DNA of 64,000 nucleotides. It comes from Fructilactobacillus lindneri DSM 20690 = JCM 11027 (GTDB taxonomy: Bacteria; Bacillota; Bacilli; Lactobacillales; Lactobacillaceae). The translations under genes were made by a program, and so were the position numbers. The notes under the pieces were generated by a model, which saw only the letters and a program-made list of their open reading frames with translations, did no database searches and was not told the DNA's origin. The stretch covers positions 62,001 through 126,000 of the forward strand of contig NZ_MIYK01000010.1 in the NCBI RefSeq assembly GCF_002907375.1, read 5' to 3'. This document shows positions 1 through 64,000 of this stretch, piece after piece. Within the stretch, counting starts at the first letter, position 1, and every line of letters begins with the position of its first letter.

Positions 1-333
1 TTCGTCGACTAATTGGTATTCACTATCGCTGCCGGGACGAATATATGATCCAGCATAAAAAACACGATCTCCTTTTTGAAACAGACTGGTTTCTGTACCA
101 ACTGCTTCAACGGTTCCACAAGCATCATAGCCGATTACCTTTGGTTCGGGTAAAGTTGTTTTTTGACTGCGACGAGTAAAAATATCAACGGGATTAACTG
201 AAACTGCTTCGACTTTCACAACTAAATCATGTGGTTGCGGTGTTTTTAATTCCGTTTCGAAACTAAATAAACTTTTTGCGTCTGAGATAGGTAAGTATTT
301 TGTGTAACCAATAGCATTCATTTTTTGTGACAT
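1..333 (-). CDS. Zinc-type alcohol dehydrogenase/quinone oxidoreductase, 3' part outside window
   Basis: Only the first 111 codons lie in the window. They read as the N-terminal GroES-like domain of a medium-chain dehydrogenase/reductase: MSQKMNAIGYTKYLP, then a stretch with SVNPVDI, and GYDACGTVEAVG followed by FQKGDRVFYAG, which are the usual conserved blocks of NAD(P)H quinone oxidoreductases of the zinc-binding-ADH family. Such enzymes reduce quinones, enones or aldehydes in the cytosol. The start at the ATG ending at 333 has a good GGGAG ribosome binding site just upstream. Whether catalytic zinc is bound cannot be judged from this half. It runs divergently from the membrane-protein gene at 528. 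A decayed C-terminal piece of a similar enzyme lies at 7301-7390. Confidence 0.8.
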   Translation of the reverse strand, partial: MSQKMNAIGYTKYLPISDAKSLFSFETELKTPQPHDLVVKVEAVSVNPVDIFTRRSQKTTLPEPKVIGYDACGTVEAVGTETSLFQKGDRVFYAGSYIRPGSDSEYQLVDE

Positions 334-527
334 AATCTAATCTCCCTTGTTATTTGATTAACTAAACTATAAGCCGTTTTGACAATCATAAATGTGTCTA
401 TTATTCATTTTGATATTTCCTTACATAAAGTAATTATATTAACTCTAGTATAGTAGAAGTTTACTTTAATGGATAGAAAACCGTTTATGTGATTGGTATA
501 ATGATGAAATGAATTAGGGGGATTGTG

Positions 528-1334
528 ATGTTATATTTAACCGCTAGTATTTTCGGCTTTATTATCGGTGTTTTTATCATGTGGTTTTTGTATCGAAAAA
601 AAGCAACTGGGGTTTTTCCAGTCACTTTTGTGATTACTTTTGCTATTTTTTTAGCTGTCATTTTATTAGTTACCTTGTTTTTATGGTTTGAGTTGCCTAA
701 TGAATCAGATTGGATTGATTATGCGGGCGAAATTATTGGAGCAGTTACTGGATCTTTGATTGCTGCTTCAATTTCTTATTATGTAACGGTTGGCACGCAA
801 ACTAATTTGGACCGACAAAAAGCAATTAATCACTATATTTTGGATTGGCAACTGAATAATAAAAAAGATCTTTATAATGATTTTAAAAGTTCGGAAGCAA
901 CAGTGAGTGCGATTACGGATGCTGGTAATCAGTTAGGAGCTTTATTTAGTGAAAATAATGGTGATACTCGGATTGCAGCTGCGCAAATCAAAGCCATTAA
1001 TTTGAGCTTAAAAACTAATCTTACTAACTTTAAAAATCAGTTGAATTATATTGATGACAAATATAAACCAACTTTTGATTTTGTAACCAAGATGAGTTAT
1101 AAAGGAACGTCAATTCAGGATTGTTTAAACGTTATTAATCAGGATTTAGATGGTTTATCGTCATTTGAAACATCGTTAACAAATTTATTGCAGACTTATC
1201 AAAATGATGATGCAAGTCAGACAGCTAACTTGTATCATCAAGCACAACTTGACTTTGTAAACGCAAAAAATAGTTTTCAGCTAGAAAAACCATTTTCTGA
1301 AATGCTGAATATCTTAATTGAATTTCCAAATTAA
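528..1334 (+). CDS. Membrane protein of unknown function with long helical C-terminal part
   Basis: I do not recognise a named family. The protein (268 residues from the ATG at 528) has two strongly hydrophobic segments at about 1-20 and 28-52 and a third, weaker one near 68-85 (EIIGAVTGSLIAASISYYV), then about 180 polar residues with helical heptad-like patterns and no obvious catalytic motif. This suggests an inner-membrane anchor with a cytoplasmic helical domain. The GTG at 525 is possible, but the AGGGGG at 516-521 is too close to it and better placed for the ATG at 528. An extended -10 (TGGTATAAT) lies at 494-502. A strong terminator follows directly, so it is probably monocistronic. 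Confidence 0.7.
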   Translation: MLYLTASIFGFIIGVFIMWFLYRKKATGVFPVTFVITFAIFLAVILLVTLFLWFELPNESDWIDYAGEIIGAVTGSLIAASISYYVTVGTQTNLDRQKAINHYILDWQLNNKKDLYNDFKSSEATVSAITDAGNQLGALFSENNGDTRIAAAQIKAINLSLKTNLTNFKNQLNYIDDKYKPTFDFVTKMSYKGTSIQDCLNVINQDLDGLSSFETSLTNLLQTYQNDDASQTANLYHQAQLDFVNAKNSFQLEKPFSEMLNILIEFPN

Positions 1335-1335
1335 A

Positions 1336-1374
1336 CAAGCCAGTTCTCAATGTTTGAGAGCTGACTTGTTTTTG
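1336..1374. terminator. Bidirectional hairpin terminator
   Basis: Near-perfect inverted repeat (AACAAGCCAGTTCTCAA and its partner with one mismatch, three-base loop TGT) followed by TTTTTG on the plus strand. It ends the 528-1334 gene and also lies just past the stop of the small minus-strand gene at 1377. Confidence 0.8.
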
Positions 1375-1376
1375 TT

Positions 1377-1538
1377 TTATTTCAATTTTTTAATAATATA
1401 ATATGCTACAAACGCTAAGATAGCAAAAGTTATAATGACATAAATAAATCTCATTAAATATCCTTGTGCAGGGAATAAAATAATTAAAATCATAACGAAA
1501 ACGCAAATTATTAATGCAGTTTTTTTCTTATCCATCAT
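1377..1538 (-). CDS. Small membrane protein, 53 residues
   Basis: This short ORF starts MMDKKKTALIICVFVMIL and ends KKLK. It has two hydrophobic segments (about residues 8-22 and 30-48) separated by a short turn with PAQGY, so it is a two-pass or hairpin membrane peptide. An AAGGAGA ribosome binding site sits just upstream of the tandem ATG codons; the second ATG (1535) is better spaced. Charged lysines at both ends fit membrane topology rules. It shares the bidirectional terminator at 1336. No family is recognised. The next gene on the other side encodes an XRE-membrane regulator, but they are divergent and a link is only a guess. Confidence 0.6.
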   Translation of the reverse strand: MMDKKKTALIICVFVMILIILFPAQGYLMRFIYVIITFAILAFVAYYIIKKLK

Positions 1539-1675
1539 TTTCTCCTTTTTTGTTTATTTATCTTAAAATTATTGTATTGTAGAATAAATAACAAGCTATG
1601 ATATTAAGACATTACGAAATTTTTGTCGTAAAATCTTTACCAAGTAGTTAAGAACGTTATTATTATGAGGATATT

Positions 1676-2281
1676 ATGAACTTATCAAATCAATTAAAAA
1701 AATATAGACAAAAGCAAAAAATAACGCAAGAAATGTTGTCTAACCATTTACATGTTTCGAGAAAAACAATTTCTAACTGGGAAACGGGAAGAAGTACTCC
1801 AGATTATGAAACCTTATTAGCTGTCAGTGATTTTTTTAATGTTAGTATCGATGAATTATTGGGGAATGATATTAAGCAAACTGATGAGTTTAATTTTACA
1901 TCACAAAATCGCAAAAATTTATTTTGGTTTTCCTATTATTTAAACATAATTTTATTAGGATTAAGTTATTTAAACTTTCTTCGTTTATTTATATTTCCGC
2001 TCATTTCTCTTGTTTTAGTGGTTAATCTTATTTTTCTGCTTTTATTGGGGGGAAAAGTAAAGTTACATTTTAAACAAAAGTCACATTTGCTTAATTTATT
2101 TATATTAGTGGGAGTTCATACTTTTGTTAATATATTATTATTAAATGTTGTTAGAAATTTTAAAGCTATTTTTGCTTTTCATACTTTGATTTATAATATT
2201 GGCTCAATTACTGGTAACATAGTCTTATTAACTATCATGGGAACAAGTTTTTTGTTGACATTATTGATGTTTAATAAGTAA
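1676..2281 (+). CDS. XRE-family regulator with C-terminal membrane segments
   Basis: Residues about 5-60 form a Cro/C1-type helix-turn-helix: LKKYRQKQKITQEML, then SRKTISNWETGRSTPDYETL, then FFNVSIDELLG, which is the standard XRE domain with its typical closing motif. From about residue 83 on the protein is very hydrophobic, with four predicted membrane segments (about 84-104, 105-124, 137-159, 172-198). Membrane-anchored XRE proteins of this layout are common in lactobacilli and are thought to sense envelope state, but the ligand and targets are unknown. The start follows GAGGATATT. There is no clear terminator after it; the 190 bases downstream hold only the terminator of the converging gene. 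Confidence 0.85.
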   Translation: MNLSNQLKKYRQKQKITQEMLSNHLHVSRKTISNWETGRSTPDYETLLAVSDFFNVSIDELLGNDIKQTDEFNFTSQNRKNLFWFSYYLNIILLGLSYLNFLRLFIFPLISLVLVVNLIFLLLLGGKVKLHFKQKSHLLNLFILVGVHTFVNILLLNVVRNFKAIFAFHTLIYNIGSITGNIVLLTIMGTSFLLTLLMFNK

Positions 2282-2387
2282 TTATTATAATTACAGTTAT
2301 TACGGAATCAAAAGTTGAATAACACTATTTTTATACTTAATGCAAAAGAATAATTATCATAATACTGAAACTTACCAGATAACAAAA

Positions 2388-2424
2388 AAGGATTCATTCG
2401 ATTAAATATCGGAATGAATCCTTA
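2388..2424 (-). terminator. Terminator of the acetoacetate decarboxylase gene
   Basis: Inverted repeat AGGATTCATTC / GAATGAATCCT with a 12-base loop. Read on the minus strand it is followed by TTTTTTGTT, so it works for the gene that stops at 2476. Confidence 0.75.
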
Positions 2425-2475
2425 GAAAACGTATATTTTTAATTAGAATCTAGATGATTTTCATTTAGAGATTAT

Positions 2476-3210
2476 CTATTTTAAATAGTTATAAACTTCT
2501 TTGGGTTGTCCCAAACTTAAATCTGCAACGATATCGGTACCACCAACAATTTCTTTTACTGGTAAATCTGCTACTGGTGCATGTACATGTTCAAATAATT
2601 GTAAACGAACAGGACTATTCCAAGCTGACTTAACTTTAATGTCATTAATTGTACTTTCAGTTAATTCGCAGATTCGTAAAGAACCATCATAATTGCGCAT
2701 AATATTTAAACGATAACTAGGCTGTGTAATGATATCAGTTGCTTTTTGTAAATTCATTGGTTGATAACGATATCCCATTGTTCCTTGAGCTACCCGTAAA
2801 GAACCATAATCAAGTTTTCCTACGATTGTATCTCCATCGACATAGACTTCAGGTTTCGCTAATTTTTTAGGGAAAGATGCCATTTCACGTCCAGAAGCAA
2901 TCGCTCCAAAATTATCAACATACATGGCTAACGTAAATTCACCAACTTTTCCATTAAAAGTACATGGGATTACCTGACCAGCTTCAGTATAATTACCTAA
3001 TCCTGTTGCGTCTGGCATCTTAATAAATTCAAATTTAACCTGATTGTCAATTGGCTCCAATGGTTCTGGAAGAAGCTTTCTCAAGGCTTTTCCATCTGTT
3101 TTGTAGACAAAATTTACAAATTCACGATTATAAAATTTAACTTTTGCAGGTGGAAATGCGGGATCATTAATTGGAGTTGTCACTTGTTTTAATAGGTCTT
3201 CTTTTTTCAT
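2476..3210 (-). CDS. adc: Acetoacetate decarboxylase family protein
   Basis: At 244 residues this matches the usual ADC length. The block GREMASFPKKLAKPEVY near residues 107-123 corresponds to the family's active-site region, in which a pair of adjacent lysines forms and tunes the Schiff base; KK is present. In clostridia the enzyme makes acetone and CO2 from acetoacetate in the cytosol, but many homologues act on other beta-keto acids, so the substrate here is open. The start has AAGAGGT upstream. The PanE-like reductase gene ends 14 bases before this start, so the two are almost certainly one operon, which suggests a small keto-acid metabolism unit. A strong terminator follows. Confidence 0.85.
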   Translation of the reverse strand: MKKEDLLKQVTTPINDPAFPPAKVKFYNREFVNFVYKTDGKALRKLLPEPLEPIDNQVKFEFIKMPDATGLGNYTEAGQVIPCTFNGKVGEFTLAMYVDNFGAIASGREMASFPKKLAKPEVYVDGDTIVGKLDYGSLRVAQGTMGYRYQPMNLQKATDIITQPSYRLNIMRNYDGSLRICELTESTINDIKVKSAWNSPVRLQLFEHVHAPVADLPVKEIVGGTDIVADLSLGQPKEVYNYLK

Positions 3211-3224
3211 GATTAATTACCTCT

Positions 3225-4268
3225 TTAGTTTTCTTTAGTTAATAGTGCAGAAAATTTTTGCATAGTATCATTAAATTCAGGTAATTTACCCGTATTTTGT
3301 GATTTGGTAACAATTTCAATTACTAAATCATTAAATGGGGTAGGGATATCATGCTTTTTGCCAGTTTCAGCAATAATGCCATTAATATCATTAATTTCAG
3401 TTTGTCTTCCTTTTTCTAAGTCTTGTAACATACTAGCTTTTAAGTTTTTACTATTTTGCATGATCTTATTTAAAAATACTAACTGCTTTTTTTCATCATT
3501 TTGAGAGTTAATTGCAAAAGAATTCAAATCTAAACTACTCATCTTAGCAAACACAACTCCATCAGCTTTGCCAGCTTTTAGTCCTTCGTTGATAATGTTC
3601 AAAGCACTTTCAATTCCAACTTTATCATCAGCAATTTGTCCAAAAGTAGCATTGCTAGCAGCTGATAATCCGCTAAACGAAGCATTAATTAACAACTTAG
3701 ACCACTTCGTTCCAAGTAAATTGTCAGAAATTTCAGTACCACCAACATTACTTAAAACTTCTTTGATTTTTTTAATTCTTGGAGTAGTTTTACCATCTAA
3801 TTCGCCAATTTGGAATGCTAATTTGTTAAATAATGGTAGTTCTGTAGTTAATTCCGATTCAACATTATTTAATAAAGTCCCACCAAATTCTACTGATCCT
3901 GCGACAACGTTTTTAGGATTAATTTGTTTAATTATTTTGACCTCTGGAACTCCATTTTGTAATGATACCAAAGTTCCATCTGGCTTTAGAATTTTTTTAA
4001 TTTTCTTTAAAACCTCATTATTATGTGTCTGTTTTGTCAAAAGTAAAACAATATCATAATCTTGATTTTTCAATTCTTCTGGAGTTTTTGCTGAAACGGG
4101 GACAGAAAAGTCGACTGAACCAGTCACATGAGCTCCTTTATCATTTAAATCTTGAATATGTTGTTTTCCATGTGCAATTAAATCAACACTGTTCTTACCA
4201 TATTCTTTAGTTAAGTATGCCCCAATAATTGTTCCTAAAGAACCTGCACCATATACTGCAATTTTCAT
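3225..4268 (-). CDS. Ketopantoate reductase-like protein (PanE/ApbA family)
   Basis: Residues 1-20 hold the dinucleotide-binding fold (AVYGAGSLGTIIGAYL), followed by the ApbA domain with LLTKQTHN and VSLQNGVPE, and a C-terminal helical domain with GTKWSKLLINASFSGLSA and the closing DINGIIAETGKKHDIPTPFND. This is the two-domain layout of 2-dehydropantoate 2-reductases, which reduce ketopantoate with NADPH. At 347 residues it is some 40 longer than typical PanE, and several lactobacilli carry paralogues of this kind that act on other 2-keto acids. It is the promoter-proximal gene of the operon with adc. I would not assign pantothenate synthesis without the other pan genes, which are not in the window. 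Confidence 0.8.
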   Translation of the reverse strand: MKIAVYGAGSLGTIIGAYLTKEYGKNSVDLIAHGKQHIQDLNDKGAHVTGSVDFSVPVSAKTPEELKNQDYDIVLLLTKQTHNNEVLKKIKKILKPDGTLVSLQNGVPEVKIIKQINPKNVVAGSVEFGGTLLNNVESELTTELPLFNKLAFQIGELDGKTTPRIKKIKEVLSNVGGTEISDNLLGTKWSKLLINASFSGLSAASNATFGQIADDKVGIESALNIINEGLKAGKADGVVFAKMSSLDLNSFAINSQNDEKKQLVFLNKIMQNSKNLKASMLQDLEKGRQTEINDINGIIAETGKKHDIPTPFNDLVIEIVTKSQNTGKLPEFNDTMQKFSALLTKEN

Positions 4269-4400
4269 TAAAATACCTACTTTCTAATTTTAAAAACCAA
4301 TAATAATCAATAGGAAACTATAGTCTTTGAAAAATAAAAAAGCAAAATATCTGATTAGTTTATTGTTATTATTTGATAAATAACTGATAATTTTAAATAT

Positions 4401-4440
4401 TAAAATAGCCTTAACTTATTTTAATAAGTTAAGGCTACAA
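4401..4440 (-). terminator. Terminator of the menB-menE operon
   Basis: Perfect 12-bp inverted repeat AGCCTTAACTTA / TAAGTTAAGGCT with a 6-base loop, followed on the minus strand by ATTTTAATAT. Its inner sequence is nearly the same as the hairpin at 7220-7248. Confidence 0.75.
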
Positions 4441-4452
4441 GATTATTCCTAG

Positions 4453-5886
4453 TTAAATTTTGGATTGTAACAGTTTTCGACGTATCTTTCCGTTATTCGT
4501 TTTTGGTAATTCATCTATTAAAATAAACTGTTTTGGAACTTTATATTTAGCCATTTTAGAGGTTAAATAATCGGAAAGTTGTTGTAAATTGATAACTTTA
4601 TTTGTGACTATAAACGCTACTGGGACGGAACCCCACGTTGAATTTTGTTTACCAATAACCGCTGATTCAACTATTCCGGGAAATTGATTAATTACGTTTT
4701 CTACTTCACGAGGATAGATATTTTCTCCACCAGAAATGATTAATTCTGATAAACGACTTTTAAGATAGAGAAAGCCATCTGAATCCAAGTAACCCAAATC
4801 ACCTGTCTTAAACCAGCCTTCAGAAGTAAATTGATTGTGGTTAGTTTCATTGAGATAACCAGGTGAAATATTAGCGGCTTTTAATAAGACTTGACCAACT
4901 TGATTTAGAGCTATACTATCAGCAATTTTTAAACTAACCGGAAATAAGGGCTTCCCAACGGAACCGATTTTATTGATAGCATCGATTGGATTTAACGCTA
5001 CTACTTGCGAAGCAGTTTCCGTCATTCCATATGATTGAATAACATTGATTTGTTCATCACGACAAGCTTGTAAAGTTGCAATGTCAATCTCTCCACCACC
5101 AAGCAGCATATAAGAAAAGTAAGAACTATATGGTTCGCTTTTTTTTGACAATAATTTTTTGAGCATATAAGGGACAACTGAGATAATGGTTCCAACTCCT
5201 GTAATTAAGTCATGGTTAATTGATTCCTCATCAAAATGATCATAAAGGCGAACACTCATACCGTAAATTAAGCTACGCATCATAATTGAAAATCCACTAA
5301 TGTGAAATAACGGAACGGCACAAATCCAGGTATCTTTCGCCGTTACTGGTAAATTCAAATTAGCACCAATTGCGCTAGACCAATGATTACGATAAGTTTG
5401 TAAAACACCTTTGGGCTTGCCAGTTGTTCCAGACGTGTACATAATGCTAGTAACTTGGTTTAAATCAAATTCCGATTTAATAAAGTCAGCTGCATCACTG
5501 GTTTTTGCTCTCATTAAATTATTTAATGATATTAAAGTTACTGAGGCTAATTTTTGTAGTTTGTTTTGAAACTCATCTGCATAAATTAATAAACTGATTT
5601 GAGCGTCTTGAAGCTGATAATGAATTTCAGGCAGTGCCAAATTTTTATTAATAAAAACAATCTCGATGCCCAATTGTTGCAGAGCTAAAATGGTGAAATA
5701 AAGTTGAGGAGTGTTATTTCCTAAAATAGCTACTCGTTGTAATTTTTGGATGTTACTTCCTACTAAATGGTTACAAACCTTAATAACTTGTTGTTTTAAT
5801 TCTGTAAAATTCCAGCTTTGTTGTTTAAAAGAAAGTGCCATTCGTTTTGGGGTTAATAAAGCTCGTTTTTGCAGCCAATTATCCAT
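4453..5886 (-). CDS. menE: o-Succinylbenzoate-CoA ligase
   Basis: The 477-residue protein is an AMP-forming acyl-CoA synthetase. The P-loop signature MYTSGTTGKPKGV is near residue 150, the A5 block SYGMTET near 285, the hinge region GWFKTGDLGYLDSDGFLYLKSR near 360, the A8 block SGGENIYPREVE near 390, and the catalytic lysine block KTNNGKIRRKLL at the C-terminus. MenE activates o-succinylbenzoate with ATP and CoA in menaquinone/naphthoate synthesis. Identification as MenE rather than another acyl-CoA ligase rests on its position 14 bases after menB in the same direction. The start ATG at 5886 follows AAGGAAGG... reading AAGAAGGTTTG on the coding strand. Confidence 0.85.
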   Translation of the reverse strand: MDNWLQKRALLTPKRMALSFKQQSWNFTELKQQVIKVCNHLVGSNIQKLQRVAILGNNTPQLYFTILALQQLGIEIVFINKNLALPEIHYQLQDAQISLLIYADEFQNKLQKLASVTLISLNNLMRAKTSDAADFIKSEFDLNQVTSIMYTSGTTGKPKGVLQTYRNHWSSAIGANLNLPVTAKDTWICAVPLFHISGFSIMMRSLIYGMSVRLYDHFDEESINHDLITGVGTIISVVPYMLKKLLSKKSEPYSSYFSYMLLGGGEIDIATLQACRDEQINVIQSYGMTETASQVVALNPIDAINKIGSVGKPLFPVSLKIADSIALNQVGQVLLKAANISPGYLNETNHNQFTSEGWFKTGDLGYLDSDGFLYLKSRLSELIISGGENIYPREVENVINQFPGIVESAVIGKQNSTWGSVPVAFIVTNKVINLQQLSDYLTSKMAKYKVPKQFILIDELPKTNNGKIRRKLLQSKI

Positions 5887-5900
5887 TTAACAAACCTTCT

Positions 5901-6722
5901 TTAAGGAAACTTAGGGAATTGATCGAAGTTAGGATCACGTTTTTCCATGAAAGCATCTCGGCCTTCTTTGGCTTCATCACTGGTGTAGTAAAGTAAGGTA
6001 GAATCACCGGCTAATTGTTGAATTCCAGCTAAACCATCGGTAGCGGCATTCATAGAAGCTTTGATTAAACGAAGCGACATTGGCGAACGTTTCAACATTG
6101 TATCGCACCATTCCAATGTTTCTTTTTCAACATCAGCTAAAGGAACGACTTTATTAATCCAGCCCATATCATAAGCTTCTTTGGCAGTATAAGTTTTACA
6201 CATAAACCAGACTTCTTTAGCTCGTTTCATACCAATGGTATCCGCTAATAAACCAGCCCCGTAACCCCCATCAAAACTACCAACTTTAGGACCGGACTGT
6301 GCAAATTTACCATTGTCAGCCGAAATTGTGATGTCACAAACTAGCTGCAACACGTTTCCGCCACCAACTGACCAGCCACGAACCATCGCAATCACTGGCT
6401 TAGGAATGATACGAATTAAGTGTTGTAAATCAAGTACATTTAAGCGGGGAATGCGGTCTTTACCAACGTAACCACCATTGCCACGAACGCCTTGGTCGCC
6501 ACCGGAACAAAAGGCAAGGTCTCCTTGTCCAGTTAAAATAATTGCACCAATAGTCGAATCATCACGACAACGTGCAAAGGCATCAATCATTTCTTCCACT
6601 GCCACGGGCGTGAAAGCATTTCTGACTTCCGGACGATTGATGGTGATTTTGGCAATTTTTCCAGTTCTTTCAAATAAAATATCTTGGTAATCGTTTTTGA
6701 TTGTTTCCCATTTTCTAGTCAT
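5901..6722 (-). CDS. menB: 1,4-Dihydroxy-2-naphthoyl-CoA synthase
   Basis: Crotonase fold with MenB-specific features: [15 protein letters not shown] near residue 80, [20 protein letters not shown] near 130, and [22 protein letters not shown] near 160, then the [17 protein letters not shown] closing block and a C-terminus ending [11 protein letters not shown], typical of MenB. It cyclises o-succinylbenzoyl-CoA to DHNA-CoA. A TTG exists 12 bases upstream, but GGAGG overlaps it and is well placed for the ATG ending at 6722, so I start there (273 residues). menE follows after 14 bases. The thioesterase gene that would release DHNA is divergent, 80 bases away. Upstream naphthoate genes (menF, D, H, C) are not in the window. 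Confidence 0.92.
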
Positions 6723-6801
6723 AATGACCTCCAAATTGATTGTGATAATATGCTTAGTATAAGATTAATTAAAAAAGATTGTTAGCGGAAGGGATTAACT
6801 T

Positions 6802-7167
6802 GTGAATTTAATCGATTTATTTAACATAAAAACTGAACTATTAACTCCAGCAAAAGTAATTTTAACGATGGAAATCAAATCAGAACATCAGCAACCGTAT
6901 GGTTTAATGCATGGCGGCATTAGTTGTGTTCTAGCTGAAACTGCAGCTAGTTTAGGTGCTAATCAGAATCTTGATTCTAGCAAACAAGTGGCAGTTGGAC
7001 TGGATATTCAGACTACACATTTAAGACCAATGAAGCTGGGACAACTCAACGTCACAGCTATCCCAGTGAAAATTGGACAACAAGTTCAAACTTGGCAGGT
7101 TAAAATTTTCCATCATGATCGACAAATAAGTGAATCAAATGTAAATCTTTTTAATCAAATGATTTAA
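6802..7167 (+). CDS. menI: Hotdog-fold thioesterase, likely DHNA-CoA thioesterase
   Basis: This 121-residue protein belongs to the PaaI/YdiI thioesterase group: PYGLMHGGISCVLAETAASLGAN carries the conserved HGG loop and the catalytic Glu/Ala helix, followed by VGLDIQTTHLRPMKLGQLNV and a final strand WQVKIFHHDRQISESNV. Such enzymes hydrolyse aromatic acyl-CoAs. Beside menB and menE the natural reading is hydrolysis of DHNA-CoA to DHNA. The GTG start has GGAAGGGA upstream at the right distance. It is transcribed away from menB, so the promoter regions overlap in the 80-base gap. The last strand is short compared with other family members, but nothing looks broken. Confidence 0.75.
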   Translation: MNLIDLFNIKTELLTPAKVILTMEIKSEHQQPYGLMHGGISCVLAETAASLGANQNLDSSKQVAVGLDIQTTHLRPMKLGQLNVTAIPVKIGQQVQTWQVKIFHHDRQISESNVNLFNQMI

Positions 7168-7219
7168 ACTAATCATGCATTACTAATTATAACGATATAT
7201 TTAATTGAAATATGAAAAA

Positions 7220-7248
7220 AGTCTTAACTTATTTGATAAGTTAAGACT
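7220..7248 (-). terminator. Hairpin terminator left behind the oxidoreductase remnant
   Basis: Perfect 13-bp inverted repeat AGTCTTAACTTAT / ATAAGTTAAGACT with loop TTG. The T-run lies on the minus-strand side (TTTTTTCATA), so it belonged to the minus-strand gene now reduced to 7301-7390. It may also slow plus-strand transcription from the thioesterase gene. Confidence 0.65.
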
Positions 7249-7300
7249 AAAAGTTAATAATTATTGATTTGTTCCAGTTAAAGTTATAAATATCTAATCT

Positions 7301-7390
7301 TCAGTCAAATTCAATCAATATTCTCCCGTTTTTGCCATGATCTGCTAAATGTTTTTGCGCAGTTTTGATATTTTTAAAATTATAAATAAA
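7301..7390 (-). pseudogene. C-terminal remnant of a medium-chain oxidoreductase
   Basis: Thirty codons with no start read FIYNFKNIKTAQKHL, then ADHGKNGRILIEFD and a stop. This matches the C-terminus of quinone-oxidoreductase-type medium-chain dehydrogenases (helix with AxxHL, then GRIL, then a final strand). In-frame stops lie directly upstream, and nothing earlier in the gene is recognisable. Its terminator at 7220 is intact, which supports a recently lost gene. The partial gene at 1-333 is of the same family, but I cannot tell whether the two were paralogues. Confidence 0.6.
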
Positions 7391-7444
7391 TTATTTCTTA
7401 TTTAATTTCAAAATGATTTTAAAGTATAATATGATTAAAAGTTA

Positions 7445-7473
7445 TTGACTAATATTTTATAACATGTTTAAAT
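7445..7473 (+). promoter_or_regulatory. Candidate promoter of the Cys-leader operon
   Basis: TTGACT at 7445-7450 as -35, then a 17-base spacer and TTAAAT at 7468-7473 as -10 (4 of 6 matches). A second possible -10, TATAAT at 7425-7430, has only a weak -35. Either would give a leader transcript that includes the small ORF at 7510. Confidence 0.4.
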
Positions 7474-7509
7474 ATTATTAACATTTAATTAAGAGAGGAG
7501 GAAGAATTA

Positions 7510-7569
7510 ATGACTACTTTTATGAACGCTTATCAATCAAACTGCTGCTGTACTTGTTGCATGATATAG
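7510..7569 (+). CDS. Cys-rich leader peptide, 19 residues
   Basis: The ORF reads MTTFMNAYQSNCCCTCCMI and stop. It has a very strong ribosome binding site (GAGGAGGAA, with GGAGG at 7497-7501) eight bases before the ATG. Five of six consecutive codons 12-17 are Cys (TGC TGC TGT, ACT, TGT TGC), a density that chance does not explain and that is the hallmark of amino-acid-sensing leader peptides. It is followed by a chain of alternative RNA stems and a terminator (7592-7782), then a cystine-type binding-protein gene. The likely role is ribosome-mediated sensing of Cys-tRNA supply; the peptide itself need not have a function. A metal-binding role for the peptide is a less likely alternative. Confidence 0.75.
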   Translation: MTTFMNAYQSNCCCTCCMI

Positions 7570-7591
7570 GGAGCGTTCGTAAACTTGTTTG

Positions 7592-7673
7592 GATACGGAT
7601 GTTGCCACATCTGTATCTAAGTGGAGTAGTTGTCATATCCGGTTAGATACAACTTGATTGTTAGTCTAGCTGG
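7592..7673 (+). promoter_or_regulatory. Alternative RNA stems of a probable cysteine attenuator
   Basis: Four segments can pair with their neighbours in turn. A (7592-7602) pairs 11 bp with B (7607-7617). B extended (7612-7624) pairs with C (7639-7651), 13 positions with one mismatch. C (7639-7648) pairs 10 bp, with G-U pairs, with D (7664-7673). D (7661-7673) pairs 13 bp with E (7743-7755), which is the 5' arm of the terminator. So A:B plus C:D leaves the terminator free to form, while B:C plus D:E prevents it. The leader coding region also pairs with the following bases (7522-7530 with 7572-7580). How ribosome position chooses between these is not resolved by eye. Confidence 0.65.
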
Positions 7674-7736
7674 GATTGTATGTTAAAAGTGTTTTTAACA
7701 TACTTTAATTCTTTTTCTGAATTACGTTTAGAAAAT

Positions 7737-7785
7737 AAAAAGCCAGTTAGACTAATGATTGTTAGTTTAACTGGCTTTTTTGTTT
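7737..7785 (+). terminator. Attenuator terminator before the cystine-binding-protein gene
   Basis: Stem AGCCAGTTAGACTAA (7741-7755) / TTAGTTTAACTGGCT (7762-7776), 15 bp with one G-U pair and a 6-base loop, followed by TTTTTTGTTTT. The 3' arm is almost a copy of segment D at 7661-7673, so D and the 3' arm compete for the 5' arm. It lies 35 bases before the start of the transporter gene, as expected for an attenuator. Confidence 0.85.
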
Positions 7786-7819
7786 TCTTGAATTTAATAA
7801 TCAGATTGGAGTAGAAAAA

Positions 7820-8593
7820 ATGAAGAAAAAATTACCATTAATTTTAATGCTGGGTTTGATCACATTGGTTTTAGCTGCTTGTGGGAATCAAAACTCAGAG
7901 ACTAAAGAAAAAGGAACTTTAACGATTGGATTAGAAGGAACATATCCTCCATATGCTTATCGCCAAAATGGAAAATTAACTGGTTTTGAAGTTGAATTGG
8001 CAAAAGACACTGCTAAAAAAATGGGTCTAAAACCTAAGTTTGTGACGACTGGCTGGGATTCTTTAATTCAAGGAATCAACTCACAAAGTTACGATGTAGT
8101 TTTTAATAATTTGGCAGAAAATCCAAAACGTAAAAAGCAGTTTAGATTTTCAAAACCATATGCATATTCTAAAGCAATTATTATTACTAAAAAAGATTCG
8201 CCAATTAAAAATTATAAAGACCTAAAGGGTAAAAAAGTAGCCGAGGGAACTGGAACTGATAATTGGAATAACGCTGTTAAACTAGGAGCTAAGCCGGTTG
8301 CTTCACCAGAGTTTCAAACTTCGATGGATATGATTGATGATGGACGGGTTCAAGCAGCAGTTAATTCCAAAGAAGATTTTGTTTATTGGCAAAAAAATCA
8401 TCCCAAAACTGATTTAACTTATCAAGTAATTCCTAGTAATGTGATTACTCCTGCTGCAATTGCTCCAATGATGAATAAAAATTCGAAAGAATTAAACCAA
8501 AAAATGAATAAAGCATTAGATGAAGAACGACGCGATGGAACTATGAAACGTTTGTCAATCAAGTACTTTGGAACTGACATTACGAACAAGTAG
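7820..8593 (+). CDS. Amino-acid ABC transporter substrate-binding lipoprotein, likely cystine
   Basis: The N-terminus is a lipoprotein signal with lipobox LAAC (Cys about residue 21), so the protein is anchored outside the membrane. The mature part is a family-3 solute-binding protein: GLEGTYPPYAYRQNGKLTGFEVELAK, then DSLIQGINSQSYDVVFNN, then FSKPYAYSKAIIIT and a C-terminal lobe with GRVQAAVNSKED. The GTYPP-type ligand loop resembles the TcyA/cystine-binding group. Cystine as ligand is inferred from this resemblance and from the Cys-codon leader upstream. The ribosome binding site is weak (TTGGAG). No ABC permease or ATPase gene follows; the next gene is another binding protein. Confidence 0.85.
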   Translation: MKKKLPLILMLGLITLVLAACGNQNSETKEKGTLTIGLEGTYPPYAYRQNGKLTGFEVELAKDTAKKMGLKPKFVTTGWDSLIQGINSQSYDVVFNNLAENPKRKKQFRFSKPYAYSKAIIITKKDSPIKNYKDLKGKKVAEGTGTDNWNNAVKLGAKPVASPEFQTSMDMIDDGRVQAAVNSKEDFVYWQKNHPKTDLTYQVIPSNVITPAAIAPMMNKNSKELNQKMNKALDEERRDGTMKRLSIKYFGTDITNK

Positions 8594-8612
8594 GATTCAA
8601 AGGAGATAAAAA

Positions 8613-9482
8613 ATGAAAAAATTTTGGAAATGGGCTGCTGGGATTGTAGTGGTTTTAGCAATCGGATTTGGTTTTTATCACACATTTATTGGTAATCACC
8701 AAGAAAATAATAGTTCTAAAACCATTACGATTGGTTCTTATGGTCCAGATACTGAAGTTTGGGAACACATTGCTAAATTACCAGAAACGAAAAAAGCTGG
8801 TCTTAATTTAAAAGTACAAGATTTTTCTGATGGAGTTTCACTAAATAAAGCTACATTGAATGGGGAAGTTGACGTAAATGCCTTTCAAATGTATGGATAT
8901 TTGAAATATTTTAACAATGAAAGTAAAAATGGCAAACTTGCTCCTTTAGGAACCACTTATCTAGAACCAATGGGAATTTATTCTAAGCGTTACAAATCTG
9001 TAAAAGATCTGCCAAAAGGTGCAACAATTGCGATTTCTAGTAATCCTGCCAACACTTCACGAAGCTTAAAATTATTACAAAGTGCTGGTTTGATTAAGTT
9101 AAAAGGCAAGCCAAACGGTGGTTTGTATAAGCCGGAAAATGTTGCTGATAATCATAAAGATTTGAAATTTCAAGAAGTTGATGATCACACTGGACCACGT
9201 TTGTTAAATGATAAAAATGTAGCCGCTGTGGTGATTGGTAATACGATGGCCTTACAAAGTCATTTGAACGTTAAACACGATTCGATTTATCATGAAAAGA
9301 TGGATCAATCTACTAAGAACAACATTAACGTCTTAGCAACCAACGAGAAAAATAAGAATAATCCGCAATACAAAAAACTAGTTAAGCTCTATCATAGTAA
9401 AGCCGCACAAGATTACATCAATAAGAAATTTAAAGGAACTAAGATTGATGTTGATAAGCCAGTTAGTTATTTGGAAAATTAA
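8613..9482 (+). CDS. MetQ/NlpA-family substrate-binding protein
   Basis: The protein starts MKKFWKWAAGIVVVLAIGFGFY, a membrane anchor or uncleaved signal without a lipobox cysteine, which is unusual for this family but seen in lactobacilli. The mature part has the NlpA layout: TIGSYGPDTEVWEHIAKL, EVDVNAFQMYGYLKYFN, LAPLGTTYLEPMGIYS, then AISSNPANTSRSLKLL and DDHTGPRLLNDKNVAAVVIGNT. Family members bind D/L-methionine or related sulfur amino acids for MetNI transporters. It follows the cystine-type binding protein by 19 bases with AAAGGAGA, so the two are one operon under the same leader. The partner ATPase and permease must be encoded elsewhere. Confidence 0.87.
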   Translation: MKKFWKWAAGIVVVLAIGFGFYHTFIGNHQENNSSKTITIGSYGPDTEVWEHIAKLPETKKAGLNLKVQDFSDGVSLNKATLNGEVDVNAFQMYGYLKYFNNESKNGKLAPLGTTYLEPMGIYSKRYKSVKDLPKGATIAISSNPANTSRSLKLLQSAGLIKLKGKPNGGLYKPENVADNHKDLKFQEVDDHTGPRLLNDKNVAAVVIGNTMALQSHLNVKHDSIYHEKMDQSTKNNINVLATNEKNKNNPQYKKLVKLYHSKAAQDYINKKFKGTKIDVDKPVSYLEN

Positions 9483-9501
9483 ACAATAAGGGATGATAAA
9501 A

Positions 9502-10218
9502 ATGAAGATTGGGATTACGGCTAATGTGAATCTAAAAAATCCAGATGATATCAATTTGAATTTTTCTAATTACACGGCGCGTGTTTTTTTACAATTGTTA
9601 ACAGCACATGAGATAATGCCGCTTATTATTCCAGTGGTGCCATCGTCCTTAATAAAAGAATATGTTGATTTGGTTGATGGAGTTTTAATTCCAGGCGGGC
9701 AAGACGTTGATCCAGAATTATTTCATGAAAAACCAATTTCAGAATTAGGAAAAACTTATCAGCCTCATGATCAACTGGAAATGCAGGTATTACAAGAAGC
9801 AATCAGACAACACAAACCAGTCTTCGGAATTTGTCGCGGGTATCAAGTAATTAATGTCGCTTTGGGCGGAATTTTGTATCAGGATTTAACCACTCAAATA
9901 ACTAGTAAAACCTTAAAACACAATCAGCCAGAAGAGATTGCAACAGCAACTCATACAGTTCAAGTAGCCGAGAATAGCAACTTAGCAAAAGCGGTTGGAG
10001 TCCGCCCAACCGTTAATTCCAAGCATCACCAAGGAATTAAGCAGGTTGCTCCGGGATTACGAGCAGTTGCACGAGCAGATGATGGAGTGATTGAAGCGAT
10101 TGAAAATGAAGACGCCAGTGTAGCAGGGGTGCAATGGCATCCAGAATATTTGTGGCAGCATGATGCCATTCAAGAACAGTTATTTTTAGATTTCTTTCAA
10201 CGAGTAAAAAATGGTTAA
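9502..10218 (+). CDS. Gamma-glutamyl peptidase, peptidase C26 family
   Basis: Class I glutamine-amidotransferase-like hydrolase of the PuuD/C26 group. The nucleophile elbow FGICRGYQVINVALGG (Cys about residue 110) and the C-terminal catalytic His/Glu block VAGVQWHPEYLW are both present; the start is GITANVNL, and VDGVLIPGGQDVDPELF is typical of the family. These enzymes cut gamma-glutamyl amide bonds, for example in gamma-glutamyl-GABA. As third gene of a Cys-leader operon with sulfur amino-acid binding proteins, release of cysteine from gamma-glutamylcysteine or glutathione-derived peptides is an attractive inference. I start at the ATG at 9502 because AAGGGA is well spaced for it and too close to the ATG at 9493. 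Confidence 0.85.
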   Translation: MKIGITANVNLKNPDDINLNFSNYTARVFLQLLTAHEIMPLIIPVVPSSLIKEYVDLVDGVLIPGGQDVDPELFHEKPISELGKTYQPHDQLEMQVLQEAIRQHKPVFGICRGYQVINVALGGILYQDLTTQITSKTLKHNQPEEIATATHTVQVAENSNLAKAVGVRPTVNSKHHQGIKQVAPGLRAVARADDGVIEAIENEDASVAGVQWHPEYLWQHDAIQEQLFLDFFQRVKNG

Positions 10219-10221
10219 AAT

Positions 10222-10262
10222 AAAATCAGCAGTGAATTGAGAAATTCACTGCTGATTTTTTT
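10222..10262. terminator. Bidirectional terminator
   Basis: Perfect 17-bp inverted repeat (AAAATCAGCAGTGAATT and its complement) with loop GAGA and T/A runs on both sides. It serves the peptidase gene and the converging DUF2798 gene. Confidence 0.88.
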
Positions 10263-10728
10263 AATTATTTCTAGTTTGGACTTTATCTAAAATCATTCTT
10301 GCAATTGGTCCGACAATAATTAATTGCAGGGGCAATGCTAAAATGAAATTTCTAATCCAGGTAATTCCAAAGTTACCCAAAGTAGGACTAGAAAATCCAT
10401 TTTCAATTACGATTCCAAATACAGACATACAAGTTACCATCCCTAATACCATTAATGTTGAAATACCAAGGGCAATCAAATAAGGTTTTTCTTCCATCTT
10501 AGGATTAAATATTAATTTGAAAAATATTCCTTTGGCAATGGGACCAACTAATAATAAATCAAATAAAGCTGCGACTAAGAGAGCTAATGGATAGCCCATA
10601 ATCACTTTTAGAAAAAGTGATCCATTGACACCAGTGCTAATCGCAATATTATATGTTTCCATTACTAGAACCATCATTCCGGCCATTAAGCCAGTAAATA
10701 ATAATTCTTCTTTAAAATTATTGGGCAA
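10261..10728 (-). CDS. DUF2798 family membrane protein
   Basis: The 155-residue protein has four membrane segments in two repeated halves. Each half contains a pattern of the DUF2798 type: GLMAGMMVLVMETYNIAI with LLLVGPIAKGIFFKL in the first, and STLMVLGMVTCMSVFGIVIE with LQLIIVGPIARMILD in the second. The internal duplication with a repeated VGPIA motif is clear. Its function is unknown in the literature I can recall. An AAAGGAG-type site lies upstream of the ATG at 10728. It stands alone between a terminator and the next minus-strand gene 70 bases upstream, which has no visible terminator, so read-through from that gene is possible. Confidence 0.8.
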   Translation of the reverse strand: MPNNFKEELLFTGLMAGMMVLVMETYNIAISTGVNGSLFLKVIMGYPLALLVAALFDLLLVGPIAKGIFFKLIFNPKMEEKPYLIALGISTLMVLGMVTCMSVFGIVIENGFSSPTLGNFGITWIRNFILALPLQLIIVGPIARMILDKVQTRNN

Positions 10729-10798
10729 ATTTACATCTCCTTTTCATAAGTATTGATTAATTTAACACAAAAAAATTTTTTTCGTAAGTTTTATTATT

Positions 10799-11827
10799 TT
10801 AAGCTTGAATAGGGTTATTTGTTTTCCAATCTTCATTAATATCCATTGTAATTAATTTATCTGATTGAGAGTTTAAGGTTACCTTAGTTAACGTTAAACA
10901 AGTGGGGATTTGTAAGTACAAAGTCCGATTTTTAATGTCATATCCAGACCAATATTGAGTGTAATCCGTTAGATTATGATTATTAGGATATCTACCCATT
11001 CCCTTTGGAATCATAACTGGTTTAAAGACATTATATAAAGTTGGGATGGCTTCTTCATCTGAAAAATCATTAATGTTATTGGCAATATACATGGAACGAA
11101 CAAATCTAGATGGTGAAGTATAATCGCCTGGCAATCCGAATAAGCCATATCCAGTTCCTTTTTCAATTGGTTCTAAGGGAAGTTTTCCACCGATATTACC
11201 ACTAGTAATGTTCATATCATTTAAAGAAATATAATTGCGAATGTTATTCGTATGATATGAATATTCTGGACTGTTGGTCATAACTCCAACACTGTCATAG
11301 ATTTTAAAAGCACCATTGTCGGTTGGCTCTAAAACAACGGCTGCCCCAGATTCTTCCATAAAAGTATAATGGGGGCTTAATGAAAGTTCATGATTTTTTA
11401 AATGATATTTTTGATCTAAAAGTCCTAGTTTACTTGTTAGTTCTTTTACTTCAGTAATATTTTTGCATTGCGATAAAATATATGTGAAAAATTCTTCGCC
11501 TAAAACGGGCTTTAAATTACGAGATTCTAAGGAGTCCAAAGAAGCATGAGTTGCTTCCGTTAAAATCTGAATATCTCCTACCAATCCTTTCTCGTTAATT
11601 CCATCGTATAAAATTTCAGAGTTTTTAAGACCTACTCCCATAATTGCATACTTGCTTTTCCAATTTTCTAATTCAGAGTGAATTTCATAATTAGCAGGAA
11701 TGTTGATAATTTGCGATGGAATTATAGCAGGTTCATTAGGAGTATCAAAAAATTGAGGAACAAAATCCATTGTTCTTCCCCAATATGGATTTCCTGATTT
11801 TGATTTAATAATAATTGAAGTACACAT
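10799..11827 (-). CDS. Choloylglycine hydrolase/penicillin V acylase family protein
   Basis: An Ntn-hydrolase starting MCTSIIIKSKSGNPYWGRTMDF, in which Cys2 becomes the N-terminal nucleophile after removal of Met, and Arg and Asp of GRTMDF are catalytic. Later family blocks are present: YDGINEKGLVGDIQ, VVLEPTDNGAFKIYDS-VGVMTNSP with the catalytic Asn, and LPGDYTSPSRFVRS with the catalytic Arg. At 342 residues it is a cytosolic enzyme of normal length. Members hydrolyse conjugated bile salts, penicillin V or N-acyl homoserine lactones, and sequence reading does not separate these. Bile salt hydrolase is plausible for a gut lactobacillus, but the habitat is unknown here. It appears to be transcribed alone. 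Confidence 0.87.
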   Translation of the reverse strand: MCTSIIIKSKSGNPYWGRTMDFVPQFFDTPNEPAIIPSQIINIPANYEIHSELENWKSKYAIMGVGLKNSEILYDGINEKGLVGDIQILTEATHASLDSLESRNLKPVLGEEFFTYILSQCKNITEVKELTSKLGLLDQKYHLKNHELSLSPHYTFMEESGAAVVLEPTDNGAFKIYDSVGVMTNSPEYSYHTNNIRNYISLNDMNITSGNIGGKLPLEPIEKGTGYGLFGLPGDYTSPSRFVRSMYIANNINDFSDEEAIPTLYNVFKPVMIPKGMGRYPNNHNLTDYTQYWSGYDIKNRTLYLQIPTCLTLTKVTLNSQSDKLITMDINEDWKTNNPIQA

Positions 11828-12041
11828 AAAAAGTCTCCTTAAATAAAATATCTTCTGTGGTAGTTGTCAGTTATAATGGTTACGTAAAATTTACTATAAT
11901 TATATACCTTGTTTATTAATCTTAAAAAATATTCAGTAACTAACTTAATGTAAGCGATATGTTATAATTAGTATAAATGTACCTGCCATCATTGTTACAA
12001 CAATAATAAAAATAAATAGTTAGTTAAAAGGGGATATTCTT

Positions 12042-13091
12042 ATGGATAAAATGAAAGCAGCAGAATTTATTAAACCTGGAGAAGTTCAAACAGTTGAGGT
12101 ACCGAAACCAAAGATTGAACAACCAGGAGACGCAATTATTAAAATTGTACGTGCTAGTGTTTGTGGCTCGGATTTATGGTGGTTCAGAGGTTTATCAGAC
12201 CGTCCTGCTCATTCACGAATTGGTCATGAAGCGATTGGGATTGTAGAAGAAGTAGGCTCGGATGTTACTGATGTAAAACCAGGTGATTTTGTAATTGCTC
12301 CATTTACGCACGGATGTGGTCATTGTGCTGCATGTCTAGCTGGATTTGACGGAAACTGTTTTAACAAAGAAACTGGTGGTAATACTGGTTATCAAGCTGA
12401 ATACCTTCGTTTTTACAATGCTAATTGGGCTTTGGTAAAAATTCCCGGCAATCCAGAAGATTATTCAGATGAAATGTTGAATTCTTTTGTTACTTTATCT
12501 GACGTTATGGCAACGGGTTATCATGCCGCTGCTAGTGCCGAAGTAAAACCTGGTGATACTGTTGTAGTAATGGGTGATGGTGCTGTAGGACTTAGTGGAG
12601 TAATTGCGGCAAAATTACGCGGTGCTAAACGAATTATTGCTATGAGTCGTCATGAAGATCGGCAAAAGTTAGCTAAAGAGTTTGGCGCTACTGATATTGT
12701 ACCGGAACGTGGTGATGAAGCAGTTAAACATGTGATGGAATTAACTGATAATGCTGGGGCTGATGCTATTCTTGAATGCGTTGGAACGGAACAATCAGTT
12801 GATACAGCTACTAAGGTTGCTCGTCCTGGTGCTATTATCGGTCGGGTTGGAATTCCGCAAAAGGCAGAAATGAATACAAACCAACTTTTCTTTAATAACA
12901 CTGGTTTACGCGGTGGAATCGCGTCAGTTACCACTTATGATAAAAAAGAATTACTTCAAGCTGTCTTGGATGGTAAGATTAATCCCGGTAAAGTATTCAC
13001 AAAACAATTTGACCTTGATCATATTCAAGATGCATATGAAGCAATGGATAAACGTGAAGCAATTAAATCGCTTTTAATTATGGATAAGTAA
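12042..13091 (+). CDS. Zinc-dependent alcohol dehydrogenase
   Basis: Medium-chain dehydrogenase of 349 residues. Catalytic zinc ligands: Cys in ASVCGSDLWWF, the His-Glu pair in GHEAIGIVEEVG, later loop residues; structural zinc region HGCGHCAACLAGFDGNC with the expected cysteines. The NAD(P) fold is VVVMGDGAVGLSGVIAAKLRGAKRIIAMSRHEDRQKLAKEFGA. The arginine/histidine after the second strand makes the cofactor ambiguous. It resembles the threonine/sorbitol/alcohol dehydrogenase group of lactobacilli with WWF after the first ligand; the substrate is not clear. AAAGGGG precedes the ATG, and TATAAT at 11963-11968 could be its -10. It stands alone with its own terminator. Confidence 0.88.
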   Translation: MDKMKAAEFIKPGEVQTVEVPKPKIEQPGDAIIKIVRASVCGSDLWWFRGLSDRPAHSRIGHEAIGIVEEVGSDVTDVKPGDFVIAPFTHGCGHCAACLAGFDGNCFNKETGGNTGYQAEYLRFYNANWALVKIPGNPEDYSDEMLNSFVTLSDVMATGYHAAASAEVKPGDTVVVMGDGAVGLSGVIAAKLRGAKRIIAMSRHEDRQKLAKEFGATDIVPERGDEAVKHVMELTDNAGADAILECVGTEQSVDTATKVARPGAIIGRVGIPQKAEMNTNQLFFNNTGLRGGIASVTTYDKKELLQAVLDGKINPGKVFTKQFDLDHIQDAYEAMDKREAIKSLLIMDK

Positions 13092-13102
13092 AAATATAAC
13101 TC

Positions 13103-13136
13103 AAAAAGGGAGAATATTAATTTTTCTCCCTTTTTA
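13103..13136 (+). terminator. Terminator of the alcohol dehydrogenase gene
   Basis: AAAAAGGGAGAA / TTCTCCCTTTTT, 12 bp, with a 9-base AT loop and a T-run. It is symmetric enough to act in both directions. Confidence 0.8.
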
Positions 13137-13259
13137 ACTAGTTTGATAAATATTTCTAATTTAATTTTGGTTATTTCTGTTCTGTGAATTTGATGATAGA
13201 ATACCAATTCTAAACTGAAGTGTAAATGAAATCGATTAATGATAAGATAGGATAGTCAA

Positions 13260-13725
13260 ATGAAATTGCAAAATTTACAGTATTTTGAAAAACTGATTGA
13301 ACTTAAAAATTATAGTGATGTAGCAAATTATTTTAATGTTGGGCAGTCAACAGTTTCTATGGGTATCAAGCGATTGGAACAAGATATTGGCTATAATCTA
13401 ATTGTCCATAAATCAAAATATAATGAGGTGATATTGATGCCAGCTGGAAAAGAATTTCATAAACATTCAAAAGAAATCGTGGTACATGTTGCTTTACTTG
13501 AAAAAGAAGTTGAAAGACAGTTACAACAGTTAATTTAAAAGGTTTCCAATTTTGATCAAAGACAAATTTAAATTAATAGTAATTAAATAAAATGATTTAG
13601 TTGACATTAATCTTGATTGCAATAATATTCCAGATGTATATATTTCGCTGGTTTGGCGTAAAAATTATGAAACAAATGAGCGAGAAGAAAATTTAGTAAA
13701 TACCATTATAAACTCAATTAAATAA
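13260..13725 (+). pseudogene. LysR-type regulator gene with large internal loss
   Basis: An N-terminal ORF (13260-13538, 92 residues) is a clear LysR helix-turn-helix: LQYFEKLIELKNYSDVANYF, then QSTVSMGIKRLEQDIGYNLI. It stops just past the linker. At 13606-13725, in another frame, 39 codons read INLDCNNIPDVYISLVWRK and then NYETNEREENLVNTIINSIK, which matches the extreme C-terminus of a LysR ligand-binding domain. A full gene would be about 290 codons; roughly 150 codons between the two parts are gone. The HTH part might still be made as a DNA-binding fragment, but a normal regulator cannot be. The intact terminator at 13755 marks the old gene end. Confidence 0.75.
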
Positions 13726-13754
13726 AGTTATTTTAATAATTAGCATCTTTTGCC

Positions 13755-13799
13755 AAAAATAGACTGAATAGATTAATTAATCTATTCAGTCTATTTTTG
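13755..13799. terminator. Bidirectional terminator before rarA stop
   Basis: A perfect 44-base palindrome (13755-13798, arms reading AAAAATAGACTGAATAGATT) with A- and T-runs at the ends. It separates the LysR remnant and the converging rarA. Confidence 0.88.
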
Positions 13800-13802
13800 T
13801 TT

Positions 13803-15137
13803 TTATTTTTTGGGATCATGTTCTTGATGCCAGGCATTAATTTGGTCTAAACGTTTAGCGAAAATACTTTCTTTTCCTTGATCAGAAGGGTAGTAATATC
13901 GATGTCCTTTTAAATTTTCGGGCATCGTATTCATTGTAGTTAATTTATCTTTTTCTCTTTGCGCAAATTTATACCCTTTTCCATAATGCAAATCTTTCAT
14001 GAGTTTGGTTGGAGCATTTCGAATCTGCAAGGGTACTGGTTCATTACGAGAATTTTTAACATCATGACTAGCCTTTTGTTCTGCTTTATCAATCGCATTA
14101 GATTTAGGTGCAAGTGCTAAGTAAGCAGTTGCTTCAATTACAGCATCGGCACAGTCAGGCATTCCCACAAATTTACAGGCTTCAGTAGCATTGATAGTTA
14201 CATTTAAAGCATTTGGATCAGCCAATCCAACATCTTCGCTGGCAAAACGAACCAGACGACGCATGATATATAAAGGATCTTCACCGCTATCAAGCATGCG
14301 AGAAACCCAATAAATTGCGGCATCAACATCACTATTCCGCATTGATTTGTGAACAGCCGAGATTAAATTGTAATGTTCTTCACCATTTTTATCATATAAA
14401 AGTGATTTACGTGTGACAAGCTGTTTTAAATCATTTAAAGGAATTTCGACTGTATCGCCTTTCTTTTTGCCATTGGCAACAGCACTTTCTAAAATATTGA
14501 GAGCCACTCTCGCATCACCATTGGCAAATTCGGCAATGGAACGTAAATTTTCAGTGGTAATTTTTACTTTTAACTTACCAAAACCGTTGGGATTTTTGAT
14601 TGCATTTTCTAGTAATTTAACAATGTCATCGGTGCCTAAAGCTTTTAAAACAAAGACTTTACTTCTAGATAACAACGCTGAATTAATTTCAAACGAAGGA
14701 TTTTCAGTAGTTGCACCAACTAAAATGATACTGCCATCTTCAACATAAGGTAAAAAAGCATCTTGTTGAGCTTTATTAAAACGGTGTATTTCATCGACAA
14801 AGACAATTGTTTTTAAACCCATTTTGCGATTGGCAGCGGCATTTTCCATAATTTTTCGTACTTTAGTAATACTAGTATTAACGGCACTGACGGTAATGAA
14901 TTCAGCTTGGGTCATTTGGGCAATGATTCTAGCCAAAGTAGTTTTTCCGGTTCCAGGGGGACCCCAAAGAATCAATGATGAGATTTGATCATGTTCAATC
15001 AGGCCACGCAAAATTTTTCCTTGACCGACTAATTGTTCTTGTCCTACAAATTCTTCTAAGGTTTGAGGACGAACACGTTCTGCTAAAGGTGTGTTATTTG
15101 CATTGCTTTTTGCATTAAACAACGATTCTTGTTTCAT
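13803..15137 (-). CDS. rarA: Replication-associated recombination protein A, AAA+ ATPase
   Basis: The 444-residue protein has Walker A GPPGTGKTTLARI near residue 58, Walker B VFVDEIHRFNKAQQDAF near 115, sensor region VGATTENPSFEINSALLSRS, and the family's C-terminal MgsA/RarA tetramerisation part (YWVSRMLDSGEDPLYIMRR, then APKSNAIDKAEQKASHDV and GYKFAQREKDKL). RarA/MgsA acts at stalled replication forks in the cytosol, interacting with single-strand DNA-binding protein and the loader machinery. The ATG at 15137 has AAGGAGG upstream. It is a single-gene unit ended by the palindrome at 13755. Identification is secure; the role in this species is by analogy. Confidence 0.95.
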   Translation of the reverse strand: MKQESLFNAKSNANNTPLAERVRPQTLEEFVGQEQLVGQGKILRGLIEHDQISSLILWGPPGTGKTTLARIIAQMTQAEFITVSAVNTSITKVRKIMENAAANRKMGLKTIVFVDEIHRFNKAQQDAFLPYVEDGSIILVGATTENPSFEINSALLSRSKVFVLKALGTDDIVKLLENAIKNPNGFGKLKVKITTENLRSIAEFANGDARVALNILESAVANGKKKGDTVEIPLNDLKQLVTRKSLLYDKNGEEHYNLISAVHKSMRNSDVDAAIYWVSRMLDSGEDPLYIMRRLVRFASEDVGLADPNALNVTINATEACKFVGMPDCADAVIEATAYLALAPKSNAIDKAEQKASHDVKNSRNEPVPLQIRNAPTKLMKDLHYGKGYKFAQREKDKLTTMNTMPENLKGHRYYYPSDQGKESIFAKRLDQINAWHQEHDPKK

Positions 15138-15252
15138 AGTTAACCTCCTTATTAAATATTTATCTGAATTTTTTATAAAATCGTGTGTTTCTATACGTTA
15201 GTGATTTTACCACAATTATTTATTGTGCTGATACTTAGCGTTTTTAAATGAA

Positions 15253-15284
15253 AATGGAACAAACTCAAAATGAGTTTGTTCCAT
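15253..15284 (-). terminator. Terminator of the surface-protein gene
   Basis: 13-bp perfect inverted repeat TGGAACAAACTCA / TGAGTTTGTTCCA, loop AAA, followed by TTTTCATTTAAAAA on the minus strand. Confidence 0.75.
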
Positions 15285-15303
15285 AAAAGTAAAAGTAATT
15301 TAG

Positions 15304-18300
15304 TTATTTAGTTTCTTTTTTATTTTTGAAACCATTTAATCCAAAGATTCCGAAAACTGAAAGTAAGATTGCACCAATTATACTTAATAAACGATTATCT
15401 TTGCTTTGACCAGTTTGTGGTAAAGTAGTTGTTTTATTAGTTTTATGCGTTGCTGTTTCATTTACTGAACTTGTAGAGGTAGAAATAATAGTTTCAGTTA
15501 CAGTCTTTGGTAAATTATTATTACTAGTAGTTACAGTTTTATTAGTTTGACCATCATGGTCTGATGAAAGGACGTGATGCATATTTCCATCAGTTTCTGT
15601 AGTTTCAGGTGTTACTTCACTAGTTTGATTATGAGATTTAGTTGAAGTACTAGTTCCTTTACTATCAGTCGAAGTCTTTGGTTCAGAGGGAGTCTGCGAA
15701 CCATGTTCTTCATTGTTGGTTGGTTTTGTAGGTTCATAAGGCGTCTGTGAACTATTACCATCGTTATTTGTAGGAGTGGTTGGCTCGGAAGGAGTCGAAT
15801 TCTTACTATAAACGATTTGAATTGTCTTAGTTCCTGGTTCAAAAATGCCACTTACCATAATTTGCTTTGCCGTGTATCCTGCAACTATCGGGCTGACAAT
15901 ATTGTACTGACTGTTAATGTCTCCACTTTCTATTGCGGAATCAGCTAGTTTATTTCCATTCTCGTCAACGTAGTTAATTATTACTTGACCAGTCTTAACA
16001 GGAGTTTCGTCTTTAGCAATAATAACAGTAACGATTTGATTCATATTAGCGTTAAAAGTATAACTTTCAGGACCAGTTACATAGTGATAACCATTAGGAA
16101 CACTAGCTAGAGTATTTCTTTGATTGCCATATTTACCATTAATTTGTGTACTTGAAATAATAAGTCCATCACTTGTTGTGTAATTTATGGTAGCTGTTTC
16201 ATCATTAGCAGTATAAGTAACAATTTTATCGTTATTCTTGCCAGCAGTAAGATTGTCAGTGACGATTTGTTCGTCAGCAGTATAACCTGTAATTGATGGT
16301 GAATCAATGCTTACGTTAATAGTTGCTGGAGACCAATCATTCCAGGCAACATTTCCAGTTACTTGATCTTTAGTTCCACTTCTAGAGAAATCAACTTGCT
16401 TAGTAACTGTATCAGCAGTAGCTTTTCCATCATCGTATTGATAATGGACAGTTAACGATCCAGTTGTTGAATCATTTACTTGTTCGGTAGCGTGCTTAAA
16501 GCGAACTGAATAAGTTGGTATTTCGCCATCAAAGTCAAAGATATTAGGGACATTTGAACTTACATATTGATAACCTTGATTTTCTAAGTTTTTGATTTCA
16601 GCAGCAACTGTCGATTTATCAACTGCTTGGCCATATTTACCGGTTAAGGCAGTATCAGCTACACCATCAATTGTTTTTCCAGTTGTATCATCAATGTACT
16701 GAACTTTGGCTGTTTCATCATTGGCGGTGTAAATAACAATAATTGTTTCGTTTTGTCCCGCTGTTAGAGAAGTGGAAACAGTTTGTGGGTTAGGTTTATA
16801 TCCTTTAATGATAGGAGAATTGACACTAACGCTTGTTGTTGCTGGAGACCATTCACCATAGCTAATTACAGCTCCAGTTGTATCGTCAACAACATTAGTA
16901 CGTTGAAAAGTTGCGGATTTGGTTACAGTAGTTGCTGCAGTCGTGCCATCTGAATATTGATATTCAACGTTAACTAATCCAGTCCCGGTTTCGGTAACAG
17001 TTTTAGTTCCTTTAACAGTTACTACACAAGTAAAGGTTTTATAATACCATTTGTTACCTTGATAAGCATAATTGGGACTACCGTACCAGTTATAAATAAC
17101 GTTGTATTTACCTGGTGTAGTTCTCAAGATATCTTCATTAACTTGTTTTCCATTTTCAGTTTCATATTGAACTGTTAATATTCCGTCTGAAATGGCTTGT
17201 TGGATTTGTTCTTTATTTATCGTTTGAGAACCATCTGGATTGGTTAATGATTTAATTTCATCTTCAGGAGTCCAATTCTTAGCTTTTTCAGAATTGGCAT
17301 ACCAAGCATCAGTGGGTTTTCCATCTATTGCAATTAAATCAACTGCCCAAACCCAAGTTCCTGCATGAGACTGTCTGTCCGTTAAAGTATAAGCGTTTAA
17401 ACTTTGACCATTAGGGGAATAGTTATCACTATATGTGATATATGGGGCACTAGGCAACTCACCTGTACCAAGTTCTTGCCATAAACCAGAAGCAGTCAAA
17501 TCAATTGTTGGTGGGATAAGTGTTCCAGTCACAATGTCAGTTAAACCAACTGTATTATTTAATATTGTATCTTTACCTAAAATTAGTTGCCATAATCCAA
17601 AGCTAACAATATTTTGGTTGTCATCATAAGTTAATACAACTGTGTTCCCTAGCATATTGGTCATATCAGTTACGTTACGAGTATTAAAATTACTTAAATT
17701 TAGAGAATTTAATAAATTATCAGTAAAAAACATCTCTTTCATATTAGTAACTTTATCGGTATTAAAATTTTCCAAATTTAAATTAGGAACATAAACAAAT
17801 TTAAACATAGCTTCCATATTAATAACGTTTTCTGTATTGAAATTACTTACATTTAAATTATCTAATAACTGGTCTCCATTAAACATAAATGACATATCAG
17901 TAACATTATGGGTATCCAGTTCTTCAATTCCTGTAATTTTTGTAAGTCCTATACGTGGGATATTAGGACCATCAAAGGGACTTCCGGAAGTAAATAAACC
18001 ACAAAACATATAACTCATATTTGTAACATTGCCAGTATTTTTGCCAAACTTTCCGCCTACGTTTAAATATTCCAAACTACCACAACTTTGAAAAATTCTG
18101 CTCATACTGGTGACCTTACTAGTATCCCAGTTGCTAACATCTAGATTTGTAAGTTTATAATCGTTATAGAACATAGCATTCATATTTGTGACAGCACTTG
18201 AATCAAATTTATCCAAACCATTAATAGAAGTTAAGACAGGTAATGTCGTAAACAAATTAGAACTATCTGATGGCAATTTTATTTGTGCGTTAACGTCAAT

Positions 18301-19386
18301 TTCTTTAACATTTTGCACAATTTTTTGATTGGTAAATGGACTACCTGTTTCATCTCTTGTTCCAAGAGTACCAGAAGTATTGAGACTTAATTTATTGTTT
18401 TCATTATCGTATGACCAGTTGACAGTTCCCCAGGTTCCAGTTAAAGCATCAGTATTATTAGGGTTTTCAGCTGCCAAAAATACATTTTTATTTCTTTGGT
18501 CGTCAGCACTCACATCAGTATTAGCAATGTTGATATTTGTTGGTGTAGTAATCTTTAAAGCATCATTAGGAAGATTATTATCATTTTCAACCGCAGTTGC
18601 ATCAGCTTCTGGTTGGCTATTAGTTGTACTTTTAGTAGTCTGGTCACTATTGTTACGTTGATTGTTTTCAGTTGAGGTAGTAATTGGAGCATTGGGAATT
18701 ACATTTGCTTGGTCATTATTAGTTATAACTGGAGTTGGATTAACAGGAACTTGTTTAGAAGTCTCACCCGTTTGATTAGAAGCAGTAGTGTCAGTAGTTG
18801 CTTTAGCAGATTGGCTGCTTTCTGCTTGCACTTTGTCATTTGGTAAATTATTTTTTGAATCTTTATTTACGTCAGGAGTGTTAATTGGCTGTTTTTGATT
18901 ATTTTGATTTGACTCATAAGCTTTAACTTGCTGATCATTTGAAATTTCGCTAGGTTGAGTAACCTCTTTATTTTCAGTATCATCCTGCGAATTGGATTGT
19001 TTAGTAGTAATACTTGAGTCGGGATTGGTTAACTTATTATTTTCAGAAGCATCAGGATCAGGTGTAGTTGTAGCAACATCCTTTTGATTTAATTCAGTTA
19101 TTTTATTATTGTTTGAGTTTTGCGGTTTGTCATTGTTATTAGCTTCATCATTTTTAATCGTTGTAGTTGATTGATCGGTTGTATTATTGCTGGTAGTTTG
19201 TAGTTTATCATTACTATTTTGATTATCGGCAGCGACTATAGTATTATCACTAGCACTTACATTTGGACTTATGATTAAACCAGTTCCGACTGCTAAAGTA
19301 GCAATTGAAGAAAAAAACCAGAATTTGCCAGCTTTATACATTTTGTAATGTAATCTAGTTTCATCCTTTTTTTGTTTTCTTAACAT
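15304..19386 (-). CDS. LPXTG-anchored surface protein with BspA-type repeats and mucin-binding-type domains
   Basis: The 1360-residue protein begins with a KxYKxGKxW signal (YKMYKAGKFWFF, near residues 15-26) and a hydrophobic stretch ending VSASD. Residues about 50-310 are low-complexity, rich in Asn, Thr, Gln and Ser. About 325-615 hold DUF285/BspA-like repeats (VTNMNAMFYNDYKLTNLDVS and several N-V-T-x-M-x-x-M-F variants). About 840-1190 hold Mub-B2/MucBP-like repeats, including two long units ending in ATxxVSIxSPxIxGY. A Ser/Thr/Pro-rich stalk leads to LPQTG at 1322-1326, a membrane segment and KNKKETK. Sortase would link it to peptidoglycan; adhesion to mucus or cells is the usual role. 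GGAGG precedes the ATG. It is a single-gene unit. Confidence 0.9.
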   Translation of the reverse strand: MLRKQKKDETRLHYKMYKAGKFWFFSSIATLAVGTGLIISPNVSASDNTIVAADNQNSNDKLQTTSNNTTDQSTTTIKNDEANNNDKPQNSNNNKITELNQKDVATTTPDPDASENNKLTNPDSSITTKQSNSQDDTENKEVTQPSEISNDQQVKAYESNQNNQKQPINTPDVNKDSKNNLPNDKVQAESSQSAKATTDTTASNQTGETSKQVPVNPTPVITNNDQANVIPNAPITTSTENNQRNNSDQTTKSTTNSQPEADATAVENDNNLPNDALKITTPTNINIANTDVSADDQRNKNVFLAAENPNNTDALTGTWGTVNWSYDNENNKLSLNTSGTLGTRDETGSPFTNQKIVQNVKEIDVNAQIKLPSDSSNLFTTLPVLTSINGLDKFDSSAVTNMNAMFYNDYKLTNLDVSNWDTSKVTSMSRIFQSCGSLEYLNVGGKFGKNTGNVTNMSYMFCGLFTSGSPFDGPNIPRIGLTKITGIEELDTHNVTDMSFMFNGDQLLDNLNVSNFNTENVINMEAMFKFVYVPNLNLENFNTDKVTNMKEMFFTDNLLNSLNLSNFNTRNVTDMTNMLGNTVVLTYDDNQNIVSFGLWQLILGKDTILNNTVGLTDIVTGTLIPPTIDLTASGLWQELGTGELPSAPYITYSDNYSPNGQSLNAYTLTDRQSHAGTWVWAVDLIAIDGKPTDAWYANSEKAKNWTPEDEIKSLTNPDGSQTINKEQIQQAISDGILTVQYETENGKQVNEDILRTTPGKYNVIYNWYGSPNYAYQGNKWYYKTFTCVVTVKGTKTVTETGTGLVNVEYQYSDGTTAATTVTKSATFQRTNVVDDTTGAVISYGEWSPATTSVSVNSPIIKGYKPNPQTVSTSLTAGQNETIIVIYTANDETAKVQYIDDTTGKTIDGVADTALTGKYGQAVDKSTVAAEIKNLENQGYQYVSSNVPNIFDFDGEIPTYSVRFKHATEQVNDSTTGSLTVHYQYDDGKATADTVTKQVDFSRSGTKDQVTGNVAWNDWSPATINVSIDSPSITGYTADEQIVTDNLTAGKNNDKIVTYTANDETATINYTTSDGLIISSTQINGKYGNQRNTLASVPNGYHYVTGPESYTFNANMNQIVTVIIAKDETPVKTGQVIINYVDENGNKLADSAIESGDINSQYNIVSPIVAGYTAKQIMVSGIFEPGTKTIQIVYSKNSTPSEPTTPTNNDGNSSQTPYEPTKPTNNEEHGSQTPSEPKTSTDSKGTSTSTKSHNQTSEVTPETTETDGNMHHVLSSDHDGQTNKTVTTSNNNLPKTVTETIISTSTSSVNETATHKTNKTTTLPQTGQSKDNRLLSIIGAILLSVFGIFGLNGFKNKKETK

Positions 19387-19476
19387 AATTCCTCCTTTTT
19401 AAACTTTACATTATTATACTAACTTTAAGGTTTTATTATAGATGGTATTTTAAGGTAGTCAAGAATTAAGAATAAT

Positions 19477-19512
19477 AAAAAAGGAAGCTGGAGATTAAAT
19501 CAGCAGTTTCCC
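19477..19512 (-). terminator. Terminator of the Na+/H+ antiporter gene
   Basis: Imperfect hairpin: GGAA and GCTG pair with CAGC and TTCC, with a three-base bulge on one side; followed on the minus strand by TTTTTTATTATTC. Confidence 0.6.
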
Positions 19513-19517
19513 ATTAA

Positions 19518-21641
19518 TTATTCATTTTCATTCTTATAGTCATTTAACAGAATTGTTTCTTCATAATTTACATTTTGTCTCAAGCGTAATCCCATACTTT
19601 TTGGAATATGATGATTATCAATTAAAGTATCAATTGCTTTTCGTTCTGCTTCAAGTGCCTGAGTTTTTAATTCTAAGACTTGAGCTTCATATTGCTGTTC
19701 TTCAAGCTCCGAGTCACCGAATGATTTAGCTTCTTGAATTTGATTTTGGTAGTAGACAATCAAGAAATGGACAGTTTGAGCAGAAAAGTCTTTTTTATTG
19801 ATATCGTCTCTGTTAAGAAATTTTTTGATGGCGTCAATTGCAGCTTGTGAACCAACTTTTTGAATCAGGCGTAAATCAGCTTTTGTCTTTTTACTCTCGG
19901 ATTCATTCCATTGCCAAATCTTGATTAAGCGAATCAAACGATCAATCAAGTTTAAATGCGGCATATTTCTTTGGGTTTGTTTGTCGCCATTGATTTGTGA
20001 AATTTTGTATTCAGTATGATTTAAGCGGCGACTGGCAATCCAAAAGGCGTCTTTATTAATCAGCTTTTGCTTGTAGAGGTTGTTAATAGCATCCCGTTTT
20101 CCGTTTAAAGCAACCCGTTGTAAAGCTAGTGTTTCATTCATTTTTTTATTAAAGGTAGCTTTATCATGAAAACGACGCTGATATTTGCGAATTGCCACTT
20201 CATAATCCATGATTATATCAAAAACTGCTCGTTGATTAGCTTCTGTTCGATTGGATTCGAGATAAGCAATTGCTGAATTCATCATGTAAAGACGGGCAAC
20301 GTCAAAACTAACATAATGATGTTCTTCATCGGGTTCGTCTTCATCGTCGTCAGATTCTTCGTCCTGAATTAAAGTAGCTCGCGTTTGCACGGTTCCCTGT
20401 CCAGGAGCAATTAATGGTAATGTAATGGAAGCTGCTAATAAACTGATGATAATGACACAGGCTGCGATGAACAGCATCAAGGAACGATCAGGGAAGGGTG
20501 CTCCATTTCCAACGAATGCTGGGACTGATAAGACTCCGGCCATCGTAATTGCTCCACGAACTCCAGACAAGCCGGCCGACAAAGCCACACTAAATTTAGG
20601 CTTTTTAGTTTCTTTCTTAGTAATATAGTAGGAAAAAGATTGATAACCTAAAATCCAGATAATCCGAATCACTAAAATCATGAACCAAATCACAAATGCA
20701 TACCAGATGGATTTAATGGTTCCGTATCGGGTGCTCTTAAAGACAGCAGTCATTGCTACTGGTAGTTCAATTCCTAAAATTAAGAAAACAACTCCATTTA
20801 GACAGTAGACAATTACATCCCATGTTCGATTAGTTAATAAAGTAATCTCAGGTGTCTGTCCAGCAACTCGTTTAGTTTGCACGTGATCTAAAATCCCAGC
20901 CGTTACTACGGCAATTACACCCGAAGCGTGTAGAAAGTCTTCGGCAACGACATACACTAAAAATGGGGTCAAAATTTGGAGTACCACATTAAAAATGGCA
21001 TCGTGAAAATGTACGTTATACAACTGATTTCTAACCCAGATTAACAGATACATAATCACGGCTCCAACTAAAAAGCCGACAATCGACATGTAAACAAAAT
21101 CTCCAGCTGCTTTTGAAATTGAAAAGTAGCCAGTCACAACCGCAGCAACCGCATATTTAAAGGCAATCAAACCACTGGCATCATTGATTAGACTTTCACC
21201 GCTAACCAGATGCAGAATGCTTTTAGGTAAATTAACTCGTTTGGAAATTGATTGTACAGCGACCGGATCGGTAGGCGACAGAATCGCAATTAAGGCGAAA
21301 CTAACAGCCAACGGCATCGTAGGAACTAGCCAATTAACAAAGAATCCGCCAATAATAGTGGTAATAAAGACCAGCAGAATGGCATTTTCAAAAATTGGTC
21401 CACGTAGTTCCCACAGTTCTTTTTTGGGGAAGTCTCGTCCGTCATTGAATAACAGCGGGGCAATGAATAGTAATAAGAACCAGGTTGTATCTAGTTCGAT
21501 TTTAAATTTAAAAAAGACGGCAATTAAGACACCCAGGGCGACCTGAATTAAACTTACCGGCACAATCTTAATATAATGACTTGCCACATTTGAAACTAAA
21601 ACTAAGCCAAGCAAGACTAACACAGCTTCTAAAATGGTCAT
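19518..21641 (-). CDS. Na+/H+ antiporter, CPA1 family
   Basis: A 707-residue membrane protein. The first 420 residues carry about 12 hydrophobic segments with CPA1 signatures: LLFNDGRDFPKKEL near residue 62, ILSPTDPVAVQSI near 123, VSGESLINDASGLIAFKYAV near 147 with the ND ion-binding pair, and SGVRGAITMAGVLSVP near 358. A highly acidic stretch (DEESDDDEDEPDEE, near 430) is followed by a 270-residue soluble helical tail, as in NhaP/YjcE-type proteins. It exchanges external Na+ or K+ for protons or the reverse to control pH and salt. GAGGAACTC precedes the ATG. It is flanked by terminators on both sides and stands alone. Confidence 0.9.
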   Translation of the reverse strand: MTILEAVLVLLGLVLVSNVASHYIKIVPVSLIQVALGVLIAVFFKFKIELDTTWFLLLFIAPLLFNDGRDFPKKELWELRGPIFENAILLVFITTIIGGFFVNWLVPTMPLAVSFALIAILSPTDPVAVQSISKRVNLPKSILHLVSGESLINDASGLIAFKYAVAAVVTGYFSISKAAGDFVYMSIVGFLVGAVIMYLLIWVRNQLYNVHFHDAIFNVVLQILTPFLVYVVAEDFLHASGVIAVVTAGILDHVQTKRVAGQTPEITLLTNRTWDVIVYCLNGVVFLILGIELPVAMTAVFKSTRYGTIKSIWYAFVIWFMILVIRIIWILGYQSFSYYITKKETKKPKFSVALSAGLSGVRGAITMAGVLSVPAFVGNGAPFPDRSLMLFIAACVIIISLLAASITLPLIAPGQGTVQTRATLIQDEESDDDEDEPDEEHHYVSFDVARLYMMNSAIAYLESNRTEANQRAVFDIIMDYEVAIRKYQRRFHDKATFNKKMNETLALQRVALNGKRDAINNLYKQKLINKDAFWIASRRLNHTEYKISQINGDKQTQRNMPHLNLIDRLIRLIKIWQWNESESKKTKADLRLIQKVGSQAAIDAIKKFLNRDDINKKDFSAQTVHFLIVYYQNQIQEAKSFGDSELEEQQYEAQVLELKTQALEAERKAIDTLIDNHHIPKSMGLRLRQNVNYEETILLNDYKNENE

Positions 21642-21714
21642 CGATGAGTTCCTCCTAATTATTGGTTAGTTTAATTATACCGAAAAAAATTGGTTTTATA
21701 AAATTTTGTTTAGA

Positions 21715-21746
21715 ATAAAAAAGAGAGACCCAAAAGTCTCTCTTAA
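21715..21746 (-). terminator. Terminator of the epimerase-permease operon
   Basis: AAGAGAGAC / GTCTCTCTT, 9-bp stem with loop CCAAAA, followed by TTTTATTC on the minus strand. Confidence 0.75.
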
Positions 21747-21757
21747 TTTTTAATATT

Positions 21758-23221
21758 TTAAAGGTTTTCTTCAATCTCATCATCACTAGGAGAATCAATA
21801 TCAGAGTTAGCATGTTTCATTCCGTAAGCAAAGTAGATGATGACACCAATTAAGAACCAAACTGCTGAATAAATCTTAGCTTGAACATCAAGTCCCATGA
21901 AGATGGTAAATGAACCAATGAAACCAAGGGCAGGCAAGATTGGATAAAATGGTTCTTTGTAAGCAGCTTTAGGCAATGATTTACCTTCACGTTTCCGCAA
22001 TGGGTACATTGCTAGTGAAACAGCCATAAAGGCAATCAAAGTTCCAGCAGAGATTAGTTGTGCCAAGAAAGTGAAGGGGAAGATAGCTCCCAAAACAACT
22101 CCGGCAATGGTAATCATCCAAAGTGCATTGCTAGGAATTTTCTTTTTGTTCAATTTACCAACGGATTTTGGTAACATTTTGTCACGACCGAATGAGTAAA
22201 TCAAACGAGAACCAGCCATCATCATTCCAATCAAAGCTACCAACATTCCGGCAACAGCAACAGCTTGAACTACACTGGCAATGATAACATGGCCGCCTTG
22301 ACGCAATGCCCAGCCAACTGGTTCAGCATTGTTAGCGTACATTGTGTATTTGAACATTCCAACCATTACAAGGGAAACACAAACGAAGAAAATGGTTGCG
22401 ATAACTAGTGAGCCAATGATTCCACGAGGCATGGTTTTTTGGGGATTTTTAGCTTCGGCAGAGTTAGAAGCAATTGAATCAAATCCAATATATGAAAGGA
22501 AGATTGTTGAGATACCAGCATAGATCCCTTGCCAGCCACCGAAAGTAGTTCCGTCGGCATTAGGATGACTCTTAGGGAAAAATGGTACATAGTTTTGCAT
22601 TTTGATGGCTGTGGCACCAACCACGATAAAGGTAATGATAGCAAGCAGTTTCAAAACAACCAAAATATTTGAAATTTTAGTGGTCTGACGATCACCGCGC
22701 AAGAGGATGTAGGTAACTAATGCAACCACAATCACTGCAATAATATCAATTACCCCACCATTAGTTCCTAGCGGCGAAGCAATTGCTTTTGGCAGGGCGA
22801 TTCCTAGCGGCGAAATCAATCCTTGTACATTCGAGGAAAGACCGGCAGCAACGAATGCTACCGCAATCAGATATTCGGCTAAGAGAGCCCATCCAACAAT
22901 CCATCCCCAGAATTTACCGAAAAGAACGGAAATCCAAGAATAAGCTGATCCGGCAAACGGTAGTACGGATGCCATTTCAGCATGGTTCATGGCAACTAGT
23001 CCAGCAACCACAGCTGCTAGAATAAATGAAACAACAACCGCAGGACCAGTGTATTTTGCAGCTACAATCCCAGGTAAAGTAAAAATGGAAGTTGACAGAA
23101 TCGTTCCGAGACCAAGAGCCAAGAAATCTTTTACGGTCATGGTTTTTTCCAAGCTTTTATCCTTGGACATGTAAAAATGAAAATCCACTTTTTCATTCAT
23201 TTTTTTGAAAATATTTTTCAT
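21758..23221 (-). CDS. APC-family amino acid permease
   Basis: A 487-residue transporter with about 12 membrane segments. It has the cationic/CAT-type APC signature: a cytoplasmic start with KSLEKTMTVKDFLALGLGTILSTSIFTLPGIVAAKYTGPAVVVSFI, then MASVLPFAGSAYSWI and GWALLAEYLIAVAFVAAGLSSNVQG, then FLSYIGFDSIASNSAEAKNPQKTMPRGI. The glycine-rich first helix breaks the substrate path in the usual way. Its gene starts 20 bases after the epimerase-like gene on the same strand, so both are co-transcribed and the substrate is most likely a neutral, branched-chain amino acid or its D-form. Specificity cannot be read from the sequence. Confidence 0.88.
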   Translation of the reverse strand: MKNIFKKMNEKVDFHFYMSKDKSLEKTMTVKDFLALGLGTILSTSIFTLPGIVAAKYTGPAVVVSFILAAVVAGLVAMNHAEMASVLPFAGSAYSWISVLFGKFWGWIVGWALLAEYLIAVAFVAAGLSSNVQGLISPLGIALPKAIASPLGTNGGVIDIIAVIVVALVTYILLRGDRQTTKISNILVVLKLLAIITFIVVGATAIKMQNYVPFFPKSHPNADGTTFGGWQGIYAGISTIFLSYIGFDSIASNSAEAKNPQKTMPRGIIGSLVIATIFFVCVSLVMVGMFKYTMYANNAEPVGWALRQGGHVIIASVVQAVAVAGMLVALIGMMMAGSRLIYSFGRDKMLPKSVGKLNKKKIPSNALWMITIAGVVLGAIFPFTFLAQLISAGTLIAFMAVSLAMYPLRKREGKSLPKAAYKEPFYPILPALGFIGSFTIFMGLDVQAKIYSAVWFLIGVIIYFAYGMKHANSDIDSPSDDEIEENL

Positions 23222-23241
23222 TGTTTTAAAACTCCTTTATT

Positions 23242-24573
23242 TTACCAACCCATGTTGGTAGGGGATTTAGTTAACTTTCCTTCGTTTAATTCCTGCATTG
23301 CTTGTTCAATCATTGCAAATGCTTTTTTTAAATCAGATTCTTTGATAACGAGCGGTGGCTGAAACCGCAAAATGTTGCCGCGAACTGTAATCATTAGAGC
23401 ACCAAGTTCGAAGATGCGACAGATAAGTTTGGTAGCAGCCTCACTATCCGGCTTGCCAGTTTCTGGATTCACAATATCAATTCCACCGTTTAAACCATAA
23501 ATGCGGACGTCACCAACAAAAGAAAACTTATTTTTCATTTTATCAAAAAATTGGTGTGCCTGCTTGCCTAATTTTGCACTTCGCTGAACTAAATTTTCAT
23601 CTTCAATGACATCAAGAGTGGCGTTGGCAGCAGCAGTCGTTACTGGATTACCAGCAGTAGTGTAGACATTACCAGGTGCATCAAGCGCATCCAGAACTTC
23701 TTTGCGACCTAAAACGGCACTCAGCGGTAAACCTGAAGCAATTGATTTGCCTACCGCAACCAGGTCGGGATGGACATCTGGGAAGTGATCAATCGACCAC
23801 ATCTTGCCGCTCCGACCCAAACCTTGATTAACTTCATCAATCGCAAATAAAATTCCATGTGCTTGGGCAAATTGATAAACTTGGTTTAAAAATTTTTCAG
23901 GTGCTTTGACAAAACCACCATCGCCTTGAATGGCTTCAATCTCAATCACCGCAGTTTCATCGGCAGGGAGATAAGTTTCAAATGGTAATTTAAATGCAGC
24001 AAACATTCGATCGCTAAAGTCGTCATCGCTTTCATGAGGAAGTTTGTACCAAGGGCTAGGGAATGGGACTTTAACTACTCCTGGTAATAATGGTCCAATC
24101 TTACGGGTCATATTGAGACTGACTCCCGAAGTACTAATGGAGCCATAAGTTGAACCATGGTAGGCACCAGTAAAACTTACGATGTACTGACGACCAGTGT
24201 ACGCTCTGGCAAATTTGATAATTGCATCGTTAGCATCAGACCCCGAGTTTCCAAATGCCACTTTGACTGGTCCTTCAATCGGTGCTAATGCAGCTACACG
24301 CGGAGTTAACTCGGCTTCAGGTGTTGTGGCAAAGTAGGCAGGCGTGTATTGAATCAGCTGATTTGCCTGATCTTGAATCGCTTTAACCACGTGGGGATGA
24401 GAATGACCAGTGTTGGTTGATGAGGCACTTGATAATAAATCAATGTACTTATTGTCATCTTCATCTGTTAAAATAGCGCCTTTCCCAGATTTGATTACGA
24501 TATCAAAATATTTAATTCGAGCGGCTTTGGCATAATGCTGCTGTTCTTTATCCAGCATTTTCTGATTAGACAT
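23242..24573 (-). CDS. Class III aminotransferase-fold enzyme, likely isoleucine 2-epimerase
   Basis: A PLP fold-type I protein of 443 residues. FGNSGSDANDAIIKFARAY (PLP phosphate site), GAYHGSTYGSISTSG, FAIDEVNQGLGRSGKMW (Asp contacting the pyridine nitrogen), VGKSIASGLPLSAV (Schiff-base Lys), and TTAGNPVTTAAA are all present. From memory, the closest characterised protein is the isoleucine 2-epimerase of Lactobacillus buchneri, which shares these blocks, NMTRKIGPLLP and a C-terminus ending in GW. That enzyme interconverts L-isoleucine and D-allo-isoleucine. A GABA or other omega-aminotransferase is the alternative. I start at the ATG at 24573 because AAAGGAG is correctly spaced there; the GTG at 24582 overlaps it. 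A leader with its own terminator lies upstream. Confidence 0.8.
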   Translation of the reverse strand: MSNQKMLDKEQQHYAKAARIKYFDIVIKSGKGAILTDEDDNKYIDLLSSASSTNTGHSHPHVVKAIQDQANQLIQYTPAYFATTPEAELTPRVAALAPIEGPVKVAFGNSGSDANDAIIKFARAYTGRQYIVSFTGAYHGSTYGSISTSGVSLNMTRKIGPLLPGVVKVPFPSPWYKLPHESDDDFSDRMFAAFKLPFETYLPADETAVIEIEAIQGDGGFVKAPEKFLNQVYQFAQAHGILFAIDEVNQGLGRSGKMWSIDHFPDVHPDLVAVGKSIASGLPLSAVLGRKEVLDALDAPGNVYTTAGNPVTTAAANATLDVIEDENLVQRSAKLGKQAHQFFDKMKNKFSFVGDVRIYGLNGGIDIVNPETGKPDSEAATKLICRIFELGALMITVRGNILRFQPPLVIKESDLKKAFAMIEQAMQELNEGKLTKSPTNMGW

Positions 24574-24631
24574 TTGAAACACTCCTTTAATTTAATAAAT
24601 CTAATTGCTGGCAATCACTCCTTTAGGTAAT

Positions 24632-24665
24632 AAAAAAGTCCTCCAGTTTGTTTAAACTGCAGGAC
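24632..24665 (-). terminator. Attenuator-type terminator before the epimerase gene
   Basis: Stem GTCCTGCAGTTT / AAACTGGAGGAC on the minus strand (12 positions, one mismatch, loop AAAC) followed by TTTTTTATT, about 60 bases before the epimerase start. An upstream stretch (plus positions 24695-24707, TCCTCGCAGTTTT on the coding strand) can pair with the 3' arm apart from one bulged base, which would disrupt the terminator. The competing arm starts only 14 bases after the stop codon of the leader ORF. Confidence 0.75.
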
Positions 24666-24720
24666 GGAAACTTTCCCCCACAGCTTAAGTTGAGAAAACT
24701 GCGAGGATTATAAGAAGAAA

Positions 24721-24825
24721 TTAGCTTTGACGAAAAAGCATCTTATTATCCACACAATTTTTAATAATTAATGCGACTAACACGACTAATAAAATGCTAA
24801 TAATGTAAAATGCTACATTTGTCAT
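24721..24825 (-). CDS. Ile/Leu/Val-rich leader peptide or small membrane peptide, 34 residues
   Basis: The ORF starts MTNVAFYIISILLVVLVALI and ends NKMLFRQS. Twelve of residues 8-21 are Ile, Leu or Val. It has AAAGGAAG upstream at an acceptable distance. It is followed after its stop by a possible antiterminator arm and then a terminator, and next comes the isoleucine-epimerase-like gene and an amino-acid permease. This is the arrangement of branched-chain amino acid leader peptides (as for ilv operons), with ribosome slowing at Ile/Leu/Val codons controlling read-through. The same composition would also suit a single-pass membrane peptide, so both readings are open. A Lys-Asn-Cys-rich tail follows the hydrophobic run. 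Confidence 0.6.
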   Translation of the reverse strand: MTNVAFYIISILLVVLVALIIKNCVDNKMLFRQS

Positions 24826-24920
24826 TGCTAAAAACTTCCTTTCTTTAATATTTTTTTAAATTATAAATTAAAAAAAGAGGTTTGTCAATGCCTTTTTTAA
24901 TAAAATCTTAATGAAATGCA

Positions 24921-24972
24921 AAATAAAAGCTGTAATCGTGGTTTAATCACGAAGTTACAGCTTTTATTTTTG
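24921..24972. terminator. Strong terminator hairpin after the nuclease gene
   Basis: AAATAAAAGCTGTAA / TTACAGCTTTTATTT plus an inner TCGTG / CACGA, with a two-base bulge. A- and T-runs on both sides let it work in either direction. It ends the minus-strand toxin-antitoxin-nuclease operon. The stretch 24970-25139 between it and the nuclease stop holds nothing else I can identify; the promoter of the leader at 24825 must lie in 24840-24920. Confidence 0.75.
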
Positions 24973-25139
24973 TGTTATTTAAATGATTTACGAACTATTC
25001 GTAAGTTGATAAAAATTATACATTACCTATGGTTTGGTTTTAGAATTGTATAAGATTTTCCTACAAAATTTTAAACTTTTGGGGAATCTGTCAAAATACA
25101 ATTTTAAAATCAAAATAACCAATCATTAAACTTTATACT

Positions 25140-25736
25140 TTAATAATTATTATTTTTATAAAATATTCCTGTTTTATAATCTATTGTAAATCCTGGTTGA
25201 TTATTATAAATAAAACAATCTTTTTCTACCATTGGGATGTCGTTGTACATTACTTGTATAAAAATCCCTTTAGCAACTAAATCATTTTTACACTGATAAT
25301 AAAGATTAACGCTATATATAATTTTATTGTTATTTTCAAGTTCCTTAGTAATTCCATCTTCTATATGTTTCATTACATTCAAATTGCTGTTGGATGTTTG
25401 AGTAAAAATGTTTTTACGATTATCCCACGTACCCGTTTTTCCATTTTCATAATTACCATTATCATTAATGTTATTTAGAAAATGAAATGCAATTATATGA
25501 CCTCTATTATAAAATTTTTGTTTATAATTTATGTGTCCATTTTGCCATCCAGATGGCTTATATTTTGAAGTTCTTCTTTTTTTATAAAGTAAATTATCTT
25601 TTGTTAAATAGGCTGTGGCACCTCTGGGTCGATTAAATTTATCTAATTCTTTAAAATCTACGTATCCCTTTTTTAAGTTTTTACATTTTAAATGCGTATA
25701 CAAGTTTTCTTTTTTCATCAAATCAACAAAATCCAT
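25140..25736 (-). CDS. DNA/RNA non-specific endonuclease-like protein, no signal peptide
   Basis: The 198-residue protein matches the beta-beta-alpha metal nuclease family (NucA/EndA/streptodornase type): RPRGATAYLTKDNL, then PSGWQNG, then YNRGHIIAFHF (a DRGH-type motif with Asn in place of Asp and the general-base His kept), then TWDNRKNIFTQTSNSNLNVM with the metal-binding Asn. Most relatives are secreted, but this one has no signal peptide. The gene overlaps the YafQ-like toxin stop by 14 bases; the ATG at 25736 has TGAGG upstream, while the TTG at 25748 does not. So it belongs to the toxin-antitoxin operon. Its cytosolic location suggests a nucleic-acid-targeting effector or phage defence; this is inference. 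A strong terminator follows. Confidence 0.75.
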   Translation of the reverse strand: MDFVDLMKKENLYTHLKCKNLKKGYVDFKELDKFNRPRGATAYLTKDNLLYKKRRTSKYKPSGWQNGHINYKQKFYNRGHIIAFHFLNNINDNGNYENGKTGTWDNRKNIFTQTSNSNLNVMKHIEDGITKELENNNKIIYSVNLYYQCKNDLVAKGIFIQVMYNDIPMVEKDCFIYNNQPGFTIDYKTGIFYKNNNY

Positions 25737-25995
25737 TTTGAACCTCAATTCTAGTTAAAATAAGAATCAAATTATGATTTTCCACTTTATATAACAATAA
25801 CCAATCTGATTGAATATGCAACTCATAATATTCTTTTAAATTACCACTTAACTTATGGGCTTTTAATTGCTTTAATTTATTATTATCTTGTTTAGTAATA
25901 GCTGTAATTGCAATCTGAAACTTTTCCATATCAAAATGTTTTCGCTTGATTTTCTTTAAGTCTCTTTCAAATTGTTTTGTAACTTTTACTTTCAA
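25723..25995 (-). CDS. YafQ/RelE-type mRNA interferase toxin
   Basis: 90 residues, the usual size. KVTKQFERDLKKIKRKHFDM at the start, then QLKAHKLSGNLKEYYELHI, then SDWLLLYKVENHNLILILTRI are the conserved blocks of the YafQ group, in which the WLL-Y strand and C-terminal strand carry the ribosome-dependent RNase activity. The toxin cuts mRNA at the ribosomal A site when antitoxin is lost. Its ATG overlaps the antitoxin stop by four bases, so translation is coupled. The catalytic C-terminal region in YafQ normally contains a His before the last strand; here the sequence LILTRIEVQNGFC lacks it, so activity may differ. The nuclease gene overlaps its end. Confidence 0.85.
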   Translation of the reverse strand: MKVKVTKQFERDLKKIKRKHFDMEKFQIAITAITKQDNNKLKQLKAHKLSGNLKEYYELHIQSDWLLLYKVENHNLILILTRIEVQNGFC

Positions 25996-26258
25996 AGGTT
26001 ATCTACCCATTCCATAACTTCATCAACACTATTACCAATATATTTAGTTGTACCTTCTCTAACATCACTATTTGCTTGATCTGTTTTAATTTTATTAATA
26101 GACGTTTCAACATGTAAGGAATTAGTCATAACAGATTGTTGCAAAAACATATTAATAGCTGTACTCATATCTAATCCTAAAGCATTATAAATATGGTTAG
26201 CTTTTTCTTTTATTTTAGGATCAACTCTAACTGCAATAGTAGCTGTTTTTGCTCCCAT
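25992..26258 (-). CDS. RelB/DinJ-type antitoxin
   Basis: 88 residues. The N-terminal ribbon-helix-helix is ATIAVRVDPKIKEKANHIYNALGLDMSTAINMFLQQSV, which is the standard RelB/DinJ DNA-binding and dimerisation domain; the C-terminal half is polar and flexible and ends VMEWVDNL, as toxin-binding tails do. It neutralises the toxin encoded next and represses the operon. AAAGGG precedes the ATG with good spacing. A 24-base imperfect palindrome at 26280-26303 is a possible operator. The operon continues through the toxin into the nuclease gene. Confidence 0.88.
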   Translation of the reverse strand: MGAKTATIAVRVDPKIKEKANHIYNALGLDMSTAINMFLQQSVMTNSLHVETSINKIKTDQANSDVREGTTKYIGNSVDEVMEWVDNL

Positions 26259-26279
26259 ATCATTTACCCTTTTTTAACG

Positions 26280-26303
26280 TTTGTATAACTTATTGTGTAC
26301 AAA
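26280..26303. promoter_or_regulatory. Possible operator of the toxin-antitoxin operon
   Basis: TTTGTA (26280-26285) and its complement TACAAA (26298-26303) form an inverted repeat 22 bases upstream of the antitoxin start, and GTATAAC occurs twice nearby. Ribbon-helix-helix antitoxins bind such sites. Confidence is limited because no known site is available for comparison. Confidence 0.35.
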
Positions 26304-26343
26304 GTATAACAAAATTTCATAATATCAACATAAATATTTATAG

Positions 26344-26386
26344 TACAAAAAAACAGTTGAAATATAAAAAAATTCAACTGCTTTTG
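26344..26386 (-). terminator. Terminator of the methylase gene
   Basis: CAGTTGAA / TTCAACTG with an AT loop, followed by TTTTTTTGTAC on the minus strand. It lies beyond the repeat at 26488, which is consistent with its being the original terminator of guaA before insertion of the cassette. The remaining gap (26387-26559) holds only the guaA-like repeat and no gene. Confidence 0.6.
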
Positions 26387-26487
26387 CCTTATAAAGGTCC
26401 ACTTAAACTAATTTACTTAACTTAATGCCTATGTAAATGCTTTAAAAGCGCTGTATTCTAGGGAATGTATTTATTAGTTACTATCCA

Positions 26488-26506
26488 TATTCAATCGTTG
26501 CTGGTG
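26488..26506. repeat. Direct repeat of the guaA 3' end, candidate attachment site
   Basis: TATTCAATCGTTGCTGGTG here is identical over 19 bases to 29269-29287 inside the last codons of guaA. Read on the minus strand the copy gives KSPATIEYG and a stop, against KPPATIEYE at the end of GuaA. Outside these bases no similarity to guaA continues. This is the pattern left by site-specific integration into the 3' end of guaA, which is a documented integration target for genomic islands. Confidence 0.75.
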
Positions 26507-26559
26507 ATTTAAAAATAGCTCGAAATAAACTTACAATCTGTCATATTTTAAAATAACAA

Positions 26560-27453
26560 TTATAATCTTTTTAATATTTTAATTTTCGATGTTTCACAGA
26601 TATCTATATTATTAGATAATGCTAAAAATTCTACGGCTTTACGATGAGTTTTCATTTTATATTGTAATGTATACATATATTTATTATTTGAAAAATCATA
26701 TAAATTTATTAAATCAGGAACAGAATCATATGTTAAAACCCAATTAGTTTTTAATTTATTTATTTTTTTTGCTATAATTTCATGTTCTTTCATTGATTTA
26801 ATGGGTAAATACAATCTTTTACCTTGATTAACATATGGGGGATCAATAAATATTAATGTTTCTTTATCTGTGAAATTTTCAATTAAATTTAGAAAGGTTT
26901 TTTTAGAACTTATAATATCGATATTTTTAACAGAAATTTCATTAGAATATTTTCCAATTTCTTCTATTAAAGGACGCAGTCTGCTTTTATTATATTCATA
27001 ATTAATTTTCCATTTTCCATTTTGTTTCATTCCACCAACAGGTGTTGCTCCTCTTAGTATGCCTGAAAAATTTGTTCTATTTAAAAAAAATGTTGAAAAA
27101 CCTAAGTCTAATAGTTCAAAGTCATTTAGGTTATGTTTATTTTCAAGGTTATTGAATATATCTTTTTGCTTTTTCCATTCATTTATGTTTATTTCTGTAT
27201 TGTCAAATTTTTTTAAAAATTTTTTATTATATTTGGTAATTGAAATCCAAAATGAATATATTGCCAAATCTAAATCATTTAGTGTAATATGTTTTACTTT
27301 TTTATTTAGTAATAAATATATACCAATTCCTGCTCCACCTGCAAATGGTTCAACATAGTTATTAATATTATATTTAGAAACAATATCTTCAATAAGTGGT
27401 GCTAATTTTAGTTTTCCTCCTGGGTATCGTAAAGGAGATCTCCATGGACTCAA
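26560..27453 (-). CDS. D12-class N6-adenine DNA methyltransferase
   Basis: 297 residues with the order of the Dam/D12 alpha group: PWRSPLRYPGGKLKLAP (AdoMet-site region at the N-terminus), EPFAGGAGIGIYLL (motif I), NDLDLAIYSFWISI, TFFLNRTNFSGILRGATPVGG, and FIDPPYVNQG (motif IV, DPPY). It transfers methyl groups to adenine in a short recognition sequence. A TTG at 27453 is the best start because CAGGGGG lies seven bases before it and there is no ATG in frame nearby. It follows the AIPR gene by 22 bases. A genomic Dam would be expected to stand in a housekeeping setting; here it pairs with a nuclease-like gene in an insertion, so a restriction-modification partner is likely. Confidence 0.9.
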   Translation of the reverse strand: MSPWRSPLRYPGGKLKLAPLIEDIVSKYNINNYVEPFAGGAGIGIYLLLNKKVKHITLNDLDLAIYSFWISITKYNKKFLKKFDNTEININEWKKQKDIFNNLENKHNLNDFELLDLGFSTFFLNRTNFSGILRGATPVGGMKQNGKWKINYEYNKSRLRPLIEEIGKYSNEISVKNIDIISSKKTFLNLIENFTDKETLIFIDPPYVNQGKRLYLPIKSMKEHEIIAKKINKLKTNWVLTYDSVPDLINLYDFSNNKYMYTLQYKMKTHRKAVEFLALSNNIDICETSKIKILKRL

Positions 27454-27475
27454 AACTTCACCCCCTGATTTTAAG

Positions 27476-29227
27476 TTAATTATGTTGTTTTTCTTTTACT
27501 TTTTTAATTTCTTCAATTAAGTCATCGGAAAAGTATTTTTTAGATGTAAGTTCATTAGAATTAATATTACTTCCAGCTACTTTATCAATTATATCAATCA
27601 TTTTTTGCATTAAATTTTTACATCTTTCATTATCCCATAAAATCTTATTAATCTTATTACATTCACGTTCGGTTTCTTTTGAAGAAGAAGGTTTTTTGAT
27701 ATTTCCAGTTATATAAAAGTTAATCATGAACAGTATAAAATATTTAAATTTTGCATATTTTCTTTCAAAAATTGAATTTCGAATATAAAAATTATACTTA
27801 TAAAGTGCGTAAGAAGATGTGTAAAAAGCAATTTTAGGATTTTTAATATCAAAGACTTTTTCAGAAAAGTCTTTATAGAGTCTTCCATAGTATCTACTTG
27901 CATAGTGAGGAATTCCTAGGAACATTGAACTATAAGAACGTAAGGCAATAGCCATTGGGACAATTCTCACCTTTTCAAGGCCTTCACTGGAATTATATTG
28001 ATTTGATCTACGCTCATAAAATAATCTTTTATTTTTATCATCTTTAAAAGTATTAAAGTATGACTCTAACTCTTTTTGTACCTCTGTTAAAGCAAGTAAT
28101 GATTCCTCTTTAACAGCAGTTTGTCTATTATTACTAATTGTTATTTTTGTAGAAATAGATGGACTAGTTGGTACAATAATCTTTACAGGAACGTATATAT
28201 TAGAATTTTCATTTATTTTATCTCTATTTTGATACATAACGTAAGATGTTTGACAACCATTGACAATCTGGTAGTTTTCAAGTACTAAATCACTTCGAAC
28301 AGTTTTTGCATTATCTGCAACAATGGTTATTCCATTATTTAAAATAGACATGTCTTCAGGGTTATCAGAATTTATTGTTTCCTTAATCGCATTGTTTGTT
28401 TTTGTTTCTCCTTGGAAGTCTCTAACATTATCGTAAAAAAGTGATCGACGTAAATCTCCATTATCATCAACAATTAGTTTAATTAATTCTTTACCATTTA
28501 AAAATCCAAGCCAACCGTCTTTAACACCTGATACATCTGGTATTACTACTTTTTTATCAAAATTTATTTGTTTTTTTACTTTTGAATTAGATTCCTTAAA
28601 ATATTCTCTTAGTTGTGATGCGTCGATAGGTTTAAATTCGAAATTGTCAAAAACATTTAAATTATCGATTTCACTTTTTATATTAGAAATTTTAGATTTT
28701 AAATTTTTATCCTCTTGGAACCATTTTCCTGTAGTTACATAATATGCTCGTCCTTTAAATTCATTGACTGAAGAACTAAAATTATTTATTATTTCATTTG
28801 TCATTTCCCATTTTTCTTTAAGTTCGTTATTTTGAATTAGGGATGGTTTTTCTTTTAGAATATCAGATATACCATCGCCAAAAGTTCTCATTTTGCTTCC
28901 TTCAAACTTTGGGCTTATCTTAGATTGTATTAAAATCATAAGTATATTTAGCTTTTGATTTTTGTTAGCTAAAATATCATCTAATTCTTGTTTGTTATTA
29001 ATGAATTCACCATTTATTAGGAAACCTACAGTATCTATACCGCCATCGTTTCCACCATCAATTATCATGTTATCGATATCATCATAACTAAAATCATTAT
29101 CCATTAGTTTAGAAATTATACAATACGTTGAAAATGATTCAAATAATGACTCTTCACTCAAAGAATTTTTTAATTCCATTTTTTCTTTAAATTGGTTCAT
29201 TAAGCTTTTAATTATTCTATTATTCAA
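27476..29227 (-). CDS. AIPR (abortive infection phage resistance) family protein with nuclease-like N-terminus
   Basis: About 583 residues. The central and C-terminal part matches AIPR proteins: LRRSLFYDNVRDFQGETKTN, then SILNNGITIVADNAKTVRSD, QIVNGCQTSYVMYQNRD, then ITISNNRQTAVKEESLLAL and FYERRSNQYN. The N-terminal part has GGNDGGIDTVGFLING followed by ILMILIQSK, fitting a PD-(D/E)xK nuclease core (Asp, then QxK in place of ExK). I start at the TTG ending at 29227 since GGAGG lies five bases before it; the TTG at 29239 overlaps GGAGG. It begins only 34 bases after guaA with no terminator between, so it can be read from the guaBA promoter. A phage-defence or restriction role is inferred. Confidence 0.8.
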   Translation of the reverse strand: MNNRIIKSLMNQFKEKMELKNSLSEESLFESFSTYCIISKLMDNDFSYDDIDNMIIDGGNDGGIDTVGFLINGEFINNKQELDDILANKNQKLNILMILIQSKISPKFEGSKMRTFGDGISDILKEKPSLIQNNELKEKWEMTNEIINNFSSSVNEFKGRAYYVTTGKWFQEDKNLKSKISNIKSEIDNLNVFDNFEFKPIDASQLREYFKESNSKVKKQINFDKKVVIPDVSGVKDGWLGFLNGKELIKLIVDDNGDLRRSLFYDNVRDFQGETKTNNAIKETINSDNPEDMSILNNGITIVADNAKTVRSDLVLENYQIVNGCQTSYVMYQNRDKINENSNIYVPVKIIVPTSPSISTKITISNNRQTAVKEESLLALTEVQKELESYFNTFKDDKNKRLFYERRSNQYNSSEGLEKVRIVPMAIALRSYSSMFLGIPHYASRYYGRLYKDFSEKVFDIKNPKIAFYTSSYALYKYNFYIRNSIFERKYAKFKYFILFMINFYITGNIKKPSSSKETERECNKINKILWDNERCKNLMQKMIDIIDKVAGSNINSNELTSKKYFSDDLIEEIKKVKEKQHN

Positions 29228-29261
29228 AAAGACCTCCAATAATAATCACTATTTTTAAAGT

Positions 29262-30815
29262 TTATTCGTATTCAATCGTTGCTGGTGGCTTACCAGTAAT
29301 ATCATATAATACCCGGTTAACTCCAGCGACTTCATCAACAATTCGTTTGGAAACCTTACCTAAAACTTCCCAAGGAACTTCTGCATATTCAGCAGTCATT
29401 CCATCGACAGAGGTTACGGCACGAATCGTGATGGCTTCGTCATAAGTTCGTTCGTCACCCATGACTCCAACACTGCGAATCCCGGGAAGGGCAGTGAAGT
29501 ATTGCCAAATTGTTTTATCTAGGCCAGCTTTGGCAAATTCATCACGCAAGATAGCATCCGAATCACGTACCATGCGTAAACGTTCGGGAGTTACTTCCCC
29601 AATAATTCTGATTGCTAAACCAGGACCAGGGAAGGGCTGACGCCAAACGAGTTCTTTAGGCATGCCAAGTTTTTCTCCCAGTTCTCTAACTTCGTCTTTA
29701 AAGAGTTTGTTTAAAGGTTCGATTAGTTTAAATTGTAAGTCGTCGGGTAATCCGCCAACGTTATGATGCGATTTGATTGTTTGGGCAGTGTCGGTTCCTG
29801 ATTCAATTACATCAGTATAGAGCGTTCCTTGTGCAAGAAAGTCAACATCATCGAATTTACGGGCTTCTTCTGAGAAAGTATCAATAAATTCTTTACCAAT
29901 GATTTTTCGTTTCTTTTCAGGATCGGTAACGTCTTTTAGTTTGCCTAAGAATAACTTGCCAGCATCAACAAAATCAATATTTAAACCAAAGTCATCACCT
30001 AGCGAATGCAAAACTTGTTGTGCTTCGTCTTTTCGCAACAAACCATGATCTACAAAGACTGAGACTAATTGATCACCAATAGCACGATGCAGTAAAACAG
30101 CGACAACTGAGGAATCAACTCCACCGGATAATCCTAGTAAGACGCGCTTGTCGCCTACTTTTTCACGAATGGTTTCAATTGCATCATTAATAAAGTCTTC
30201 CATGGACCAGTTGGCTTCAGCACCCGCAATATCGAAGACAAAGTGGCGGAGCATCTCGCGACCTTCGTCAGTTAAGTTAACTTCAGGGTGGAATTGAACA
30301 GCATAAAAACCGCGTTCTGGATCAGCCATTGCTGAGATTGGACATGAACCGCTGGTTGCGGTAATTTCAAAGCCATCTGGAACTTTGGTAACAAAATCAC
30401 CATGACTCATTAAGACAGTTTGGTCGGGTTTCAAATCCTGGAAAATTTTAGATTTTTTATCAGTAATTTCAATTTTAGCCTGACCATATTCACTATTGTC
30501 AGCGGTAGTAGTTTCACCACCTGGCAGGTCATGTGCCATTAATTGCATTCCATAACAGATTCCTAAAATGGGAATCCCAAGTTTAAAAATTTCTGGATCA
30601 ACATCTAATGCATTTTCTCCGTTAACACTATTAGGACCACCGGAAAAGATAATGGCTTTCGGGTTCATGTCTTTAATCTGAGCGGCAGTGATAGTGTGTG
30701 GTTTTAATTCTGAATAAACACCCATTTCACGAATGCGGCGGGTGATTAGCTGATTATATTGACTCCCGAAGTCTAAAACGACTACGGAATCATAATCACG
30801 AATGGTTTTTGCCAT
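29262..30815 (-). CDS. guaA: GMP synthase (glutamine-hydrolysing)
   Basis: 517 residues, full length. Glutamine amidotransferase domain with [11 protein letters not shown] (catalytic Cys, near residue 84) and [11 protein letters not shown]-pyrophosphatase domain with [17 protein letters not shown] (PP-loop, near 223), then the dimerisation domain ending [19 protein letters not shown]. It makes GMP from XMP, glutamine and ATP. The start has AGGAGGAATACTA. It follows guaB by 11 bases, forming the standard guaBA operon. The last codons (29269-29287) form one copy of the direct repeat that bounds the downstream cassette. Confidence 0.97.
29269..29287. repeat. Direct repeat within the guaA 3' end
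   Basis: The second copy of the 19-base sequence found at 26488-26506. The two copies bound a 2.8-kb segment with the AIPR and methylase genes. The guaA reading frame is intact through this copy, as expected when an island carries a replacement gene end. Confidence 0.75.
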
Positions 30816-30826
30816 TAGTATTCCTC

Positions 30827-31993
<1,167 letters not shown>

Positions 31994-32013
31994 TTAATAT
32001 AATAGATTAGCAG

Positions 32014-32089
32014 ATATTTTCGTTAAAATCAACGCTAATAACGAACACTAATGAAAGAAAAAGAAAATAACGTACGTAACCGAATTATT
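32014..32089. promoter_or_regulatory. PurBox-like sites upstream of guaBA
   Basis: ATAACGAACACTAAT (32038-32052) and GTAACCGAATTATT (32076-32089) resemble the PurR box of Gram-positive bacteria (core CCGAAC or CGAAC with AT flanks), and a reversed, weaker version is at 32014-32027. PurR in Firmicutes binds such pairs near purine genes. The match to consensus is partial, so this is tentative. An 18-base palindrome (GAAATCAG, TG, CTGATTTC) at 32115-32132 may be a separate operator or terminator for the region. The gap 31964-32244 also must hold the divergent hisS promoter. Confidence 0.4.
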
Positions 32090-32244
32090 GCTGAATAAAT
32101 TAAATTAATGGTCGGAAATCAGTGCTGATTTCAAAAAAATGCAGCTTAATTTAAGTGAATTTACTAACTTGATTTAATTGGTACAATCTCTGCTAATAAT
32201 GGTAAAATTTAAGTAAATTGAGTAATAAGAAAGTTGGGTTTAAA

Positions 32245-33432
32245 ATGGACGAAAAATTTAAAAGTGTACGAGGAATGGAAGACATTCTTCCCGGAACAAC
32301 CAGCGTTTGGCAACGGATTGAAGGAACTGCTCGTGAAGTATTTGCCCGTTATAACTATGCTGAAATGAGAACGCCAATGGTCGAAAAGACAGACGTTTTT
32401 AGTCGCACATCGGGAGATTCATCAGATATTGTAACGAAACAAATGTATACCTTTGAAGATAAAGGTGATCGAAGTATTACGCTCCGTCCAGAAGGAACTG
32501 CCGGAATTGTACGTTCTTTTGTAGAAAACAAATTATTTGGACCAGAACATCCAAAGCCGGTCAAAGTTTACTACATGGGACCAATGTTTCGTTATGAACG
32601 TCCAGGTGCTACGCATAACCGCCAGTTTTATCAAATTGGGTGTGAATCAATCGGAGCAGTTAGTCCGCAAATTGATGCCGAAGTTATCAAATTAGCTCTC
32701 GATATTTTCCATGGCTTAGATATTGATGATTTACGCGTTGAATTAAATACCCTTGGTGATGACGAGAGTCGAAATGCTTATCGAGAAACATTAGTAGAAT
32801 ACTTTGCACAATTCAAAGATGAGTTAAGTTCTGATTCACAACGTCGTTTGGAACAAAACCCCCTACGGATTTTAGATAGTAAGGATCGTGGCGACCAAAA
32901 AATTGTGGCTAATGCACCTAAATTAGAAGATAGTCTCAATGATCGTTCGAAAAAGTATTTCCACGATTTATTACAAGCCCTTGATATTTTAGGCGTTGAC
33001 TATGTAATTGATGACCGTTTGGTTCGTGGACTGGATTATTACACCGACACTGTCTTTGAAATTCAAGCTAAGGCACCCGAGTTTGGCGACGACTATACCA
33101 CTATTTGTGCTGGTGGTCGTTACAATAATATGGTACAAGAATTTGGCGGTCCTGAAATGGGTGGAGTTGGGTTTGCCTTTGGGGAAGATCGGTTGGCCAC
33201 AGTGGTTCAATCTGAAGAAACTGAAGATGTACTGGATTACTTTATTTGTACTGATACTAAAGGTAAATCAGAAGATGAAATTAACACTATCTTTGACCAA
33301 GCTTTGAAGAAAGCAGAGGAACTTCGTGATCAAGGCAATTCAGTGGAAGTTAATTTCCAACCACGTAGTATGAAGAGCCAAAAGAAAGAGGCCTTTAAAC
33401 TTAACAGTCAAAATACGATTGTAATTGAATAA
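32245..33432 (+). CDS. hisS: Histidyl-tRNA synthetase, C-terminally short
   Basis: The class II core is complete: RGMEDILPGTTSVWQRIE, TFEDKGDRSITLRPEGTAGIVRSFV, motif 2 RYERPGATHNRQFYQIGCE, the His-specific RGLDYYTDTVFEI and motif 3 GVGFAFGEDRLATVV. The anticodon-binding domain begins after about residue 320 but stops at KLNSQNTIVIE, about 35 residues earlier than usual HisRS. No further coding in another frame exists before the terminator, so this is a real end rather than a frameshift in the stop region. I start at the ATG at 32245 because the TTG at 32218 has no ribosome binding site. It may be a second HisRS copy; the usual hisS-aspS pairing is absent. Confidence 0.8.
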   Translation: MDEKFKSVRGMEDILPGTTSVWQRIEGTAREVFARYNYAEMRTPMVEKTDVFSRTSGDSSDIVTKQMYTFEDKGDRSITLRPEGTAGIVRSFVENKLFGPEHPKPVKVYYMGPMFRYERPGATHNRQFYQIGCESIGAVSPQIDAEVIKLALDIFHGLDIDDLRVELNTLGDDESRNAYRETLVEYFAQFKDELSSDSQRRLEQNPLRILDSKDRGDQKIVANAPKLEDSLNDRSKKYFHDLLQALDILGVDYVIDDRLVRGLDYYTDTVFEIQAKAPEFGDDYTTICAGGRYNNMVQEFGGPEMGGVGFAFGEDRLATVVQSEETEDVLDYFICTDTKGKSEDEINTIFDQALKKAEELRDQGNSVEVNFQPRSMKSQKKEAFKLNSQNTIVIE

Positions 33433-33444
33433 TAATTTCCAGAT

Positions 33445-33478
33445 AAAAACCGCTCATCGAAATGATGAACGGCTTTTT
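33445..33478. terminator. Terminator between hisS and the ClC gene
   Basis: AAAACCG, mismatch, TCATC / GATGA, mismatch, CGGCTTTTTT with loop GAAAT. It acts for the plus-strand hisS and probably for the converging channel gene. Confidence 0.75.
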
Positions 33479-35016
33479 TATTCATGAGTAGTTAAATCTT
33501 TTAACTGTTGATAAATATAACCAAAATTATTTTTATGAACCAGCACAATCAGAATGTCGCCAGGATGAATCTTAGTCGTCGGCTGGGGAATGATAGTTAA
33601 ATTTCCGCGTTTAATCGTAATTAAAAGAGAATGCCCCGGCCAATCAACGTCTTTGACAAATTCATGAGCAATTGGACTGAATTCAAACACAGGGACTTTG
33701 ACTAAATCAGTTGCCTCTCTTGAATCAAGATAACGCTTGACCTTCGTTAAGCGTTCGGCAAGAGCTTGATAAATTGGCTGACTGCCTAATGAATCAGCAA
33801 CTAGGTAAGAAACTAGTACGACAATCGCTAACGACATAAAATTATGCGTGTTTCCCACTAGTTCGGTAATTAGAATCATCGAAGTAAATGGAGCTTTGCT
33901 GACCGCCGTAAAGTAGCCGGCCATCCCAAAAATCAAGAAGTTATTGAGCAGACCGTTATTAACCAAGCCTAATTTAGTGGATACGTCTCCATAGACTGCT
34001 CCAATTAATGCACCAACTGCCAAAATCGGCATAAAGAATCCACCGGGAATGCCGGCTCCATATGAGATTAGCCCGAATACCATTCGTAAGATTAAAAAGA
34101 GAATCAGCATTTGCAACGGAAAACTTTTCGTAGAGGCCAGCATAATGATTTTGCTTCCGCCGCCAATAGTATCAGGAAAGAAAATTCCAATTGGAATTAC
34201 GAGAATGATAGGAATGATACACATAAAATACCAGGGAATAAATTTGATTTTAGCAAACCACAGCGGTAAATCTAGTAATCCAGCATTATAAACGTATCCC
34301 AAGACTCCTAAAATAATGCCAAAGGGAATTAATTGCCAATAACTAGATGGTTGTAAATCGTGACTGTAAAAAATGGGCAAGACAGGTTGCAGTCCAAAGA
34401 CATTGATCGAAACAAAATTGGCGGTGATGGCTCCAGTTAAAGACGAAAGCCAGATTAATGGTTGGAAATTGCGATAAATTCCTTCCATTACAAAGAAAGT
34501 TCCAGCTAATGGGGCACTAAAGGTTGCAGACAAACCAGCAGCTGCCCCTGTCGCAATTAGAAGTCGGCGTTTTGATCCATACATATTTAGTCCATAAGCA
34601 ACTCCTTGACCAACTGCACCACCTAGTTGAATCGATGGACCTTCACGACCCATGTAAACTCCAGTTCCATCGGTTAAGACGCCAGCAATAAATTTGCGCC
34701 ATAGCACGGAAAACCAGTTCATCTCCAAGTTTCCGGCTAGTTGAGCTTCGACTTGGGGAATTCCCGAACCACGGATGCTGGGGTTACCTTTCATTAGCAA
34801 TCCTACAACTATTGCAATCAAAATAAATACTGGAATAATGATCCACAAAACGTTGATATTATGCCAGACTGCTTGATAGGCATTTAAACTATATTGAATG
34901 CCGTTTTCAATTAGAATTCGAAACGCAGAAATAACAATCCCCGTTAGAGTTCCAATAATGGCACTGATTCCCACAAATTTTAAATTAGTAAAATCAAATG
35001 GAAGTTTTTTACTCAC
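33478..35016 (-). CDS. ClC-family chloride channel or transporter with C-terminal TrkA-C domain
   Basis: About 512 residues. ClC blocks: GNPSIRGSGIPQVEAQL (with the GSGIP anion-site loop, near residue 83), GREGPSIQLGGAVGQG (GREGP, near 127), IPGGFFMPILAVGALIGAVYG (GxFxP, near 330), FTAVSKAPFTSMILITEL. After the membrane part, residues about 430-512 form an RCK_C/TrkA-C domain (VFEFSPIAHEFVKDVDWPG, then GNLTIIPQPTTKIHPGDILIVL), which often binds a regulatory ligand. The ATG at 35025 directly abuts GGAG, so the GTG at 35016, nine bases from GGAG, is the better start. It moves Cl- or fluoride with or without proton exchange; direction not inferable. A GxFxP glutamate gate was not checked in detail. 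Confidence 0.85.
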   Translation of the reverse strand: MSKKLPFDFTNLKFVGISAIIGTLTGIVISAFRILIENGIQYSLNAYQAVWHNINVLWIIIPVFILIAIVVGLLMKGNPSIRGSGIPQVEAQLAGNLEMNWFSVLWRKFIAGVLTDGTGVYMGREGPSIQLGGAVGQGVAYGLNMYGSKRRLLIATGAAAGLSATFSAPLAGTFFVMEGIYRNFQPLIWLSSLTGAITANFVSINVFGLQPVLPIFYSHDLQPSSYWQLIPFGIILGVLGYVYNAGLLDLPLWFAKIKFIPWYFMCIIPIILVIPIGIFFPDTIGGGSKIIMLASTKSFPLQMLILFLILRMVFGLISYGAGIPGGFFMPILAVGALIGAVYGDVSTKLGLVNNGLLNNFLIFGMAGYFTAVSKAPFTSMILITELVGNTHNFMSLAIVVLVSYLVADSLGSQPIYQALAERLTKVKRYLDSREATDLVKVPVFEFSPIAHEFVKDVDWPGHSLLITIKRGNLTIIPQPTTKIHPGDILIVLVHKNNFGYIYQQLKDLTTHE

Positions 35017-35118
35017 AATTTTCATCTCCAAATTAATGTTTTAATTATATCATTTTCCAAAAAAATGCACATTTTATGGTAAAATGATACAAATATAACA
35101 ACGAAAAAGGAGTAATAT

Positions 35119-35559
35119 ATGAATTCAAACGCTTTATTATCGAAGGTTAACACGTTATACTTAATTACGTTGATTGCAGCTATTATTGAATCAGTTTTGC
35201 TGATTCCGGTCATTGGCGGAGTAATTGTCGTGTCAACACTTTGGTTTCCTTTAATTGCTTTGATTGGATTATATATTGCCGGTTTGGTGATAGTTAGTCA
35301 GGCAGAAACCACTGGTGGATCTGATCGGTATGCAACAGAATTATCAACTGCAAAAACCAAGTATATTGTTGGAATTGCTTGTGCTGCGATTGCTTTCATC
35401 CCCTTCATCGGCTGGATTTTGCACATTGTGATGGCTGTGATGATGTGGTTGCAGTTTGTAACTTGGACCAATATCAAAGAAAAATTAAGCAAAGATAACA
35501 TCATTGCTGACGTAAAAGCCGAAGACGTAAAATCTGATGATGACAAAGAAGCTAAATAA
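35119..35559 (+). CDS. Small membrane protein of unknown function
   Basis: 146 residues with three or four hydrophobic segments (about 15-35, 36-58, 78-93, 92-110) and a very charged C-terminus ending in D/E/K-rich residues (SKDNIIADVKAEDVKSDDDKEAK). No conserved family is recognised. The AAAAAGGAG ribosome binding site is optimal. The next gene, a membrane-anchored hydrolase, lies after a small terminator, so the two are separate units. The pattern of hydrophobic segments with short loops is like small permease or stress-type proteins, but I would not assign a role. Confidence 0.7.
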   Translation: MNSNALLSKVNTLYLITLIAAIIESVLLIPVIGGVIVVSTLWFPLIALIGLYIAGLVIVSQAETTGGSDRYATELSTAKTKYIVGIACAAIAFIPFIGWILHIVMAVMMWLQFVTWTNIKEKLSKDNIIADVKAEDVKSDDDKEAK

Positions 35560-35570
35560 TTTATAATTTC

Positions 35571-35602
35571 TGAGATGTCCATAGCAATTGGGCATTTTTT
35601 TA
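35571..35602 (+). terminator. Short terminator
   Basis: ATGTCC / GGGCAT (with one G-U pair, 9-base loop) followed by TTTTTTTATT. It ends the small membrane-protein gene and lies just before the hydrolase start. Confidence 0.6.
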
Positions 35603-35622
35603 TTCGATTTGAGATGATGATA

Positions 35623-36573
35623 ATGAAAAAGAAGCGAACGGAACAAAAAACAAAACAGAAAAAACAAAAAGAAAAACGAGTCTGGACGAGAGTGATTTTA
35701 AGCCTGCTGGTGATTTTAATCATTGTCGGCGGCTTTGTCATGTACTTATTATTTAACTACGCGTTTGAACGTGGTGGTTTCAGCACGCAGCTGGGAACAA
35801 ATGTTAATACTGAGTGGTATGATAATACGCCATCGCAAACCTGGACACAGAAGACTAAGGACGGCTTGACGCTAAAAGCTCACTATATCCCTGCCAAGGA
35901 GCCAACGAATAAAACGGTTTTGGTAGTGCATGGTTATGGGGGATCTGCGCAACGCATGAGTACTTATATTCGGATGCTTCATAAAGATGGTTACAATGTG
36001 CTGGCTCCTGATAATCGGGCCTTTGGTCAAAGTGGCGGTAAGTACATCGGTTACGGTTGGAAGGATCGAACTGATTTGACGAACTGGATGCATCAGATTA
36101 ATGAATATAATCCACATTCCGAGATTGGAATGTATGGGATTAGTATGGGTGCTTCCGCTGTCATGTTTACATTGCCAAAAGCACCCCATAATGTGAAGTG
36201 GGCAATTGCTGATTGTGGTTATTCGAGTATTTATGAAGAATTAAAATATGAGTTAAAAAACTTATTCCATCTGCCTGCTAATCCAATTTTGCCAATTGCG
36301 ACGGTTTATTCCAAAGTGTTAGCTGGTTATAACTTTGAAGATGGGGATACGAAGCAGACCTTGAAACATAACGAGATTCCATTGTTTATTATTCATGGGG
36401 ATGCTGATACCTTTGTTCCAACGAAATTTGCCTATGAGAATTATCGGAATAATCATGGAAAAGAAAAACAGCTGTGTATTGTCAAAGGGGCTTCGCATGC
36501 TCATTCTAAACATGTTGAACCTGAACAATATCAAGAAAAAACAGCTGCTTTTGCTAGTAAATATTTTAATTAA
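35623..36573 (+). CDS. Membrane-anchored alpha/beta hydrolase
   Basis: 316 residues from the ATG at 35623. A very basic start (KKKRTEQKTKQKKQKEKR) leads into one membrane segment (about 21-45) and an extracellular alpha/beta hydrolase domain. HGYGGSAQRMSTYIRML is the oxyanion strand, MYGISMGASAVMF the nucleophile elbow (Ser in GxSxG), HGDADTFVP holds the acid and GASHAHSKH the base. Relatives (B. subtilis YqkD-type) are uncharacterised; substrate open. The start is uncertain: ATGs at 35614, 35617 and 35623 share a poor GAG-type site. A clear terminator follows. Confidence 0.82.
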   Translation: MKKKRTEQKTKQKKQKEKRVWTRVILSLLVILIIVGGFVMYLLFNYAFERGGFSTQLGTNVNTEWYDNTPSQTWTQKTKDGLTLKAHYIPAKEPTNKTVLVVHGYGGSAQRMSTYIRMLHKDGYNVLAPDNRAFGQSGGKYIGYGWKDRTDLTNWMHQINEYNPHSEIGMYGISMGASAVMFTLPKAPHNVKWAIADCGYSSIYEELKYELKNLFHLPANPILPIATVYSKVLAGYNFEDGDTKQTLKHNEIPLFIIHGDADTFVPTKFAYENYRNNHGKEKQLCIVKGASHAHSKHVEPEQYQEKTAAFASKYFN

Positions 36574-36576
36574 AAT

Positions 36577-36606
36577 AAATCCATCACGTAAAGTGGTGGA
36601 TTTTTT
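36577..36606 (+). terminator. Terminator of the hydrolase gene
   Basis: AAATCCATCAC / GTGGTGGATTT, 10-11 bp with loop GTAAA, then TTTTTTAG. Confidence 0.8.
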
Positions 36607-36708
36607 AGTTTAAATTCAAAATAATATTGTAAAATTTAGTCAAAAATGGGTTAATAAAATAATAAGGATATTTTTAGAGAGACTTAATCTGGGATTGGAG
36701 TATTTGCT

Positions 36709-38199
36709 ATGAAGCACAATGGTTTAACATTTTTGACCAAATGGTTTAATAAGACGATTATCATACTTTTTACCGGGTGGATGCCTTTGATATTATTGGG
36801 GGCTTTGAATGATCAAAATTTGAATCCATGGGGATTAACTCCACTAATCTTGAAGTTGGTGATTACTGGAATCATTATGTATTTAGTGATTTTTAAAACA
36901 CCATTGAAACATTGGGTGGTACGTTATCGCTTCTGGCTAGTAAGTTTATTAACTATTACAGCCATTATTTGGCAATTTATGCTGGTATTTAACATATCCG
37001 CGCCAATTGGATTTGATGTTGGAACAATTCATCAATCTTTAGTGAATCATAAAGTTGCCAGTGGATATTTGTCGCTTAATCCAAATAATTTTTTCTTATT
37101 CTATTTTCAACATACAATTTTAAATTTATTTAATTTAAGTCCGAGTTGGATCAACGTTAATTTGCTTAACCTAGTGTGTTTAGACTTGTCATTGGGGTTA
37201 AATGCAGTGAGTATTTATGTACTTAATCATCGAGCTTTGCTGCCATTATTAATTTTACAAGATATATTGATGTTGTTATTGGTTCAAGTAATCGTGCCAT
37301 ATTCTGATGTGATGGTACTGCCGTTTGTTTCATTGATGATTTTGGGCTTTGTGATTGCTGAAAAAGGTAAAAATACTTTTTTAAAATATTATGGAGTGGT
37401 GGTTTGTGCAATTGGAGCATTATCAACGTATCTCATGAAGCCGTCTTCCATCATTTTTATACTAGCTGTGTTGTTATGGATGTTGTTTAATTTTTCTGCT
37501 GTTGCAATGACACGAAAAAAAGTAATGAACTACGTCATAGCGGCGGGATTGTTTGGAATCATCTTTTTCGGTGGAGTTAGTAGTTTTAAGCATTTTGAGT
37601 ATCATGACAAATTAGTTAATGTGACTAAAGACCAGGGTGAGCCCGCTACGCATTTTATGGCGATGGGGGTTTCTGATCGAGGCGGCTGGAATGCTGAACA
37701 GGTTGCTAAAACACAGGCGATGAAAACCAATAAAGAACGATCCGACTATTCGCAAAAAATTATTCAGCAACGATTTAAAGAGTACGGAATAATTGGCTTT
37801 ATACAGTTTTTTATTAATAAGAATTACGCTAATACTTCAGATGGAACGTTTGGCTGGTATCACGGTGATGAACCCTACATTGTTAAACCCGCTAAAACTA
37901 AACTTCAAAGTATTTTTTATGAACAAGGAACTCATTTTCACGATTATCAATTTTTAGCACAGATTTTTTGGATTATGAATATCTTATTGTTAGGACTTGG
38001 TTTTGCAATGGTTGATAAATATACGCAAATTTTTCGGTTAGCAATCATGGGTGGATTATTATTCCTATTATTATTTGAAGGTGGTCGAAGTCGTTATTTG
38101 ATTCAGTTTTTACCTTTAATGCTAATGCTGAATGCTTTAACGTTTGCTGCAGCTAAGGAAAAATTAAAGCAACTGAAGATGGTGTTTAGTTCTCAATAA
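36709..38199 (+). CDS. Polytopic membrane protein, GT-C-type glycosyltransferase-like
   Basis: 496 residues with about 12 membrane segments. It has a large extracellular loop after the first half (DQGEPATHFMAMGVSDRGGWNAEQVAKTQAMKTNKERSDYSQ, near residues 305-350) typical of membrane glycosyltransferases that modify wall polymers in lactobacilli. The N-terminal half has SAPIGFDVGTIHQSLVNH near residue 98, where such enzymes normally have their first acidic motif, but I do not see the canonical DD or ED pair elsewhere, so a catalytic role is not certain. It stands alone with its own promoter region and terminator. Alternatives include a polymerase-like integral protein. Confidence 0.6.
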   Translation: MKHNGLTFLTKWFNKTIIILFTGWMPLILLGALNDQNLNPWGLTPLILKLVITGIIMYLVIFKTPLKHWVVRYRFWLVSLLTITAIIWQFMLVFNISAPIGFDVGTIHQSLVNHKVASGYLSLNPNNFFLFYFQHTILNLFNLSPSWINVNLLNLVCLDLSLGLNAVSIYVLNHRALLPLLILQDILMLLLVQVIVPYSDVMVLPFVSLMILGFVIAEKGKNTFLKYYGVVVCAIGALSTYLMKPSSIIFILAVLLWMLFNFSAVAMTRKKVMNYVIAAGLFGIIFFGGVSSFKHFEYHDKLVNVTKDQGEPATHFMAMGVSDRGGWNAEQVAKTQAMKTNKERSDYSQKIIQQRFKEYGIIGFIQFFINKNYANTSDGTFGWYHGDEPYIVKPAKTKLQSIFYEQGTHFHDYQFLAQIFWIMNILLLGLGFAMVDKYTQIFRLAIMGGLLFLLLFEGGRSRYLIQFLPLMLMLNALTFAAAKEKLKQLKMVFSSQ

Positions 38200-38202
38200 A
38201 AC

Positions 38203-38246
38203 TAAAAAAGTTATCTTAATTAAAATTTAATTGAGATAACTTTTTT
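38203..38246. terminator. Bidirectional terminator
   Basis: AAAAAGTTATCTTAATTAAA / TTTAATTGAGATAACTTTTT, nearly perfect with one G-U pair. It serves the membrane protein on the plus strand and the MazEF-type operon on the minus strand. Confidence 0.8.
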
Positions 38247-38282
38247 TATTCAAATAAATCAGATAAAGCTATTTTAGCTTCT

Positions 38283-38603
38283 TTAAGAGCTTTTTTTATC
38301 TAATGTTTCGCTTATTGTCCCATTTCGTGCAAAAAAATCGTAACCTAGAATTTGAGCGACGGCATATCCTTTTATTTTAGGCGTATTAATTTTTATTGAT
38401 GGAGAAAATTTTGGTTCTTTGTGAGTTATTGGGAATCCTGCTATCATTCCAGTTCCTAAATTATAGTAATTTCCACTAAGTACTAGAAATGGTCTTCTAA
38501 TATTTTTGTTAATTTCATTGTGACCGCCATATTCATGTCCAGAATGAGGTTCTGCATCTATAAAAATGATGTCACCTTGTTTTGGTCTATTAATCCCAGA
38601 CAT
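38283..38603 (-). CDS. MazF/PemK-type mRNA interferase, C-terminus changed by a frameshift
   Basis: 106 residues with the PemK-like core: RPKQGDIIFIDAEPHSGHEYGGHNEINKNIRRPFLVLSGNYYN, then MIAGFPITHK and IKGYAVAQILGYDFFARNG, which carry the conserved Arg and the ACT/TH-type active-site strand region. Such toxins cut mRNA at defined sites. The last codons run into a seven-A tract (plus 38291-38297). With one A fewer the frame would go on through LKEAKIALSDLFE to a stop at 38246, giving a longer helical end typical of the family. So either the gene ends early or the tract is a variable switch. Its ATG overlaps the antitoxin by 14 bases. Confidence 0.75.
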   Translation of the reverse strand: MSGINRPKQGDIIFIDAEPHSGHEYGGHNEINKNIRRPFLVLSGNYYNLGTGMIAGFPITHKEPKFSPSIKINTPKIKGYAVAQILGYDFFARNGTISETLDKKSS

Positions 38604-38829
38604 TTTCTTTTCCTACAGTATGAAAATTATCATTAAGACTTAACTTTTGTCTTTCGTTTTGAATTTCAGATGGATTACAATTTTCATAAATATTTTGATG
38701 AGCTGGTTTAAAAGAAATAACCCCATCTTTACTTACTTCAGGTGTATATTCCATATTTTCTTTAATTCCTAAACTAGATGGAATAGTTATCATTATTGAA
38801 TTACCTTGCTTTCGAGTTTTAACCACCAT
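38590..38829 (-). CDS. AbrB/MazE-type antitoxin
   Basis: 79 residues from the ATG at 38829, which has GAGGTGAT upstream; the longer reading from 38934 lacks a ribosome binding site and adds a hydrophobic stretch that does not fit. VKTRKQGNSIMITIPSSLGI is the swapped-hairpin AbrB/MazE DNA-binding motif. The rest (PEVSKDGVISFKPAHQN, then NPSEIQNERQKLSLNDNF) is flexible and toxin-binding in this family. It neutralises the PemK-type toxin next to it and represses the operon. The toxin gene overlaps its end, so translation is coupled. Confidence 0.8.
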   Translation of the reverse strand: MVVKTRKQGNSIMITIPSSLGIKENMEYTPEVSKDGVISFKPAHQNIYENCNPSEIQNERQKLSLNDNFHTVGKENVWD

Positions 38830-38920
38830 TAATATCACCTCATAAATTTTTTGTTTTATAGTAATTATATATGTAATTACAAATATTGCAAATTTAAGCA
38901 TTAATATTCTCAATAAAAAT

Positions 38921-38966
38921 AAAAAAGACTTCAAGCAGTTAATTCAAACTGATTGAAGTCTTTTCA
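38921..38966 (-). terminator. Terminator of the SDR gene
   Basis: AAAAGACTTCAA, GCAGTT / AACTGA, TTGAAGTCTTTT with loop AATTCA, one mismatch, and TTTTTTATTTT beyond it on the minus strand. Confidence 0.75.
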
Positions 38967-38982
38967 ATTATAATTTTAAAGT

Positions 38983-39774
38983 TTAACCATTACCGTTTTG
39001 GAATGAAGGGTAAAGAGTCATTCCACCATCAATGTAAAGTGAGATTCCAGTAACATAACTTGCTTGATCAGATGCTAACCAAGCAGCACCGGCAGCTACT
39101 TCAGAAGGTTTACCAATCCGACCCATTGGAACCATTGAAACAGTTTCTTCGTAAGTCTTTGGATCAGAAAATTTCTTAGCATTGATAGGAGTGTTAATGG
39201 CACCTGGACAAATTTGGTTAATCCGGATGTTCTTCTTAGCGTATTCCATTGCAGTGGTTTCAGAGAATAGCTTAACGCCACCTTTACTTGATGCATAACT
39301 TGCAAAAGTAGGCCATGGAATTTGTTGGTGAACTGAAGAAGTATTAACAATTACACCTTTTTTATTGTTAGCAATCCAGTAATCTAAGGCAGCTTTAGTA
39401 CCTAGAAAAGTACCAGTTAAATTAACTGAAATAACAGCATTCCATTGATCTAAAGTTACTTGATCAGTAGGACATTTCTTTTCTAAACCAGCATTGTTGT
39501 AGAAGACATCTAAACCGCCAAATGAATCAACAGCAGTTTGAACCAATCTATTAGCGCTAGCTTCGTCACTAATATCTCCTTGTTCAATAACAGCTTTTCC
39601 ACCATTTTTTTCAACAATGGCTTTTGTTTCATTAGCAGAATCGACATTTTTGTGATAATTAATAACAACGTTCATGTGTTCTTCACCTAAACGCGCTGCG
39701 ATAGCAGCTCCAATACCAGAATCACCACCAGTGATTACGGCAGTTTTTCCTTCAAGATCTTTGTACATAACCAT
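38983..39774 (-). CDS. Short-chain dehydrogenase, glucose-1-dehydrogenase-like
   Basis: 263 residues. GKTAVITGGDSGIGAAIAARL is the nucleotide-binding Rossmann motif, FYNNAGLEK the NNAG strand, NTSSVHQQIPWP carries the catalytic Ser, and FASYASSKGGVKL the YxxxK pair. The C-terminal block INQICPGAINTPIN and a long SYVTGISLYIDGGMTLYPSF closing are of the glucose-1-dehydrogenase/3-oxoacyl-reductase group. It oxidises a sugar or alcohol with NAD(P). Substrate cannot be told. GAAAGAGGT lies before the ATG. It is transcribed divergently from the HesB-like gene. Confidence 0.87.
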   Translation of the reverse strand: MVMYKDLEGKTAVITGGDSGIGAAIAARLGEEHMNVVINYHKNVDSANETKAIVEKNGGKAVIEQGDISDEASANRLVQTAVDSFGGLDVFYNNAGLEKKCPTDQVTLDQWNAVISVNLTGTFLGTKAALDYWIANNKKGVIVNTSSVHQQIPWPTFASYASSKGGVKLFSETTAMEYAKKNIRINQICPGAINTPINAKKFSDPKTYEETVSMVPMGRIGKPSEVAAGAAWLASDQASYVTGISLYIDGGMTLYPSFQNGNG

Positions 39775-39936
39775 AATATTACCTCTTTCTTATCATTTAC
39801 ATTGCACTATAAGAATAACATAATCATAAATTATACAATAGGATAATGTCTGTTTAAGTTGTGTACAATATTATTGCATTATAAAAAAGGGCATGTTATG
39901 ATAAGTCTGTAAGTTATATATGAGGAGGAATAAATC

Positions 39937-40320
39937 ATGGAACTAACAATTACAGATCCAGCAATGGACTATATTAAAAAGAGATTACCAAACGCTAAAT
40001 ATTATTTATTAGCTACTGATGATGGTTCAAACCAATACTCTAAAGGTGGCGGATCATGTACCGTTGGCGATACTTTCCAAGTAGTAGGGGTTAATAAATT
40101 AGCTGCACCTTACGACATTAAAATGGAAAATAATCAGGATGTTCCTTTCTATACGAGTAAAAATGATGAATCATTCTTTGATAAGGGAATGAAGATTGAT
40201 TTTAAGAATAACTGGTTACAATTGAAAAATGATGGTGAACTAATGGATGGTCAAATGACTACCAACGACGCTACTAAAGGCGTTGAAGATAATGGCATGG
40301 ATGGCGTTATTGGTTGCTAA
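39937..40320 (+). CDS. HesB/IscA-like iron-sulfur cluster biosynthesis family protein
   Basis: 127 residues. It starts ELTITDPAMDYIKKRLPNAKYYLLATDDGS with Cys in GGSCTVGDTFQVVGV and a final Cys in DGVIGC. This matches the lactobacillus-specific Fe-S_biosyn group rather than classical IscA, as it has only two Cys spaced far apart and lacks the CGC tail. It is cytosolic; a function in cluster assembly is only family-level and has not been established for this group as far as I know. TGAGGAGGA upstream is excellent. A strong hairpin terminator follows. Confidence 0.8.
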   Translation: MELTITDPAMDYIKKRLPNAKYYLLATDDGSNQYSKGGGSCTVGDTFQVVGVNKLAAPYDIKMENNQDVPFYTSKNDESFFDKGMKIDFKNNWLQLKNDGELMDGQMTTNDATKGVEDNGMDGVIGC

Positions 40321-40333
40321 TTAAATATTAATG

Positions 40334-40374
40334 AAAAGAGTACGTAAACATTTCGTTTACGTACTCTTTTTGAG
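40334..40374 (+). terminator. Terminator of the HesB-like gene
   Basis: 16-bp perfect inverted repeat AAAAGAGTACGTAAAC / GTTTACGTACTCTTTT, loop ATTTC, then TTTTTGAG. Confidence 0.88.
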
Positions 40375-40396
40375 TTAAATTTTTATTTATTTCATA

Positions 40397-40431
40397 AAAA
40401 AAGAACCCACCATAGTGAGTTCTTTTTTAGA
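40397..40431 (-). terminator. Terminator of the baeRF-like gene
   Basis: AAAAGAAC, mismatch, CAC / GTG, mismatch, GTTCTTTT with loop CATA. Runs of A and T at both ends; the minus strand ends in TTTTTTTAT. Confidence 0.75.
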
Positions 40432-41520
40432 TTACCATCTTAAGATAGCAGCAACTTTTTTGTCAGTTGGCATGTCAGAAGCAGGAAGCATAGTAACGTC
40501 ACCATCAAGACCTAATACAGTAAGTGCTAAAGTATTAAGTTCGTTAGCAGGACGTGATCCTTCGGTGTTAACTTCAACAGTTTCACCGTTGTCTTTGCTT
40601 TCAACGTAAGCGTCATCTTGAATAATCAAGTTAGCAATACGATCTTCTTCAGCAGCTTTCATGATAGTATCGAAGTCGTCAGTAGCTTTCTTAGCTCCAT
40701 CGGCTTTATCATATTCGCCTTTGATAGCTTTTTTACCATCAGCAACGAATTGGTCATGAATAGTTTGAGCAATATCTTGGGCATTTTCACCAGCGTTTTT
40801 AACAGCACCGTCAATTTCAACAGATTTATCAGTAACGAGGTAAGGGTTATGCGAAGCTTTTTTGAAACGACCTTCATCTTCGGCGTTAGCAACAAGTACT
40901 AATGGGTTATGGTCTTTGTCTGAGTAACGTTTTTGTACGTACTTATCAACCATTTCGAAGTATTTGTGTGTATCCCATTCGGCATCGTTAGTCTTAGGGT
41001 TTTTGATAGTTTCTGTTTCAGTCTTGTCGCTATCAAATGGATCTTGGGTATCATTATCAGGTTGAGTAACGTCAAGATCTTTAACGTTGTCTAACTTGTA
41101 TGAATCACGTTGCAAGAACAACATATCAAAGTCGGGAACAAACTCTAATTGTTTTACGATTGGGAAAATTTGAAGTTTGTCGCTGAATGAGAATGCTGGT
41201 TCTGGAGCATAATTTAATTTAACGGCTTTTAATGAGTCGTTAGTTACATAAAGAACTACACCTTTAGCGATTGAAGCGTTAGGTTTTAAAGTCTTCAAGT
41301 AGTTCTTAATGTGAAATTCGTAAGCGTTCCAAAGATCTGGTTTGTAGATTTTTTGGAATGCATCCTTAGCTGAATCAATTAAACTGTCAGTTTGGATTTT
41401 ATCTAATCTAGTATCATCTAGTTTAGGATTCAATGGAATAGTAATAGTTACGACTGGGCCGTTTTCGGCTTCCAAGTCAAGTAAGTCTTTAATTTGACCT
41501 TTTTGATCATGTTTAGACAT
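40432..41520 (-). CDS. Bacterial archaeo-eukaryotic release-factor-like protein (baeRF type)
   Basis: 362 residues, acidic, cytosolic. The overall layout fits the baeRF family 6 as I remember it: an N-terminal segment with GPVVTITIPLNPKLDD, a VLYVTNDSLKAVKLNYAPEPAFSF strand region, then FDMLFLQRDSYKLDNV, a central domain (NPLVLVANAEDEGRFKKASHNP) and a C-terminal end DKKVAAILRW, which is a typical closing of this eRF1-like fold. Proteins of this group are thought to act on ribosomes, but their biochemistry is not known. GGAGG precedes the ATG. It is abundant in lactic bacteria and may be stress-related. I rate the family, not the function, as likely. Confidence 0.6.
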   Translation of the reverse strand: MSKHDQKGQIKDLLDLEAENGPVVTITIPLNPKLDDTRLDKIQTDSLIDSAKDAFQKIYKPDLWNAYEFHIKNYLKTLKPNASIAKGVVLYVTNDSLKAVKLNYAPEPAFSFSDKLQIFPIVKQLEFVPDFDMLFLQRDSYKLDNVKDLDVTQPDNDTQDPFDSDKTETETIKNPKTNDAEWDTHKYFEMVDKYVQKRYSDKDHNPLVLVANAEDEGRFKKASHNPYLVTDKSVEIDGAVKNAGENAQDIAQTIHDQFVADGKKAIKGEYDKADGAKKATDDFDTIMKAAEEDRIANLIIQDDAYVESKDNGETVEVNTEGSRPANELNTLALTVLGLDGDVTMLPASDMPTDKKVAAILRW

Positions 41521-41585
41521 GTAAAAAAACCTCCGTTTTATTGAGTACTACTTATATTTTAACATTTTACGAGTAAATTAACACG

Positions 41586-42272
41586 TTATATTTTATCTGT
41601 AACTAGCATTTTTAGCAACCAATTTGCGGCGAATAAGAATAAAACAATGATGATTAATAAAATAATCACTTGCAATAGGCTACCTTTTAAGATGGTATTT
41701 CCACCTAAGGCATAGATTAATGCTACTGGGAAAGTACCTAAGACGGCAGTTAGCATTACGATTTTGGGACTATACTTCTTTTCTTCAGCAGCGGCTTCCA
41801 GACTGACTAGATAGGAAGGAATCATGGGGATAGAATAACCAACGAGCAATTGAGTCAGGGGATTCTTAATTCTTTTAAGATGTCTGCTGTATTTATTGTT
41901 TTTATACTTTTTTTCAGCATCTTTTTTAAAGAAAGAAATGAGCTTAATCGAAGCAATGTTTCCCGCTCCAATTGAAATCACGTTGATTAAGGTTCCCCAG
42001 AAAACGCCAAAACAAAGTCCTGAAAGGACAGCAATCGGCATGACAGGGATTCCTGGTACTGAGGTACCAATGTACAGTAACAACATTAAAAGTACTACAT
42101 CGACTAAACCTTGGCTTCTAATGGCATGGATAGCAGCAGGTCGTTCTTTAGGATTAAACAACATCTCAATTTGTGGCTGGTAATCCTTAAAAAGAATGTA
42201 AAGCAGTAGGACTCCAATTAAGGCAGCTGCAATTTTGAAAATAGTAATGCGATGAGTTTTAATAAAATTCAT
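41586..42272 (-). CDS. TVP38/TMEM64 family (VTT domain) membrane protein
   Basis: 228 residues with six or so membrane segments. The VTT/SNARE-associated domain is visible: GTSVPGIPVMPIAVLSGLCFGVFWGTLINVISIGAGNIASIKLISF, then PLTQLLVGYSIPMIPSYLVSLEAAAEEKKYSPKIVMLTAVLGTFPVALIYALGG. The SGLCFG and IPMIPSYL motifs are conserved in DedA/TVP38 proteins, linked to lipid scrambling or undecaprenyl phosphate transport. It begins 15 bases after the stop of the acetyltransferase gene and is thus in one operon with it, suggesting a cell-envelope role. Confidence 0.82.
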   Translation of the reverse strand: MNFIKTHRITIFKIAAALIGVLLLYILFKDYQPQIEMLFNPKERPAAIHAIRSQGLVDVVLLMLLLYIGTSVPGIPVMPIAVLSGLCFGVFWGTLINVISIGAGNIASIKLISFFKKDAEKKYKNNKYSRHLKRIKNPLTQLLVGYSIPMIPSYLVSLEAAAEEKKYSPKIVMLTAVLGTFPVALIYALGGNTILKGSLLQVIILLIIIVLFLFAANWLLKMLVTDKI

Positions 42273-42287
42273 GAATACAATCCTTAA

Positions 42288-44174
42288 TTATTTATTAGCG
42301 TTCTTTAAAACATTTTGCGCAATAAATGAAGCGTATTTTGGTGCTCCTTCAGTGTTATGGTGAGCTTGATCAGAGTAAAGCCATTCAGGATGCTTTTCAA
42401 CATAGCCGTTCCAATCAATTATGTGGAGATTTTTGTATTTTCCAGCAGCCTTGTTAAGGGTGTCATTAACTTGATTTTGCCATGGCTGCGTAGGTACATG
42501 GGCATTAATCCAAAAGGCTTGCCGCTTGGAGCCGACAGTACTCATAATCTGCTTGACCGTCTCAGGAGAAACGTTTCCGTTGGTTCCTAATCCAATAATG
42601 ACATTGTTACCAAGGAGACCTTTTTTATCAAGACTACGGATTTCTGGAACAGCTGAGGCAGATTGGCGAGAAACTTGGGCGTCAATGTAGAGACGAGGAA
42701 AAATCTTTTGTAGGTCATCACGTCCAGCTAGCATGACAGAATCACCCACTGCGCTTCCAGAAAGGTTTTGCGCTTCTTTCAGTTGAGCAGCTGACAGACC
42801 ATCTTTTTTAATCTGAGCTTCATCTTTGGCAGACCGTTTGACCTTTTTGCCGCTTTTAATATTTTTAGCTAAGTTTTTGTTATAGCTTTTAGCTTCTTTG
42901 GCATTTTCCTGAATATGATTAGCTAATTTAGTATGGTTAGCCTGCTTGGGATTAATAATAGTAGACTGGAAAATACCTAAAGTTCCAAGTAACATGATTA
43001 AACCAAAGATGATACCACGAAGTCGAATCTTTGAAAGAAGAGATAATATCTTTGAAAAAATCGATTTGTAATTATACTTGGCAAAAGGATTACCGACAAA
43101 ACGATAAGAAAGTTCTGAAATGACTACAATCAAAATGATTTCAATGATTCCGTATAAAAGTTGATGATCAGCTACATCTTTGAATTTATCGCCGAAAAAG
43201 ACAAAAACAGGTAATTGATAAACATAGATTTCGTAACTACGTGAACCGATCCAATCAAACACAGGGTTGGTCATAAGGTTATTCCAATGACTAGCATTAG
43301 AAACGATGGCCCACATGGCTAAGACTGTAAAACAGGAAAATAAAAACATACCGCCATGGTAGAGAAAGGTTGATTGAGCCCCAACAGTGAAGACAATCAC
43401 TAGCATTCCAATCATTCCCAACAAACCAGTGATATCAAAAAAACGTGTCTGGTTTTGGTTGGGACGTTTGATAACACGATTACTTGGCCAAATAACAGCT
43501 AAAGCAGCTCCAAGTAAAATAGAAAACATTCGAGTATCTGTTCCATAGTAAACACGACTAGGATCAGCACCTGGTTTGAAAAGAACTGCCATCAAAATCA
43601 CTGAAAGCAGCGAAAGTCCAATAGCAACGTAAAAAACACTGCGCTTATTTAGGGATCCATGTTTTCGTTTGTTAAAGATACTCAATAATAATACTGTGAT
43701 TAATGGCCAAATGAGGTAAAATTGACCTTCAATTGCCAATGTCCATAAATGTGTAAAGGGTGACATGGAGCCAGCAAAGTTTTGAAAATATGATTGACCG
43801 TTGGCAATTTCGTACCAGTTATAAACATATGTAAGGTTAGTAACGACACTTTGCCATAAATTAGCCAATAAATTGCGTTGAAATAACGTGATATATGCTG
43901 CAGTTACAAATAACATCACAATCAGCGTTGGGTAAAGACGTTTTAAACGTTTATACCAAAAGTGACCATAGGAAAAATTTCCAGTGGCACTATATTCACT
44001 AATTAAATGATCAGTAACTAAATATCCTGAAAGAGTCAGGAAAACTGGAACTCCTAAATAGCCCCCGCTAAAAAGGTTAGGATTAAAGTGATAGAGAATT
44101 ACACAAATGACTGCTAAGGCTCTAAGACCTGTGAATCCGGTAATGAATCGATGCTTTGTTGGCTGACTAACCAT
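42288..44174 (-). CDS. oatA: Peptidoglycan O-acetyltransferase-type protein (acyltransferase 3 plus SGNH)
   Basis: 628 residues. The first 400 form an AT3 domain with about 11 membrane segments (GFTGLRALAVICVILYHFNP with RALA and the His of the AT3 site, near residues 12-32; LWTLAIEGQFYLIWPL; SRSYEIYVYQLPVF). After a helical linker the extracellular SGNH domain has SGSAVGDSVMLAGR (block I, near residue 470), IGLGTNG (block III) and YSDQAHHNTEGAPKYASF (block V, with the catalytic D-x-x-H). This is the layout of OatA, which acetylates MurNAc and gives lysozyme resistance. It could also modify teichoic acid or polysaccharide. The VTT gene follows in one operon. Confidence 0.85.
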   Translation of the reverse strand: MVSQPTKHRFITGFTGLRALAVICVILYHFNPNLFSGGYLGVPVFLTLSGYLVTDHLISEYSATGNFSYGHFWYKRLKRLYPTLIVMLFVTAAYITLFQRNLLANLWQSVVTNLTYVYNWYEIANGQSYFQNFAGSMSPFTHLWTLAIEGQFYLIWPLITVLLLSIFNKRKHGSLNKRSVFYVAIGLSLLSVILMAVLFKPGADPSRVYYGTDTRMFSILLGAALAVIWPSNRVIKRPNQNQTRFFDITGLLGMIGMLVIVFTVGAQSTFLYHGGMFLFSCFTVLAMWAIVSNASHWNNLMTNPVFDWIGSRSYEIYVYQLPVFVFFGDKFKDVADHQLLYGIIEIILIVVISELSYRFVGNPFAKYNYKSIFSKILSLLSKIRLRGIIFGLIMLLGTLGIFQSTIINPKQANHTKLANHIQENAKEAKSYNKNLAKNIKSGKKVKRSAKDEAQIKKDGLSAAQLKEAQNLSGSAVGDSVMLAGRDDLQKIFPRLYIDAQVSRQSASAVPEIRSLDKKGLLGNNVIIGLGTNGNVSPETVKQIMSTVGSKRQAFWINAHVPTQPWQNQVNDTLNKAAGKYKNLHIIDWNGYVEKHPEWLYSDQAHHNTEGAPKYASFIAQNVLKNANK

Positions 44175-44256
44175 AATCGTTCCCTCTTAGTTTTTTAAAT
44201 TTTTTACCAGTCTTAATAGTACAACTGAAAAGGGCTGTGATACAACCGAAAGCAAT

Positions 44257-44295
44257 AAAAAATTGCAGAATTAAATTTTAATCCTGCAATTTAAA
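44257..44295 (-). terminator. Second hairpin after clpL
   Basis: AAATTGCAG / CTGCAATTT with an AT interior and TTTTTTATTGC beyond on the minus strand. It lies behind the main terminator of clpL and may be a back-up. Confidence 0.45.
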
Positions 44296-44346
44296 AATAA
44301 TTCATTAGATTCATTTAAAATCCAAGTAAAAAATTTTAATAAACAA

Positions 44347-44384
44347 AAAATAGAACCCATCCAAAGCGGATGAGTTCTATTAAT
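44347..44384 (-). terminator. Terminator of clpL
   Basis: AATAGAAC, mismatch, CATCC / GGATG, mismatch, GTTCTATT with a 5-base loop, followed by TTTTTTGTTTA on the minus strand. Confidence 0.78.
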
Positions 44385-44394
44385 TTAAATTGAA

Positions 44395-46554
44395 TTATTT
44401 AGCAGCTTTTTTATCAGCAGCCTTATCTTTGTTTTCTTCAATTACAATTGTACCGTCCTTAAGAACAGCCTTAAGATTTTTAACATCTTGGTGATCTAAG
44501 TAGTACATAGCAATCTTGTCACGTAATTGTTGTTCAATTACACGACGGAGTGGACGAGCACCCATTGCTTCGTCATAACCTTGTTCCATCAACCAGTCTT
44601 TAACATCTTGGGGAATGGTAATAGTCATGTCTTTTCTAGCTAAGGTATAGTTCAAGTTTTGAATCATCAAATCAACAATCTCGCTTAAGTCTTCCTTAGT
44701 CAAGTGAGTAAATTCAACAATTGCATTGAAACGGTTCAAAAATTCAGGTCTGAAGAATGGTGCCAAACGGTCCATAATCTTCATATCTTCTTTTTGGTTC
44801 TTAGTCATTTGGTTGTCACCGAATCCGGCATTTGAAGTAGCAATGATAATAGTGTTCTTAAAGTTAACCACGTTACCTTGTCCATCAGTCAAACGACCAT
44901 CATCCATAACTTGAAGTAATAAAGTAACCACTTGTGGATTAGCTTTTTCAATTTCATCAAGTAATACGATTGAGTAAGGATTTCTTCTTACACGTTCAGT
45001 TAAGGTGTTACCGTTATCGTTGTAACCAACATATCCGGCAGTAGCACCGATCATCTTAGAAACAGCAGTTTCATCTTGGTATTCTGACATATCAAGTCTG
45101 ATGATTGAATCTTCATCGTTAAACATGTCTTTAGCTAATTGTTTAACTAATTCAGTTTTACCAACACCAGTAGGTCCAACGAATAAGAATGAACCGATAG
45201 GACGGTTACCTTCGTCAAATCCGGCACGGTTACGACGAATGGCATCAACAACAGCGTCAACAGCTTCGTCTTGACCAATGATATGTGATTTAAGACGTGA
45301 ACCCATGCCTTTCAATCTTTCCATATCGTTAGTACTCATCTTAGCAACTGGAATACCAGTTAAACGTTCAACTGATTCTGCGATGTCTTCAGGCTTAGCA
45401 ACTGGTTCTTCAGATTTGTCTGATTGGTTGTTAAGTTTCTTTTCGATTTCAGCAATCTTAGCTTTATCTTTAGCAGCTTCTTCGAATTTTTCAGCTTTAG
45501 CATTTGCAGCTTTTTGAGCTTTAGCAGCTTTAAGGTCTTTTTCAAGACTAACCTTGTCAGTAACAGGGTGTTTAGCAGCTAAATGAGCAGCAGTCATATC
45601 TACAAGGTCAATAGCCTTATCAGGTAATGATCTTTGTGGAATGTATTGATCTGAATATTCAACAGCTGCTTTTAAAACATCGTCAGGTAATTTAACTTGG
45701 TGATGTTTTTCGTAAGCGCCACGAATCCCTTGTAAAATCTTCAAAGTAGTTTCTTTACTTGGAGCATTTACAGTAACATCATTGAAACGACGTGCTAAAG
45801 CAGCATCTTTCATAATAGTGTTACGGTATTCATCTTGAGTAGTAGCACCAATGATTGAGATTTCACCACGTGAAAGAGCAGGTTTCAAGATATCTGATAA
45901 ACCTTTTCCACCAGTTTCGTCACCAGAAGCACCGGCACCAACGATTTGATGAATTTCATCAAAGAAGATAATAACGTTTTTACGTTCTTCAACTTCTTTA
46001 ACTAATTTTTGAATATTCTTTTCATATGAACCACGGTATTGAGTACCGGCTTCAAGAGAAGATAAATCAATTGAAATAATTTGTTTGTCTTTAATAGTTG
46101 CAGGAACGTCACCATTGACAATCTTTTGTGCTAAGCCTTCAACGATGGCTGTTTTACCAACACCAGCGTCACCAACTAAGATAGGATTGTTTTTGATACG
46201 GCGACTCAAGATTTCTGCTGTTTCTTGGATTTCTTTATCACGGCCGATAACTGGATCAAGAAAACCTTGCTTAGCTTCATCAGTTAAATTACGACCAACT
46301 TTGTCTAAATAACTTTCAGCTTGTTGCTGTTGTTGACCATTTTGTGCGCCACCAGCAGCATTATGACTGCCTTGTTGGCCAGGAATTTGTCCTGTTCTTC
46401 TCATTTCAGCAACTTGTTCAGGAGTTAACTCATGTCCGTTAACCATGTAACGTGCATTTGCGTCTCCATTTCCCATGTTGCCAAATAAACTACCGAAAAT
46501 GTCATCCATTCCGCTTCCGCCGAATGGGTCGTTTCCAAAACCATTGTTTGCCAT
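44395..46554 (-). CDS. clpL: ATP-dependent chaperone ClpL
   Basis: 719 residues with two AAA+ modules. The N-terminus is Gly/Asn-rich ([20 protein letters not shown]) and carries the [24 protein letters not shown] block typical of ClpL, not the ClpC-type repeats. Walker A1 is [10 protein letters not shown] (about 128), Walker B1 [10 protein letters not shown], a coiled middle domain spans about 330-400, and Walker A2 is [11 protein letters not shown]. ClpL lacks the ClpP-binding loop and acts as heat- and stress-induced disaggregase in Lactobacillaceae. The CtsR-type operator at 46665 supports heat-shock control. AGAAGGA precedes the ATG. It is a single-gene unit. Confidence 0.93.
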
Positions 46555-46664
46555 AAATAATCCTTCTTTCTATAAAATAGAGGCAAAGTTGTTCCTAACT
46601 TTTGCTTACATTATAAACATTTATTAAGAATTATTACAGTATTTTGCTCAAAAAATACAAAAAA

Positions 46665-46681
46665 GGTTAAAAATAGTCAAA
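46665..46681. promoter_or_regulatory. CtsR-type operator upstream of clpL
   Basis: GGTTAAAAATAGTCAAA closely matches the CtsR heptad repeat GGTCAAA, three bases, GGTCAAA (two mismatches). It lies about 110 bases before the ATG of clpL, a usual place for overlap with a promoter. CtsR represses clp genes at normal temperature. Confidence 0.75.
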
Positions 46682-46840
46682 ATTAAATAAATTTTTGAAT
46701 TAATTGCTTAACTTTAACTATAATTTTTCATTTCATTTATTATGTCTTTCTTAAAAAAAGTTTAAAAATAACTTTTCTTTTGATAAACTGGTATTATTGT
46801 GGTTGATTGAATTATAAACAAAATAAAAAGGGGAATAAAG

Positions 46841-47830
46841 ATGGACGAAAGTCGTATGCAAAAAGACGAACCTGAAAAAAAGTCACATAAAACCCGCAAT
46901 AGTATTATTGTAGTGATTTTACTTATCTTGTTGGCTGCCGTTGGTTTTGGTTCATATAAATATATGTCGATAAAAAACGCTGTTGACAAGTCTTATAAAA
47001 GTGCCGGTATACATAAAGAAAGAGATACAGCAAAACTTCTAAAAGATAAAAAACCAATCTCAATCTTGTTAATGGGAACTGATACAGGTGAATTAGGTCG
47101 TGATTATAAAGGTCGTACCGATACAATGATGGTCGTTACTATTAACCCTCGGACTAATAAAACGTTGGTTACTAGTATCCCTCGAGATACAGCTGTTAAT
47201 ATTCCTGGTTATGCTAGTGATTCTCCAGCAAAAATCAATGCTGCCTACGCATATGGTAGCGCTAAGACGTCAATTGAAACCGTTCAACAAATGTTGAATA
47301 TTCCAATTGATTACTACGCAGTTATTAATATGCATGGTTTAGAACAGATTGTTAACCAAGTTGGCGGAGTAACAATTAAACCAGAATTAACGTTTGATTA
47401 TGAGGGCTACCATTTTGAAAAAGGCAAATCAACACAAATGAATGGTAAAAAGTCCTTGGCATATTCCCGAATGAGATACAGCGATCCTCGTGGTGATTTT
47501 GGTCGTGAACAACGTCAGCGTCAGTTGTTAGAAGCAGTTGTCCAAAAGAGTGGATCAGTTTCTTCATTATTAAATAAAGGCTTTATTGATTCAATTTCTA
47601 AATCAACTCAAACTGATATGAATTTTTCTGATTTGACATCAATTGCCGAACATTATCTTGGCGCTCGTAAAAACATGGAAAATACTTACTTACAAGGTCA
47701 ACAAGGCGAAATGATTGATGGACAAAGTATGGAAGTTACACCAAAATCAGAATTACAAAAGACAACTAATAATATTAGAACTAGTCTAGATCTCCCTTAT
47801 AAAGAAACAGGAAGCATTGCATTACATTAG
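46841..47830 (+). CDS. LytR-CpsA-Psr (LCP) family glycopolymer ligase
   Basis: 329 residues with one N-terminal membrane segment (about 22-45). The LCP domain follows: ISILLMGTDTGELGRDYKGRTDTMMVVTINPRTNKTLVTSIPRDTAVNIPGY with the TDT/RTDTMMV and SIPRDT blocks, then KINAAYAYG, MHGLEQIVNQVGGVTI and SLAYSRMRYSDPRGDFGREQRQRQLLEAV. The conserved Arg and Asp residues bind the polyprenyl pyrophosphate. LCP proteins attach polysaccharide or teichoic acid from undecaprenyl carrier to peptidoglycan. It leads the polysaccharide cluster, only 29 bases from the next gene. GGGGAATAAAG precedes the ATG. Confidence 0.93.
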   Translation: MDESRMQKDEPEKKSHKTRNSIIVVILLILLAAVGFGSYKYMSIKNAVDKSYKSAGIHKERDTAKLLKDKKPISILLMGTDTGELGRDYKGRTDTMMVVTINPRTNKTLVTSIPRDTAVNIPGYASDSPAKINAAYAYGSAKTSIETVQQMLNIPIDYYAVINMHGLEQIVNQVGGVTIKPELTFDYEGYHFEKGKSTQMNGKKSLAYSRMRYSDPRGDFGREQRQRQLLEAVVQKSGSVSSLLNKGFIDSISKSTQTDMNFSDLTSIAEHYLGARKNMENTYLQGQQGEMIDGQSMEVTPKSELQKTTNNIRTSLDLPYKETGSIALH

Positions 47831-47859
47831 ACGACACATTGAAAAAGGAGTTTTGAAAA

Positions 47860-48612
47860 TTGGAATATACGAAACTTAATTATTTGTTATTTAAGATGGG
47901 TAATTTATTTAATAGTAAATTGTTTATGATTGTTGTTGCGTTGGTAATTATAATTGGTGTTACATTGTTTTTTGTTTATGATTATAAAAATGATGGACCT
48001 GTTTTATCACGCCCTAATGATCATAACGAACAAAAGGGTAAGCATTCCAAAAAAAGAAATGGGAAAACTGAAATTTGGTTGGCAGTAATTCCAGTTATCA
48101 TTTTGCTTGTTTTGTTTGGAACAAGAATGGCACTTTCTCATGCTTCTGCTCCAGATACTATTGTTCCTAGTAAAACAGAGAAAAAGGTAGCTACTGGTAA
48201 AGTTGTTTGGGTAAATAACAGTACTGGTAAAGTTGGGATAACAACTAAAGATCGTAAAGATGATAATCCAATTGTTGCTAGAGTAAACAACATTCCTGTA
48301 ACCCCTGACACACCACTAATCTCTTCTTATGCGGGAACAAGTATTAGTAATAAGCAGTTTTTAAGCTTGACCGTTGGGGATAATGTGAAAATTAACGTAC
48401 ATCCATATGAATGGCTATATAAAAATCATGATGAATATGGTAACGATGAACATGCTTCACATGTTATTAGTATGTTAAATCAAGCTAAAGTAAATGGAGA
48501 AGTCATCAAAATTAAAGCTGATTCACATACTAAAAAAAATTCAAACAAAAATTTAAAATTAAATCGAGCTAAAGCACAAAATGCAACTTATTCAAGTGGG
48601 TTAGGATATTAA
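47860..48612 (+). CDS. Two-pass membrane protein of unknown function in the polysaccharide cluster
   Basis: 250 residues. Two hydrophobic segments (about 18-42 and 70-92) bracket a basic cytoplasmic loop (KGKHSKKRNGKTE); the C-terminal 150 residues are outside and include TGKVVWVNNSTGKVGITTKD and SLTVGDNVKINVHPYEWL, suggestive of a small beta domain. I recognise no named family. A TTG start is used, with AAAGGAG nine bases upstream. Its place between LCP and the polymerase, on the same strand, suggests a role in chain length, anchoring or assembly. It is not homologous by eye to the Wzd/Wze kinase partners, which are missing here. Confidence 0.6.
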   Translation: MEYTKLNYLLFKMGNLFNSKLFMIVVALVIIIGVTLFFVYDYKNDGPVLSRPNDHNEQKGKHSKKRNGKTEIWLAVIPVIILLVLFGTRMALSHASAPDTIVPSKTEKKVATGKVVWVNNSTGKVGITTKDRKDDNPIVARVNNIPVTPDTPLISSYAGTSISNKQFLSLTVGDNVKINVHPYEWLYKNHDEYGNDEHASHVISMLNQAKVNGEVIKIKADSHTKKNSNKNLKLNRAKAQNATYSSGLGY

Positions 48613-48665
48613 AATTAGTTTTCAATAAATTTTTAAGTATAGAAACGATTTGAGGAAGTTAATTA

Positions 48666-49877
48666 ATGATAAATAATTATATAAAAATGTTGAATAATGA
48701 TTCATTTCAAAACATTAGAAGTAAATTAGTATGTACATTTTTTGGGGTTTATACTTTCTTGATGTTTTCTACTCTGCTTTATGCTTATTGGCTACCCCAA
48801 TATGGAATATTTTTTGGTGTAATTCAAAAAGTTGCATCTTTAGTACTTATTTTGGGTTGCATCGAAAGTTTGGTTTTAAGGAAACCTAATTCATCATACC
48901 TAATTTATGTTTTATTAATTATATTAGGGGTTATCGTTAAACATTCCTCTACTATTGCTTTTCCACTTTGGTTTTTTGTTGTTTTATTTATGATAAGTGG
49001 GATTGATTTCAGAAAAATTGTTAAGATATTTTTCTATATAACTGGAATTTTGACTTTTATAACAGTTTTTTTAGGATTTTTAGGATTAATTCCCACTTTT
49101 TCAGCACCACGTGGGACATCTCCAGATGGAAGTGTATTATTACGTCAGGCACTTGGGTTTAATTGGGTAACGCTGTCTTCTCAATTATTTTTCTATTTAG
49201 TACTTTGTTATATTTTTTTGAAAAAAGGAAAGATAACCTTAAAACCATTAATCATTATTTTTATTATCAGTGTTTTTCTTTACGAAGAAACTAATACAAG
49301 AAATGCTTTTATTCTTGAAATTCTTTTAGTTTTAATTTTTGGACTAATGAATACAAATTTAAAAGAAGTTGTTTTAAGAATAGTTGAAAGCAAATTTATT
49401 GGTGCATTATCCATCATAATTTTTCCAGTCGCCACATTTATTTCTATGCTATCGGCATTTTTAGGTAATAATAGTTCGTTCATGACCAAACTTGATGTAT
49501 TGATGTCAGGAAGAATAAATTTATCCCATATTGGATTAGAAAGATATGGTTTAAGCATGTTTGGAACCAAAATAACCTATAATACTTTTAATACTAGGTA
49601 TGGTTTAAAAGGAATATATTTTTATTTGGATAATTCTTATATACAATATTGGTTAAATTTTGGGACTATTTTTATCTTAGTACTAATCACTCTTATAACT
49701 ATTACGTTAATTTGGGAATATAAGCAAAAGCGTTGGTATATTTCTCTTATATTTATATTTATTGCACTTCATAGTTTGGGTGATCCACAGCTTATTTATT
49801 TACAGTATTCGCCATTTGTTTTAATTGTTGACCAAATGATTGATAAATTTCGTATAAATAAACTTTTTTTAAAATGA
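48666..49877 (+). CDS. wzy: Polysaccharide repeat-unit polymerase, Wzy type
   Basis: 403 residues with 10-11 membrane segments and a large outside loop in the last third (MSGRINLSHIGLERYGLSMFGTKITYNTFNTRYGLKGIYFYLDNSYIQYWLNFG). The SGR and D/N-S-Y pattern in this loop is often seen in Wzy/O-antigen ligase-like polymerases of lactic bacteria (as in EpsG-type and O-antigen polymerase-type genes). The sequence is otherwise too divergent for a substrate call. Position among glycosyltransferases and a flippase supports the assignment. GAGGAAG precedes the ATG. The AT content here rises, as is usual in polysaccharide islands. Confidence 0.75.
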   Translation: MINNYIKMLNNDSFQNIRSKLVCTFFGVYTFLMFSTLLYAYWLPQYGIFFGVIQKVASLVLILGCIESLVLRKPNSSYLIYVLLIILGVIVKHSSTIAFPLWFFVVLFMISGIDFRKIVKIFFYITGILTFITVFLGFLGLIPTFSAPRGTSPDGSVLLRQALGFNWVTLSSQLFFYLVLCYIFLKKGKITLKPLIIIFIISVFLYEETNTRNAFILEILLVLIFGLMNTNLKEVVLRIVESKFIGALSIIIFPVATFISMLSAFLGNNSSFMTKLDVLMSGRINLSHIGLERYGLSMFGTKITYNTFNTRYGLKGIYFYLDNSYIQYWLNFGTIFILVLITLITITLIWEYKQKRWYISLIFIFIALHSLGDPQLIYLQYSPFVLIVDQMIDKFRINKLFLK

Positions 49878-49890
49878 GGGATAATTATAA

Positions 49891-50673
49891 ATGGACATTA
49901 AAATATTAGTTGCATCTCATAAAGATTCTCCAATGCCTAAAGATAAGATGTACCTACCTGTTTTAGTTGGAGCAGATAAAAATTATAATGGTCAAAAAGG
50001 ATTTCAACCTGATAATCAGGGAAATGACATTTCTTCAAAAAACCCCAATTACAATGAGTTAACTGCTATTTATTGGGCATGGAAAAATTTACACAATGTA
50101 GATGCTATTGGTCTTGTACATTATCGTCGCTTATTTAGTAAAGGGCATGCTCGATTATTAGAAAATGTTTTGACGGAAAACCAAGTTATCAAAATGTTAG
50201 AAAAAGCACCTGTTATTTTGCCACGAAAACGTCATTATTTTGTAGAAACTATTAAGTCACATTATATTCATTCACATTATCAAGAACCCCTTGATGTCAC
50301 ACGAGAAGTTATAAAAAAAGACTTTCCAGATTATTTATGTTCTTTTGATAATGTCATGAAAAGCCGTTCAGCACATATGTTTAATATGTTTATTATGAAA
50401 ACAGATTATTTCGATGACTATTGTGAATGGTTGTTTTCAATTTTAAACAAAGTAGAAAGTAAAATTGATATTTCGGAATATTCAGTTCAAGAAGCAAGAG
50501 TTTTTGGCTATCTTTCTGAACTATTAATGGATGTTTGGATTCAAAAAAACAATGTTAAATATACTGAATGTAATTGGATTCAAATTGGTGATCGTCATTT
50601 GATAAAAAAAGCATTTGGATTTATTAAACGTAAATTATCAAGTAATGTTGGCAAGGATGAAACTCATTATTAA
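49891..50673 (+). CDS. DUF4422 capsular polysaccharide glycosyltransferase-like protein
   Basis: 260 residues. KILVASHKDSPMPKDKMYLPVLVGADKN, NPNYNELTAIYWAWKNLHNVDAIGLVHYRRLF, NQVIKMLEKAPVILPRKRHYFVETI, then SAHMFNMFIMKTDYFDDYCEWLFSIL are the conserved blocks of DUF4422, a group of glycosyltransferases (GT-A-like) in exopolysaccharide clusters. It is cytosolic and likely adds galactose or another hexose to the repeat unit; sugar unknown. GAGGGAT precedes the ATG. The next gene starts 21 bases on. Confidence 0.8.
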   Translation: MDIKILVASHKDSPMPKDKMYLPVLVGADKNYNGQKGFQPDNQGNDISSKNPNYNELTAIYWAWKNLHNVDAIGLVHYRRLFSKGHARLLENVLTENQVIKMLEKAPVILPRKRHYFVETIKSHYIHSHYQEPLDVTREVIKKDFPDYLCSFDNVMKSRSAHMFNMFIMKTDYFDDYCEWLFSILNKVESKIDISEYSVQEARVFGYLSELLMDVWIQKNNVKYTECNWIQIGDRHLIKKAFGFIKRKLSSNVGKDETHY

Positions 50674-50694
50674 TTAAGAAAGGACATTTTCAAA

Positions 50695-51654
50695 ATGAAA
50701 GATTATGACATTAGTGTGATAATGCCAAGCTACAATTCTGAAAAAACAATTGGTAGCGCAATTGATTCTATTCTTAATCAAGAAACAGAATATAATTTTG
50801 AAATCTTGATAATTGATGATGGGTCTTCTGATAAAACTATTGATATAGTAAAGAGACGAATGGCTGTTAATGATAACATTCGTCTCTTTTTTCAAGAACA
50901 TAAATTTCAAGCTGAAGCACGTAATAAAGGTATAAAAAATTCAAATAGTAAGTATATTATGTTTTCTGATGATGATGATTTGTATAAACCGGATTTTATT
51001 GAAAATATGGGGAAATCAATTCAAACTAAAAAATTAGTAATAGCTGGTATTGAAAAGCGATTTTCTGATAATCATATAGAAATTGAAGATCACTCAATTC
51101 TTGAAACTGCACAAGACGATTCTCAATTAATCGGTAATTATCTAACTAAGAATCAAGAAATGGATGTAGGTTTATGGAACAAGATTTTTGTTAAAAAAGT
51201 TATTGATGATAATGAGATAAAAATGAGCAATGAAAATTTTTTCGAAGATAGTTTATTCGTACTGCAATATCTTATGTCCATTAACATTAATGAAATATTT
51301 TATATACATAAACCTATGTATATCTTAAATAAGCATAGAGGCTCTACTACGAATTCATACGATTCAAATTTGCTAAACAAATGTAATAAATATATAAATG
51401 AAGTTGAAAATGTGCTTAAATCTAACCAAAATTTAAATAAATATGCTGATTCATTTCGAGCAAGAATTTATTTATTTTATGTACATCGTAGTATCTTGAA
51501 TGATAAATTATGGAATAAGCAAAAACAAAAACATATTTTGAAAACATGTTTGTCATTTAGTACTTTTAAATATTTAAATTATAAATATAATTTAGCAATT
51601 TTAATGGCTTACTTTTTTCCTAATACATACATTAGGTTATATTCAAAAAAATAA
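50695..51654 (+). CDS. Glycosyltransferase family 2
   Basis: 319 residues. YDISVIMPSYNSEKTIGSAIDSILNQ, FEILIIDDGSSDKTIDI, and MFSDDDDLYKPDF (DxD, near residue 93) give the GT-A fold; EMDVGLWNKIF and FFEDSLFVLQYL are the acceptor-side blocks of GT2. It moves a sugar from nucleotide-sugar to the lipid-linked chain on the cytoplasmic side. The C-terminal 100 residues are basic and helical, for membrane contact. AGAAAGGAC precedes the ATG. Sugar identity is not predictable. Confidence 0.9.
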   Translation: MKDYDISVIMPSYNSEKTIGSAIDSILNQETEYNFEILIIDDGSSDKTIDIVKRRMAVNDNIRLFFQEHKFQAEARNKGIKNSNSKYIMFSDDDDLYKPDFIENMGKSIQTKKLVIAGIEKRFSDNHIEIEDHSILETAQDDSQLIGNYLTKNQEMDVGLWNKIFVKKVIDDNEIKMSNENFFEDSLFVLQYLMSININEIFYIHKPMYILNKHRGSTTNSYDSNLLNKCNKYINEVENVLKSNQNLNKYADSFRARIYLFYVHRSILNDKLWNKQKQKHILKTCLSFSTFKYLNYKYNLAILMAYFFPNTYIRLYSKK

Positions 51655-51680
51655 AAAAAATAATATGAAAGGATTTTTAG

Positions 51681-52520
51681 ATGAAAATTAAATCTTTTTT
51701 TTATAAAGCTATAAATGACATTGTATATATACCAATATATTATTTATTATATCGCAATGAATTTCAGTCAATTGACATTAAAACAATTGAGGAAACAATT
51801 GATAGTGTCACTGAAAAGGGCATTTCAATTAGTCGTTTTGGAGATGGTGAATTTAAATGGATAGATATGACTGGTCAAAAATCTTTTGAGAAAGACTCTA
51901 AAGAATTAAGCAGTAAACTTTTAGAAGTTCTTAATTCTGATGATAAGCAGGTAGCAATTGCTTTACCACAAGCATTTAAGGATCCGTCAATATTAACGGC
52001 TAATAAATATTGGGAAAGAGAAATGGGGAAATATGGTAAGCAATGGTTAAATGATATAAATTTGAATTCACATTATTATAACGTTAACATTACTAGACCA
52101 TATATGGACCTTAGAGATAAGAAAATAGCTAACTATGTTTTTGATAAATTTAAAGAATTTATGGAAAACAAAGATATTTTAATTATAGAAGGAACCGAAA
52201 CGCATTTTGGCGAGGGTAATGATTTATTAAAAAATGTTAATTCTATAAAAAGAGTTGAATGTCCAGCACATAATGCTTTTGAAAGTTATGATAATATCTA
52301 TAATCAATCAGTTGATGCTATTAATAAATGGAACCCAGATGTAGTATTAACTGCTTTGGGGCCAACTGCTACGGTTCTGACATTTGATTTAACCAAAAAA
52401 ACTAAAAAACAGGTTATTGATATTGGTCATTTTGATATTGAATATGAATGGTATCTAAAAAAGGATAACAAAAGAGAACCTATTTCTGGTAAAGCGGTTA
52501 ATGAAATAAAAGATAAATAA
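51681..52520 (+). CDS. GT-D-fold glycosyltransferase (DUF1792 type)
   Basis: 279 residues. ISISRFGDGEFKWIDMTGQKSFEKDSKELSSKLLEVLN carries the FGDGEF metal-binding motif of the GT-D fold (SP_1767-type proteins in pneumococcal SRR-glycan synthesis), followed by AIALPQAFKDP, EWLNDI-type helix and LIIEGTETHFGEGNDLLKNVNSIKRVECPAHNAF, then DVVLTALGPTATVLTFDL and QVIDIGHFDIEYEWYL. In capsule clusters these add glucose or galactose to the chain. The match in motif order is good; sugar unknown. GAAAGGAT precedes the ATG. Confidence 0.85.
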   Translation: MKIKSFFYKAINDIVYIPIYYLLYRNEFQSIDIKTIEETIDSVTEKGISISRFGDGEFKWIDMTGQKSFEKDSKELSSKLLEVLNSDDKQVAIALPQAFKDPSILTANKYWEREMGKYGKQWLNDINLNSHYYNVNITRPYMDLRDKKIANYVFDKFKEFMENKDILIIEGTETHFGEGNDLLKNVNSIKRVECPAHNAFESYDNIYNQSVDAINKWNPDVVLTALGPTATVLTFDLTKKTKKQVIDIGHFDIEYEWYLKKDNKREPISGKAVNEIKDK

Positions 52521-52552
52521 TATATTAAGTGTAAGTATTCGGAGAAATAAAA

Positions 52553-53632
52553 TTGAAGAAAAAAGTTACAGTTATTAGTAATGGTCTTAGTGGTAAGGGT
52601 GGGACTGAAACAGTACTTTCTCACCTTGGTAACAGTGAATCAATTAATGCTGTTTTTGAATTGGATCTTTTTATATTTAGTAAGGTTAGATATTCAAAAT
52701 GGTTAAAAAGTTGTGGATATAATCGTGTATATTCAACAAAAATGAATAGTAAAATTTTACGTTTAATTAAACTAATTTTATTTTTGATTAAATTTAATGG
52801 TGAAGCTCTGATAGTGACTGATCAAAAAATATTACCTGTTACTAGTATTATTAAGTCAGTATTTCATAAAAAATATGAAGTTATTTTTTGGAGTCATTAT
52901 GCTCTAGATAATGATACTCTTAAAGATAATGAAAATGGAGTATATATTGATTTTGGAAAAATAAAAAAAGCGGATTATTTTTTTGCCATTTCAACTGGGA
53001 TAAAAAGAGAGTTGATTGCTGCCGGTGTATCTCCAAATAAAATAAAAGTCATATATAATCCAATTAGTAAGAAACAAAAAACTATATTTCCTGATAAAAA
53101 TGAATGTAAATTTATATATATAGCAAGGATACAATTAAAAGGACAAAAAAATTTTGGTGGTCTACTAGATTGCTTAAAAAAATTACCTGGAAATTGGAGT
53201 TTAGATGTTTATGGTGCAGGTGATGATTTGTTTAAAGCTGAAAAATTTGTTGAAAGTAACGATAATCTAAGAAATAAAGTTAATTTCAAAGGATGGATTG
53301 ACAATCCTTGGCCAAAAATCAAAGAAGCTAACGCACTTTTACTTAATTCAGAATTTGAAGGATTACCAATGGTTTTAGCCGAAGCACTTAGTTATGGTAT
53401 TCCCGTAGTGTCAAGTGATTGTCCTACAGGTCCAGAAGATTTAGTTAAATCTGGGGAAAATGGATATCTATATAAGGTACGAGATTATCAAGAACTATTA
53501 GTAATTCTTGAAAAATTTGTCGATAAAAATATTTCTTTTAATATTGATACTATTAAAAACTCGGTTAGTTTTATGTATAATTCAAATTATGATAAAAGAT
53601 TTATTGAAAATATAAATGATATAATTAAATAA
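52553..53632 (+). CDS. Glycosyltransferase family 4
   Basis: 359 residues. N-terminal VISNGLSGKGGTETVLSHLGNSE (acceptor-side loop), C-terminal KADYFFAISTGIKRELIAAGVSPNKIKVIYNPI, then FIYIARIQLKGQKNFGGLLDCLKKL, WSLDVYGAGDD, VNFKGWIDNPWPKIKEANALLLNSEFEGLPMVLAEALSYGIPVVSSDCPTGPEDLV with the E-x7-E motif. A GT-B retaining transferase. The start is a TTG with CGGAGAA upstream. Its nearest relative in the window is the gene at 54593, which shares the same blocks; the two flank a GT2 gene and look like an old duplication with diverged specificity. Confidence 0.88.
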   Translation: MKKKVTVISNGLSGKGGTETVLSHLGNSESINAVFELDLFIFSKVRYSKWLKSCGYNRVYSTKMNSKILRLIKLILFLIKFNGEALIVTDQKILPVTSIIKSVFHKKYEVIFWSHYALDNDTLKDNENGVYIDFGKIKKADYFFAISTGIKRELIAAGVSPNKIKVIYNPISKKQKTIFPDKNECKFIYIARIQLKGQKNFGGLLDCLKKLPGNWSLDVYGAGDDLFKAEKFVESNDNLRNKVNFKGWIDNPWPKIKEANALLLNSEFEGLPMVLAEALSYGIPVVSSDCPTGPEDLVKSGENGYLYKVRDYQELLVILEKFVDKNISFNIDTIKNSVSFMYNSNYDKRFIENINDIIK

Positions 53633-53662
53633 TTTATAAACTTATTTGAAAGGTGACTATTT

Positions 53663-54571
53663 ATGACCGACAAAACAGTAGCGTTGATTATGGTTACATA
53701 TAATCGATTAGAGTTGCTCAAAGGAGCAATGGATACTATTTTTAATCAAACAAATAAATTAGATGGAATATTTATCATCAACAATAATAGCACCGATGAA
53801 ACTGAAAAATATTTGGATACTATAACTAAGTCGCATTCTAATGTTCATGTTAAAAATCTCAAGAAAAATATTGGTGGTGCTGGAGGATTTAATGAGGGCA
53901 TCAAATTTGCCTATCAATTTAACGACTATGATTTTTATTGGTTAATGGATGATGATACTTATCCTAAGGAAGATGCTTTAAACAATTTGTTGAAAGCTGA
54001 TTTAAATATAGATAATTTAGGATTTCTTTCAAGTAATGTTTTGTGGACGGATGGGAATCCTGTGGTTATGAATGTTCCAACTGTTAGTGCAGTTTGGAAT
54101 TCTAAAGTTAAAGATGGACTAGTTGGGTTAAGTTCAGCGTCATTTGTCTCAATGTTAATCAGTAAAGAAGCAATACATAAGTGTGGTCTTCCAATCAAAG
54201 AATTTTTCATTTGGGGCGATGATGTAGAGTATTCTAATAGAATTTCAAAGATATTTTCTTGTTATTTTGTTTCTGAAAGTACAGTTATTCATCATATGAA
54301 AGCTAATAGTGGTGTTGATATTTTAACTGAAAATGGAGACAGAGTTAGTCGTCATTATTATGACACTAGAAATAGATTTTATATGGCAAAGCAAGAAGGA
54401 ACTAAGGCGTCACTTAAATATGTCTTGAATAGAATATCTATGATGTTTAAGATATTATTCTCTGACAGTCAGAATAAATTTAAAAAGATTAAGGTTATGA
54501 TTCATGGATTATGGTCAGGAATGTTTTTTAATCCAAATGTTGAATATTTGAAAAATACAGACCAAAATTAA
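53663..54571 (+). CDS. Glycosyltransferase family 2, GlfT2-like
   Basis: 302 residues. VALIMVTYNRLELLKGAMDTIFNQTNKLDGIFIINNNSTDETEKYL then NIGGAGGFNEGIKFA and YWLMDDDTYPKEDALN (DDD metal site) form the GT-A core of the GlfT2-like branch, which often transfers galactofuranose. Later FFIWGDDVEYSNRI and HHMKANSGVD are acceptor-side motifs with the catalytic Asp-Asp and a His. Together with the UDP-galactopyranose mutase gene nearby, use of UDP-galactofuranose as donor is a sound inference. AAAGGTG precedes the ATG. Confidence 0.88.
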   Translation: MTDKTVALIMVTYNRLELLKGAMDTIFNQTNKLDGIFIINNNSTDETEKYLDTITKSHSNVHVKNLKKNIGGAGGFNEGIKFAYQFNDYDFYWLMDDDTYPKEDALNNLLKADLNIDNLGFLSSNVLWTDGNPVVMNVPTVSAVWNSKVKDGLVGLSSASFVSMLISKEAIHKCGLPIKEFFIWGDDVEYSNRISKIFSCYFVSESTVIHHMKANSGVDILTENGDRVSRHYYDTRNRFYMAKQEGTKASLKYVLNRISMMFKILFSDSQNKFKKIKVMIHGLWSGMFFNPNVEYLKNTDQN

Positions 54572-54592
54572 TTTAATTAGGAAATAATATTT

Positions 54593-55648
54593 ATGAAACC
54601 AAAAGTCGAATTTGTTGGATCAGTTGCTGGACGTGGTGGAATAGAAACTGTTTTAACGCACGTTCTTAATAGTAAGATTATTAATGATAATTTAGATGTT
54701 TCTCTTTTTTTAGTAAGGAAACCTAAATATAATGACTTTTATAAAAGTCTTAATGATAATGTTATTGTTAGTAAAACAAATTATTTAAATAATTTTAAAT
54801 GTTTAATTAGATTTGTTAATTTTTTAGTTAGTTATGATGGTGATGCATTAATCATAATGGGATCTAAAGAAGTGTTAATTGCTCATTTTATAAAAAGAAT
54901 GTTTTTTAAAAAGTATAAAGTGATTTCTTGGATGCATAACTCTAAAGAAGATAGGACTCTTAATTTTTCCTTATTAAGGTATGCAGATGCTAATTTAGCA
55001 ATTTCAAACGAAATCAAAGATGATATTGTTGAAGAAGGAGTTAATCCAGAAAAAATAAAAGTTGTTTATAATCCAATTAAGAAAAAAAGTAAGGTTATAT
55101 CTCCAAACAAGGAAAAATGTACTTTTATTTATGTTAGTAGAATTATTCTTGATGGACAAAAGAATTTTAGAGGACTTTTGAAAAGTTTGAAAGATCTTAG
55201 TGGAAATTGGGAATTAAATGTTTATGGTGCTGGGCAAGATTTTGAGAAAGCAAAAAAGATTGCTTCTGAAAATGAAAATCTAAGAAAAAAAATTAATTTT
55301 AAAGGCTGGGTAAATAATCCTTGGGATGAAATGAAAAAAGCTAATGCTCTAATTTTGAATTCTAACTACGAGGGATTTGGAATGGTTATTGCAGAGGCAA
55401 TGAGTTATGGAATCCCTGGAATTTCTTCAAATTGTAAGGCTGGTCCAAGTGATATAATTAAACAAGGTGAAAACGGATATCTCTATCCAGTAGGAGATTA
55501 TCATTTATTAAATGAGTATTTGCAAAATTTTATTGAAAATAAAAATGTATTTAATCCAAATTTAATAAAAGAATCTATAAACTTTTTGTATGATGATGAA
55601 TATGATAAAAGGCTAGTAAATGACATTAAGTATTTTATTGAAAAATAA
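54593..55648 (+). CDS. Glycosyltransferase family 4, paralogue of the gene at 52553
   Basis: 351 residues. VEFVGSVAGRGGIETVLTHVLNSK, LAISNEIKDDIVEEGVNPEKIKVVYNPI, FIYVSRIILDGQKNFRGLLKSLKDL, WELNVYGAGQD, INFKGWVNNPWDEMKKANALILNSNYEGFGMVIAEAMSYGIPGISSNCKAGPSDII parallel the other GT4 protein almost block by block, including identical KIKV-YNPI and FKGW-NPW. The substitution LPMVLAEAL to FGMVIAEAM and SSDCPTG to SSNCKAG lies in the donor-contact area, so the sugar may differ. AGGAAAT precedes the ATG. Confidence 0.88.
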   Translation: MKPKVEFVGSVAGRGGIETVLTHVLNSKIINDNLDVSLFLVRKPKYNDFYKSLNDNVIVSKTNYLNNFKCLIRFVNFLVSYDGDALIIMGSKEVLIAHFIKRMFFKKYKVISWMHNSKEDRTLNFSLLRYADANLAISNEIKDDIVEEGVNPEKIKVVYNPIKKKSKVISPNKEKCTFIYVSRIILDGQKNFRGLLKSLKDLSGNWELNVYGAGQDFEKAKKIASENENLRKKINFKGWVNNPWDEMKKANALILNSNYEGFGMVIAEAMSYGIPGISSNCKAGPSDIIKQGENGYLYPVGDYHLLNEYLQNFIENKNVFNPNLIKESINFLYDDEYDKRLVNDIKYFIEK

Positions 55649-55684
55649 ATTATTAAATATTTAAAATATAGGGAGATTATATTA

Positions 55685-56803
55685 ATGACTGATTATTTAG
55701 TAGTTGGTTCAGGTTTATTTGGATCAACATTTGCACATGAAGCAGCCAAACGTGGTCATCACGTAGAAGTTATTGAAAAACGTGATCATGTTGCTGGTAA
55801 TATTTACACCAAAGAAGTTGAAGGAATTCAAGTTCATGAGTTTGGTGCTCACATTTTTCATACAAAAATGAAAAATATTTGGGACTATGTTCAACAATTT
55901 GCTAAATTTAATAACTACATAAATAGCCCAATTGCTAATTACAATGGTGAGATTTATAATTTACCATTTAATATGAACACATTTAACAAACTTTGGGGCG
56001 TTGTAACTCCTGAAGAAGCCAAAACAAAAATTGAGGAACAAAAAGAAACTGCAGATGTTCCTGAAAAACCAACTAACTTGGAAGAACAAGCTATTTCGTT
56101 AGTTGGACCTGACATTTATCAAAAATTAATTAAAGGTTATACAGAAAAACAATGGGGAAGAAAAGCAACTGACCTTCCTGCCTTTATTATTAGAAGAATC
56201 CCAGTTCGTTTTATTTACGATAATAACTACTTCAGTGATCCATACCAAGGTATTCCAATTGGTGGATACACACAAATCATTGAGAAAATGTTAGATAATG
56301 ATTTGATTGATGTAAAACTTAATACTGATTTCTTTGATCACAAGGATGAATATTTGAATTCTGGGAAACGTATTATATTTACTGGGATGATTGACCAATT
56401 CTTTGATTACAAACTAGGTGAATTAGAATATCGTAGTCTTCGATTTGAAAGTGAAATTAAAGATGTTGATAACTACCAAGGTAATGCTGTTGTTAACTAC
56501 ACAGATGATAAAACACCATATACTCGGGTAATTGAGCATAAACATTTTGAATTTGGTAAAGGTAATAAAAACAAAACTGTTATTACACATGAATATCCTA
56601 AAAATTGGAGTCGTGGTGATGAACCCTACTATCCAATTGAGGATAAGAAAAACCGTTCATTATACAAAGAATATACAGAACTAGCCGATAAGGATGCTAA
56701 AAATGTTGTATTTGGTGGACGTTTAGGACAGTATCGTTATTACAATATGGATCAAACAATTATGTCAGCATTACGTTTGGTTAAAAGCGAATTCGGTGAA
56801 TAA
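55685..56803 (+). CDS. glf: UDP-galactopyranose mutase
   Basis: 372 residues. FAD-binding start DYLVVGSGLFGSTFAHEAAKRGHHVEVIEKRDHVAGNIYT, then HEFGAHIFHTKMKNIWDYV, FNNYINSPIANYNGEIYNLPFNMNTFNKLW, YTEKQWGRKATDLPAFIIRRIPVRF, and the end FGGRLGQYRYYNMDQTIMSAL. These are the canonical motifs of Glf, including the arginines that hold the pyrophosphate. It converts UDP-galactopyranose to UDP-galactofuranose in the cytosol. GC and codon use are closer to housekeeping genes than those of its neighbours. The flippase starts 3 bases later. Confidence 0.95.
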   Translation: MTDYLVVGSGLFGSTFAHEAAKRGHHVEVIEKRDHVAGNIYTKEVEGIQVHEFGAHIFHTKMKNIWDYVQQFAKFNNYINSPIANYNGEIYNLPFNMNTFNKLWGVVTPEEAKTKIEEQKETADVPEKPTNLEEQAISLVGPDIYQKLIKGYTEKQWGRKATDLPAFIIRRIPVRFIYDNNYFSDPYQGIPIGGYTQIIEKMLDNDLIDVKLNTDFFDHKDEYLNSGKRIIFTGMIDQFFDYKLGELEYRSLRFESEIKDVDNYQGNAVVNYTDDKTPYTRVIEHKHFEFGKGNKNKTVITHEYPKNWSRGDEPYYPIEDKKNRSLYKEYTELADKDAKNVVFGGRLGQYRYYNMDQTIMSALRLVKSEFGE

Positions 56804-56806
56804 TAA

Positions 56807-58240
56807 ATGAAAGTTGTTAAAAACTATTTATATAATGCATCTTATCAAATTTTCATTTTATTAGTTCCACTGATTACTACTCCTTATTTGTCAAGAGTGC
56901 TTGGACCAAAAGGAATAGGAATTAATGGTTTTACTAATGCCAATATGCAGTATTTTATTATTTTTGGAAGTATTGGTGTAGCATTATATGGTAATAGGCA
57001 AATTGCTTATGTAAGAAATAATAAAGAAAAATTAACTGATACTTTTTATGAGATTTTTTTCATGCGTATTATAACGATTGGTATAGCATATATAGCATTT
57101 TTTATTTTTTTGGCTGTAATACATCGTTATCAGACATATTATCTTGCACAATCATTTTCTTTATTAGCTGCTGCTTTTGATATTTCTTGGTTTTTTCAAG
57201 GTGTTGAGAATTTTGGAGTAACAGTTCTTAGAAACTTTGTTGTTAAAATCATTACTTTAATTAGTATTTTTGCTTTCGTTAAATCTTATGATGATTTAGG
57301 TCTTTATATTTTGATTCTTTCCTTATCACTCCTGTTTGGTAATTTAACTCTTTTTCCTAGTCTACGAAGATATATAGGCAAACCAAATTGGAAAGATTTC
57401 CATTTATTTCAACATTTTTTGCCGTCCATGGTACTATTTATTCCTGAAATAGCAACTCAAATTTATTTATATGTAAATAAAACAATGTTAGGTCTAATGA
57501 CAAATATGAATCAATCAGGTTATTTTGATCAATCTGATAAAATAATTAAAATGTCATTAGCTGTAGTAACAGCTACAGGAATGGTAATGTTACCCCACGT
57601 TGCTAATGCTTTTAAAAATGGTGAAAATGAAAAAGTTAGAAAGTATTTATATACTACCTTTGAATTTGTTACTGCAATTTCAATACCACTAATGTTTGGG
57701 ATTGCTGCTGTAGCTCATACGTTTGTACCATTATTTTTCTCTCCAAAATTTACTCCAGTAATTCCCTTGATGATGCTTGAATCAGTTGTAGTTCTTTTAA
57801 TTGCTTGGAGTAATGCAATTGGAGTGCAATATTTAGTCCCAACTGGACAAAATAAATCTTATAATTATTCGGTAATTATTGGAGCGGTAGTTAATATTTT
57901 TGCAAATATTCCTTTAATCCTGCTGTGGGGTGCAGTTGGTACTGCACTTGCAACAGTTTTATCTGAAGCATTTGTAACAATATATCAAATTTATTCGATT
58001 AGAAAACAAATTAGTTTAAAACAAATGTTTGCTGGGTACTATAAATATTTGTTTGCAGGAATAGTAATGTTTTTTGTAGTGTTTGGATTAAACCTATATC
58101 TTCGTATTTCATGGTCAATGTTAATTATTGAAGTTTTTGCTGGAATGATTTCTTATGCATTTATGTTATTAATTTTGCGTCCAAATTTAATTAAAGATTC
58201 ATTAAAAAAATTGAAAATAAAATTTTCTAAGCAAAATTAA
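56807..58240 (+). CDS. wzx: Polysaccharide repeat-unit flippase, Wzx type
   Basis: 477 residues with 12-14 membrane segments. The N-terminus KNYLYNASYQIFILLVPLITTPYLSRVLGPKGIGINGFTNANMQYF is the classical start of the polysaccharide-transport (PST) family; LLAAAFDISWFFQGVENFGVTVLRN and YVNKTMLGLMTNMNQSGYFDQSDKIIKM are also conserved. It flips lipid-linked repeat units to the outside, where the polymerase acts. The ribosome binding site lies over the glf stop, so translation is coupled. A terminator follows directly; the cluster's main transcript ends here. Confidence 0.93.
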   Translation: MKVVKNYLYNASYQIFILLVPLITTPYLSRVLGPKGIGINGFTNANMQYFIIFGSIGVALYGNRQIAYVRNNKEKLTDTFYEIFFMRIITIGIAYIAFFIFLAVIHRYQTYYLAQSFSLLAAAFDISWFFQGVENFGVTVLRNFVVKIITLISIFAFVKSYDDLGLYILILSLSLLFGNLTLFPSLRRYIGKPNWKDFHLFQHFLPSMVLFIPEIATQIYLYVNKTMLGLMTNMNQSGYFDQSDKIIKMSLAVVTATGMVMLPHVANAFKNGENEKVRKYLYTTFEFVTAISIPLMFGIAAVAHTFVPLFFSPKFTPVIPLMMLESVVVLLIAWSNAIGVQYLVPTGQNKSYNYSVIIGAVVNIFANIPLILLWGAVGTALATVLSEAFVTIYQIYSIRKQISLKQMFAGYYKYLFAGIVMFFVVFGLNLYLRISWSMLIIEVFAGMISYAFMLLILRPNLIKDSLKKLKIKFSKQN

Positions 58241-58272
58241 AAAAGAATCATAATTAATATGATTCTTTTTTA
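58239..58272 (+). terminator. Terminator after the flippase gene
   Basis: AAAGAATCATA / TATGATTCTTT (11 bp, loop ATTAA) with T-run TTTTTT. A- and T-runs at both ends. Confidence 0.8.
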
Positions 58273-58305
58273 ATTTAAATTATGAATAATATAATTAACC
58301 AATTT

Positions 58306-58333
58306 TTGAAATTGCTGATTTCTTTGGTATAAT
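58306..58333 (+). promoter_or_regulatory. Promoter of the priming transferase gene
   Basis: TTGAAA (58306-58311), 16-base spacer and an extended -10, TGGTATAAT (58325-58333). It lies 65 bases before the start codon and after the terminator of the main cluster, so the priming transferase has its own transcription. Confidence 0.65.
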
Positions 58334-58397
58334 ACTCTTAGTTTGCATTTTAAGTTTTATAAAAAATGATTATTTAATAAAGAGTAGGTGATTGAAA

Positions 58398-59063
58398 TTG
58401 ACAAGTACTACTTCCGGAAAAGAGGTATGGCTTAATCCCAAAAGTGTTCAAAATAGACCCGTTTATTTTGCAATAAAAAGAATTACAGATGTTCTTTTTA
58501 GTTCATTGGGTTTAATTGTTCTTAGTCCTCTCTTTTTAACATTGAGTTTATTAGTAAAATTTGATGGCTCTCGTGGTAACGTGTTTTATGTACAGGAACG
58601 TGTTGGTAAAAATGGAAAGCACTTCAATATGTATAAATTTAGATCAATGATTCCTAACGCTGATGCAGAACTTGATAAATTAAAAAGTTATAATGAAGTT
58701 GATGGTGCCATGTTTAAAATGAAAGATGACCCTCGTATTACTAAAATAGGTAAATTCATTAGAAAATACAGTCTTGATGAACTGCCGCAATTAATTAATG
58801 TGATTGCTGGTCAAATGTCTTTAGTTGGTCCCCGCCCTCCAATCCCAAGTGAAGTTGCTGAATATACTAAATATGATATGCAAAGATTATTAGTAGTTCC
58901 TGGGTGTACGGGATTATGGCAAGTTACAGATCGTAACAATACTGATTTTAATGGCGCAGTTAAGTTGGATATTAAATATATTCAAAAAAGCTGTTTTACT
59001 TATGATATGAAGATAATGTTTGAAACTGTGTTAGTTATGATAAAGCCTAATGCTGCCTATTAA
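58398..59063 (+). CDS. Priming undecaprenyl-phosphate sugar transferase
   Basis: 221 residues. After a short soluble lead comes KRITDVLFSSLGLIVLSPLFLTLSLLVK (membrane re-entrant hairpin), FYVQERVGKNGKHFNMYKFRSMIPNAD (the DxE-type and KFRSM blocks), MKDDPRITKIGKFIRKYSLDELPQLINVIAGQMSLVGPRPPIPSE, and GCTGLWQVTDRN. This is the monotopic phosphoglycosyl transferase (WcaJ/CpsE/EpsE) that loads the first sugar phosphate on undecaprenyl phosphate. TTG at 58398 is chosen because AGTAGGTG is seven bases off; the TTG at 58392 is too close. Unusually, it stands last and apart from the other polysaccharide genes. Confidence 0.92.
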   Translation: MTSTTSGKEVWLNPKSVQNRPVYFAIKRITDVLFSSLGLIVLSPLFLTLSLLVKFDGSRGNVFYVQERVGKNGKHFNMYKFRSMIPNADAELDKLKSYNEVDGAMFKMKDDPRITKIGKFIRKYSLDELPQLINVIAGQMSLVGPRPPIPSEVAEYTKYDMQRLLVVPGCTGLWQVTDRNNTDFNGAVKLDIKYIQKSCFTYDMKIMFETVLVMIKPNAAY

Positions 59064-59074
59064 TAATTTGCTGG

Positions 59075-59137
59075 AAGTGAATTAAATCTCAATTGCATAT
59101 TTTTATGTATGCTTATGAGTTAGTTCGCTTTTTTATT
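59075..59137 (+). terminator. Terminator of the priming transferase gene
   Basis: AGTGAATTAA, two-base bulge, CTCA / TGAG, TTAGTTCGCT with G-U pairs, a 25-base AT-rich interior, then TTTTTTATTTTT. Confidence 0.6.
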
Positions 59138-59166
59138 TTTAAAAGAAAACGGAAGGTCGTTGTTTA

Positions 59167-60213
59167 ATGAAAAAAAGATTAACTTATGTTGATTTAATTA
59201 ATGTTCTAGCGATAATTTTTGTTTTAATTATTCATTCATCGTGGGATGAGTCTAGCACGGCATTAGGAATTTATGATTCAATTATTAGAGCGATTTGTGC
59301 TCCAGCTGTATTTTTATTTTTAATGAATTCGGGCGCTACTTTAATTGGCTATCGACGAAAATACACTACTAAGACGTTTTTGAATAAACGTATAAATCGA
59401 GTAGTATTTCCACTTATATTATGGAGCATTATTTATTATATTGTAGATTCTTTTGTAAAGAAACCATTACCAGATGTAACATTCAAAATAGATAATCCAA
59501 GTATTGGTAATTTTTTTGTTTCTTTTTTATCAGGTAATATTAATGGTGCTTTTTGGTTTTTCTATTGTGTGATTGCACTTTATCTTATTACGCCAATTAT
59601 TTCTGTTTTAGTTAAAAATCATAAAAACATATTATTTTACATAGTGATTTTAGATTTCTTTTTTAGTTTTATAGTTATATATTTTAATAATAATTTGTTT
59701 CATTTAGAGTTGAGTCCATATTTAATTCCAATGTCCGGAACATGTTATATTGGTTTTTTTGTGATGGGATATTTAATTAAAGTTGGATATTTTACCAAAA
59801 AAGGTCTTAACGTAATTAAAATATTGGGAATTATTTCATTTATAGCTGCCATTTTAATTCCAGCCTTTAAATTTAAAATTTCTCTTCCTGTTATTCAAAA
59901 TTTAATTGAATATGGCGGGCCACTTAACTTTTTATATACGATTGGTCTATATGTATTTATTAAGCAACTGGTTGAAGATGACACATTATTTCAAAATGTT
60001 AAAATGCAAAAATGCTTGGCTGTTTTAGCTTCTCTTAGTTTAGGAATTTATATTCTTCATCCATTTTTCTTGAAAATATTTATGAAGATGACTGGAACTG
60101 AATTTTCAAGTTGGCTTGATATTTTAGTAATGCCAATTTTTGTTTATATTACTTGTGGATTAACTGTTTATATTCTGAAAAGAATTCCATTTGTAAATAA
60201 GATATTGCCATAA
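59167..60213 (+). CDS. Acyltransferase family 3 membrane protein
   Basis: 348 residues with about 10 membrane segments. RLTYVDLINVLAIIFVLIIHSSWDE gives the AT3 start with the conserved His; RINRVVFPLILWSIIYYI, NINGAFWFFYCVIALYLITPIIS and LASLSLGIYILHPFFLKIF (final His-Pro) follow the family order. It is the WecH/YiaH-like type that O-acetylates surface polysaccharide without an SGNH domain. It follows the polysaccharide cluster and may acetylate that polymer. CGGAAGG lies before the ATG. Terminators bound it on both sides. Confidence 0.83.
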   Translation: MKKRLTYVDLINVLAIIFVLIIHSSWDESSTALGIYDSIIRAICAPAVFLFLMNSGATLIGYRRKYTTKTFLNKRINRVVFPLILWSIIYYIVDSFVKKPLPDVTFKIDNPSIGNFFVSFLSGNINGAFWFFYCVIALYLITPIISVLVKNHKNILFYIVILDFFFSFIVIYFNNNLFHLELSPYLIPMSGTCYIGFFVMGYLIKVGYFTKKGLNVIKILGIISFIAAILIPAFKFKISLPVIQNLIEYGGPLNFLYTIGLYVFIKQLVEDDTLFQNVKMQKCLAVLASLSLGIYILHPFFLKIFMKMTGTEFSSWLDILVMPIFVYITCGLTVYILKRIPFVNKILP

Positions 60214-60220
60214 ATTTTCC

Positions 60221-60257
60221 AAAGACTACGCAGCCTACAAACTGTGTAGTCTTTTTC
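60221..60257 (+). terminator. Terminator of the acyltransferase gene
   Basis: AAAGACTACGCAG / CTGTGTAGTCTTT (13 bp with one G-U), loop CCTACAAA, then TTTTTC. Confidence 0.85.
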
Positions 60258-60324
60258 TAATTTCTTGCCAATTTCTCTGAAAATCCTTTATAATTAAAAT
60301 ATCGAGCTAAATAGGAGAATGAAT

Positions 60325-61323
60325 ATGTTTAAAATAACAATTTACAGTGTACGTAAAGTGGAACGTCCGCTTTTTGAAAAATTAAATAAATATGATTTTG
60401 ATTTAAACTTAGTTTCAGAACGACTTACGATTGATAATGTTGACAAAGCTGAGGGATCAGATGCAGTTTTAATCAGTGGGTTTGATGACTGTGATGGTGA
60501 AATCATCAAAAAACTACACGAATTTGGGATTAATTATGTTTATACTCGAGTTGTGGGTGTTGATAATATTGATTTTACTGCGATTGACGGTTACGGCATG
60601 CAGGTTGCCAATGCTCCGGGATATTCGCCACGAGCAGTTGCTGAATTAGCTTTCATTTTAGGGATGACGTTATTCCGTCACGTTTCTCCAGCCACTTACA
60701 ACACGCACATGGCTAACTTCGCTTTATTACCATCTTACTTTGCCAATGAGATTCACAATGCCACCATTGGAATTGTAGGAGCTGGAACGTTAGGAACTGC
60801 TGAAGCCAAGTTATATGGTGCTCTTGGTGCTAAAGTTTTAGCTTACCAGCGTCACCCTGACCCAGAAAACAAAGCGGTTGAATTTACCGATATGGATACT
60901 TTATTAAAGGAATCTGATATTGTTTCCATGCACATTCCTTACATTCCAGGTAAGACTGGCAACTTCATCGGTAAAGAAGAAATCGATAAGATGAAAGACG
61001 GGGCTATCCTAGTTAACACTGCCAGAGGACCAGTTGTTGATAATCAAGCCGTTTCTTATGCTGTTCGCAACTTTAAACTTGGTGGTTACGGAACTGATGT
61101 GTTGCTTGATGAAGATAAAATCATGGGAAAACAATTTGATTCGCTTGATGACCTGCCAAACGATATTGACAAAGATTTGATGTTAAATTACCCCAACGTG
61201 ATTGTGACACCGCACATGGGCTTTTACACTGAAAAAGCTGTTGAAGATATGATTAATATCAGTTTTGAAAACTTCGATAGTATGTTAAAGACTGGTAAAC
61301 CAACTCACTTAGTAAATAAATAA
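60325..61323 (+). CDS. D-2-hydroxyacid dehydrogenase, D-lactate dehydrogenase type (copy 1)
   Basis: 332 residues. N-terminal catalytic half with VLISGFDDCDGEIIKKL, Arg-containing YVYTRVVGVDNIDFTAI, ANAPGYSPRAVAELA; NAD-binding half with GIVGAGTLGTAEAKLYGALGAKVLAYQRHP, ILVNTARGPVVDN (catalytic Arg), a conserved acidic residue in TDVLLDEDKIM, and VTPHMGFYT (catalytic His). Matches D-LDH and D-2-hydroxyisocaproate dehydrogenases, which reduce 2-keto acids with NADH. The ATG at 60325 is chosen, seven bases after GGAG; that at 60319 is too near. Followed after 11 bases by a close paralogue. Confidence 0.9.
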   Translation: MFKITIYSVRKVERPLFEKLNKYDFDLNLVSERLTIDNVDKAEGSDAVLISGFDDCDGEIIKKLHEFGINYVYTRVVGVDNIDFTAIDGYGMQVANAPGYSPRAVAELAFILGMTLFRHVSPATYNTHMANFALLPSYFANEIHNATIGIVGAGTLGTAEAKLYGALGAKVLAYQRHPDPENKAVEFTDMDTLLKESDIVSMHIPYIPGKTGNFIGKEEIDKMKDGAILVNTARGPVVDNQAVSYAVRNFKLGGYGTDVLLDEDKIMGKQFDSLDDLPNDIDKDLMLNYPNVIVTPHMGFYTEKAVEDMINISFENFDSMLKTGKPTHLVNK

Positions 61324-61334
61324 GAGGTATTATT

Positions 61335-62327
61335 GTGGCTAAAATTACAATTTATAATGTAAAAGATTATGAGAAACCTTTTTACGAAGATTTAAATAAA
61401 TATGACTTCGATTTGAACTTTGTAACTGGGCCCTTAACAGCTGAAAATACTAACATGGCTGAAGGTTCAGTTGGAGTTTTGATTGATGGATCCACCAATG
61501 CAGACGCTGATATTTTTGCTGCTATGAAGAATTTAGGGGTTAAATATGTCTTCACACGTTTTGTTGGTTATAACAACATCGATTTAAAGGCTGCGAGTGC
61601 TCGTGATATTACGGTTGCCCGCGTTCCTAGTTATTCACCTTATTCAGTTGCTGAATTAGCACTGACCATGGGAGTTACTTTAACTCGCCACGTTGCTCAG
61701 GCAACTACCAATACTCACTTAGGAAATTTCATGATTTTGCCAAGTTATTTTGCAAAAGAAATTGATCAGTTAACGGTTGGTATCATTGGTGTTGGGCACA
61801 TGGGAGCTGCCGAAGCTAAACTTTATCATAACTTAGGAGCTAAAGTCCTTGGTTACCAGCGTCATCCCAATGATAATCCGGATGTTTCTTTTGTTGATGA
61901 AACAGAATTATTGGCCAGTTCCGACATTGTTTCTATCCATGTGCCTTATTTCCCTGGTGAAAATGACATGATGATTGGGGCAACCGAGATTGGTTCTATG
62001 AAAGATGACGCTATCTTAGTCAATACTGCTCGTGGAGAATTAGTTAATACTGGGGCAGTTACGGCCGCCTTAGATGACGGAACTTTAGGTGGTTATGCAG
62101 CTGATGTGGTTCCAGATGAAAATCAAATCTTTGGCAAACAATTCGACAGTTTGGATGATTTACCGGATCAGGAACTTTTGGATTTGATGAAGAAATATCC
62201 CAATGTTATTATTACACCACACATGGGCTACGATACTGAACCAGCCTTAGAAGATATGATTAAAGTTAGTTACGAAAACTTTCATGATGTCTTAACTAAG
62301 GGCGAAACAGAAAATCAGATTAAGTAA
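61335..62327 (+). CDS. D-2-hydroxyacid dehydrogenase, D-lactate dehydrogenase type (copy 2)
   Basis: 330 residues with the same blocks as copy 1: YVFTRFVGYNNIDLKAA, RVPSYSPYSVAELAL, GIIGVGHMGAAEAKLYHNLGAKVLGYQRHP, ILVNTARGELVNTG, YAADVVPDENQIFGKQFDSLDDLPD and ITPHMGYDTEPALEDM. Long shared phrases (YPNV, HPDP/HPND after YQR, GKQFDSLDDLP) show a tandem duplication. Copy 2 has Tyr in place of Phe after MG at the catalytic His and other active-site edge changes, so substrate size may differ. GTG start with AAGAGGT upstream. Confidence 0.9.
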   Translation: MAKITIYNVKDYEKPFYEDLNKYDFDLNFVTGPLTAENTNMAEGSVGVLIDGSTNADADIFAAMKNLGVKYVFTRFVGYNNIDLKAASARDITVARVPSYSPYSVAELALTMGVTLTRHVAQATTNTHLGNFMILPSYFAKEIDQLTVGIIGVGHMGAAEAKLYHNLGAKVLGYQRHPNDNPDVSFVDETELLASSDIVSIHVPYFPGENDMMIGATEIGSMKDDAILVNTARGELVNTGAVTAALDDGTLGGYAADVVPDENQIFGKQFDSLDDLPDQELLDLMKKYPNVIITPHMGYDTEPALEDMIKVSYENFHDVLTKGETENQIK

Positions 62328-62336
62328 GAGGTCATT

Positions 62337-62942
62337 ATGGATACACAATTATTAGATTTAATGAAAAAACGTCGGACAATTTATGCCTTGGGCAAGAACG
62401 TTTCCATTCCACAAGACGAATTGTACAAATACATTAAAGAAGTCGTTAAATATACACCGTCGGCTTTTAACAGCCAGCCGGTTCGTGCGGTTGTTTTGTT
62501 TAATGAACAACATGATAAGTTATGGGATATGGTTTCAGACGCCTTACAGGACAATATTGCGCCTGATGCATTCTTAAGAACAAAAGCCAAGATTAGTACT
62601 TTTAAAAATGCTTTTGGCTCAGTTCTATTTTATACTGATATGGACGTTGTGAAAGCTTATGCTGACAATCCTAAGCTGGCTACGTACCAGTATCAAGAAT
62701 ACAATTGGTCTGAAGAGGCTCAGGGAAATGCTCAATTTGCTGTGTGGACTGGATTAGAAGAAAATGGGTTAGGAGTAAATATTCAACACTATGATCCGCT
62801 AATTGATCCTTTGGTAAATTCTGAATTTAAGATTCCTGCTAGCTGGCAATTACGGGCTGAAATGAACTTTGGCTCAATTGAAAACCCAGCAGGTGACAAA
62901 GATTTTATGGATGATGCAAAACGATTTAAGCTATATAAATAA
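62337..62942 (+). CDS. Nitroreductase family protein
   Basis: 201 residues. The start LDLMKKRRTIYALGKNVSIPQDELYKYIKEVVKYTPSAFNSQPVRAVVLFNEQHDKLWDMV has the FMN-binding RRT(I/S) and PSAFNSQPVRAV blocks, and the end AQFAVWTGLEENGLGVNIQHYDP with the GLGxxxQHY region fits the YdjA/HBN1 branch. It reduces nitro compounds or quinones with FMN and NAD(P)H. It follows the two dehydrogenases by nine bases in one operon, so it may share their redox role. AAGAGGTC precedes the ATG. Confidence 0.9.
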   Translation: MDTQLLDLMKKRRTIYALGKNVSIPQDELYKYIKEVVKYTPSAFNSQPVRAVVLFNEQHDKLWDMVSDALQDNIAPDAFLRTKAKISTFKNAFGSVLFYTDMDVVKAYADNPKLATYQYQEYNWSEEAQGNAQFAVWTGLEENGLGVNIQHYDPLIDPLVNSEFKIPASWQLRAEMNFGSIENPAGDKDFMDDAKRFKLYK

Positions 62943-62965
62943 TTTAATGAAGGGAATGCTGCCTA

Positions 62966-63196
62966 ATGAATGAAAAAGAAATTATTGATAGGAAATTGCT
63001 AAAGCTACGCCGTTTCGCTAATTTCATTATCACGCCGCTGTGTGTGGCGTTAATTTGTGCTTATTTTATTCAGAAAAGTGTTACCCCATTAGTTATTATT
63101 TTAGCTTTGTTAGTAGTTTTTACCTATCTTCCTTATGGTTGTGTCGTGCTATACTATGCGGTTAAACGACGTAAACTAACCAAAAATAATCAATAA
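62966..63196 (+). CDS. Small two-pass membrane protein
   Basis: 76 residues: a charged start (NEKEIIDRKLLKLRR), two hydrophobic segments (about 18-36 and 40-66) and a basic tail (KRRKLTKNNQ). No family is recognised. GAAGGGA lies 11 bases before the ATG. It is the last gene of the operon with the dehydrogenases and nitroreductase. Its terminator follows directly. It could be a redox-linked membrane subunit, but there are no cysteines or histidines to support that. Confidence 0.65.
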   Translation: MNEKEIIDRKLLKLRRFANFIITPLCVALICAYFIQKSVTPLVIILALLVVFTYLPYGCVVLYYAVKRRKLTKNNQ

Positions 63197-63199
63197 AAA

Positions 63200-63243
63200 A
63201 AATTAGCGCTTACTCTAAATTAATGGAGTTAAGCGCTATTTTA
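63200..63243 (+). terminator. Terminator of the dehydrogenase operon
   Basis: TAGCGCTTA, CTC / GGAG, TTAAGCGCTA with a short loop and bulge, followed by TTTTATTG. It also has A-runs before it and can act on the other strand. Confidence 0.75.
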
Positions 63244-63292
63244 TTGTACAATGGTTAATGTTGCTTAATAATGAACAAGGGGGAAGTTTGAA

Positions 63293-64000
63293 TTGAAACA
63301 GGCTTTAAAAGACAAACGTAATCTAGTATCTTTAGCGGTGATTTTTGCCGCTATTTTGATGATGCTATCGCTCCAATTTTTTTCTAAAAATGTGATTATT
63401 GGATACGATACCTTTTTTCATTTTAATCGGATTTATGATGCTGCAATGCAGATTCAGCATCATAACTTTAGTTATTTTATGTCTAACTATGGTTATCACC
63501 AGTCCGGTCAGATTGTTAGTGCGGTGTATGGTCCATATATGACTTATGCTCTCGGTTTTATTTTATTTCTGACTCACAGCTGGTTCTGGTTTGAAATGAT
63601 TGTTGATTTTATCATTTTAACGGTATCTGCTCTTGGTGCCTACATGTTATTTCGTTGGCTTAAAATTAATCACACTTTAGCAGTTTCTGGTGCGATTATC
63701 TATATGTCGCAAAATTTCATTACATACTGGATTACCAGTTCCGCTTTTTTGGACTGGGGGGCCATGATTCTACCATACTCAGTGATGGTAGCGCTTGATT
63801 TGCTATATGGTTCACCAAAAAAAGTTCATTACACGTTAGCGATTGTGGTTGCGTTACTACTAGAAATGCACGTTTTGAGTGCTGTGATTACGATTGTAAT
63901 GTTTCTACCGTTTTTCTTGATTGGATTTACTCGTTCGCACGAAAAACTAAAATATTTTATTAAGGTATGTTTAAATGCAGTGTTAGCTACGATTTTAAGT
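63293..64000 (+). CDS. Polytopic membrane protein, 3' part outside window
   Basis: The 236 codons in the window start MKQALKDKRNLVSLAVIFAA and show at least five membrane segments with an early GYDTFFHFNRIYDAA motif in the first outside loop. An Asp in this place followed by FH and R is typical of GT-C or YfhO-type membrane glycosyltransferases, which use lipid-linked sugars. A TTG start is used with AAGGGGGAAG upstream. The gene runs off the end, so the family cannot be confirmed. Confidence 0.65.
   Translation, partial: MKQALKDKRNLVSLAVIFAAILMMLSLQFFSKNVIIGYDTFFHFNRIYDAAMQIQHHNFSYFMSNYGYHQSGQIVSAVYGPYMTYALGFILFLTHSWFWFEMIVDFIILTVSALGAYMLFRWLKINHTLAVSGAIIYMSQNFITYWITSSAFLDWGAMILPYSVMVALDLLYGSPKKVHYTLAIVVALLLEMHVLSAVITIVMFLPFFLIGFTRSHEKLKYFIKVCLNAVLATILS

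Follow-up and report, generated by a model that had tools for sequence, protein, structure and literature searches.

In E. coli and Salmonella, the his (segments A-F) and trp operons are preceded by attenuators in which a leader ORF is followed by a domino of exclusive stems and a terminator, with stalling of the ribosome resulting in antitermination. In the Bacillota, the control of amino acid metabolism is usually ascribed to T-boxes and proteins. Leader-peptide attenuators that have been described from the Firmicutes include those of hisS/hisZ (PMC2965389), his (PMC9413887) and the ilv genes of S. aureus (PMC5794164), and a Leu/phe leader, RF01743, is listed for Lactococcus (PMC2864571). 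With regard to cysteine, Actinobacteria contain Cys-rich leader ORFs ahead of cys operons that lack conserved terminator hairpins (PMC1262725), a system for which a mycobacterial follow-up exists, and in the Rhodobacterales ribosome-mediated attenuation with a terminator has been proposed for uORFC-8-2, a leader with two Cys codons located before cysS (PMC8632094).

Here we describe a locus of Fructilactobacillus lindneri, found within a 64-kb window (the whole stretch of DNA that was analyzed), that very probably functions as a ribosome-mediated transcription attenuator, regulating an operon for the uptake of sulfur amino acids in response to charged tRNA-Cys; this conclusion was reached without expression data. 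Like the his and trp attenuators it has clustered regulatory codons in a leader ORF, exclusive stems, an intrinsic terminator and a predicted antitermination upon stalling. It differs from them in having an extra segment pair (S1-S8), in the placement of S2 immediately behind the stop codon, in an additional helix between the regulatory codons and a segment 3' of S4 and in the residues that are read, and there is no Rfam match of the locus to the his or trp leaders or to any other Rfam family. The Firmicutes attenuators share the leader peptide and terminator but involve other residues and genes, with no match to RF01743 at the attenuator loci. The actinobacterial and mycobacterial Cys ORFs are also short with runs of Cys codons; in contrast, the present leader has a strong SD and a strong intrinsic terminator, and so does not meet the "no conserved terminator" criterion of that system, while uORFC-8-2 has two stems and belongs to another phylum and another gene. 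In the open literature, neither this family nor any Cys attenuator of lactobacilli was found to have been described (subscription papers lay mostly outside the search). We thus regard the locus as a known class of mechanism on a new scaffold and in a new variant; the scaffold appears to be undescribed, as do its distribution and its re-specification in nature. The features of the locus are as follows.

7445-7473, + strand: likely promoter (TTGACT, 17 nt, TTAAAT), assigned by eye and absent from the list of a strict promoter scan
7496-7501, + strand: SD of the leader ORF (AGGAGG), 8 nt before the ATG
7510-7569, + strand: leader peptide ORF, MTTFMNAYQSNCCCTCCMI, with Cys codons at 7543-7551 and 7555-7560
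7519-7530, + strand: S1, which pairs with S2 (7572-7583) and is covered when a ribosome occupies the first two Cys codons
~7541-7556, + strand: L, the Cys-codon stretch, which pairs and covaries with L' (7618-7633; duplex -15.6 kcal/mol)
7572-7581, + strand: S2, directly 3' of the leader stop, partner of S3 (7594-7603) and masked by a terminating ribosome
7590-7603, + strand: S3, partner of S2 or S4
7607-7620, + strand: S4, partner of S3 or S5
7618-7633, + strand: L', partner of the leader Cys codons
7639-7651, + strand: S5, partner of S4 or S6
7660-7673, + strand: S6, partner of S5 or S7
7737-7756, + strand: S7, 5' arm of the terminator, partner of S8 or S6
7761-7781, + strand: S8, 3' arm of the terminator plus T tail, partner of S7
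7820-8593, + strand: gene 1, amino-acid binding lipoprotein (SBP_bac_3), closest to a cystine ABC binding protein among NCBIfam models and to 2yln among PDB sequences
8613-9482, + strand: gene 2, MetQ/NlpA-family binding lipoprotein, profile match under the curated MetQ cut-off
9493-10218, + strand: likely third operon gene, Peptidase_C26 / gamma-glutamyl hydrolase-like amidotransferase

The first-pass annotation had proposed a 19-residue ORF with a very strong ribosome binding site and a Cys cluster, and this reading holds: the AGGAGG is in place, and Cys accounts for five of the 19 residues before the stop, its codons filling five of six consecutive positions (7543-7560). Cys makes up only 0.28% of the residues in the 15 proteins of the window, a frequency at which the probability of at least five Cys in 18 codons is ~1.5e-9. 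Of the ORFs of 10-40 codons in the window, only 16 start with an ATG behind an SD, and the runner-up has 2 Cys. A second TGY-run in the same genome was found to lie inside a ribosomal-protein gene and was rejected. One hallmark of an attenuator, a translatable leader ORF with clustered codons of a single amino acid, is present and is conserved in four species.

The first downstream gene matches the NCBIfam cystine binding model at E 8e-46, which is under the curated cut-off, and no permease or ATPase gene is present beside the two binding-protein genes. The putative substrates of the proteins encoded by 7820-8593 and 8613-9482, cystine and methionine, are inferred, as is the extent of the operon, with 9493-10218 assigned to it from a 10-nt spacing. 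Elsewhere in the window, inspection by eye revealed a methylase-like gene, a 587-aa gene and a nuclease-like gene (25140-29239, - strand) that are perhaps a restriction/defence locus, as well as a large, repeat-rich LPXTG-type surface protein (15304-19386, - strand).

The RNA from 7500 to 7790 folds at -108.5 kcal/mol as compared to -59.4 +/- 4.4 for dinucleotide shuffles (z -11). A terminator before the structural genes and mutually exclusive stem sets between it and the ORF had both been recognized in the first-pass annotation, and both are confirmed. The intrinsic terminator occupies 7737-7780 with its T tail, shuffles of the region yielding 0.1 on average, and it forms one set together with S3:S4 (7590-7602/7607-7619) and S5:S6 (7639-7647/7665-7673). 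The other set consists of S4:S5 (7612-7620/7643-7651), which excludes S3:S4 and S5:S6, and S6:S7 (7660-7673/7743-7756), which excludes the terminator. A pairing between the leader and a downstream segment that had been suggested as a possible switch also exists (7519-7530 with 7572-7583); an equivalent of this S1:S2 helix (9 bp) can be seen by eye in F. fructivorans, with its conservation elsewhere not clear. Two pairings had gone unnoticed. One is the conserved pairing of the Cys-codon stretch (~7541-7556) with 7618-7633, and the other is the pairing of 7572-7581 with a second partner, 7594-7603, which closes the gap in the earlier scheme.

Absence of conserved Cys codons and stems in relatives had been named as an outcome that would refute the proposal, and the locus passes this test in three other Fructilactobacillus species. 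By DNA similarity of the whole leader, it is recognizable in only 3 of the 9 congeners searched, with Cys-type leaders present in Fructilactobacillus fructivorans DSM 20203, F. sanfranciscensis DSM 20451 and Lactobacillus sp. S2-2 (leader peptides MTMITTNYQNTCCCCTCYM, MTNEKNLLKAAYCTCTR and MTKLNFKIQLACCCTCYML). An exact pattern scan across genomes returned the same three species plus one chance match, a Zixiibacteriota record. A short pattern allowing two mismatches matched almost all genomes, about as often as its reversed control did, and was useless for this reason. The Cys/Thr cores of the four species (CCCTCC, CCCCTC, CTC and CCCTC) occur at an equivalent place, and a promoter counterpart (TTGACA-17-TTTAAT) occupies an equivalent position in the relatives. 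The 3' neighbours in the three relatives are an M20 amidohydrolase plus a MetQ-like protein, the end of a contig, and an SDF-family symporter. From the known TcyP family, we presume as a guess that the SDF-family symporter is a cystine carrier.

A covariance model built from the four Cys-type RNAs detected 51 of 398 Lactobacillaceae genomes at E <=0.5, the weakest of which are not all real. A second model (R2), built from 44 members, detected at E <=0.01 a total of 189 of the 398 Lactobacillaceae genomes, which represent 30 of 40 genera, and across the Lactobacillales 123 of 325 genomes, from 45 of the 77 genera sampled; its E-values are rough and a few weak matches are false. Among the weak matches that were rejected, L176 is a T-box, and no leader ORF is visible in G418 and L177. 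Most homologues have leaders that end in Phe/Tyr-rich stretches, for example NYYFGFAYFR and FYNFAYFQ, and precede MFS transporters with aroC, aroA, tyrA, aroK, chorismate mutase or aroE, gene names that were mostly assigned by eye from sequence. At ~60 further loci, an SD-led leader of the aromatic type (YYFSYFR, FAFSFFFR and similar) is almost always present, followed by genes for aroE, DAHP synthase or PF04392 binding proteins; two loci (one read closely) have Ile-rich leaders before a PALP enzyme that looks like a putative threonine dehydratase. One Met-type leader, MLNNQSYSNNACCMSTMAYMSMPMCMHI, precedes a MetQ-like lipoprotein gene. The residues of the leader fit the pathway in relatives, with Phe/Tyr before aro genes, Ile before the PALP enzyme and Met before MetQ; for the aromatic relatives the correspondence with the downstream genes is clear. 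The genome of F. lindneri itself contains two paralogous copies; one, MIISDWLHNTKHNLARLNANYYSFAWFM, lies before MFS-aroC-(unidentified 181-aa ORF)-aroA-tyrA-aroK, and the other, an Ile/Phe/Val/Leu copy, MTNKTTFQNNKIIIFFVLM, lies before a PanE-like gene and an aminotransferase (L079:12760-14006, C18). The PanE-like reductase gene is interrupted by an in-frame TAG. Judging by these comparisons of sequence, the Cys switch belongs to a Lactobacillales family reading mostly Phe/Tyr, within which it is a lineage-specific member with re-specified codons.

There are two additional observations on the aromatic members. Phe-rich leaders (NNQFAFSFFFR) occur before PF04392 ABC transporters in several genera (L129, L130, L141-L144), which suggests that phenylalanine or another aromatic compound is carried. 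The attenuator also occurs in two close copies within single aro clusters (L061/L089 of G247, and in G386, G326 and G402).

A common architecture is observed in 43 members, each of which has a leader ORF (SD-led by scan, with ATG in 41), S2 directly behind the leader stop codon, a distance of 9-19 nt from the stop codon to S3, and a terminator with a T tail. The stems had been put forward for a covariation check, and all of the helices covary. When cognate segments were compared with segments swapped between the 43 members, the cognate pair was better for seven helices, with 0 of 5000 permutations matching it. The cognate and swapped means (kcal/mol) were -15.1 and -10.8 for L:L', -14.9 and -9.4 for 2:3, -17.8 and -12.9 for 3:4, -9.4 and -7.1 for 4:5, -13.0 and -8.5 for 5:6, -15.4 and -10.8 for 6:7, and -21.5 and -12.3 for 7:8. 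In 51 divergent representatives, the five testable helices (L:L', 2:3, 3:4, 4:5 and 5:6) were at z -9.6 to -15. These permutations leave the relatedness of members in. Column counts for helices 3:4 and 5:6 gave double changes in 22 of 26 pairs and 90% paired cells, with a covariation of 0.437 against 0.237 when shuffled that collapsed on a one-column slide; the column alignment used was fitted to the model. For L:L' an independent indication comes from a simple codon rule. A leader GCT is matched by AAGC (14 cases) or AAGT (4), and ACT by AAGT (6), with the unpaired combination ACT/AAGC having zero occurrences among the pairs compared. The rule is valid between the Cys and aromatic types and within the Fructilactobacillus aromatic type. 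A further hallmark of an attenuator, mutually exclusive antiterminator and terminator stems, is present in the form of seven covarying helices in two exclusive sets.

The mechanism that we propose is a his-type cascade plus one additional segment pair. When Cys-tRNA is ample, the ribosome would reach the leader stop codon and cover S2, such that S3:S4, S5:S6 and the S7:S8 terminator would form and the operon would be off. When Cys-tRNA is scarce, the ribosome would pause on the first of the Cys codons, so that S1 and L would be covered but S2 would be free. S2:S3, S4:S5 and S6:S7 could then form, S7 would be kept from S8, and RNA polymerase would read through. In an untranslated leader, S1:S2 (at this locus) and L:L' would favour S3:S4 and the terminator. 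The expression response, the last steps of the cascade and the role of L:L' are all inferred.

Folding with a ribosome footprint from -17 to +12 of the A-site shows, in the model, a first switch that depends on ribosome position. With the transcript complete to S3, S2:S3 formed in 43 of 43 members if the first regulated codon was occupied by the ribosome, as opposed to 0 of 43 if the stop was. At the S5 stage of the F. lindneri locus, a ribosome at Cys12 or Cys13 gave S2:S3 plus S4:S5, and a ribosome at the stop, or none (where S1:S2 assists), gave S3:S4. In F. fructivorans, S2:S3 formed only when the ribosome sat at the first two Cys codons. Since S2 is free upon stalling and masked at the stop, the sign that the first-pass annotation had left open is fixed, and its inference that low Cys-tRNA raises expression agrees with the folding test, there being no read-through data. 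The unsolved link between ribosome position and the first RNA segment is likewise largely answered by the location of S2 behind the stop; what could not be reproduced is propagation to the terminator. At equilibrium, S3:S4 outcompetes S2:S3 in most members once S4 is complete, and folding to the end of S7 separates ribosome positions poorly because S6:S7 or S5:S6 dominates. A crude frozen-helix co-transcriptional model of the 43 members failed to transmit the influence of the ribosome as far as the terminator, which formed in 32 of 43 when stalled and 36 of 43 at the stop, with the F. lindneri locus undetermined. Given this equilibrium preference and failed propagation, the cascade must be kinetic, with the order of transcription being important, as it is for attenuators already known.

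It is unlikely, but not beyond consideration, that the same parts work with the opposite sign, with a Cys-stalled ribosome favouring the terminator and the operon being on when cysteine is plentiful. This is what the parity of three stems alone predicts, and equilibrium folding with the ribosome at Cys14-17 does give S3:S4 at this locus. However, starved ribosomes would halt first at Cys12/13, where S2:S3 and S4:S5 form, and a ribosome at the stop abolishes S2:S3 in every member. Additionally, uptake genes that are active in times of plenty make little sense, and the Phe/Tyr relatives control biosynthesis.

Clusters of Cys are able to bind metal or react, so the Cys-rich peptide itself could be the active element, for instance by sensing redox state or metal or by stalling the ribosome through its sequence in the manner of an arrest peptide. 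Only this general knowledge speaks for such a role, which we consider quite improbable, as homologous RNAs have Phe/Tyr, Met or Ile at this place in accordance with the pathway of the next gene, and the four Cys peptides retain a Cys-Thr-Cys core and are dissimilar outside of the codon cluster.

A third possibility arises from the Rfam label of an enterococcal homologue, RF02863 (Enterococcus sRNA 2410), under which the RNA would be a trans-acting small RNA. The F. lindneri window itself is below the RF02863 gathering cut-off and has no match, but enterococcal members found with R2 exceed it, with 7 loci matching in one search and 4 in another. The loci at which RF02863 coincides with the aromatic attenuator (L168:541-745; L162-L167, L169, L173, L174, L178) lie ahead of aroE or PF04392 transporter genes. 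The entry originates from a 195-nt E. faecium transcript detected by RNA-seq and Northern blot, and the available passages of that paper make no mention of a leader peptide or attenuation (PMC5593968). However, a terminated leader would yield an identical transcript, which is most simply what the 195-nt RNA is. Nearly every examined member lies just 5' of a same-strand gene of fitting function, and a conserved ORF is contained within the RNA, leaving very little room for a trans-acting role. RF02863 is filed as an sRNA gene, in contrast to the cis leader with an ORF described here, and should probably be re-annotated as a cis-acting leader. Finally, a T-box or metabolite riboswitch can be virtually dismissed, for although T-boxes are common in this genome (23 matches), none of the 23 is at the locus, which has no RF00230 or other Rfam match and contains a conserved translated ORF instead.

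The Cys specificity of this attenuator may be traceable to small changes. In a codon alignment, the aromatic TTT GCT TAT (Phe Ala Tyr) stands against TGT ACT TGT (Cys Thr Cys), with one base differing per codon. A tree built from 86 leaders unites the Cys, Met and Ile/Phe/Val/Leu types in a single group (96/79) that lies among the aromatic leaders; as this tree is based on 142 columns with little resolution and an arbitrary root, only its broad pattern is used. The best reading is that there was apparently one change from aromatic specificity in or near Fructilactobacillus, and those Ile leaders that occur outside the family would have arisen through a change of their own. We somewhat favour the view that an ancestral Lactobacillales Phe/Tyr attenuator has served as a re-programmable scaffold, whose codons were re-specified for Cys, Met, Ile or Ile/Phe/Val/Leu while L' underwent compensating substitutions, and which was relocated before matching operons, sometimes within one genome. 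The family offers a natural series in which attenuator specificity is shifted by single-base codon changes while RNA pairing is preserved by compensation. It would also correct an Rfam sRNA entry, and its leader codons predict the substrates of many transporters. More broadly, an order-wide set of largely unannotated leader-peptide attenuators, present in approximately half of the sampled Lactobacillaceae genomes, alters the T-box and protein picture of amino acid control in the Bacillota.
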